Below are positions 1 through 35,589 of a DNA stretch of 35,589 bases, piece after piece. Positions within the stretch are counted from its first letter, which is position 1; each line of letters opens with the position of its first letter. Both the position numbers and the translations under genes were made by a program. The stretch is from Alphaproteobacteria bacterium (GTDB taxonomy: Bacteria; Pseudomonadota; Alphaproteobacteria; CASFRQ01; SAAU01), in assembly GCA_009929265.1 (NCBI GenBank), contig SAAU01000009.1, forward strand, positions 1 through 35,589, written 5' to 3'. The notes below the pieces were generated by a model, which saw nothing but the letters and a program-made list of their open reading frames with translations, ran no database searches and was not told where the DNA came from.

Positions 1-94
1 CACAGCCTTTATTTATACCTCTATGATTTCGAATCATAAGAACTTTACGGGTTTTACTATCTTCAATAATAGAAAGTGAGGCTTCTTTTTTCAT
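1..94 (-). CDS. NUDIX hydrolase, N-terminal fragment cut by window edge
   Basis: Only the first 31 codons lie in the window. The translation begins MKKEASLSIIEDS and continues through KVLMIRNHRGINKGC. A first beta strand, then 'VLMIRN', then a 'G' and the expected start of the Nudix box just beyond the edge, is the usual beginning of MutT-like NUDIX hydrolases (known family: hydrolysis of nucleoside diphosphates linked to another moiety, such as 8-oxo-dGTP). The Nudix box GX5EX7REUXEEXGU itself is not visible, so substrate cannot be guessed. The ATG at 92-94 is preceded by AAGGAG at 101-106, a strong ribosome binding site. The gene is divergent from the cold-shock gene. Confidence 0.6.
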   Translation of the reverse strand, partial: MKKEASLSIIEDSKTRKVLMIRNHRGINKGC

Positions 95-160
95 TTTATG
101 CTCCTTAAACTCTCAATTTTTTCATTATAAAAGAACATATTTTAAAAATAAAGAAATCAT

Positions 161-189
161 TTGCTTTTTTATTTTATATGATGTATAAG
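161..189 (+). promoter_or_regulatory. Candidate sigma-70 promoter for the cold-shock gene
   Basis: TTGCTT (161-166) and TATAAG (184-189) are separated by 17 bases. This would give an untranslated leader of about 135 nt before the cold-shock ORF, similar to the long structured leaders of cspA-type mRNAs. The -35 match is weak, and the region is AT-rich, so chance matches are likely. The rest of 95-330 shows no gene. Confidence 0.3.
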
Positions 190-330
190 ATTTGTGTTGA
201 TTTTATTTTATCTATCTTTGAACATTTCTTCCGACTATTTGTAAGATTCTCCAAAGTTTTTAAGAAAAAAGAATCTTCCATATTCTATAGTGGTTATAGA
301 GTGTGTCATTACAAAAAAAAGGAATTTTAA

Positions 331-534
331 ATGTTAAAAGGTACAGTTAAGTGGTTTAACTCCACAAAAGGTTACGGATTTATTCAACCAGAAAATGGTG
401 GAGAAGACGTATTCGTACACATCACAGCTTTAGAAAAAGCAAACTTAAGAACTTTAGATGAAAATCAAAAAGTTTCTTTTGAAATCGTTGAAGAAAAAGG
501 CAGAAAATCTGCTTCTGACATTCAACTTATCTAA
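331..534 (+). CDS. Cold-shock protein (CspA family)
   Basis: A 67-residue single cold-shock domain that binds single-stranded RNA/DNA and acts as an RNA chaperone. Both RNA-binding motifs are present: RNP1 as KGYGFI (residues 13-18) and RNP2 as DVFVHI (26-31), after the typical start GTVKWFN. Length equals that of family members (about 65-70 aa). An AAGGAA ribosome binding site lies at 320-325. A long AT-rich leader precedes the gene and a strong hairpin terminator follows directly, so it is probably a single-gene transcript. Its convergent neighbour is a DEAD-box helicase, a functional partner of cold-shock proteins in RNA unfolding in many bacteria. Which csp paralogue it is cannot be told. 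Confidence 0.95.
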
Positions 535-546
535 TTCTTTTAGATA

Positions 547-578
547 AAAAAAGCCCCGCTTTTAAGCGGGGTTTTTTA
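547..578. terminator. Bidirectional rho-independent terminator between csp and the DEAD-box helicase
   Basis: CCCCGCT / AGCGGGG stem with a TTTA loop, flanked by A-runs on the left and TTTTTT on the right. It can end the plus-strand csp transcript and, read the other way, the minus-strand helicase transcript whose stop lies at 610. Confidence 0.9.
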
Positions 579-609
579 TTGCCTTTTTTCAAAAGAAAGC
601 CTTAAAAGC

Positions 610-2355
610 TTATCCTTTTTTCATAGCTTTTCTTCTTTTAAAGCCAGATAGTTTTGAAACGTTCTTTTCAAAGCCTTTTTTTACTGAAAATTTTCTATCT
701 TTTGCAAAAGATTTTTTCTTTGCAAACGTGTTTCCTTCTTCAAAGGAATTTCCTTCTTTTGCTTTTCCAAATCTTTTCTTGTCAGAAAAACTCTTATCTT
801 TTGAAAAGGATTTTTTCTTTGCAAACGTGTTTCCTTCTTCAAAGGAATTGCTCTCTTTTGCCTTTCCAAATCTTTTCTTGTCAGAAAAGCTCTTATCTCT
901 TGAAAAAGATTTTTTCTTTGCAAACGTGTTTCCTTCTTCAAAAGAATTTCCTTCTTTTGCTTTTCCAAATCTTTTCTTGTCAGAAAAGCTCTTATCTTTC
1001 GCAAAAGATTTCTTTCTTGAAAACGTACTTCCTTCTTCGGAGGAACTCGCCTCTTTTTCCTTTCCAAAACTTTTCTTATTCCCATATTTTTTTGACGAAG
1101 CAGATTCGTAATTTCTTCCAAAGGATCTTTTCTTTTCTTGTTTTTTGCCTTTATAAGACTTTTTATCCTTTGAAGTGGTTGATTGACTCTCTGCCTTTTT
1201 GTTCTTTTTAGACTTCAAAGAAGGGCCTTCATTTTCAAATCTTTCCTCAATAAGAGATTCTTCCGTTGAACAACCAGGATTCATCATCTTATAAATTCTT
1301 TTCCACATTTGTTTGTCTTTGTTAGAGCTGATAAACGTGACGGCACATCCATCTGCGCCTGCTCTTGCTGTCCGTCCTACACGATGGATATAATCCTCTG
1401 GACATTGTGGTAAGTCATAGTTAATTACATGACGAATATGGGGAATATCCAAGCCTCTAGCTGCAATATCTGTCGCGACAAGAACAAGCGTCTTTTTATT
1501 TCTAAAATCCCGAATCGTTCTATCTCTTTGTCTTTGTTTTAAATCTCCATGTAAAGCATCTACAAAATGGCCCAATGCCAACAATTTTTCTGAAAGTTTA
1601 TCTGCGTCTCTTTTTGTTTTAGTAAAGACCAGAATAGATCCTTCTCTCGTATTTAACTGATTTAAAAGCTCGTCATATTTTTTATCTTTTTGAACGGCAA
1701 GAATCTCTTGCTTGATATTTGTTGCAACAGAAACAACATCTCCGATTGCAATACGAACAGGGCTCTTAAGATACTTTTGAGAAAGTTTAACAATCTGCTT
1801 TGGAAGCGTTGCAGAAAACATTAAAGTTTGTCTTTCTTCTGTTAAATATTTTTTAATTTCATCTAACTGAATGCCAAACCCCATATCCAGCATTCTATCT
1901 GTTTCATCAAGAACCAAAAATTTTACTTTTTCTAAATTTAATTTCTTGCGCTTTAAAAAATCGTTTATCCGTCCCGGAGTCCCAACAAAAACCCGTTGAG
2001 TTTTTCTTAATTTTTGAAGTTGGTTGGAAATAGAAGCGCCCCCAATTAAAAGGATACTCCGCATTTCAAGATTTTCACTTATTTTTTGAAGAGCATCTAA
2101 GACTTGTTGAGCGAGCTCTCGCGTTGGAAGCAAAATCAGGCCTTGCGCCTCTTTATCTTTCAAAAGCGAAGCTAAAAGAGGAACGACAAACGCCGCCGTT
2201 TTCCCTGTTCCGGTTTGAGCTGTCCCTAGAATATCCTTGCCTTCTAAGGCAACAGGAATTGCTTTTTCTTGGATAGGAGTCGGGGTTTCAAATCCAATTT
2301 TGGTTAAAGAATTTAGAATTTTTTCTGGAATACCCAGAGATTTAAAGTCAGACAT
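610..2355 (-). CDS. DEAD-box RNA helicase (RhlE-like) with repeat-rich basic tail
   Basis: A 581-residue ATP-dependent RNA helicase. Core motifs in order: Q motif around 21-29 (GFETPTPIQ), motif I AQTGTGKT (46-53), Ia PTRELA (77-82), Ib TPGR (126-129), motif II DETD (150-153), motif III SAT (181-183), motif V ATDIAARGLD (293-302), motif VI HRVGRTAR (323-330). Motif II has Thr where most family members have Ala (DEAD). The core ends near 365; after it comes about 200 residues of Lys/Ser/Phe-rich sequence holding near-identical 33-residue units with evenly spaced Phe (KKRFGKAKE, GNTFAKKKSF). Such tails in RhlE/DeaD/CsdA-type helicases bind RNA non-specifically. Likely role: RNA unwinding in ribosome assembly or mRNA decay, in the cytoplasm. 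The subfamily is not certain. Confidence 0.93.
   Translation of the reverse strand: MSDFKSLGIPEKILNSLTKIGFETPTPIQEKAIPVALEGKDILGTAQTGTGKTAAFVVPLLASLLKDKEAQGLILLPTRELAQQVLDALQKISENLEMRSILLIGGASISNQLQKLRKTQRVFVGTPGRINDFLKRKKLNLEKVKFLVLDETDRMLDMGFGIQLDEIKKYLTEERQTLMFSATLPKQIVKLSQKYLKSPVRIAIGDVVSVATNIKQEILAVQKDKKYDELLNQLNTREGSILVFTKTKRDADKLSEKLLALGHFVDALHGDLKQRQRDRTIRDFRNKKTLVLVATDIAARGLDIPHIRHVINYDLPQCPEDYIHRVGRTARAGADGCAVTFISSNKDKQMWKRIYKMMNPGCSTEESLIEERFENEGPSLKSKKNKKAESQSTTSKDKKSYKGKKQEKKRSFGRNYESASSKKYGNKKSFGKEKEASSSEEGSTFSRKKSFAKDKSFSDKKRFGKAKEGNSFEEGNTFAKKKSFSRDKSFSDKKRFGKAKESNSFEEGNTFAKKKSFSKDKSFSDKKRFGKAKEGNSFEEGNTFAKKKSFAKDRKFSVKKGFEKNVSKLSGFKRRKAMKKG
664..1090 (-). repeat. Four tandem 99-bp repeats inside the helicase gene
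   Basis: The element GCAAACGTG recurs at 721, 820 and 919 (plus-strand reading), with a diverged copy at about 1018, so the period is exactly 99 bp or 33 codons. The first three units are nearly identical in DNA; the outer ones have diverged. The repeats keep frame and encode the Phe/Lys-rich tail of the helicase. Near-identity at DNA level points to recent duplication or ongoing slippage and recombination. Confidence 0.9.
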
Positions 2356-2606
2356 TTTTTTCTTTCATTTGTTATAATTTATGGCTTTACGCCAATGCAT
2401 GAGTACTTTTATCGCAGAGAGAATCCGCGAGAACTCTTGCCAATATCAAATGATGAGATTTATAGAGTTGTAAAGAACTTCCAAGCAAGATGTATACTTT
2501 ATTTTTCTTAAAAAAGCAAGTCTTATTTCATTTATGAAAAAATTTTACTTTTTAAATTCTCTAAAATAAAATGGGTTTAAAGAAAATAAACTTTAAGGAA
2601 ATTATT

Positions 2607-3071
2607 ATGAAAACAAAAGAAGAACTTTCAGCCCTTGTTTCATCCGAGATGCCTTTTGCAAAAACATTTGTTAAACAGGCTTTTGTTCAGGCAACTCAAT
2701 GCACAAAGGAAGAGACTCTAACAACTCGCCTTTCTGACGGAATGGCAGAGACCGTAAATACAGCTTTTCCAGGAAATTGGATTGTGACAAATCCTTCAGG
2801 GGAACAATACATTTTAACAGAAGAAAAATTCAAAGAAAAATATATCCCAGCAAAACAAAAAGGGGTTTACGTTTCAAAACCTATTCCTCAAAAATTTATT
2901 CAAATTAAGGAAGATATTGAGTTTATGGCCCCCCCTCAATTTATTAAAAAAGGAGGCTTTTTGAATGTGAGTGATTTAGAAAATGTTTATGGGGTTGCTC
3001 AAAAAGAATTTTTAGAAACTTACAGCCCTTTTAATCCCGTTCTTTTAAATAAAAAAGCCCATTCACTATAA
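2607..3071 (+). CDS. Small protein of unknown function with two PGDYG-like halves
   Basis: A 154-residue protein. I chose ATG at 2607 because AAGGAA sits at 2595-2600, well spaced; an in-frame ATG at 2571 has no such site. There is no signal peptide or membrane segment. Residues about 54-85 contain FPGNWIVTNPSG followed by EQYILTEEKFKEKYIP, which resembles the PGDYG domain pattern (PGD-Y-V, Y, F, Y-x-P). A second stretch near the end, NVYGVAQKEFLETYSP, repeats the Y-x(6)-F-x(3)-Y-x-P spacing, so the protein may be two related halves. No catalytic residues are recognisable. It stands alone between the helicase and a convergent DUF805 gene, followed by a shared terminator. Confidence 0.7.
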   Translation: MKTKEELSALVSSEMPFAKTFVKQAFVQATQCTKEETLTTRLSDGMAETVNTAFPGNWIVTNPSGEQYILTEEKFKEKYIPAKQKGVYVSKPIPQKFIQIKEDIEFMAPPQFIKKGGFLNVSDLENVYGVAQKEFLETYSPFNPVLLNKKAHSL

Positions 3072-3086
3072 AAAACCGTTCATTAT

Positions 3087-3113
3087 AAAAAAAAGGGGCT
3101 TTTGCCCCTTTTT
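3087..3113. terminator. Bidirectional terminator between convergent genes
   Basis: AAAAGGGGC / GCCCCTTTTT hairpin with A-run and T-run on the two sides, placed between the stop at 3071 (plus strand) and the stop at 3130 (minus strand). Confidence 0.88.
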
Positions 3114-3129
3114 CTTAATATTTTAAGCT

Positions 3130-3579
3130 TTACGCCAATGGATCCAATCCAAATCGATTGCTTCCTTTATTTCCCTTAACAAAAATCATAATAATTGGCA
3201 CAATAATTGTTAAGATCCACCATCCACGCATATTGACATCATGCAAACGTCTGACAAGGACAGAAAGCCCTGGAATAATCGTGTAAAGGCTATAGAGCAG
3301 ATAGATTGAAAGAATAAATCCAGAACCTGTCATAATAAGCAGGGCATAAAGCAATAAGGAAAAAATATAATTCCATAAAACAACACCCCAATATTCTTTC
3401 CTACGGGCCCGTTTTGAAAAATTAAAATAATCTTTTGTTAAGGCTCGTTTGAAATAAAACCAAGTTGATTTATCTTTACAAGCTTTAAGCAAAGTTTCCT
3501 TTTGAGTGCTAAATTCATCTTCCGATAAAAGGCCTTTTTTCTTTAATTTTGCAAGTTTTTCTAATTCATCCACATTCAT
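3130..3579 (-). CDS. DUF805 membrane protein with N-terminal SHOCT-like segment
   Basis: 149 residues. Residues 1-33 (DELEKLAKLKKKGLLSEDEF) match the short amphipathic SHOCT pattern, which is thought to promote oligomerisation. From about 42 the sequence follows DUF805: FNFSKRARRKEYW, two or more hydrophobic segments, then the hallmark VRRLHDVNMRGWW and a final KGNKGSNRFG. DUF805 is an inner-membrane family without a settled function. A GGGAGG ribosome binding site precedes the ATG, and the gene starts only 19 bases after the stop of the large exported protein, on the same strand, so both may share a transcript. It ends at a bidirectional terminator. Confidence 0.88.
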   Translation of the reverse strand: MNVDELEKLAKLKKKGLLSEDEFSTQKETLLKACKDKSTWFYFKRALTKDYFNFSKRARRKEYWGVVLWNYIFSLLLYALLIMTGSGFILSIYLLYSLYTIIPGLSVLVRRLHDVNMRGWWILTIIVPIIMIFVKGNKGSNRFGLDPLA

Positions 3580-3598
3580 ATTTTTATCCTCCCTTTTT

Positions 3599-6500
3599 TT
3601 AACAACAACTTACCGAACACTTTGATCGACAATATCCTGTTGACGAACTAATTGTTCCAGAATTTATTGTTGTGCAGTTAACAGATCCTGTAGAGGTTAT
3701 CGTCCCCCCATTGATCACGCCATAACTTATATACCCAGAACAAGAATCACGATCACGATCATCACAAACTGTATGACAATTACATTCATAGGGCGTTGGA
3801 AAACATGGGTAACATGTCGCATGACTTACACAGCGACCTGTTACATCATCACACTCCCATTCACGATCACAACAAGTAGAATATTTCTGACATGTATCAC
3901 ATTCTCGATGAGATTCACAACATCTTGAACAGGAATTACTCGAAACAACAGCTCCTCTAACATTTCCAGCGATTGCCCCGCCTGTCACACGACTATACGG
4001 GCCAATGGTTCCGCCTGTAATAGTTGGAGAGCCACTGATTTGAATATCTTCCCCTTGAACAGTTCCACCTGAAATATTCCCACCAGAGATTTGAACGGAA
4101 GACACCGAACAACATTCTGACGTTGTCTTTTTACATTCGGTTCCATCTAAAACATACCCCGCCTCACAAACATATGTTGCAGGTTCTGTCATAAAAGAAG
4201 AACAAGTAGAACCACTTAATGTATATCCATCTGGACAAACATAACCAATATTTTGAGTCTCAGTTTTTGTGCAAGTTGTCCCTTCCAATGTATAATCCAA
4301 TGGACAGGTATAAAAAGCTGGCAACGTCGCCCCCGTTGTTGTATTTGTACACGTTGACCCACTTAATGTATAGCCATCTAAACAAGTTAGGGTCGCCGGC
4401 TCAGAATAATCTTTTTGACAAACATCGCCTTCAGGCATCCAACCAGAAGGGCAACTTTCTGTTGCATCTGTTGTTTCTGAATAAGAACAAATCGCGCCGC
4501 CCCCTAATGTCCAATTTGTTGGGCACGTGGCCGTTGCAGCCAAAGTCACAATTTCTGTTGATTGAAGGACTGTTCCACTTGGGCAAGAGGATCCTTCAAC
4601 CGTTGTGCATGAACTTCCCAAAGTGCCATTGATAAGGGCGCTTCCTGAAATAGAACCTCCTGTAATAAAGCCTCCATTAACAGTCCCCCCAGAGAAAGAG
4701 CCGCCTTGGATGGTGCCGTTATTAATTGTGGCACTTCCAGAAACGGAAATATTACTTTCAGCAACGAAAGAGCCGTTGTTAATCGTTCCACCTGAAACGT
4801 AAATCGAATTTTCTCTATTCTTTGCCGTAAAGGTGCCGCCGTTAATTGTGCCCGATGTCACATAGATAGATTTGGAAACGGTTCCTGATGTAAATATTCC
4901 GCCTTTTATGGTGCCCCCAATCGCCTGTATTGAATAATAGGCTGCCTCACTAGTTGGTACTGTAAAGGTCCCGCCTTCAATATGGGCCCCTGCAATATGA
5001 ATTCCAGCCCAAGCCCCGTTATTTGTCAACGTGCCCCCAGAAATAGAGCCGCTAGAAATGTAAATATTTTTAATTACAGGCGAACCGGAAATTGTCCCGC
5101 CATTATATTGCCCCTCTGTAATGGTTCCGCCGTAAACGGTTGTTCCCGAACTGCTACCCCATGAGCCCCCGGAAATCGTTCCCCCATAAATTTTTGTATT
5201 TCCCCCCATTAAAGAACTGTTGACGGATCCGCCCGTTATGGTAAACCCGGAAAGAGCCTCAAAATAGTTGCTTGTATGTGGATGCCCTACTCTTATATTT
5301 GTAATCGTTGGGTTGCCAGAAATCGTCCCCCCTCTGACCGCAGAAACACTTGAGGTAGAGATAAGTTTTGCTGTTCCAGAAATATCTGTTGTTTTGGCCA
5401 CCCAATCGCCATTATATCTCTTATAAGCACCTGTAATTTCCCACTTTGCCGAAGAAGAAGAGTTTGTCTCAATCTTTCCTTCCCCCTCTAAAGCAACTAT
5501 CACTTTTCCAGCTTCCGTTAAAACCGTCGTTCCCGAAGCATAGTTTTTGTTTTGGATAAGAATACTTCCCGTTGTTGCCGTAATTTTCCCACTGACAAGT
5601 TTCATTGTTGGATCATTTAAGTTGATTTGATCCCGTTGAGAAGTGGTATAAGCACTTAAATTGATTCTATCTTTATCAATTCCGTTGATGACAACAGAAG
5701 CCCCAGAAGCGGCTGTAATATCGGCATCCCCAATGGAAACTGCACATTCATCTTGACCTGCCAAAATTTCAGACGTAAAGGCCTCTGTGGAAGCAGTTTT
5801 TACCTCCGTCCCGTCTGATTTAATTTGGCAAATCCGAATATCTCCAGTAGGAGAAGCTTTTGTAGCGCCACCAATACTGCCTCCAATTGTTGAATTTTTT
5901 ATAATATTTTTACTGGCCGGATTAAAATACGTATTGTCCCCTGTCACTTGGGCATTGCCACAAATGATAACATTGGAGCCAATCCAAGCTGTATCAGCCA
6001 ATTTTGTTGGGTCAGAAATATAGCCCCCCTTAACGCCTCCCGTGCAAGATTCAATCCGATAAAGAGGTGTTAACCCATTGCCACAGTTTTTATTTCTAAT
6101 CGTGGCATAGATTTCATAATCCGTTGTATCAGAAGACGCCCCTGGATTTCTCCATGTATCTAAAGTCGTCCGACTTAACATCAACCGCCATGTCCGTGAA
6201 CTGTCCGAACAAGTGCCGTAATCGTCATAATCTGTATCTCTTGTGCATTTGCGAATTCCTGTTGTGCTATCTTCTTTTGGAGGAGCCCAATCTGGACAAT
6301 TCACACAATAAGACCTATCAATCTCGGAAAGTTTAATCCCATCCATTCCTTTTAAAATACCGATGGTTTGGGTTTGGCTGTAATATCCTTTTCCGTCATC
6401 CCCTCCACTTGGCGCATAGTTGCTGCCCAGATTGCTACATTTAACACATCCATTTTGGTTGAGGCCACTCCAATCATCTCTCACTCCAGAACTTGGAGCA

Positions 6501-7675
6501 GATGTGCTGATACACGTGACCGCGGTCCCTGCGTCATTCAATTCGGCTTGAGGGCAATAGCTATACCTTGATCCACTTTCAAATTCAGCTGATGTATTAT
6601 TTTTATAGTAAGAGCTAAGGGCCCACCCTGAGGCCGACTGTCCATTACAAGAAGCACAATACCCCCAAGACGTAATGCCATCGCCTGTTGCGGAAGGTTT
6701 GTACTTTCCTTCAGAGCAAACAAATTTATGACATTTCACCCCTTCTGTCGTATCGTAAGTTGAGGTTTCTTCTGCCAAACAGTCATAGCAACTCAATCTT
6801 GAAATATCTCGACCAGTCCCCGAAATAAACTCATTTTTTCTAATTTTAACCCCGTCGATTGTCACAATGGATCTATCAAACTTAAAAACCGTCCCATTTA
6901 CACAAGTTTGGCAATAGCCTCCATTTAAATTCATGCCACTGTAGGCACTTGGGACAAACTCCCCAATCAATGGATTTTGTGTCTCATCTATCCGTTTATA
7001 ATTTAATTTCATCGTGCAAGCGATACATTCGTTTTTAGCAATATTTGGATAGGTTGGGATGTTTATTGCCTCTCCCTTTGTAATATAAATATTAGAGGCT
7101 TCCATATAAGGATAAGTTGAACAATTTTGACAGGTGTTATCTTTTACAATCTGGTTTGGTCCGCAATACGCACATGTATCCGCCCCATTTGTTGCCAAAG
7201 CGCCCCCATCTGTTCGTTTTGAAACAGAACCTTTTGGACAAGGATGACACGCATCTTCTAACCCATTTGCGGTATTATAGACGCTCCCCTTTGAGTAATA
7301 TCCTTGAGGACAAACCGTGCATTTCTTTTCTTCTTCCGTTGCCGCATAGTTAGGTTGTTTTCCTGCATCACACGAAATCCCAACAAGGTCTGTCCCTTTT
7401 GTTGTATCAACCCCGTTTGTATAGCAAAGAGAGGTATCCGAGCTTCCTGGATATAAACGCGGGGATTTGGAAAAAGATCCCATCCCCGTTCCTGTTTGCA
7501 TAGATCTATTGGTTTGGGAAATCTGAACCGCCTTCTTTTGAAGAGACGATAAAGAGTTTAATGCTTTATCTTCTGGCGTCTTATCGGCTTTGACTTTTAC
7601 AAGAACCGCATTTGCCGAAAAAGAAGCCGCGCAAGTTGATACCAAAACCAAGGATGCTGATAATCTGTTGCTCAT
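3599..7675 (-). CDS. Large exported cysteine-rich, beta-helix-like protein
   Basis: 1358 residues, unrecognised as a named family. Residues 1-23 look like a signal peptide (MSNRLSASLVLVSTCAASFSA, likely cut after SANA). About 60-550 is a string of cysteine pairs of CxxC / CxxCP type (CTVCPQGYY, CHPCPKGSV, CVNCPDWAPP), like TNFR or GCC2/GCC3 modules. About 590-1025 is Gly/Ser/Thr/Ile-rich with GGTI / GGSI every 10-20 residues (IYVSGGTINNGSF), as in right-handed beta-helices. About 1048-1188 holds five or so 25-residue CPxGYTLxGxTC units. Then a second short GGTI stretch, and a final very Cys-rich segment ending in CC. No autotransporter barrel, LPXTG or clear C-terminal sorting signal is visible. 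The likely place is the periplasm or cell surface, and disulphide bonds are expected. Adhesion or surface-layer function is inference only. Confidence 0.85.
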   Translation of the reverse strand: MSNRLSASLVLVSTCAASFSANAVLVKVKADKTPEDKALNSLSSLQKKAVQISQTNRSMQTGTGMGSFSKSPRLYPGSSDTSLCYTNGVDTTKGTDLVGISCDAGKQPNYAATEEEKKCTVCPQGYYSKGSVYNTANGLEDACHPCPKGSVSKRTDGGALATNGADTCAYCGPNQIVKDNTCQNCSTYPYMEASNIYITKGEAINIPTYPNIAKNECIACTMKLNYKRIDETQNPLIGEFVPSAYSGMNLNGGYCQTCVNGTVFKFDRSIVTIDGVKIRKNEFISGTGRDISRLSCYDCLAEETSTYDTTEGVKCHKFVCSEGKYKPSATGDGITSWGYCASCNGQSASGWALSSYYKNNTSAEFESGSRYSYCPQAELNDAGTAVTCISTSAPSSGVRDDWSGLNQNGCVKCSNLGSNYAPSGGDDGKGYYSQTQTIGILKGMDGIKLSEIDRSYCVNCPDWAPPKEDSTTGIRKCTRDTDYDDYGTCSDSSRTWRLMLSRTTLDTWRNPGASSDTTDYEIYATIRNKNCGNGLTPLYRIESCTGGVKGGYISDPTKLADTAWIGSNVIICGNAQVTGDNTYFNPASKNIIKNSTIGGSIGGATKASPTGDIRICQIKSDGTEVKTASTEAFTSEILAGQDECAVSIGDADITAASGASVVINGIDKDRINLSAYTTSQRDQINLNDPTMKLVSGKITATTGSILIQNKNYASGTTVLTEAGKVIVALEGEGKIETNSSSSAKWEITGAYKRYNGDWVAKTTDISGTAKLISTSSVSAVRGGTISGNPTITNIRVGHPHTSNYFEALSGFTITGGSVNSSLMGGNTKIYGGTISGGSWGSSSGTTVYGGTITEGQYNGGTISGSPVIKNIYISSGSISGGTLTNNGAWAGIHIAGAHIEGGTFTVPTSEAAYYSIQAIGGTIKGGIFTSGTVSKSIYVTSGTINGGTFTAKNRENSIYVSGGTINNGSFVAESNISVSGSATINNGTIQGGSFSGGTVNGGFITGGSISGSALINGTLGSSCTTVEGSSCPSGTVLQSTEIVTLAATATCPTNWTLGGGAICSYSETTDATESCPSGWMPEGDVCQKDYSEPATLTCLDGYTLSGSTCTNTTTGATLPAFYTCPLDYTLEGTTCTKTETQNIGYVCPDGYTLSGSTCSSFMTEPATYVCEAGYVLDGTECKKTTSECCSVSSVQISGGNISGGTVQGEDIQISGSPTITGGTIGPYSRVTGGAIAGNVRGAVVSSNSCSRCCESHRECDTCQKYSTCCDREWECDDVTGRCVSHATCYPCFPTPYECNCHTVCDDRDRDSCSGYISYGVINGGTITSTGSVNCTTINSGTISSSTGYCRSKCSVSCC

Positions 7676-7693
7676 AAGAACCCCCTAAAATAT

Positions 7694-7717
7694 AACGCTT
7701 TTTAAAAGGATACCTTC
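7694..7717 (-). promoter_or_regulatory. Possible ECF-type or sigma-70 promoter of the large exported protein
   Basis: Read on the minus strand, GAAG (7714-7717), 16 bases, CGTT (7694-7697) is one base off the GAAC-N16-CGTT element found before the ECF sigma cassette. A competing sigma-70 reading of the same stretch is TTGTCT, 17 bases, TATCCT. Either is plausible, neither is strong. An AGGGGG ribosome binding site follows before the ATG at 7675. Confidence 0.25.
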
Positions 7718-7755
7718 TTTTTAAGAGAAAGACAATATAAAATTAACCTAAAAAT

Positions 7756-7788
7756 AAAAAAAGAGTGAGGAAACGCCCACTCTTTTTT
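7756..7788 (-). terminator. Rho-independent terminator after the ECF sigma cassette
   Basis: On the minus strand AAAAAAGAGTG and CACTCTTTTTTT pair around a GC-rich loop, 27 bases after the stop of the Spy-like gene. It separates the sigma cassette from the large exported protein gene. Confidence 0.85.
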
Positions 7789-7814
7789 GCTGTTTACTTA
7801 TGGATATTTTTAAG

Positions 7815-8294
7815 TTAACGTCTCCGACGCATTTTTTCCATATGTTTTTGTTTAATCTCATCCATTTTTTCTTTTTGCTCTTTAGTTAAAACGCGTTCGA
7901 ATTCAATCATATTTTCTTTTCTGATTTCATCCATTTCCTTTCGAATTGTCTGCATTTTTTCAAAGAGCGGTTTAATTTTTATTCGGGCTTTTTCTCTTGA
8001 TTCTCGCATAACTTTAAGCTGCTCGGTCGTTAAATCCAAATCCTTTGCTAAGCGTTTTTCATGACGTTTATCTTCCTCTGGAGAAGGCTCGCCCCGAGGA
8101 ATCCCCATTCTTCGCGAATATCTTTCCTTTTTTGAAAAACGATAGGAATGGCCTCTTTTTGAAAACGTCTTTTCTTGAGGAGCAAAGACCTCTTCTTGTT
8201 CCGAAACAGGGGCATCCATAGCCTCTTCTGCCTTCAAAAGGGTGGGTAAAGAAATCACACTTGCCATTAACAGCATATACATATATTTTTTCAT
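7815..8294 (-). CDS. Spy/CpxP-like periplasmic protein (LTxxQ family)
   Basis: 159 residues. An N-terminal signal peptide (about 1-22, MKKYMYMLLMASVISLPTLL) is followed by a charged, helical body with two LTxxQ motifs, LTTEQ (88-92) and LTKEQ (136-140), the signature of the Spy/CpxP/ZraP/CnrX fold: periplasmic helical hairpins that act as chaperones or metal/stress sensors. Residues 23-75 are a low-complexity linker; the C-terminus is strongly basic (MRRRR). The ATG overlaps the stop of the sigma gene by 4 bases (ATGA), so translation is coupled, and GGAGAG lies inside the sigma gene end. Context suggests a periplasmic sensor or target controlled by the sigma factor. Whether it binds metal cannot be seen. 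Confidence 0.85.
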   Translation of the reverse strand: MKKYMYMLLMASVISLPTLLKAEEAMDAPVSEQEEVFAPQEKTFSKRGHSYRFSKKERYSRRMGIPRGEPSPEEDKRHEKRLAKDLDLTTEQLKVMRESREKARIKIKPLFEKMQTIRKEMDEIRKENMIEFERVLTKEQKEKMDEIKQKHMEKMRRRR

Positions 8295-8788
8295 AAGTTC
8301 TCTCCTTCAAATTCTTTTAGATCTTCTTTTAAGTGTTTTTTTGCATTAAAGAGACGGGATTTAACTGTGCCAACGGGAATTCTCAAGCGCTTTGCAACTT
8401 CTTCTAGGGAGTTATCGTGAAATTCGGATAAGACAAGGACTTCTCTCATTTTTCTTGGCAAATTTGAAACCGCTTCTAAAACCTTTTTTTGGCGTTGTTT
8501 GCGAATAATGGCCTCCTCCTGCATCGCTTGAACTGAAAGCGTTTCTAAGACCTCTTCGCCTGCCGTAATCGCTCTTTGTCGTTCTCCTTTAGATCTCTTA
8601 AAATCCCGACACATATTCCGAGCCACCGAAGAAACCCATCCCTTAAACTTTCCCTGCTCTTGGTATTTATGTAAATTCTGCCAAGTTTTCAGGTAAATTT
8701 CTTGCGCCAGGTCCTCGTTCTTTTGTCCTGTCATTCTCTCCACAATAAAGGAGATTCGCTTGCGATAAAGAGTAAGTTCATTTTCCAT
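8291..8788 (-). CDS. ECF-type RNA polymerase sigma factor
   Basis: 165 residues, the usual size for ECF (group 4) sigma factors that have only sigma2 and sigma4 domains. Sigma2 covers about 1-70, with DLAQEIYLKTWQNL and FKGWVSSVARNMCRDFKR (core binding and -10 recognition). Sigma4 covers about 105-158, with LPRKMREVLVLSEF and the helix-turn-helix SLEEVAKRLRIPVGTVKSRL (-35 recognition). It starts inside the stop codon of the upstream small membrane protein gene (TGATG) and overlaps the Spy-like gene downstream by 4 bases, so the three are one tight operon. The ECF group cannot be assigned by eye. A GAAC-N16-CGTT element before the operon suggests autoregulation. Confidence 0.95.
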   Translation of the reverse strand: MENELTLYRKRISFIVERMTGQKNEDLAQEIYLKTWQNLHKYQEQGKFKGWVSSVARNMCRDFKRSKGERQRAITAGEEVLETLSVQAMQEEAIIRKQRQKKVLEAVSNLPRKMREVLVLSEFHDNSLEEVAKRLRIPVGTVKSRLFNAKKHLKEDLKEFEGENL

Positions 8789-9039
8789 CAGCTGACCTTT
8801 AATAAGCCGTATTCATCCACTGGAAAGCCCATATCCTCTATCACAGAGCCATTTTCCACCTGATAAATCTGTTGATACAAGTTTATCGTCTCTGTCTTAG
8901 GTAAAAAAGATGTTCCCACCAAAAACGTCAAAAGGAAGATAGAAAAAACACCCCCTGTTGCTTCAAGAATCCTCTTACGCCTTTCTCTTTTGAGATAAAG
9001 GGGTTTAGCCTCTTGCAATAACATTGAAATTTTATCCAT
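8788..9039 (-). CDS. Small single-pass membrane protein, putative anti-sigma factor (CnrY-like)
   Basis: 83 residues. Residues 1-28 are polar and basic (KRERRKRILEATG), 29-46 form one membrane helix (GVFSIFLLTFLVGTSFL), and 47-83 would be periplasmic. No zinc-finger (ZAS/HxxxCxxC) anti-sigma motif is present. It is the first gene of the operon and overlaps the ECF sigma start by one base. The small, single-helix form, the topology and the company of an ECF sigma and a CnrX/Spy-fold protein recall the CnrY-CnrX-CnrH set, in which CnrY is the membrane anti-sigma factor. The anti-sigma role is inference from context. A perfect AAGGAGG site precedes the ATG. Confidence 0.75.
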   Translation of the reverse strand: MDKISMLLQEAKPLYLKRERRKRILEATGGVFSIFLLTFLVGTSFLPKTETINLYQQIYQVENGSVIEDMGFPVDEYGLLKVS

Positions 9040-9063
9040 TTTTTCCTCCTTACACTAAAACTA

Positions 9064-9087
9064 AACGATTTTATTTTAAAAAAGTTC
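9064..9087 (-). promoter_or_regulatory. Candidate ECF sigma autoregulatory promoter
   Basis: On the minus strand GAAC (9084-9087) and CGTT (9064-9067) are separated by 16 bases. This matches the general ECF promoter form (GGAAC-N16/17-CGTT), except that T replaces the first G. The start of transcription would fall near 9057, giving a leader of about 18 bases with the AAGGAGG site at 9045-9051. Confidence 0.55.
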
Positions 9088-9129
9088 ATTTTTTTAAGAA
9101 ACAGGGACTTTGAAGAAAGAATACCACAT

Positions 9130-9175
9130 CTTAAAAAAAGAGGAAAGAAAATCCCCTTGTCTTTCTTTTTTTAAG
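9130..9175. repeat. Inverted repeat in the divergent spacer before the peptidase E-like gene
   Basis: CTTAAAAAAAG (9130-9140) and CTTTCTTTTTTTAAG (9161-9175) are near-complementary arms around about 20 bases. It lies between two divergent genes. It may be an operator, an mRNA hairpin in a leader, or a terminator-like element; sequence alone does not decide. The AT-only arms make chance more likely. Confidence 0.3.
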
Positions 9176-9217
9176 AGCATATCCTTTTTATAAAGCACTC
9201 TTAAGAAAGGACTTAAC

Positions 9218-9979
9218 ATGAGGACGATTGTGGCCATCGGGGGCGGCGAAATTGGGGGATCTATTTTCGACAAGGAGCATAAGATAATTGGCTTTCATGA
9301 CATCGAAACCACAAAAATCGACCAAGAAATCATAAAGCTTAGTCAAAAGAAAACCCCAAATACCCTCTTTATCCCAACCGCATCTTGGGATAATCCGGGA
9401 TATTGTGCTTCCTTTCAAAAGCAATACGGGGAAATTTTGGGCTGTAAAGTCAAAGACCTTTTGCTTTTAAGCGCCCCTTCAAAAGAGAAAATTAAAACCG
9501 CTATTTTAGAAGCCGACATTATTTATGTCGGGGGCGGAAATACTCAGTTTATGTTAGAAACTTGGAAAAAATTCGGCCTTCTTCCTCTCTTAAGAAAAGC
9601 TTATGAAAAAGGAACTATCCTTTCAGGCTTAAGTGCGGGAGCAACCTGTTGGTTTGAAAAATCAAGCACGGATTCTTTTTTAACTAAAGAAGATAAAACC
9701 GATTTTGAAAAAGCAAAAGAAAAATTGGCCATTATGGATGGCTTAGGGTATTTAGAAGGAATTATCTGCCCGCATTACCTTAAGGAAGCCTATAGACGCC
9801 CTGCTTTTCTCTATCAAATGAAGAACATCAATCTAAAAGGGTATGGTGTCGATAATAACGCCGCACTTGTCTTTATAGACGAACAGTTGAAAGGCATCAT
9901 CAAAAGCGCTCCCATGGCAAAGGCCTTTGAAATCTTTTCAAATAACGGCATCGTAACGGAAAAAGAACTTATCTTATAA
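9218..9979 (+). CDS. Peptidase E-like protein (family S51, class I glutamine amidotransferase fold)
   Basis: 253 residues. The start MRTIVAIGGGEIGG, the GGGNTQFM motif (105-112) and the nucleophile elbow GLSAGATCWF (137-146, Ser139 as nucleophile) identify the S51/PepE family, which includes dipeptidase E (Asp-X dipeptides) and cyanophycinase. It is cytoplasmic, with no signal peptide. The size matches peptidase E-like proteins (about 230-250 aa). The later ICPHYLKEA stretch is near the position where the family has its His. Start chosen at the ATG preceded by AGAAAGGA. It appears to be a single gene, convergent with a GNAT gene. The true substrate is unknown. Confidence 0.88.
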   Translation: MRTIVAIGGGEIGGSIFDKEHKIIGFHDIETTKIDQEIIKLSQKKTPNTLFIPTASWDNPGYCASFQKQYGEILGCKVKDLLLLSAPSKEKIKTAILEADIIYVGGGNTQFMLETWKKFGLLPLLRKAYEKGTILSGLSAGATCWFEKSSTDSFLTKEDKTDFEKAKEKLAIMDGLGYLEGIICPHYLKEAYRRPAFLYQMKNINLKGYGVDNNAALVFIDEQLKGIIKSAPMAKAFEIFSNNGIVTEKELIL

Positions 9980-10032
9980 AGGCGAATACAACCTCCCAAT
10001 TATAGAACTTGAAAAAATTTTGTCTTAAAAAG

Positions 10033-10653
10033 CTAGTCTAAAGGGCCATCAAAAATCTGTGTTGGAAGCTTGTGCTTTTGACGTTTTGGAAAGGATGCAT
10101 CAAAGGCTTTCACCTCTTCCGAAGGTAAATTGAATAAATCCTCGTCGACAAACACACCGTCTAAACGTTCCGTCTTTTCATCCAATTTTAAAACGAGCAA
10201 AGCATCAAAAAAGCCCTCTGATGTTTTGAGTCCATAGCTTTCAGCGTGCTCAAATCCAAACCTTTTATAATAGTCAAAATCGCCATAAATAACGACAGCT
10301 TTTGCCTTTGTCTTTTTTACCAAGTTGAGCGAGTGATTTATCAACTGACTTCCAATGCCTTTTCCCTGCTCTACAGGCAAGACAGCAACTGGGCCAAAGG
10401 ACAAGACATCCATCTGTCCGTTTGCTGTTTCAATTTTTCCTTTTGTATAGCAAATCATTCCGACAATCTTGTTTTCTTTTTCAGCAACAAAACTTAATTC
10501 AGGAATGAAAATTGAACTTGTCCGCATTTTGTGAGTCAACAAATGCTCACTACACCCCGGCATATATTTATCCCAAAAAGCGTCACGCACCAATTCTTCA
10601 ACTTCGCGCGCCTCTTCTTGTCTTTCTTTTCTTATTATCAAATCTGACATCAT
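10033..10653 (-). CDS. GNAT family N-acetyltransferase (YhbS-like)
   Basis: 206 residues. The acetyl-CoA-binding motif A is visible as LSFGPVAVLPVEQGKGIG (about 84-101, with Q/RxxGxG/A as QGKGIG), followed by the helix SQLINHSLNL and AVVIYGDFDYYKRFGFE, the typical beta5/beta6 region; FGFEHAESYGL matches YhbS-like members. These enzymes transfer acetyl groups from acetyl-CoA to small amines, protein N-termini or antibiotics; the substrate cannot be predicted. Two adjacent ATG codons are possible starts (10653 or 10650); GAGG at 10657-10660 is better spaced for the second. It is convergent with the peptidase E-like gene, with 53 bases between and no strong terminator. Confidence 0.9.
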   Translation of the reverse strand: MMSDLIIRKERQEEAREVEELVRDAFWDKYMPGCSEHLLTHKMRTSSIFIPELSFVAEKENKIVGMICYTKGKIETANGQMDVLSFGPVAVLPVEQGKGIGSQLINHSLNLVKKTKAKAVVIYGDFDYYKRFGFEHAESYGLKTSEGFFDALLVLKLDEKTERLDGVFVDEDLFNLPSEEVKAFDASFPKRQKHKLPTQIFDGPLD

Positions 10654-10933
10654 TCTTCCTCATTTTATAAATTTCTTGCCCAGGATTATAGTCCTAAAAA
10701 TTTTAATTAAAAGAGGATTTTCAATAATTTTATGAAAAAAATAAGGGGAAAATCCCGTTTCATATTCTAATCTTTTTCGTTGTATTTTATGCTCATTTTT
10801 TCTATACTTACTTTTGTTAGAAGTGGAAGGAAAATCAAATAAAAGATAAATTTGTCGAGTTTGTCGCCCTTGATAAAGGCTATAAAATCTACCCCTGTGA
10901 TACCTTTTAAAAACTGTTATCTAGAATTAAAAA
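10654..10933. other. AT-rich gap at the left edge of the protease/nuclease region
   Basis: No gene with a start codon was found. A plus-strand open frame from 10821 to the TAA at 10908-10910 (KFVEFVALDKGYKIYPCD...) has protein-like composition but no ATG, GTG or TTG, so it may be the decayed end of a lost gene or simply chance. No direct repeat of the tRNA 3' end was noticed here. Confidence 0.4.
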
Positions 10934-11842
10934 ATGGCTGACATAGAAGATATTAAAGAATTTTTACTTGGATCTATTTTACAAGTCACTTATCTTACTA
11001 AAGATAAAGACCCTCTTTTATGGAGAAAAGGGAGTTCTTTTATTATTTCATATAAAAACAATTTCTTTATAGCCACAGCCTCTCATTGCATTGACAAAGA
11101 ATATAAAGATCAATTGTTTTTTTCTAACTTTTCAAATTCGTATCAAAACAAATTTTTTTCTATTCCTCTTTCTAAAGAGATAATTTCTACCGACAACACA
11201 GGAGAAGATAGAGATTTTAGACTATTTAAAATAAATCTAGAAGAAATGGCTGAAATTATTCAAAGAGAAAAAGGAATTCCAACAGCTGAGGAAATCTATA
11301 AAAAAATATCAAATATGCCTTTGATATCAAAGATACGAAAACGATATAAAAATAATCAGATAAAATGTGCAAAAAAAATAAAAGAAACAAAAATTTTTCA
11401 AAAACATTTTTCAGAACAAGACTTTCTCTTTTACAAGACTTATAAATCTAAAAATTGTCCTTTTTCTAAACTAAAAACGCTTAAATTTCCTTTAAGTAAT
11501 TTTTCGTTTTTAGAAGGAACAGAATGTTCATTTTGTGGATATTCTTATGAAAAAAGTGAAATAAAATACATTGATACATCTTGTAGTGATACACTCCGCA
11601 CCGAAGAGATTCATCAACACTTTCAAAAACATTCAGGCATATTAACGGGAGATTATAATAAAAACAGTGATTCTTATTCTTTACGTTATTCTACAGATGA
11701 AGATCTAAATGGACTAAGCGGAGGACCCGTTCTTTCAAAAAAAGGCGAACTTATTGGCATTATTTCATTTATTGAAGCAAACAATAAAATTTTAAAATTT
11801 ACACCATATACAAAAATTCAAAATATTTTAAAATCACTTTAA
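10934..11842 (+). CDS. Trypsin-like serine protease, cytoplasmic
   Basis: 302 residues. The chymotrypsin-fold triad is recognisable: His51 in FIATASHCID, Asp94 in DRDFRLFKI, and Ser262 in GLSGGPVLSKKGELIGIISF (oxyanion-hole GxSGGP). The spacing between Asp and Ser holds a long extra segment (about 100-245), Lys-rich with several Cys. There is no signal peptide, PDZ domain or membrane helix, unlike DegP/HtrA, so it acts in the cytoplasm. Base composition is very AT-rich (sampled lines 25-28% GC against about 40% in aspS), a sign of foreign origin. Its last 9 bases overlap the end of the convergent nuclease-like gene. Stand-alone trypsin-like proteases of this kind occur in bacterial conflict loci; that role here is inference. 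No good ribosome binding site is visible. Confidence 0.82.
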   Translation: MADIEDIKEFLLGSILQVTYLTKDKDPLLWRKGSSFIISYKNNFFIATASHCIDKEYKDQLFFSNFSNSYQNKFFSIPLSKEIISTDNTGEDRDFRLFKINLEEMAEIIQREKGIPTAEEIYKKISNMPLISKIRKRYKNNQIKCAKKIKETKIFQKHFSEQDFLFYKTYKSKNCPFSKLKTLKFPLSNFSFLEGTECSFCGYSYEKSEIKYIDTSCSDTLRTEEIHQHFQKHSGILTGDYNKNSDSYSLRYSTDEDLNGLSGGPVLSKKGELIGIISFIEANNKILKFTPYTKIQNILKSL

Positions 11843-12616
11843 CTTCACGACATTTTTCTCCCTGCATAAAAAAGTCTCTTTAAATTCCGATGAAAAAGAA
11901 TATTGCTTTACATCATCCGAAAAAGAACAGTAATTTCCTTTACCTATATCCGGCAAGAAAATCAAAAGAAAACATTCATGACAGTTTTTCAAATACGACT
12001 TATATTTTCGGTTTTTTTTATCAATTTTTTCTTGTAAATTTTTAAAAGGATCTTTAACTGGAAAACTTTCATTATTCACAAAGCAATCATATTTTCCATT
12101 TAGATTTGGAAATCCACTTAAAATTATTTTTATATATTCCCCTTGAATTTGTATAGTTTCTTGCACTAAAGAGGGCCACTTTATTATTTTATCTATGTTG
12201 TTATCAATAAGTTCTTCTATTTTTGGTTTAATATCATTTTCTTTAAAAAGGAAACAAAAACCTGGGTGACAATGAAGATCTATATAATCCTTCCAATAAA
12301 GGCTCCATAATCTTGATTCGAATTTATCAATGAGAATTGAAATATTTAATTTATATTCCTCTTTTGCATAACAACAGGCTTTATTTCCTATCCTTCTTAG
12401 CTTTTGTAAGACCTTTCCATTTTTGGTTTCTTCTATATATTGCGTTATTTCCAATCCTATAGTTTTATTATCTTTAGACCTAAATAAAAAATCAGGAGAT
12501 TCGTTTTTTTGATACCCTTCTCTTATTTTATATTTTTCTTTCCACAATTTTCCTTCAGGAGAACTTAAAAATATGTTTAAGAATTCTTCCTCTTCCGATT
12601 TTTTATCTTGGCTCAT
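11834..12616 (-). CDS. Putative PD-(D/E)XK-like nuclease
   Basis: 260 residues from the ATG at 12616, chosen because AAGGGG lies just upstream; an in-frame ATG at 12634 would add 6 residues. The segment ESPDFLFRSKDNKTIGLEIT (Asp42 and Glu56 in this numbering) fits the first part of a PD-(D/E)XK site, but with Thr in place of the usual Lys; this PDF...GLEIT form is seen in many uncharacterised endonuclease-like proteins. The rest (SILIDKFESRLW, FLLIFLPDIGKG) looks alpha/beta. There is no signal peptide. It is AT-rich like the protease, tail-to-tail with it with a 9-base overlap, and lies just 3' of a tRNA gene. Function as a restriction or defence nuclease is inference; activity is uncertain because of the missing Lys. 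Confidence 0.6.
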   Translation of the reverse strand: MSQDKKSEEEEFLNIFLSSPEGKLWKEKYKIREGYQKNESPDFLFRSKDNKTIGLEITQYIEETKNGKVLQKLRRIGNKACCYAKEEYKLNISILIDKFESRLWSLYWKDYIDLHCHPGFCFLFKENDIKPKIEELIDNNIDKIIKWPSLVQETIQIQGEYIKIILSGFPNLNGKYDCFVNNESFPVKDPFKNLQEKIDKKNRKYKSYLKNCHECFLLIFLPDIGKGNYCSFSDDVKQYSFSSEFKETFLCREKNVVKLK

Positions 12617-12658
12617 CATTCCCCTTCCCAACATTATCCAAAAATAATATTTTTCTTC

Positions 12659-12687
12659 AAAAAAAAGGCCTTGTCAATTGACAAGGC
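12659..12687 (-). terminator. Rho-independent terminator after the tRNA gene
   Basis: GCCTTGTC-AATT-GACAAGGC stem-loop (12668-12687), followed on the minus strand by a run of U (12659-12666). It starts 6 bases beyond the tRNA CCA end. The other strand also offers a short T-run, so it may work in both directions. Confidence 0.9.
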
Positions 12688-12692
12688 TTTTG

Positions 12693-12769
12693 TGGTGGGT
12701 CCGGTAGGACTCGAACCTACGACCAGACCGTTATGAGCGGCCGGCTCTAACCAACTGAGCTACGGACCC
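12693..12769 (-). tRNA. tRNA with CAU anticodon (Ile2-type or elongator Met)
   Basis: A 77-base cloverleaf read on the minus strand: acceptor GGGTCCG/CGGACCC, D-arm GCTC...GAGC, anticodon arm GGCCG-CTCATAA-CGGTC, variable TGGTC, T-arm GTAGG-TTCGAGT-CCTAC, discriminator A and an encoded CCA. The anticodon loop CTCATAA reads CAU. The anticodon arm and variable loop resemble tRNA-Ile2 (whose C34 is changed to lysidine by TilS), while acceptor pair U4-A69 is like elongator Met; initiator features (a C1 mismatch, GGG/CCC anticodon stem) are absent. I lean towards Ile2. Confidence 0.9.
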
Positions 12770-12843
12770 TTACAGGGTATGAATTTTATACACATTCTTC
12801 TTATAAAAATCAACCCCTCTTTTTTAAGTTTCCAAAGTTTCTT

Positions 12844-14811
12844 TTACGAGTTATCCAAGAAACTTTTTAATTTCTTCGAACGTGTTGGGTGCTTTAATTT
12901 TCGAAGAGCTTTTGCCTCAATTTGACGAATTCTTTCCCGTGTCACAGAAAATTGTTGTCCCACTTCTTCCAAAGTGTGATCGGAGTTCATTCCAATCCCA
13001 AAACGCATTCTTAAAACGCGTTCTTCCCTTGGTGTTAAAGTCGATAAAACCGCCGTGCACGTTTGTCTTAAATTCGCTTGAATAGCCGCTTCCAAAGGTT
13101 GCGTGATGTTTTTATCTTCAATGAAATCCCCAAGATGACTATCATCCTCGTCCCCAACAGGGGTTTCAAGACTAATCGGCTCCTTGGCAATTTTCATCAC
13201 TTTACGCACTTTATCCAAAGGCATATTTAACCGTTGAGACAATTCTTCTGGTGTTGGTTCACGGCCAATTTCGTGCAAAATCTGACGCCCTGTTCTAACA
13301 AGTTTGTTAATCGTTTCAATCATATGAACAGGAATCCGAATTGTTCTAGCTTGATCTGCAATAGAGCGCGTAATCGCCTGACGAATCCACCATGTGGCAT
13401 AGGTTGAAAATTTATACCCGCGACGATATTCGAATTTATCCACCGCTTTCATCAAACCGATATTTCCCTCTTGAATCAAATCCAAGAATTGAAGGCCCCG
13501 ATTCGTATATTTCTTTGCGATAGAAATCACAAGACGCAAGTTCGCCTCAATCATCTCTCGTTTAGCTTTGTTGGCTTCTTGCTCGCCTTTTTTCGTTGTC
13601 GACACAATTCTGCGATATTCCATAATAGGCATTTGAGTTTCGCGCGTTAAAGCTTCCATTTCATCACGAATTTCGCAAAGCTCTTTGCCATATCTATCCG
13701 CTAAATGCTTCCAATTCTTGCCCGCTTTTTTGGAAATAATCTTAATCCAATCGCGTTCAACCTCGTTTTCCTTATAAAAAGTGATGAATTCTTCTCTATC
13801 CACTTTACTGTTTAAGGCCAAACGTAAAAGACGCCCTTCAAAGCCCATGAGCTTTTTATTCAGATCGTTTAATTCCCCGATGAGCTGTTCAATCCGTTGA
13901 GGATTAAATCGAACCCCTTCAAGCAAAGAGATCAGATTTTTACAAATTTTTGTATATTTATTTTCAAGCGTTTCAGGGACCTCTTTGCCTTTAATGACAT
14001 AAGACATCCGTTCATTTTGCGTCTTTTTAAACCGTTGATAAGATTCCGTAATTTTCTTAAATGTCTCTAAAACTTTTGGTAATAAAGAGGTTTCCATTTG
14101 GGCCAAAGAAACGGACGGTGTTTCATCCTCATCTTCGTCTTCGTCATCTTCTTCATCAATATCTTCATCGTAAGAATCTGGAGTTTTTTCTTCCTCTGGA
14201 GAGGGGATATTTTCTTCCTTTTCGATTTTAGAAAGCTCAATAGAGGCTTCTTTTCGTTCTTTTTCGGCTGAAGAAAGCTCGGATTGGTTTGGTTCCAAAT
14301 CATAGGTCGCATCTAAGTCAATAATATCCCGAAGAAGCATTTGACCGGCCAATAAATCTCTATTCCATTCAGAAAGTCTTTTATAAGTTAAAGCACTTTG
14401 GCACAACCCTTCAATCATAAGGTCATAGCCGGCTTCAATTCGTTTAGCAATAGCAATTTCCCCTTCTCTTGAAAGAAGTTGAACCGCCCCCATTTCCTTT
14501 AGATACATCCGAACAGGATCACTTGATTTTCCTTCATCAGATGCCGTTTCTTTCTTCTTTTTAGCAGAAGGTTCCACTGTTTCTTCATCTTCAGAAGCAT
14601 CTTCTTCAGATTCCACAAATTGAATATCGAGACTTGATGTCAAACTGACAAAGTCTTCAATAATTTCGGCAGCTTCCTCTTTTGACGGAAGAGCTTTATT
14701 TAATTCGTCAAAGGTAATAAATCCCTTCTTCTGTCCCTTCTCGACCAATTTCTTAACCGAAACAGGTAAAGAAGCATAAACAGAATTCTCGGCTAAATCA
14801 TTTTGCACCAT
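12844..14811 (-). CDS. rpoD: Primary sigma factor RpoD (sigma-70)
   Basis: 655 residues; gives RNA polymerase its specificity for housekeeping promoters. Region 1.1 is at the N-terminus (about 1-60), followed by acidic linkers; region 1.2 starts with [11 protein letters not shown] (about 97). A non-conserved region holds an acidic run (about 215-232, [11 protein letters not shown]). Region 2 has [20 protein letters not shown] and [10 protein letters not shown] (about 440-480), region 3 [11 protein letters not shown], region 4 [20 protein letters not shown] near the end. It is the last gene of the yqeY-dnaG-rpoD block, 103 bases after dnaG, with its own candidate promoter in that gap. The tRNA gene with CAU anticodon follows. 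Confidence 0.98.
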
Positions 14812-14872
14812 AACACCATCACTTAGATTATAAAAACGCTCTTGACTTTAAACTATTACAAGTTCCTGCAAC

Positions 14873-14901
14873 TTTTTACTTCTTTTTCAAGAAATTGTCA
14901 A
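14873..14901 (-). promoter_or_regulatory. Candidate internal promoter for rpoD
   Basis: TTGACA (14896-14901, minus strand, a perfect -35) and TAAAAA (14873-14878) are spaced by 17 bases in the dnaG-rpoD gap. Separate rpoD promoters near the end of dnaG are known in other bacteria. The -10 is only a fair match. Confidence 0.4.
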
Positions 14902-14914
14902 ATCTTTCTTCCCG

Positions 14915-16702
14915 TTAGTCCGACAATTTTTGTAAAAGAGACTCTTTCTCTGTTTTCAAAAGGGTATATCTTTCAAAAAGTTCTTGATTTGAAGGATCTT
15001 TAATCAATTTTTGGCATAAAGAATCAAGCTCTTCTTCCAATGCTCTTAAGGAAATTCCCTCCAAAAGAATCTTAACTTCCTTTCGAATTTCATGCTCTTG
15101 CCTGAGTGATTTTAAAAGCATCTCGACATGATTTTGAATTAAATCTTTTTCAGGTAAAGTTTTGAAAAATTTTAACATCCCCTCTTGATGAGCTTCTTCA
15201 TTTTCAAGGAGGAATTCTACCATCTTATTTTTTAAATTTTCAAGACGAACATCTTCAAGAGCTAAAGTCATATAGTCTTCTAAAAAATCCTTAATAATCA
15301 AAGGATAACACGCAAAATAAGAAAGCAAGAGAAGCATGTCTTCGCGCCCTTTAAAAGACACAGGAACACTTTTAAGTAAGAGTTTACTTGAAAACCCTTT
15401 AGAAGATGATTTTTTCCATTTTTCCTTAGAGGAAGAAAAATTTTCCCGACAAAGGCGATAAAATTCATCTAAAAATTGATGAAGATAAAAAGAGCTCACT
15501 TGTTTGTCTTTTATTTCCTCTGCCAAAGCGGTCAATTCTTTTTTAAGACCTGCTTTTCGCTCTGGCGTATTTAAGATTTTCCCTTCTAATGCTTTATTCA
15601 AAACAACTTGAAATAAAGGAAGTGCATTGGAAATAAGCGTCCAAAAAGCCTCTCCCCCATACATTTTAATGTAATCATCTGGATCCACCCCCTCTGGCAT
15701 CCAAACAAATTTTAAAGACTTTCCAGAAGTTAACAAAGGCATGGCCTTATCACATCCACGGTAAGCTGCCCGAATACCGGCGCCATCCCCATCAAAGCAT
15801 AAAGTGGGCTCCGACACCATATGCCAAAGAATGTTCAAATGGCTTTCCGTTAAGGCCGTCCCAAGAGGAGCCACTGCAATATCTACCCCAGCTTGATGCA
15901 AGGAAATCACATCCATATACCCTTCAACGACAAGAACATTTTCCTTTTTATAAATGGCATCATAGGCTTGCTTTAGACCATATAATACATCACTTTTATG
16001 GAACAGCTCCGTCTCTGGTCCGTTTAGATATTTAGGTTCACCTTCACCTAAAATACGCCCCCCGAAAGAAATAATTTTTCCCGTTTTATTCATAATGGGG
16101 AAAATCAAACGATTGCGGAAATATTCATGCGGCGCTTTGGCATAATCAGACTTCTTAAAAAGACCAACCGCCACCGCATCATCCAAAGAAAACCCTTCCT
16201 TTTTAAGGAAAGAAGCCAATTTTCCAGAAGATGAATACCCCAATCTAAATTTTGAAATCATCTCCTTTGAAACCTGACGCTTTTGCAAATATTCACGCGC
16301 CTGGGCCCCTTCTAGAGAACTTAACCCCTCTTGATAAAACTGGCAGACCTTCTCTGTCAAATCATACAAAGATGTCCTTTTTTGAACCGCTTTAACTTGA
16401 TTTTCTGTCATTTTAGGAAGCGGCATATGTGCTTCTAACGCCAAAGACTTAACCGCCTCGACAAAGCCTAGATGTTCGTGATTCATCACATAATCAATCA
16501 CGTTGCCATGGGCCCCACATCCAAAGCAATGATAAAACCCCTTTGATTCATCCACAACAAAAGAGCCCGTCTTTTCCGAATGAAACGGACAAAGACCGAC
16601 ATAAGAATGTCCCCTTTTTTGCAATTTCACAGATCTAGAAATGACTGAATGAAGGGAGACCCGTTGCTTAAGCTCTTCTAAAAATCGAGAATCAAAAAAC
16701 AA
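14915..16702 (-). CDS. dnaG: DNA primase DnaG
   Basis: 595 residues; makes the RNA primers for replication and interacts with the DnaB helicase. An N-terminal CHC2 zinc-binding domain has Cys38, His41, Cys59 and Cys62 (CPFH...CFGCGAHG). The catalytic Toprim core is around 255-340, with VVEGYMDVISL and LCFDGDGAG supplying acidic metal ligands. The C-terminal part (about 430-595) is the poorly conserved helicase-binding domain. The start codon is TTG at 16700-16702, with AAGGA 9 bases upstream; no in-frame ATG lies between it and the preceding stop, and the sequence FFDSRFLEELKQRVSLHSVI matches family starts. It lies 56 bases after yqeY and before rpoD in the macromolecular-synthesis operon. 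Confidence 0.97.
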   Translation of the reverse strand: MFFDSRFLEELKQRVSLHSVISRSVKLQKRGHSYVGLCPFHSEKTGSFVVDESKGFYHCFGCGAHGNVIDYVMNHEHLGFVEAVKSLALEAHMPLPKMTENQVKAVQKRTSLYDLTEKVCQFYQEGLSSLEGAQAREYLQKRQVSKEMISKFRLGYSSSGKLASFLKKEGFSLDDAVAVGLFKKSDYAKAPHEYFRNRLIFPIMNKTGKIISFGGRILGEGEPKYLNGPETELFHKSDVLYGLKQAYDAIYKKENVLVVEGYMDVISLHQAGVDIAVAPLGTALTESHLNILWHMVSEPTLCFDGDGAGIRAAYRGCDKAMPLLTSGKSLKFVWMPEGVDPDDYIKMYGGEAFWTLISNALPLFQVVLNKALEGKILNTPERKAGLKKELTALAEEIKDKQVSSFYLHQFLDEFYRLCRENFSSSKEKWKKSSSKGFSSKLLLKSVPVSFKGREDMLLLLSYFACYPLIIKDFLEDYMTLALEDVRLENLKNKMVEFLLENEEAHQEGMLKFFKTLPEKDLIQNHVEMLLKSLRQEHEIRKEVKILLEGISLRALEEELDSLCQKLIKDPSNQELFERYTLLKTEKESLLQKLSD

Positions 16703-16758
16703 AAATTTTATCCTTATATTTTAAACATTTTCCTTTAAATAGGTTTTTCAAAACTTAT

Positions 16759-17214
16759 TTAACCTAAAAGATCTTTAAGCATTTTTGATGCCTTTGAAAA
16801 GTCCATTTTTCCAGCATATTCACCTTTAAGAGTTCCCATGACTTTGCCCATATCGCGCATCGTTGTCGCCCCCATTTTTTCAATAGCTGACTGAAGGACT
16901 GTTTTAATTTCCTCTTCTGTCATTTGAACAGGCATGAAAGATTGAATAATCTCAATTTCGGCTTGCTCTTTGGCGGCTAAATCTTCCCGTCCGCCCTTTT
17001 TATACATCTCAATGCTTTCGTTTCTTTGTTTAACCATTGATTGAAACATTTGCAAGATTTCGTCATCAGAAATCCCATCCATTGTCCCCTTTGAACGGGC
17101 CGCAATATCTTTATCTTTAAGGGTGGCATTGATAAGGCGTAAAGCGGATGTTTTTTCTGCTTCATGGGCTAGCATAGATTCTTTTAATGCTTTTTTTAAA
17201 TCTTCTCTTAACAT
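16759..17214 (-). CDS. yqeY: GatB/YqeY domain protein
   Basis: 151 residues, a stand-alone YqeY domain related to the tail of GatB, the amidotransferase subunit that helps convert Glu-tRNA(Gln) or Asp-tRNA(Asn). Visible family features: SALRLINATLKDKDIAAR near residue 23, GGREDLAAKEQAEIEII (about 74-90), SFMPVQMTEEEI and KVMGTLKGEYAGKMDFSK towards the end. The free form is thought to bind tRNA, but its role is unsettled. It is the first gene of the yqeY-dnaG-rpoD transcript, with GAGGA upstream of the ATG and a candidate promoter about 45 bases away. Confidence 0.95.
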   Translation of the reverse strand: MLREDLKKALKESMLAHEAEKTSALRLINATLKDKDIAARSKGTMDGISDDEILQMFQSMVKQRNESIEMYKKGGREDLAAKEQAEIEIIQSFMPVQMTEEEIKTVLQSAIEKMGATTMRDMGKVMGTLKGEYAGKMDFSKASKMLKDLLG

Positions 17215-17256
17215 AATTTCCTCTTTTATTTAGTTTATTTTATTTAAGTTCTACGA

Positions 17257-17285
17257 ATAATATAGGTTTTTTGGACAATTTACAA
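17257..17285 (-). promoter_or_regulatory. Candidate promoter of the yqeY-dnaG-rpoD operon
   Basis: Minus strand TTGTAA (17280-17285), 17 bases, TATTAT (17257-17262). It lies right after the rmuC stop (17289) and 43 bases before the yqeY ATG. Confidence 0.5.
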
Positions 17286-17288
17286 GAC

Positions 17289-18473
17289 CTACTCTTCCGA
17301 AGAAGATTTGTTTTTGGGAAAAGGCAAATCAGAAATTTCATCAATAGGCGGCTTGCTTTCCAAATTTTGTCCTTCAACATCATTCAAGCGACGCTCCACA
17401 GCTCGCGTTCTTCTATCAGCCATATCTAACGTTTTAACAACGCTTCCTAGTTGGTTCTTAACCTTATCTACCCAATCGCCATATTTTTTAAATTCTTGTT
17501 GAGCCTCAGAAAGGACTTTCCAAACTTCCCCTGATCTTTTTTGAATAGCCAAAGAGCGGAATCCCATCTGCAAAGAGCTTAAAAATGCCCCCAGAGTGCT
17601 AGGCCCTGCAATCACAATGCGTTCTTTATGTTGAAGTTCTTGCGCTAAACCTGGCCGTTTCATGACTTCGGCATATAACCCTTCTGTTGGTAAAAACATC
17701 AAAGCAAAATCCGTTGTTGTCGGTGGAGAGATATATTTACTGGAAATTTTATGGGCCTGCGTTTTAATACTACGTTCAAGCTCTACCGCGGCGCGTTCAA
17801 CCCCTGCAGCATCAGCATCCTCTGAGGCCTTCATCAAGCGTTCATAATCTTCCATCGGGAACTTTGAATCAATCGGGATAAGGACTTCCTGTCCTTCAAC
17901 CGTTCCCGGCAAAACAATGGCGTATTCGACAACCTCTGTCGTTCCTTGTTTAATCTTGACATTATGGCGAAATTGGTCGGCGGTCAACACTTGTTCTAAC
18001 AAAGAAGCCAGTTGAATTTCACCCCACGTTCCTCTTGTCTTAACATTTGTTAAAACCCGTTTTAAATCCCCCACACCAGAAGCCAGGCTTTGCATTTCGC
18101 CAAGACCTTGGTGCACTTTTTCCAACCGCTCACTGACTTGAGCAAAAGACTGTCCAATCCTTTTTTCCAAAGTGTTATGCAGATTTTCATCAACTGTTTC
18201 CCGCATTTTTTCAAGTTTTTGTGCATTTTCAGATCTGATTTTCTCAAATTGAGCATCCACACTTCCCTTTAAGGAATTATTCAACGTTTCAATCGTTTTA
18301 AGCAAATCTTGACGCAAAGTGGAAGCATCTTCATGGGATCTACGCTCCATTTGTTCTAGATTTTGACTTAAAAAATTTTCTTTTTGCAGGTGAGCTGTTT
18401 TTTCCAATTTGTAGATTAAAACAAGAAGTAAAAGAACCCCCAAAAGGGCTATACCGCTCAAAAGATAAATCAT
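17289..18473 (-). CDS. rmuC: RmuC family protein
   Basis: 394 residues from the ATG at 18473, preceded by AAGGAAATGA; an upstream in-frame start (18530) would add 19 residues without a better site. Residues 1-20 form one membrane helix (MIYLLSGIALLGVLLLLVLI), then a long coiled coil (25-130), then the RmuC domain (about 130-350) with VGDLKRVLTNVKTRGTWGEI, IPIDSKFPMEDY and FLPTEGLYAEV. RmuC limits DNA inversion/recombination at short inverted repeats in E. coli; it has a PD-(D/E)XK-related nuclease-like core. It is anchored to the inner membrane. It probably has its own promoter and is divergent from the HExxH membrane protein. Confidence 0.95.
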   Translation of the reverse strand: MIYLLSGIALLGVLLLLVLIYKLEKTAHLQKENFLSQNLEQMERRSHEDASTLRQDLLKTIETLNNSLKGSVDAQFEKIRSENAQKLEKMRETVDENLHNTLEKRIGQSFAQVSERLEKVHQGLGEMQSLASGVGDLKRVLTNVKTRGTWGEIQLASLLEQVLTADQFRHNVKIKQGTTEVVEYAIVLPGTVEGQEVLIPIDSKFPMEDYERLMKASEDADAAGVERAAVELERSIKTQAHKISSKYISPPTTTDFALMFLPTEGLYAEVMKRPGLAQELQHKERIVIAGPSTLGAFLSSLQMGFRSLAIQKRSGEVWKVLSEAQQEFKKYGDWVDKVKNQLGSVVKTLDMADRRTRAVERRLNDVEGQNLESKPPIDEISDLPFPKNKSSSEE

Positions 18474-18489
18474 TTTTTCATTTCCTTTC

Positions 18490-18520
18490 TTGACTAAGAA
18501 GAGTATATCTAATTTATAAA
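18490..18520 (+). promoter_or_regulatory. Candidate promoter for the HExxH membrane protein-aspS unit
   Basis: TTGACT (18490-18495) with TTATAA at 18514-18519 (18-base spacing) or TATAAA one base further. It physically overlaps the divergent rmuC promoter, so the two may compete. Confidence 0.4.
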
Positions 18521-18530
18521 AAATATGCAA
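18502..18530 (-). promoter_or_regulatory. Candidate promoter of rmuC
   Basis: Minus strand TTGCAT (18525-18530), 17 bases, TATACT (18502-18507). A transcript would start near 18495, giving a short leader with AAGGAAA before the ATG at 18473. Confidence 0.5.
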
Positions 18531-18562
18531 AAATTTTTTAACCTTAAAAAAAAGGAAAAGCT

Positions 18563-19258
18563 ATGCGTCTTATTTCTCATCTGTTAGATACAGCCCTTTA
18601 CTTTTTAAAATGGCCTATTGGCATTTTATCCCTTTTCCTTCTTTTACCAAGTCTTCAAACTTTGCACTTTTATTATCTTTATGAACTCTCGCTTTCTTCT
18701 CTCTTTCCTTTTCTTGGCGGATTGGTTGCTTATGGCGCCATTTTCTTTGTGATTATGCAAGGGCAACACTCTATCTTCTCAACGGCAGAGCACGAAATCA
18801 CCCATATGCTATTTGCGCTTTTAACAGGGCATAGACCCCTTGATATTGATATCGGAACACAATCAGACGGGGGCGGCTTTTTTGCCTTCAAAGGGCGGGG
18901 AAACTTCCTCATTACCCTCGCGCCTTATTTTTTCCCCACGTTTGCTTTTTTCTTGATGCTTGCCACGCCTTTTGTGCTTAAAAATAACCAAGATTATGCC
19001 CTTATGCTTCAAGGGGCTTTGGGCTTTTTGACCTCTTATCATTTTTTCAATATGGCTCTTGAAATTCACCCTGACCAGACAGATCTTCAAAAAGAAGGAT
19101 TTTTATATGCGTTCTTTTTGCTTCCAACCTTGAATATTTTGACATTGGGATATATTTTAAGTTTTGCGATGGAAGGGCAAAATGGTCTTCTTTTCTATAC
19201 AAAAATTCTTTACAAATATACGAACTCTTTTTATAATATGTTCCTGTCTTTTATTTGA
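18563..19258 (+). CDS. Integral membrane protein with HExxH motif (M50-like metalloprotease candidate)
   Basis: 231 residues with about five hydrophobic segments (near 15-33, 47-66, 115-138, 147-166, 178-201). Between the second and third lies AEHEITHMLFALLTG, where HEITH (77-81) fits the zinc-binding HExxH motif of peptidases; in M50/S2P-like enzymes this motif sits in or beside a membrane helix and is followed by a Gly-rich hairpin, here TQSDGGGFFAFKG. A later HPDQTD (169-174) could give the third ligand. M50 enzymes cut membrane-embedded proteins, such as anti-sigma factors. The sequence fits the M50B-like pattern but I cannot name the subfamily. AAAAAGGAAAAGCT precedes the ATG, and aspS starts 41 bases after its stop, probably on the same transcript. 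Confidence 0.7.
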   Translation: MRLISHLLDTALYFLKWPIGILSLFLLLPSLQTLHFYYLYELSLSSLFPFLGGLVAYGAIFFVIMQGQHSIFSTAEHEITHMLFALLTGHRPLDIDIGTQSDGGGFFAFKGRGNFLITLAPYFFPTFAFFLMLATPFVLKNNQDYALMLQGALGFLTSYHFFNMALEIHPDQTDLQKEGFLYAFFLLPTLNILTLGYILSFAMEGQNGLLFYTKILYKYTNSFYNMFLSFI

Positions 19259-19299
19259 GACAGTTTTTTATTTTTAGATTATTATTTATGGAGTTAAAA

Positions 19300-21093
19300 A
19301 TGAATCGTTATCGTACACATACTTGTGGAGAGCTCTCCTTTAAAAACGAAGGGGAACAGGTCCGCCTATCCGGATGGATACATCGTAAAAGGAATCATGG
19401 AAATTTACTTTTTGTTGATCTTCGAGATCATTACGGCATCACTCAATGTGTTTTAGATTGCGATAACGATAATTTTGATTTACTCTCCAACACGTCTCTT
19501 GAAAGTGTCGTCACGATTGAAGGAAAAGTCGTCGTTCGGGCAGGTAAAACGGTTAATGAAAAACTTTCAACGGGTCAAATTGAACTTCAAGTTTTAAAAG
19601 CAGAGGTTTTATCCACTGCTGCCCAACTGCCTTTTTCTATTTTAAGTGATAATTCTGACCTTTCAGAAGAAGCGCGCTTAACTTACCGTTTCTTGGATTT
19701 ACGGCGTGAAAAATTGCATCAAAATATTCTTCTTAGAAATAACGTTATTTCTTTTTTAAGAAAAAAGATGTGGTCTTTAGGCTTTAATGAATTTCAAACC
19801 CCAATCTTAACGGCTTCTAGTCCAGAAGGGGCGAGAGACTTCTTGGTCCCAAGTCGGGTGCATCCAGGAAAATTCTTTGCCCTTCCTCAAGCCCCACAAC
19901 AATTCAAACAGCTTTTGATGGTTTCTGGCTTTGATAAATATTTCCAAATCGCCCCTTGTTTTCGGGATGAAGATAGCCGTGCCGATAGAACGCCTGGTGA
20001 ATTTTATCAGTTGGATGTTGAGATGAGCTATGTGGAACAAGAAGATGTTTTAAACACAGTTGAACCTGTTATTCTTTCCTTGTTTGAAGAATTTAAGGAA
20101 GAAGGCAAAACCGTTTGCGCTTCTCCTTGTCCACGCATTACTTATCGCGACGCCATGAAAATCTATGGAACAGATAAGCCGGATTTAAGAAACCCTCTTT
20201 TAATTGAGGATGTGACGGAAATCTTCAAAACCGCTGGATTTTCAATTTATGAAGAAAACACCAAAAATCAAATGTGGGTGCGCGGGATTAAAGTTCCAGG
20301 TTTAGCCGAAAAATCACGTTCTTTCTTTGAAAAATTAGGAGAGTTTGTTAAAAAAGAAGGGTTTAGTCCTTTAACTTACTTAACATTCTTGGAAAATGGC
20401 GAGATTAAAGGCTCCCTTTCAAAATCTTTAAAAGAAGACGCTGTTTCTGCTTTAATTTCTAAAATGGAAATCAAAGAAAATGACGGCCTTGTTTTCGTTT
20501 CTGGAAAGGGCGAAAAAGCCGAAAAAATTATGGGCGCTTTAAGAATGCTTCTAGGTAAAGAAATGAACCTTATTGACGAAAGTCGTTATGAATTTTGCTG
20601 GATTGTTGATTTTCCTATGTTTGAACTAAACGAAGAAACAGGAAAAGTTGAATTTTCACATAATCCGTTCTCTATGCCTCAAGGGGAAATGGAAGCTTTA
20701 GAAACAAAGGATCCTTTAGACATTTACGCCTACCAATATGATATGGTTTGCAATGGCTATGAAATTTGCTCGGGCGCTATTCGAAATCACAGAGACGATA
20801 TTATGTTCAAAGCTTTTGAAATTGCAGGATACGGCCATGATGTTGTTGAAAAGAAGTTCGGCGGGATGCTTCATGCCTTTAAGTTTGGCGCCCCTCCTCA
20901 TGGGGGATGTGCCTATGGGATTGACCGCTTGGTTATGATTTTAGCAAATGAAAGTTATATTCGCGAAGTAATCGTCTTCCCCTTCAATCAACAAGCTCAA
21001 GATTTAATGATGGATGCCCCAGCTGAAGTGACGGAAGCTCAACTTAAAGAACTTCATATCAAAGTTGACATCAAAGAAAAAGATAAAAAATAA
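19300..21093 (+). CDS. aspS: Aspartate--tRNA ligase (bacterial type)
   Basis: 597 residues from the ATG at 19300, chosen because GGAG lies at 19290-19293 and MNRYRTHTCGEL matches the family start; upstream in-frame codons would overlap the previous gene. It charges tRNA-Asp with aspartate. An N-terminal OB-fold anticodon domain (VRLSGWIHRKRNHGNLLFVD) is followed by the class II core: motif 2 FRDEDSRADRTPGEFYQLD, a GAD insertion domain (about 280-430), and motif 3 GGCAYGIDRLVMIL near 540. The 'PGEFYQLD' version of motif 2 is typical of alphaproteobacterial enzymes. In organisms lacking AsnRS the enzyme is often non-discriminating; this cannot be decided here. Confidence 0.98.
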   Translation: MNRYRTHTCGELSFKNEGEQVRLSGWIHRKRNHGNLLFVDLRDHYGITQCVLDCDNDNFDLLSNTSLESVVTIEGKVVVRAGKTVNEKLSTGQIELQVLKAEVLSTAAQLPFSILSDNSDLSEEARLTYRFLDLRREKLHQNILLRNNVISFLRKKMWSLGFNEFQTPILTASSPEGARDFLVPSRVHPGKFFALPQAPQQFKQLLMVSGFDKYFQIAPCFRDEDSRADRTPGEFYQLDVEMSYVEQEDVLNTVEPVILSLFEEFKEEGKTVCASPCPRITYRDAMKIYGTDKPDLRNPLLIEDVTEIFKTAGFSIYEENTKNQMWVRGIKVPGLAEKSRSFFEKLGEFVKKEGFSPLTYLTFLENGEIKGSLSKSLKEDAVSALISKMEIKENDGLVFVSGKGEKAEKIMGALRMLLGKEMNLIDESRYEFCWIVDFPMFELNEETGKVEFSHNPFSMPQGEMEALETKDPLDIYAYQYDMVCNGYEICSGAIRNHRDDIMFKAFEIAGYGHDVVEKKFGGMLHAFKFGAPPHGGCAYGIDRLVMILANESYIREVIVFPFNQQAQDLMMDAPAEVTEAQLKELHIKVDIKEKDKK

Positions 21094-21107
21094 ATTTTTA
21101 CCCTAAA

Positions 21108-21142
21108 AGAAAAAGCACGGCTTAAAACGCTGTGCTTTTTTT
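21108..21142 (+). terminator. Rho-independent terminator after aspS
   Basis: AAAAGCACGGC / GCTGTGCTTTT stem (11 bp with one G-U) and a TTTTTTT run, 15 bases after the aspS stop. It may also serve the convergent gene that ends at 21180. Confidence 0.92.
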
Positions 21143-21179
21143 ATGAGTTTAAGTTTCTAAAAATTTTTCTTAAAAACGA

Positions 21180-21767
21180 TTATCTTTGATATCTATCATT
21201 TTCAAAAATGCGTGCTTTGAGGAAATCTTTTTGATCTGAAGTTTCTTCTTTACCAAACGAAAAAGCCTCCGTTCCTTTTTGAAGAGATTTATCTGTCACA
21301 ATGTCTTTAAAATATTTATCTCTTAACATTGATAATTCATAAAATAAATGCCTTCTTTTTGAAGAAAAGTCATCTTCTCTTTCGTCAAGATCCTCTGCAC
21401 GTAAATTTTTTTGCAATCTCAAGCTTGGGAATGCTCTTGAAAGATATTTATCAACTTCTTCATTCATTTTTTGAATATAAGGATTGTCTTTTATAAAGTC
21501 ATAAATAGGTTTTTCTTGTGTTGAGATTTTGTAAATATTGATTTCTTTTAGTTCTTCTTGCGTTAAAAGGAACCCCACGCGAATAAATAAGAAAGAATTG
21601 ACGACATTTCTTGCCCGAACTTCATAAGAGGTAGAAAGGTTTGATATCCGACCCAAATAGCGATCCATCACATCTTCTAAATCTGGTGAATTCCCAGTCT
21701 TTTTGATAACCTTTTTTTCTTCCTTACTCATTTTCTTAAGAAACTCTTCTTGCGATAAATTTTTCAT
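21180..21767 (-). CDS. Hypothetical protein, charged and helical
   Basis: 195 residues from the ATG at 21767 (AAAGGA 6 bases upstream; a TTG at 21773 is less likely). I do not recognise it. It is rich in Lys, Glu, Asp and Leu with no Cys-based site, no signal peptide and no membrane helix; predicted mostly helical by composition. Near the end it has YELSMLRDKYFKDIV, which is similar in form to EVEALREKYTNEFYL in the next upstream gene, so the two may be distant paralogues. It is very AT-rich (a sampled line is about 18% GC). It ends close to the aspS terminator and lies 93 bases after its neighbour on the same strand. Confidence 0.65.
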   Translation of the reverse strand: MKNLSQEEFLKKMSKEEKKVIKKTGNSPDLEDVMDRYLGRISNLSTSYEVRARNVVNSFLFIRVGFLLTQEELKEINIYKISTQEKPIYDFIKDNPYIQKMNEEVDKYLSRAFPSLRLQKNLRAEDLDEREDDFSSKRRHLFYELSMLRDKYFKDIVTDKSLQKGTEAFSFGKEETSDQKDFLKARIFENDRYQR

Positions 21768-21860
21768 TTTCAATCCTTTCCGCTTTAACTGCGAATCTGT
21801 ATTCCCCCTTATACTTTATCATTTTATAATTTTTGTCAACTTATTTTTTTAAGCTCTTTT

Positions 21861-22457
21861 TTATGAATGTCTAGATTCTTTTCCTTTTACGTTAAAAAAC
21901 GTTTTTTTCATAATTTTATCCCTTAAAAGCGCATTCAATCCCCGCCTCTTTTCCTTCTTTTTCTCATCTGGGAAGAAAGCATCTGCAAAAACTTTTAAGT
22001 TAAAATCTAAATAAAATTCATTTGTATATTTTTCTCTTAAGGCTTCCACTTCACTTAAAAAAGCCTCTCTCTTCTTTTTATCTTTTTTAAGGATTTCAAT
22101 AGCCTCTCTTTTTTTCAGATGAACCCCAAACATTTTAAGCAGGAAATCATCTTTCTTTTCTGTTTGCTCATCTTTTTGTGGCACATTTTTCAAAAAGAGC
22201 GCTGTAATCTCTTTTTTCAACTCACGCACAAGTGGATTTTTTGAAAACATTTTTTCTATTGAATTGATTTTATCAAAATCAAAAGTTTTCTCTTCAACCA
22301 CTTCACAAATCGCAGAAAAAAGGAAAATTTCGACCATTTTTTGGGACTTTTCTTTCGAAAAAGAAGGCGCTCTATCTTCAAAATAAGAATGAATTTCATT
22401 AAAAAAATCTAAAGGAACATTTAATTGTAAAAACTGTTCTTTTTCAAGCTTATTCAT
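21861..22457 (-). CDS. Hypothetical protein, charged and helical
   Basis: 198 residues, not recognised. Strongly charged (Lys, Glu) with hydrophobic spacing suited to helices (KMVEIFLFSAICEVVEE; LVRELKKEITALFLKN), no signal peptide and no catalytic motif I can name. The segment AFLSEVEALREKYTNEFYLD resembles the matching part of the gene at 21180-21767; both have almost the same length. It follows the rpoC terminator on the same strand, where Alphaproteobacteria usually have rpsL. GGAGAG precedes the ATG. It may be lineage-specific. Confidence 0.65.
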   Translation of the reverse strand: MNKLEKEQFLQLNVPLDFFNEIHSYFEDRAPSFSKEKSQKMVEIFLFSAICEVVEEKTFDFDKINSIEKMFSKNPLVRELKKEITALFLKNVPQKDEQTEKKDDFLLKMFGVHLKKREAIEILKKDKKKREAFLSEVEALREKYTNEFYLDFNLKVFADAFFPDEKKKEKRRGLNALLRDKIMKKTFFNVKGKESRHS

Positions 22458-22556
22458 AAACTCTCCTAAAAATCAAATACTTACCAAAAAAGCCTTTTGG
22501 CTCTAAATTTCTTTAGCACAAGAATAATCTGTTTTTACTTTTTTTTCAAACTCTAA

Positions 22557-22586
22557 ATAAAAAAAGAGGGAATTTCTTCCCCCTTT
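22557..22586 (-). terminator. Rho-independent terminator after rpoC
   Basis: Minus strand AAAGGGGGAA-GAAA-TTCCCTCTTT hairpin (one G-U pair) followed by a T-run, 23 bases after the rpoC stop. It ends the rpoBC transcript before the two hypothetical genes. Confidence 0.88.
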
Positions 22587-22608
22587 CTTCTTTTCTTTTT
22601 TTTAGAAA

Positions 22609-25600
22609 TTACGCTTCTGACACTTCTTCAACAGGACACGCAATCGTAGGTTCTAAGAAATCAGAAGTTTGATCTTCAATCTCTTTATCCTTCTCTGCGG
22701 CCTTCACACGAAGACGGTTGATAAGAGCCCCTGTTCCGGCTGGGATTAAACGCCCAACAATCACATTTTCCTTTAAGCCCATCAAAGAGTCTTTCTTACC
22801 TTCAACAGCAGCCTCTGTTAAGACACGTGTTGTTTCTTGGAAGGAAGCGGCCGAAATGAATGAATGCGTTTGAAGAGATGCTTTTGTAATCCCAAGTAAA
22901 ACTGGAATTGTTTCAGCAGGTTCTCCGCCATTTGCAATCGTTCTTTCGTTTTCTTTTTCAAGATCCACATGATCGAGTTGTTCCCCAATAAGGAGCGTTG
23001 TATCTTTTGGAGCAATGACTTCAACTTTTTGCATCATTTGACGAACAATCACTTCGATATGCTTATCATTGATACGAACCCCTTGTAAACGGTAAACAGC
23101 TTGAATTTCTTTGACCAAATAGTGAGCCAAGGCTTCAACGCCAAGAATTCGTAAAATATCATGAGGAACCATTGGTCCATCAATAATGATTTCACCTTTT
23201 TCAATAAGATCGCCTTCATGAACAGCAATTGTTTTTCCTTTTGGAATTAAATATTCAACTGTTTGATCATTTTCTCCAACGATAACAACCCGACGTTTTG
23301 CTTTATAATCTTTTCCGTATTCAATACGTCCAGAAATTTCGGCAATAATAGCCCCTTCCTTAGGACGACGAGCTTCAAAGAGTTCCGCAACACGAGGCAA
23401 ACCACCTGTAATATCCTTTGTCTTAGAGCTTTCACGAGGAATACGAGCCAACGTATCCCCATTTTTAACTTCAGCCCCATTTTCAACGGAAACAACAGAA
23501 TCAATAGAGAGATAGTAAACAGCCTCGGCTCCATTTGTAAAGGTGACCGTTTCGCCATTTTCATCAATCAATCTGATGTGAGGCTTACGTTCAGCGCCTT
23601 TAGCTGTTTGCTTCCAATCAATAATAACCATGGAAGACAACCCTGTAGCTTCATCAGTGACCTGACGCATTGTTTCCCCTTCGACCAAATCAACAAAGGC
23701 AACACGCCCTGATTTATCGGCCAAAATAGGCATCGTATATGGATCCCAAGAAGCAATTTGTTCTCCTTTAAGGATAGCTTGGCCATCTTTAACTTTCAAA
23801 ATAGCCCCATAAGGCAATCTATGCCGTGCTTTTTCACGTCCCGATCCGTCAATTAAGGACACATCACATTTACGTGAAAGAACAATGGTTTCGCCTTGAG
23901 AATTGACAATCGTATTGGCGTTCATCAAACGGATTTTAGCATCAAAGACAGCTTCAATACTGGATTGTTCAGCCCCTCTTTGCGCCACACCACCGATATG
24001 GAACGTTCTCATCGTCAACTGTGTTCCAGGTTCACCAATGGATTGTGCGGCCATAACACCAACGGCTTCGCCCATTCCAATTGGATTTCCATTTGCCAAG
24101 TTTCGACCATAACATTTAGCACAAATTCCTTGCTTGCACTTACATGTCAAAACGGAACGAATCTTAACGCTTTCAACACCAGCTTTATCAATAATAGCGA
24201 CATCATTTTCATCAATCAAGCGTCCGCTTTCAATTAAAACATTGCCGTCTTTATCTTTGATATCTTCTGCAGCTGTCCGACCTAAAATTCTTTCCCCAGT
24301 TGTTGCAATAACATCGCCCCCTTCAATAATTGGACGAATTGTAATGCCATCATCGGTTCCACAATCTTCTTCAGTGATGATAACGTCTTGCGCCACATCA
24401 ACCAAACGCCGTGTTAAGTATCCAGAATTTGCCGTCTTCATAGCTGTATCTGCTAACCCTTTACGAGCCCCATGGGTAGAGTTAAAGTATTCCATCACCG
24501 TCAAACCTTCTTTAAAGTTTGAGATAATAGGTGTTTCAATAATTTCCCCATTTGGCTTGGCCATCAAACCACGCATTCCTGCAACCTGTTTCATCTGAGC
24601 GGCAGAACCACGAGCCCCAGAGTGAGCCATCATATAAACAGAGTTAACAAGCTTTCCTTTTTCAACCTTTGAAATTTCTTTCATCATGGCGTCAGCAACA
24701 GCATCCGTACATGTTGACCAGCTATCAATAACTTTGTTGTATTTTTCACCCTTTGTAATCAACCCATCTTGGTATTGACGTTCAAATTCGCGCACTTTAA
24801 CTTCGGTATCCTTGACCAATTTTTCCTTTTCTTTTGGAACAATCAAGTCATCTTTACCAAAGGAAATTCCAGATTTAGCAGCTTCCTTAAAGCCTGTAGA
24901 CATAATCTTATCTGTAAAGATACACGTCGTTTTAGGCCCACAGAAACGGTAAACAATATCAATAATTTCAGCAACTTCCTTCTTCCGAAGCAATCTGTTG
25001 AATAAGCTAAACGGAATGTTTGGATCATCTGGTAAAATTTGGGAAAGTTTAACCCGTCCAGGTGTTGTATCCACAACCCGTGTCACTTTCTTTCCATCTT
25101 CATAGAAAGTCATTCTTACTTTAACTTTAGATTGGAGCGTCACTAATTTTTCGAACAAAGCATATTCAACTTCGGCAATATTCCCGAAAATCATTCCTTC
25201 GCCCTTTTCGCCATCCAAAGCCAATGTCATATAGTAAACACCTAAGATCATATCTTGAGAAGGAACAATAATAGGCTTCCCACTTGCAGGGGAAAGAATA
25301 TTATTTGTTGACATCATCAACACACGAGCTTCCATTTGGGCTTCAATAGAAAGAGGAACGTGAACAGCCATCTGATCCCCATCAAAGTCAGCGTTAAACG
25401 CAGGACAGGCAAGCGGATGAAGTTGAATAGCTTTTCCTTCAACAAGGATAGGTTCAAAAGCTTGAATCCCAAGTCTATGAAGTGTTGGAGCACGGTTCAA
25501 AAGAACTGGATGTTCGCGGATAACTTCTGAAAGGATATCCCAAACTTCTGGTTTTTCTTTTTCAACCATTTTCTTGGCCGCTTTAATTGTTGTGGCCATT

Positions 25601-26772
25601 CCTCTAGCTTCAAGCTTTGAGTAAATGAAAGGCTTAAATAATTCTAAGGCCATTCTTTTTGGCAACCCACATTGATGAAGCATCAATTCTGGTCCCACGG
25701 TAATCACAGAACGTCCAGAATAATCAACCCGTTTTCCGAGCAAGTTTTGTCTGAAACGACCTTGTTTCCCTTTAAGCATATCAGCCAAAGATTTAAGAGG
25801 ACGTTTATTTGTCCCCAAAATAGCTCTGCCCCCTCTGCCATTATCAAATAAGGCGTCAACAGATTCTTGAAGCATTCTTTTTTCATTGCGAACAATGATA
25901 TCAGGCGCTCTCAATTCCAAAAGTCTTTTCAAACGATTGTTTCTGTTAATCACACGACGATATAAATCATTCAAATCAGAAGTTGCAAATCGGCCACCAT
26001 CTAATGGAACCAAAGGACGAAGTTCTGGAGGAATCACAGGAATAACATCCATAACCATCCATTCTGGTTTTGATCCAGAGTCCATAAATGCTTCAACGAG
26101 TTTTAATCTTTTAATAATTTTTTTACGTTTTGCTTCTGATTTAGTGCTTTGAAGTTCGGCTCTTAATGTTGCGGATTCTTTTTCCAAATCCATTTGACTT
26201 AAAAGTTCTTTTAAGGTTTCTGCCCCAATTCCTGCACGGAAAGCATCTTCCCCATATTCTTCAAGCGCTTGTTGATATTGGTCATCTGTCAACAAATCAT
26301 ATTGCTTTAATGGTGTTAAACCAGGTTCAATTACCATATATCTTTCAAAGTAAAGAACAGCTTCCAAATTTTTTAATGTAATATCAAGAAGAGTTCCAAT
26401 TCGACTAGGTAAAGATTTTAAAAACCAAATGTGAGCAACAGGAGCAGCCAAATCAATGTGTCCCATTCTTTCACGACGCACCTTAGAAAGAGTGACTTCA
26501 ACGCCACATTTTTCACAAGTGATTCCTCTGTACTTCATTCTCTTATATTTACCGCATAAGCATTCGTAGTCCTTAATTGGTCCGAAAATCTTAGCACAAA
26601 ACAGCCCATCTTTTTCAGGCTTAAAGGTTCTGTAGTTGATGGTTTCAGGTTTTTTAACTTCTCCATAAGACCAGGATCTAATCTTTTCAGGAGATGCAAT
26701 TGAAATCCGAATATCATCAAAAGATTGGACACTTGGTCCCATTCCATTCAACACTTTTACAAGTTCGTTCAT
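22609..26772 (-). CDS. rpoC: RNA polymerase subunit beta' (RpoC)
   Basis: 1387 residues, the full length expected for Alphaproteobacteria. The first zinc site is [20 protein letters not shown] (about 71-90). The catalytic magnesium site NADFDGDQM is intact near 460. The second zinc site uses a Cys in EEDCGTDDG and the group [13 protein letters not shown] (about 805-890). The trigger-loop region follows with [28 protein letters not shown] precedes the ATG, 51 bases after rpoB. It forms, with RpoB, the active-site cleft of RNA polymerase. A terminator follows directly. Confidence 0.99.
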
Positions 26773-26823
26773 ATTTTTTGCCCCTTAAATTATGCTTGAA
26801 AGGGGGAAGGATTTCCCCTCCCC

Positions 26824-29800
26824 TTAATTTTCCTTCTGATTAAGTTCAACATCCAACCCTAACGATCTCATTTCTTTGATAAGAACGTTAAAGGATTCTG
26901 GAATACCTGCTTCAATATTATCATCTCCACGAACAATAGATTCATACATCTTTGTTCTTCCAGAAACGTCATCTGACTTAACAGTCAACATTTCTTGCAA
27001 GGTATAGGCTGCGCCATAAGCTTCCAAAGCCCAAACTTCCATTTCCCCGAAACGCTGTCCACCAAATTGAGCCTTTCCTCCAAGAGGTTGTTGTGTCACC
27101 AATGAGTAAGGACCAATAGAACGTGCGTGGATTTTTTCATCGACTAAGTGATGCAACTTAAGCATATAAATAAACCCAATTGTCACAGGTCTATCGAAAG
27201 GTTCCCCAGTCCGTCCATCATAAAGGATTTCTTGACCAGAAGGACTTAAATCAGCTTTTTCAAGCCAGTTTGTAATGTCTTTATCTCTTGCTCCATCGAA
27301 AACAGGTGTTGCAATTGGAACACCCAACTTCAAATTTTGAGCCATTTCGATAAGTTCACTATCACTTAAAGATTCAATGTCTTCTTTGTAAACATCTTTT
27401 CCATAAACAGATTCCAACATAGATTTCAAATCATCCATTGTCTTTTTTTCTGCTCTGATTTGCTTAACTGTTTCGGTGATTTTATCCCCTAATCCACGGC
27501 AAGCATACCCCAAATGAGTTTCCAAAATCTGCCCTAAATTCATCCGAGAAGGCACCCCAAGAGGATTCAAAACGATATCCATTGGTGTTCCATCTTCCGT
27601 ATAAGGCATATCTTCAATTGGAAGAATCCGTGAAACAACACCTTTGTTTCCGTGACGTCCCGCCATTTTGTCACCCGGTTGTAATTTCCGTTTAACGGCT
27701 AAGAAAACCTTAATTGTTTTCAAAACGCCTGGCAACATTTCATCGCCTTCTTGTAATTTTGAAACTCTGTTTTCAAATTTGGCTAAAAGCTTTTTCTCAT
27801 CTGCATTCATTCGTGCTGTCATTTGTTCAATGAGGTTCATCACCTCATCGTTATCAACAGCAATTTCTCTGTAAGAAGCAACTGGAACGTTTTCAAAATC
27901 TTTTTCTTTCAAAACAGTTCCTTGAGCCACAATCTCGCCGCCAGAAACCGTTTGACCGATTAAAAGGTCTTTCACTCGTTTGTAGTAGTTATTTCTTAAG
28001 ATCTTCTTCTCGTCATCTCTATCTTTTGCAAGTCTGTCAATTTCAGCTTGGTCGATAGAACGCGCTCTTTCGTCTTTTTCAATTCCACGACGTGAGAAAA
28101 TACGAACATCAACAACGGTCCCTTCTACTCCAGGAGGAACGCGCATAGAAGTATCGCGCACATCAGCGGCTTTTTCACCAAAGATAGCTCTTAACAATTT
28201 TTCTTCAGGTGTCATTGGAGATTCACCCTTAGGGGTCACTTTTCCAACCAAAATATCACCAGCTTTTACATCAGCTCCGACATATACAACGCCTGTTTCA
28301 TCCAATTGTTTTAAGGCTTCTTCCCCAACATTTGGAATATCTCTTGTGATTTCTTCTTGTCCAAGTTTTGTATCCCGCGCCATGACTTCAAATTCTTCAA
28401 TATGAATAGAAGAGAAGACATCTTGAGCCACAACTTTTTCAGAAATCAAAATGGAATCTTCGTAGTTATATCCATTCCAAGGCATAAAGGCCACCAAGAC
28501 ATTCCGTCCCAAAGCCAATTCACCCATTTCCGTTGCAGCACCATCTGCGATCACATCGCCTTTAACAACTGTATCTCCCACTTTTACCAAAGGTTTTTGG
28601 TTAATACATGTGTTTTGGTTTGACCGTTGGAATTTTTGAAGCGTGTAAATATCAACAGGAGAAGAAGACGCCGAAACATCTTCCGTTGCGCCAATAACAA
28701 TACGCGTTGCGTCAACTTGTTGAACAACCCCAGCGCGTTCTGCCAAAACAGCCGCCCCAGAATCTTGGGCTACAACAGCTTCCATCCCTGTCCCAACGAG
28801 TGGCGCTTGAGGATGAAGAAGTGGAACCCCTTGTCGTTGCATGTTAGAGCCCATCAAAGCACGGTTCGCATCATCGTTTTCTAAGAATGGAATTAACGCG
28901 GCGGCAACAGAAACCAACTGACGTGGAGAAACATCCATATAATCGATTTCTTCAGGTAAAGACATAACAGCCTCCCCTGCACAACGCGCTGACACTAAAT
29001 CAGCCTTAAAATGTCCTTTAGAATCGATTAAAGCATTCGCCTGAGCAATTGTATGACTGGCTTCTTCCATCGCAGACATATAAACAACATCTTTTGTCAC
29101 TTTTCCATCAATAACTTTACGATAAGGTGTTTCGATAAATCCATATTTATTGATACGGGCGTAAGAGGCCAAAGAGTTAATCAACCCAATGTTTTGACCT
29201 TCAGGTGTTTCAATCGGACAAATACGACCATAATGTGTTGGATGAACGTCTCGAACTTCAAAGCCAGCTCTTTCACGTGTCAATCCACCAGGCCCTAAAG
29301 CTGATAAACGACGCTTATGTGTAATTTCTGAAAGTGGGTTTGTCTGATCCATAAATTGAGAAAGCTGAGATCCGGCAAAGAATTCACGAATAGCCCCTAC
29401 AATTGGTTTTGCATTGATTAAATCGTGAGGCATAATGCTGTCGATATCAACTGAACTCATTCTTTCACGAATAGCTCTTTCCATCCGAAGCAATCCAATA
29501 CGGTATTGATTTTCCATCAATTCCCCAACGGAACGCACACGACGGTTGCCAAGGTTATCAATATCATCAATTTCGCCTCGACCTTCTTTAAGGTTCACAA
29601 GCTCTTTAACGATAGCCAAAATATCTTCTCTTCTTAAGACACGAACACTATCAGGAACTTCCTCAGAGGAAAAGCCCAATCTGGCGTTCATTTTAACCCG
29701 ACCAACATCGGATAAGTCATATCTATCACTTGAGAAAAACATCCCTTGGAATAATCTATCTGCTGTATCAACGGTAGGAGGTTCACCTGGGCGCATAATC

Positions 29801-31014
29801 TTATAAATATCAATTAACCCGTCTTCACGTGTTGTGTTCTTATCAGCGGCAATCGTATTTCTGACGTAAGGACCGACATTCACATAATCAATATTCAAAA
29901 GAGATAAGGTTTTGAGCTTCAATGTCTCAATTTGTTCCATAAGCTCTTCTGTGATTTCGTCGCCAGCTTCTAAAACGATTTCCCCAGTATGTTCATCAAT
30001 AATATCTTCTGCGCTGAACATCCCTGTGATTCTTTCTGTAGAGAAGCGAACTTCTTTAACCCCATCTTTTTGAAGTTTGACGGCTTTTCCAACGGACATT
30101 TTCCGTCCGGCAGGCGCAAGAACTTCACCAGATTTGGCATCAATCAAGTCTTCTTCTAATTTGATTCCTTTATAATGAGCTGGAATAAATTCTGTTTTCC
30201 ATCCCTTTTTATCCTTCGTTAAAGAAATTTTTTCGTAGAAATAGTTAAGAAGGTCTTCTTTACTCATCCCGAAAATCTCTGACATTGGAAGCTCTTCATT
30301 TTTATCCAAAGCTTCTTGTCTTTTCTTTGCCGTTTCGTCATTGTCTAATGCATAAAGGAAAGAGGAAAGAGGAAGTTTACGACGTCTGTCAATACGGACA
30401 TACATTAAATCTTTAGCATCAAACTCAAAATCGACCCAAGACCCACGATAAGGAATAATTCTTGCAGAGAATAAATATTTCCCTGAAGAATGTGTTTTTC
30501 CGCCATCATGATCAAAGAAAACACCTGGAGATCTATGCATTTGTGAAACAACAACACGTTCAGTTCCATTTACAATAAATGTCCCCGTGCGTGTCATCAT
30601 TGGTAAATCACCCATGTAAACATCTTGTTCTTTAATATCGCGAATAGAACGTGCTTGAGTTTCCTCATCAATGTCCCAAACGACAAGACGTAATGTCACA
30701 CGAACCGGGGCTGCATAAGTCAACCCCCGCTTCATGCATTCATCAACATCAAACTTAGGTTCATCAAGTTCATATTTAACAAATTCCAAATCCCCGCGAG
30801 ACGAAAAATCTTTAATCGGGAAGATGGATTTTAAGGCTTCTTGAAGTCCCGTTTCTGTTCTTTTATTAAACAGGACATCTTTTTGTAAAAACTGACTGTA
30901 GGAACTCTTTTGAACTTCAATCAAATTTGGCATTTCAGCCACTTCAGGGATTCTGCTAAAACTCTTTCTAATCCTTTTGCGTTTGATAAAAGACTTCATC
31001 TTTGTCATGGACAT
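26824..31014 (-). CDS. rpoB: RNA polymerase subunit beta (RpoB)
   Basis: 1396 residues. Typical blocks are present from the N-terminal protrusion ([18 protein letters not shown]) to the C-terminal clamp ([20 protein letters not shown]). The rifampicin region near 545-575 reads [20 protein letters not shown], with the Asp, His and Ser positions linked to resistance all in the sensitive form; compared with E. coli only Asn518 is Thr and Ile530 is Leu. Active-site parts [15 protein letters not shown] (lower: [15 protein letters not shown]) are intact. Two in-frame ATG codons (31014, 31008) are possible starts; GGAAGGG precedes both. It is transcribed from the rplJL side through a spacer with three hairpins. 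Confidence 0.99.
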
Positions 31015-31047
31015 TGCCCTTCCTTTTTCCTCTTACTTACTACAAAA

Positions 31048-31140
31048 GCTCACTTAAAAAATGAGCGATTTTATAGCCCAAAATAGGCTATCTTTATAAA
31101 CCACTTTAAGGTCAAGGGAGTAATTCATCCCTCGACCCTT
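31048..31140 (-). promoter_or_regulatory. Three hairpins in the rplL-rpoB spacer (attenuator or processing site)
   Basis: Read on the minus strand: hairpin 1 at 31108-31140 (AAGG-GTCGAGGGA / TCCCTTGACCTT, one bulged base); hairpin 2 at 31073-31091 (ATAGCC / GGCTAT); hairpin 3 at 31048-31066 (GCTCATTT / AAGTGAGC) followed by a short TTTT. In enterobacteria the same spacer holds an attenuator and an RNase III site that reduce rpoBC expression relative to rplJL; the position here supports the same use, though the structures are not the same sequence. Confidence 0.6.
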
Positions 31141-31160
31141 AAATGGTTCCAACTTAGAGC

Positions 31161-31532
31161 TTATTGCAATTCAACTGTTGCACCAGCTTCTTCGAGTTGT
31201 TTTTTAATTTTTTCAGCTTCGTCTTTGCTGATACCTTCTTTAACAGCTTTAGGTGCAGATTCAACGAGATCTTTAGCTTCTTTTAAGCCCAATGCTGTGA
31301 TAGCACGAACTTCTTTGATGACGTTGATCTTGCTTGAACCAGCAGCTTGAAGAATAACGTTGAATTCTGTTTTTTCTTCAGCAGCGGCAGCACCGGCAGC
31401 AGGAGCAGCGGCAACTGCAACTGGAGCAGCAGCAGAAACGCCCCATTTTTCTTCTAACATTTTTGATAATTCAGCAGCTTCTAAAACTGTGAGTGTAGAT
31501 AATTCTTCTACGATTTTGACTAAATCAGCCAT
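31161..31532 (-). CDS. rplL: 50S ribosomal protein L7/L12
   Basis: 123 residues. The N-terminal dimerisation/L10-binding helices ([20 protein letters not shown]), the Ala/Pro/Gly-rich hinge (about 34-53) and the C-terminal factor-binding domain ([35 protein letters not shown]) are all in place. It forms the mobile stalk that recruits elongation factors to the ribosome. It is encoded 73 bases after rplJ, with which it forms the L10-(L12)n complex and shares regulation. AGGAGA precedes the ATG. Confidence 0.99.
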
Positions 31533-31605
31533 TATAATTTCTCCTAAAATAATATTGTTATCAATTAAAGCCTATCGCTAGGCGATTATACGTTGTATCC
31601 AACTC

Positions 31606-32112
31606 TTATTTTGCACTGTAGGCTTGCACCACGCGAGCAACTTGACCCGCAGGAGCTTGAACCACACGAGCAATCCTTGAAGCAGGAGCTTGAAGCACTC
31701 CCAAAATTTTTGCTTGAAGTTCTGGAAGAGATGGTAAGGAAGCTAAGACTTTTAATTCATCTACAGTAAGCTTCTTTCCGCCCATTACAGCGCCAACAAG
31801 TTCAAATTTATCGTTACCCTTTGCAAATTCCACTAAAGCTTTAGAAACGCCGACAGGTTCTTTTGCATAAGCAACACCTGTAGGACCAGTCATTAAGCTT
31901 GCGAGTTCTTCACAAGGAGTCCCGGCAAGAGCTAGACGAGTTAAACGGTTTTTCGTGATCTTATAACTTGCACCGTTTTCGCGAACTTTATTTCTCAATT
32001 CAGTCGTTTCAGCTACTGTAAGACCTTTATTCAAAGTCACAACAACCAATTCATTTTCCTTGAAAACATCAGTCAACGTGGCGACAAGTTTTTCTTTTTC
32101 TGTCCGTTTCAC
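31606..32112 (-). CDS. rplJ: 50S ribosomal protein L10
   Basis: 168 residues. The start codon is GTG (32110-32112), with GGAAG about 7 bases upstream; the family start KRTEKEKLVATLTDVFKENE fits. Recognisable parts: VTLNKGLTVAETTELRNKVR, YKITKNRLTRLAL, LMTGPTGVAYA, and a C-terminal helix that binds L12 dimers (LQAPASRIARVVQAPAGQVA, with an internal repeat). L10 is the base of the stalk and the translational repressor of its own operon through the leader directly upstream. Confidence 0.98.
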   Translation of the reverse strand: MKRTEKEKLVATLTDVFKENELVVVTLNKGLTVAETTELRNKVRENGASYKITKNRLTRLALAGTPCEELASLMTGPTGVAYAKEPVGVSKALVEFAKGNDKFELVGAVMGGKKLTVDELKVLASLPSLPELQAKILGVLQAPASRIARVVQAPAGQVARVVQAYSAK

Positions 32113-32189
32113 GTTTGTCTTCCCTTCATTTATTTAAGGCAGATTGCCTTCGTTTAATAAACGAGATATCTCTTAAAAAAACTTTCTCA

Positions 32190-32337
32190 AAATATCTCAC
32201 CTAAAACCTGCCCAGTCATGATAACAACTTGTCTATGTCGGCGGACGTTATGTCCTTTAAATCCTAAAATAAGACACCTACAGTCTTGGACAGGAATTCT
32301 TTTTAGAAGCTCTCCTCTCTTTTGAAAAAAGAGCTTC
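32190..32337 (-). ncRNA. L10-type ribosomal protein leader (autoregulatory 5' element)
   Basis: The 234-base rplA-rplJ gap holds, on the minus strand, CCTGTCCAAGACTGTAGGTG (centred near 32285), then GGACATAACGTCC and GCCGACATAGACAAG. The 'CAAGACTG.AGGTG ... TAGAC' succession is what I expect of alphaproteobacterial L10 leaders, where L10-L12 binds a kink-turn and represses translation. Upstream, 32306-32337 forms GAAGCTC/GAGCTTC, a separate hairpin just after rplA. Boundaries are approximate. Confidence 0.6.
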
Positions 32338-32346
32338 CGAAATCTT

Positions 32347-33045
32347 TTATCCTTCTGTCACAGAAGAAAGAGCAACATGCACCCCAACTCCTTGAGTAGA
32401 AGAGATCGTAACTTTTTTTAAGTAGTTTCCTTTTAACCCTTGAGGCTTTGCTCTTAAAATAGCTTGAACAAAAGCTGCAATATTTTCTTTTAACTGTTCG
32501 TTTGAGAAACTTGCTTTTCCAACACCAGCGTGCACAATTCCATTGCTTTCAACGCGGTATTGAACTTGGCCACCTTTAGCGGCTTTAACAGCTTGTTCAA
32601 CATCCATTGTGACTGTTCCCAATTTTGGGTTAGGCATCAAACCTTTTGGTCCCAAAATTTTACCAATACGACCGACAATTCCCATCATATCAGGTGTTGC
32701 AATACATCTGTCAAAGTTGATGTTGCCGTTCATAATGTCATTCATTAAATCTTCATCACCGACAATATCTGCCCCAGCTTTTTCAGCTTCTTCCTTCTTA
32801 GGTCCTTTAGCAAAAACAGCAACCTTTAAAGTTTTTCCTGTTCCGTTTGGTAAAGAAATAGCCCCACGAACGAGTTGATCTGTTCTTTTTGGGTCAACCC
32901 CTAAGTTAATAGAAATTTCAACAGTTTCATCAAACTTGGCTGTAGCCCCTTGTTTTACAAGCTTCACAGCATCTTCGAGCGAATAAAGAGTGTTTTTATC
33001 AACGCCTTTATAAGCTTCTTTTAATCTTTTTCCTTGAAAAGCCAT
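32347..33045 (-). CDS. rplA: 50S ribosomal protein L1
   Basis: 232 residues, normal for L1. Key stretches: [55 protein letters not shown] and [17 protein letters not shown]. It builds the L1 stalk at the E-site and represses the rplKA operon by binding its leader. It starts 4 bases after the rplK stop, with GGAG taken from the end of rplK, so translation is coupled. Confidence 0.99.
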
Positions 33046-33049
33046 TTTC

Positions 33050-33478
33050 TTACTCCACTACCTCAAGACCCATAGATCTTGCTTGACCTGCAACCATTTT
33101 TTCAGCAGCTTCAACACGAGCGCAATTTAGATCTGGCATCTTTTTGGTTGCAATTTCATTGACTTGAGCTTTCGTCACAGACCCAGCTTTTGACTTTCCT
33201 GGTTCTTTTGAAGCCTTTGCCACCCCAGCTGCTTTTTTAAGAAAGTAGCTAACAGGAGGAAGCTTTGTTTCAAAAGAAAAGGACTTATCTGAATAAGCTG
33301 TAATAACAACAGGAATAGGCATCCCTGCTTCCATTTCTTGAGTCTTTGCGTTAAAAGCTTTACAAAAATCCATAATATTCAACCCTCTTTGCCCTAAAGC
33401 AGGACCAACAGGAGGAGAAGGATTAGCTTTCCCTGCAGGAATCTGCAGTTTAATATATCCTGAAATCTTTTTTGCCAT
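33050..33478 (-). CDS. rplK: 50S ribosomal protein L11
   Basis: 142 residues. The N-terminal domain has the family sequence [20 protein letters not shown] and [15 protein letters not shown]; the C-terminal rRNA-binding domain has [12 protein letters not shown] and ARSMGLEV. L11 binds the GTPase-associated centre of 23S rRNA and is the target area of thiostrepton and of the stringent response. An AAGAGG... site precedes the ATG. It is co-transcribed with rplA. Confidence 0.99.
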
Positions 33479-33531
33479 TTTAATAACCTCTTTTTCTTAT
33501 AACAAAAAACCAACCTTTTTAACTTAAAGAA

Positions 33532-33567
33532 GTCCCGTGGTACGACATAGGCGTATCTTCCACGAAC
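33532..33567 (-). promoter_or_regulatory. Candidate L1-binding hairpin in the rplK leader
   Basis: On the minus strand GTTCGTGG and CCACGGGAC pair around an internal loop and an inner stem (GATA/TATGTC), 54 bases before the rplK start. L1 controls rplK-rplA translation by binding a helix with an internal loop that resembles its rRNA site; this hairpin is in the right place and has that general form. I cannot confirm the bases that L1 contacts. Confidence 0.45.
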
Positions 33568-33601
33568 TCATAAAGAATAGGAAGGATGGATATCCTCTTC
33601 T

Positions 33602-34129
33602 TTATATTTTTTCCACTTGAGTAAACTCAAGCTCAACTGGGGTTGCCCGACCAAAGATAGAAACAAGCACTTTTAATCTGGCTTTTTCTTCATCGACATC
33701 TTCAATCACACCAACGAAAGACGCAAAAGGCCCCTCGCTAACACGAACTTGCTCACCCACTTTAAAGGAAACAGCAGATTTTGGACGCGCTACACCTTCT
33801 TCCATCTGATGCAAAATTCTTTCTGCCTCAGAATCCGTAATTGGAGTAGGCTTTTTTCCGCCCAAGAATTGAGAAACTTTTGGTGTATGGCTAACCAAAT
33901 GCCATGTTTCATCCGTCATTTCCATTCTAATCAAAACATATCCTGGGAAAAATTTACGGCTAACCTGAACTTTTGTCCCTTTACGAACATCAATAACGTT
34001 CTCCATAGGAATAATAACTTGTTCAATTTTATCTTCCCATCCCTTCTTCGCAATCTGTTCTTTTAAAGAATCATTTACTCTTTTTTCGAAACCAGAATAT
34101 ACATGAAGAACATACCAACGCATTGCCAT
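33602..34129 (-). CDS. nusG: Transcription termination/antitermination protein NusG
   Basis: 175 residues. The NGN domain (MRWYVLHVYSGFEKRVNDSL; KFFPGYVLIRMEM) binds the polymerase clamp, and the C-terminal KOW domain (VGEQVRVSEGPFASFVGVIE) contacts Rho or ribosomal protein S10. It couples transcription to translation and supports Rho action. It lies 3 bases after secE, as in most bacteria. No extra insertion is seen. Confidence 0.99.
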   Translation of the reverse strand: MAMRWYVLHVYSGFEKRVNDSLKEQIAKKGWEDKIEQVIIPMENVIDVRKGTKVQVSRKFFPGYVLIRMEMTDETWHLVSHTPKVSQFLGGKKPTPITDSEAERILHQMEEGVARPKSAVSFKVGEQVRVSEGPFASFVGVIEDVDEEKARLKVLVSIFGRATPVELEFTQVEKI

Positions 34130-34132
34130 TGA

Positions 34133-34330
34133 CTATCTCCCAAGTCTTAAAATCATTTTAACAACAAACGCACAAATTTGATCGACAAACAAGAAAAAAA
34201 CAGACGCCAAAGCGACCATAACAATCACAACAAGAGCAACTTGAAAAATCTCTTTACGAGTCGGCCATGTGATCTTAGAAACCTCTTGCTTTACCTGACG
34301 AAAAAATTGAGCTGGAGTTGTTTTTAACAT
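34133..34330 (-). CDS. secE: Protein translocase subunit SecE
   Basis: 65 residues, the short single-helix form of SecE. The conserved amphipathic part QEVSKITWPTRKEIFQVALV precedes one membrane segment (about 30-55, VVIVMVALASVFFLFVDQI). It clamps the SecY channel in the inner membrane. It follows tRNA-Trp by 40 bases and precedes nusG by 3, the usual order, and is likely transcribed together with the tRNA. Confidence 0.97.
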   Translation of the reverse strand: MLKTTPAQFFRQVKQEVSKITWPTRKEIFQVALVVIVMVALASVFFLFVDQICAFVVKMILRLGR

Positions 34331-34370
34331 AAATAAAATCCTATTTTATAAACCATTTGCCGTTTTTTTA

Positions 34371-34446
34371 TGGCAGGGGCGATAGGAATCGAACCCACAG
34401 CCCTCGGTTTTGGAGACCGATGCTCTACCAATTGAGCTACACCCCT
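34371..34446 (-). tRNA. tRNA-Trp (CCA)
   Basis: A 76-base cloverleaf on the minus strand: acceptor AGGGGTG/CGCCCCT (one G-U), D-arm GCTC...GAGC, anticodon loop CTCCAAA (anticodon CCA), T-arm GTGGG-TTCGATT-CCTAT region with one mispair, discriminator G and an encoded CCA end. Placement directly before secE is the widespread bacterial arrangement. Confidence 0.96.
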
Positions 34447-34527
34447 TTCGTTCGAATCCCGCAGAAACAGTTAATTTCAAAGGATTCGTCATCCAAAGGT
34501 TCACGACAAAGAACCTAAAGACGAAGC

Positions 34528-34557
34528 ATAATACCTTACTTTCGAGACAAAAATCAA
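34528..34557 (-). promoter_or_regulatory. Candidate promoter of tRNA-Trp-secE-nusG
   Basis: Minus strand TTGATT (34552-34557), 18 bases, TATTAT (34528-34533). Transcription would begin about 75 bases before the mature tRNA end, leaving a 5' part for RNase P to remove. Confidence 0.5.
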
Positions 34558-34734
34558 GTCTTTTTTTAAGTTTTGCTTTGAAAAAGTTATACACGAAACG
34601 AATACATTTCTCAAGGAGAAAATAAAATATTTTCAAAATGTTTTTTTAATATTTCTTAAAGCGGCAAAAACACCCTGTAAATAAATTAGGGACATTTAAA
34701 AAGACTTTTTATTATTGGAAAAGAAAAAATCTTA

Positions 34735-34767
34735 CGAAAAAGAAGCCCCCTTTCTTGTTAAAGGGTT
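34735..34767 (-). terminator. Weak terminator after the lipoprotein gene
   Basis: Minus strand CCCTTT-AACAAG-AAAGGG stem (34748-34765) followed by GGCTTCTTTTT. The U-run is interrupted, so efficiency may be low. Confidence 0.35.
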
Positions 34768-34791
34768 ATTTCTTGCTTCATCTTTTCCCCT

Positions 34792-35349
34792 TTATCTTTC
34801 GTTGGAGTTATCCATCTTCCTCACACCAATCACATTTGTGTTTTCGCGTGAATCCATATCCTTTTCCTGCCATATGGCGCTGATATTTTTAACCACTTCT
34901 TGACGGGAAACTGTTTGCCCTTGATCAGCTTCATCTAACCATTCTTCCAAAGTGTTTTTATCTACACCACGATTATCAAACGCTGTATAAATATAATCCC
35001 ATGATTGCCCCCGTGCCCCAGCAAGTCTTTTAGTTTCTTCATTTCTTTCCCCACCAGTTTTTAACAGTTCTAGCTCTAACAAATAACTATTGTAATACGC
35101 GTTTTGAACAGCATAACGGAAGCCATCTTCGGCATCAGAAATCCCCTCAATTGCTTTTGCAGAAGGTTTTTCAATCACGTCCTCTGGAGCGATTTGATTT
35201 TCTGGTGGAAGTTCCCGCGTGATTCTATTTTCTTTGGTTTTCGCATTTTGCGTTGTTCCATCAGCCTTTGAACACCCCGTCAAAATCACCATCAGTATTG
35301 AAGCCCCTAAAAGACCTTCCACGACTTTCCGTTTCATACTCTTTTTCAT
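34792..35349 (-). CDS. Putative lipoprotein of unknown function
   Basis: 185 residues. A type II signal peptide is clear: basic start MKKSMKRK, hydrophobic core (about 9-22), lipobox LTGC with Cys26 as the lipidated residue. The next residues SKAD do not have Asp at +2, so sorting to the outer membrane is possible by E. coli rules. Residues 30-70 are polar and Pro-rich; 70-175 look helical (FRYAVQNAYYNSYLLELELL; TLEEWLDEADQGQTVSRQEV). No named domain is recognised. It stands between tuf and tRNA-Trp, where these genes are normally adjacent, with its own promoter and a terminator on each side, so it is probably a single-gene insertion. Confidence 0.85.
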   Translation of the reverse strand: MKKSMKRKVVEGLLGASILMVILTGCSKADGTTQNAKTKENRITRELPPENQIAPEDVIEKPSAKAIEGISDAEDGFRYAVQNAYYNSYLLELELLKTGGERNEETKRLAGARGQSWDYIYTAFDNRGVDKNTLEEWLDEADQGQTVSRQEVVKNISAIWQEKDMDSRENTNVIGVRKMDNSNER

Positions 35350-35382
35350 CTTTTCCCCTTTTCTTAGAATGACTTTTTCTCT

Positions 35383-35411
35383 TTTCTACTTTCTTTTTTT
35401 CATTTTGTCAA
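35383..35411 (-). promoter_or_regulatory. Candidate promoter of the lipoprotein gene
   Basis: Minus strand TTGACA (35406-35411, perfect -35), 17 bases, TAGAAA (35383-35388). It lies after the tuf terminator, so the lipoprotein is expressed independently of tuf. Confidence 0.55.
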
Positions 35412-35435
35412 GTATTTTTATATAAAAATACAATC

Positions 35436-35464
35436 AAAAAAAGAGCCCTGATTTCTCAGAGCCC
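35436..35464 (-). terminator. Rho-independent terminator after tuf
   Basis: GGGCTCTGA-GAAA-TCAGGGCTC hairpin (9 bp with G-U pairs, 35443-35464) followed on the minus strand by a run of T (35436-35442), 26 bases after the tuf stop. Confidence 0.92.
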
Positions 35465-35490
35465 TTCTTTCATAGAAAATCGGTAAATGT

Positions 35491-35589
35491 TTACGCGATA
35501 ACTTTAGAAACGACACCGGCACCAACCGTATGACCGCCTTCACGAATAGCAAACCGAAGTCCTTCTTCCATTGCAACTGGAGCAATCAA
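35491..35589 (-). CDS. tuf: Elongation factor Tu, C-terminal end cut by window edge
   Basis: Only the last 32 residues are in the window: [17 protein letters not shown], then [13 protein letters not shown] and stop TAA. This is the highly conserved end of EF-Tu domain III, the GTPase that brings aminoacyl-tRNA to the ribosome. The usual 'GGRTVGAGVV' has His in place of Arg here. The position upstream of tRNA-Trp-secE-nusG is standard. Too short for a start or length to be judged. Confidence 0.96.

Follow-up and report, generated by a model that had tools for sequence, protein, structure and literature searches.

The window, that is, the whole stretch of 35,589 nucleotides that was analysed (contig C68 of a 1.24 Mb genome assembled in 87 contigs), carries on its minus strand a single unbroken open reading frame of 1358 aa, running from 7675 to 3599 and fitting the interval 3599-7675 exactly, while the plus strand across the same interval contains many stops. 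The features of this gene and of its immediate upstream flank, with the basis for each in brackets, are the following:

3599..7675, minus strand: whole gene P0001, exported modular protein, 1358 aa (open reading frame; matched again on genome contig G000:C68)
7607..7675, minus strand: predicted Sec signal peptide, residues 1-23, predicted cleavage after ANA (sequence; n/h/c-region pattern kept in paralogues)
7427..7606, minus strand: short Cys-free N-terminal region, residues 24-83 (K..E..ALN.LS.L), conserved, probably helical (alignment of paralogues and relative)
6083..7426, minus strand: Cys-rich modules, residues 84-531, with 29 Cys and CxxC pairs, GCC2/GCC3-like (CxxC enrichment; paralogue matches to PF07699 and thyroglobulin)
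5888..6070, minus strand: putative YdcK-like solenoid start, residues ~536-596, LYRIESC..KGGYI..AWIGSNVIICGNAQV (phrog_7964/5070; family alignment; bridge protein L051)
5333..5887, minus strand: predicted strand-rich, irregular solenoid part, residues 597-781 (DSSP of a low-confidence model; phrog_7964 covers part of it in paralogue B)
4616..5332, minus strand: predicted main GGTI/GGSI solenoid, residues 782-1020, period of ~5 residues (repeats and period; AlphaFold strands)
4109..4525, minus strand: CPxGYTLxGxTC units, five clear and one degenerate, plus a CC pair, residues 1051-1189 (motif count)
3968..4096, minus strand: predicted second, short GGTI solenoid segment, residues ~1194-1236 (period 5, p 0.01)
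3602..3931, minus strand: dense Cys tail, residues 1249-1358, with 20 Cys, a last GGTI pair and the end CSVSCC (identity to an orphan open reading frame)
7757..7788, minus strand: hairpin that likely terminates the sigma/LTXXQ genes upstream, parting them from this gene (13-pair stem, then mostly T)

The hairpin bears on how the gene is transcribed. Since a good hairpin lies between them, and since the neighbours of a full-length paralogue of the same genome (paralogue B, see below) differ from those of the window gene, a shared operon with the upstream ECF sigma factor and LTXXQ gene, which was considered, is unlikely; terminator-like sites in the region number 9, against 6.9 expected. Downstream, a DUF805/SHOCT gene with its own ribosome site begins only 19 bases past the stop, and may therefore be co-transcribed with the gene described here.

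The chain opens with the signal peptide MSNRLSASLVLVSTCAASFSANA/VLVK, whose start, SASLVL, is common to the window protein and its paralogues. There is no lipobox, LVST preceding Cys15 with Thr at -1, and Cys15 is not conserved in the paralogues (both judged by eye). Beyond the signal peptide, the window protein has no hydrophobic or transmembrane stretch (best 19-residue KD value 1.27). A search of it against Pfam and NCBIfam returned no family at E<=1; in particular, Pfam gave neither the C-terminal beta-barrel of type Va autotransporters (PF03797), the C-terminus being a Cys tail that ends in CC, nor an N-terminal TPS domain, the signal peptide being followed by Cys modules. The preliminary description of this DNA had listed a signal peptide, CxxC-type Cys modules, a GGTI part, five or so CPxGYTLxGxTC units, a second short GGTI stretch and a tail of dense cysteines ending in CC, in a protein of no named family with neither barrel nor lipobox; apart from the extent of the GGTI part, to which we return, this inventory and its order are borne out by the minus-strand frame and the searches.

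Residues 1-534 hold 10 CxxC motifs, against 1.57 expected from shuffles, and their pattern, CPxGxYS..GxxxCxPC, resembles the GCC2/GCC3 modules (PF07699, Ephrin_rec_like), although the spacing of the Cys pairs is longer and irregular and every match stays below the Pfam cut-off: paralogue B reaches 4.4e-4 and 20.4 bits, and a third copy 16.3 bits, under a cut-off of 23.1, and the window copy gives no Pfam match to PF07699. Paralogue B also matches a Cys-rich stretch of thyroglobulin (1.2e-5). In the class sample, some other alphaproteobacterial families also have exported proteins with such modules, up to a frame of 1830 aa with 251 Cys, and in a class-wide search with an N-terminal profile, the Cys modules alone match beyond the family. 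Towards the C-terminus, five units of the form C-x(2)-G/D-[YWV]-[TMV]-[LP]-x-G-x2-C start at residues 1075, 1098, 1124, 1147 and 1170, preceded by a degenerate one, CPTNWTLGGGAIC, at residues 1051-1063. Conservation within the protein is highest over its last 64 residues: an orphan open reading frame of 72 aa in a sister species is 64% identical to residues 1295-1358. As for how such cysteines could be paired, the genome encodes a signal-bearing, DsbA-like Thioredoxin_4 protein with a CSHC motif, which is plausibly a disulphide catalyst, and DSBA (PF01323) is absent from the window's genome.

The gene is not alone. The same genome contains paralogue B, a full-length copy of 1267 aa (L004:6857-10660, minus strand) that aligns with the window protein around the signal, across the Cys modules and over residues 535-1045, and a third copy of which the first 127 residues precede the end of contig C61; the search for homologues proposed in the preliminary description thus uncovered a paralogue family. 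In the sister species (G001; CASFRQ01, uncultured Alphaproteobacteria), an N-terminal piece of 622 aa (L031) and a C-terminal piece of 765 aa (L009), each running off a contig end, are probably one gene orthologous to paralogue B. The copies in both species share the signal, the N-terminal region, the Cys modules, the start domain and the solenoid, and they diverge fast (28-40% identity). A search with the full protein among 385 genomes of the class found matches in the window genome and the sister species only, and two scans of 84,980 species, which may leave out the window's own genome, found the sister species only. This is, then, a real, unnamed and lineage-restricted family, whose clear homologues are limited to two related species of one family. 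The clustering in gut Alphaproteobacteria that the preliminary description suggested looking for did not emerge from these searches, and the records consulted for the two species state no habitat. In the literature searched on GCC2/GCC3 in bacteria, on YdcK solenoids and on gut alphaproteobacterial adhesins no such protein is described, and its architecture is unusual while its parts are recognisable.

One of these parts, which had escaped the preliminary description, sits in the 245 residues preceding the dense GGTI part. Directly before the solenoid, the alignment of all copies displays the motif L(Y/F)(R/Q)I(E/Q)xC...GG(Y/F)I...WIGxNVxxCG, and the region matches two phage profile families, phrog_7964 (E-values of 3e-10 for L009, 8.5e-9 for paralogue B and 0.0012 for the window protein) and phrog_5070 (7e-7, 8e-8 and 0.0025, respectively), the window match being weak and spanning 42-55 profile positions only. 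When stretches of these three proteins were reversed, neither profile matched them. Specificity lies in the start motif alone, since phrog_7964 picks up ordinary hexapeptide acyltransferases as well, and the other large phrog_7964 matches that were inspected turned out to be mostly LpxA/LpxD-type acyltransferases or unrelated repeats. With a profile of the start domain, a bridge is found in another alphaproteobacterial order (genome G385): L051, a protein of 556 aa laid out as a signal peptide, a Cys-rich N-terminal part and a solenoid whose matches (phrog_7964 5e-36, phrog_5070 1e-32, PDB YdcK 2f9c 4e-6) make it, judged from sequence, clearly YdcK-like. Used as a query, this solenoid finds L009 at 3.6e-6, whereas 400 shuffles and 4 reversals find nothing; in the same direct search, the window protein and paralogue B were not found. 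Given the PHROG matches of the copies, the L051 bridge and the clean reversed and shuffled controls, the solenoid of the window-type proteins is very probably YdcK-like in origin, a case that for the window copy draws mainly on its homology to paralogue B and on the start motif. Neither the window protein nor paralogue B has a Pfam match to PF18836, and a PDB profile search with A4 gave no useful match.

The likeness to the YdcK-like solenoids (phrog_7964/5070; PDB 2f9c and 2pig; PF18836) lies in the start motif LYRI..GGYI..AWIG and the solenoid repeats. Unlike YdcK (334 aa in PDB), the protein described here is exported and Cys-rich, and its presumed solenoid continues as GGTI repeats with a 5-residue period; YdcK itself is not known to have Cys modules. 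L051 shares with it the signal, the Cys-rich part and the YdcK-like solenoid, but is much shorter and has no long GGTI helix, CPxGYTL units or dense Cys tail. What extends to another alphaproteobacterial order is no more than the loose layout of a signal, Cys modules and a solenoid.

With regard to the GGTI part, the stretch of about 430 residues originally described has to be shortened: the only dense stretch, with 13 GG[TSANK][IVFLY] motifs, comprises about 240 residues (782-1020), and residues 598-781 hold scattered motifs only. Between 780 and 1020, the aliphatic residues recur with a period of 5 (autocorrelation 0.33, versus -0.01 +/- 0.07 in shuffles). AlphaFold models of residues 480-1358 (4 sequences; mean pLDDT 41.7, with 67-78 at 940-1019) and of residues 775-1040 (3 sequences; pLDDT 52.9, about 61-75 over 940-1019) both display repeated short strands, most of the model lying below a pLDDT of 50 and its best block at ~78. 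Foldseek with these models gave no match at E<=0.001, and its top non-significant matches are mostly beta-solenoids, with pectate lyases, autotransporter/TPS-type passengers, pentapeptide-repeat proteins and synthetic solenoids among them. The beta-helix of the preliminary description is thus favoured by the strand patterns, the period and the remote YdcK-like homology, but the AlphaFold confidence is low and no Foldseek match is significant; overall, the modelling leans towards a solenoid, short of proof. As to its handedness and rung length, the pointers conflict: the period of 5 and the pentapeptide-repeat and synthetic-solenoid matches, none of them significant, stand on one side and the hexapeptide relatives on the other.

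Taken as a whole, and with little more than even confidence, we regard the protein as a long exported fibre, rich in disulphides, which most probably is presented on the cell surface, or set free there, for binding. Sec would carry the chain into the periplasm, where a DsbA-like thiol oxidase would pair its cysteines; the GCC2/GCC3-like N-terminal modules would then make up a rigid, knobbly stalk, the middle would fold into a YdcK-like beta-solenoid that starts with the conserved start domain and is extended by GGTI rungs, and the C-terminal Cys-rich units would be a solenoid cap or the fibre tip, so that the fibre and its paralogues could bind a host, a particle or a neighbouring cell. Against this reading we count the lack of a significant structural match, the weak PHROG match of the window copy and the odd number of cysteines in the mature protein (69). 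From the disulphide-stabilised surface fibre or adhesin originally proposed, the exported, Cys-rich, solenoid-type protein with its paralogues stands, and no strong match to a characterised family of a different role was found; that it folds into a fibre, passes the outer membrane, is displayed at the surface and adheres is what we infer from these features. The proposed long beta-solenoid stalk and the non-significant Foldseek matches recall autotransporter passengers and TPS adhesins (Hap, Ag43, EtpA), from which the protein differs by its many cysteines and by having neither a C-terminal barrel nor a TPS domain. Being long, modular and exported, it also resembles the fibrillar adhesins (PMC8286594), but it contains no known stalk or adhesive domain in Pfam or NCBIfam. 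Neither an anchor for the outer membrane, nor a signal for exit, nor any known adhesive domain was found in the window protein, and around half of the fibrillar adhesin proteins, as well as many large fibre-like exported bacterial proteins, likewise have no known anchor (PMC8286594).

Could the protein be something else? The phage character of the two PHROG families, together with similar GGTI runs in viral tail-region proteins (L029, L030), would fit a relative of phage tail fibres or tailspikes that the bacterium took over or that remains from a prophage, yet there are no phage genes around any copy, tblastn found no phage relative of the window protein, paralogue B or L009, the signal peptide and Cys modules are unlike phage proteins, and YdcK-type solenoids occur in bacteria too, which makes this origin very improbable. 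The viral contigs yielded nothing beyond GGTI runs of low complexity in proteins of the tail region, and a scan of them with L051 found nothing. A search of an anti-phage library gave no match. We give still less credence to an enzyme, either a solenoid acyltransferase or a polysaccharide lyase with a Cys-rich extension: the fold type is common to YdcK and the hexapeptide acyltransferases, and pectate lyases are among the non-significant Foldseek matches, but Pfam and NCBIfam give no catalytic family, and the GGTI rungs are rich in Ser, Thr and Gly with few charged residues. A structural protein that stays in the periplasm or spans the envelope, never reaching the outside, would agree with a Sec signal as the sole visible export feature and with no outer-membrane export system having been identified for the protein; it is nonetheless rather unlikely, as the length, the several paralogues and the fast divergence are more typical of exposed proteins.

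A different route out of the cell would be the genome's own type IVb pilus, with the protein set free or deposited at the pilus tip instead of being anchored in the membrane. CofJ, like TcpF, is exported by a type IVb pilus. Each of the two genomes has one secretin, encoded in an R64/IncI1-like type IVb pilus operon (prepilins, ATPase, PilN-like secretin), and the window protein itself carries neither anchor nor barrel. TcpF, for its part, first uses Sec for export, and the minor pilin then brings it through the secretin (PMC9565799). However, the fibre gene is unlinked to and far from the pilus operon, and the aromatic T4bP signal near the mature N-terminus is, by eye, not conserved (VLVKVKADK, TTRTDFSK, SLVTENKS, VYSKKIPQ), so this route is only a lead; moreover, a stiff chain of 1300 residues may not fit it, and we consider it doubtful. 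On a related and distinctly speculative note, the Cys-dense C-terminus could be a novel module for anchoring or export, built from disulphides, by which a solenoid fibre with neither barrel nor lipid is displayed, perhaps via the type IVb pilus secretin. Returning to the surface fibre, it would join animal-type disulphide modules to a very probably YdcK-like solenoid, as a paralogue family in a small-genome alphaproteobacterium, and would offer a concrete case for studying the passage of a barrel-less fibre through a Gram-negative outer membrane and its retention there. TolC-like OEP proteins are also encoded.

The fibre gene is adjoined by a predicted envelope-stress pair, in which the gene of an ECF sigma factor overlaps that of a small, exported, CpxP/Spy-like LTXXQ protein scoring below the Pfam cut-off.

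window 7815-8788: ECF sigma factor and LTXXQ genes
window 610-2355: DEAD-box helicase gene
window 10934-11842: gene of a trypsin-like protease (PF00089, 1.6e-9)

The C-terminal tail of the helicase carries four copies of a basic 33-residue repeat (KKSFxxDKSFSDKKRFGKAKE...), at the DNA level a 99-bp tandem repeat, and the frame at window 11834-12634 (minus strand), adjoining the protease gene, has no Pfam match.

In the sister species, an orphan 72-aa ORF (L009:5575-5793) shares 64% identity with the C-terminus of the window protein and lacks the upstream part in frame; it may be what is left of a decayed copy, a mobile end, or the product of a join in the assembly. Immediately behind the fibre gene of that species, two neighbouring frames (L009:2176-5390) look by eye like tandem apolipoprotein N-acyltransferase genes.

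Further proteins of note lie outside the window's family.

L029:2208-6044 and L030:3-950: proteins of viral tail regions, bearing GGTI(T/S) runs
L032:3204-8693 (G189:C32): 1830-aa exported frame, 251 Cys

The viral runs, long and near-perfect, resemble the helix of the window protein but come without Cys modules. The L032 frame, from a different alphaproteobacterial family, consists of dozens of GCC2/GCC3-like and EGF-like modules and is adjoined by further exported Cys-rich genes.

Both genomes of the window's family also have a type IVb pilus operon of the R64/IncI1 type.

L046:1460-11642 (G000:C38, the window's genome)
L047:119-9326 (G001:C113, the sister species)

It comprises a PilN-like secretin lipoprotein, an ATPase, a membrane protein and several GRSMIEMLGVLAI prepilins, named by reading the sequence, with a Pfam match for the secretin.
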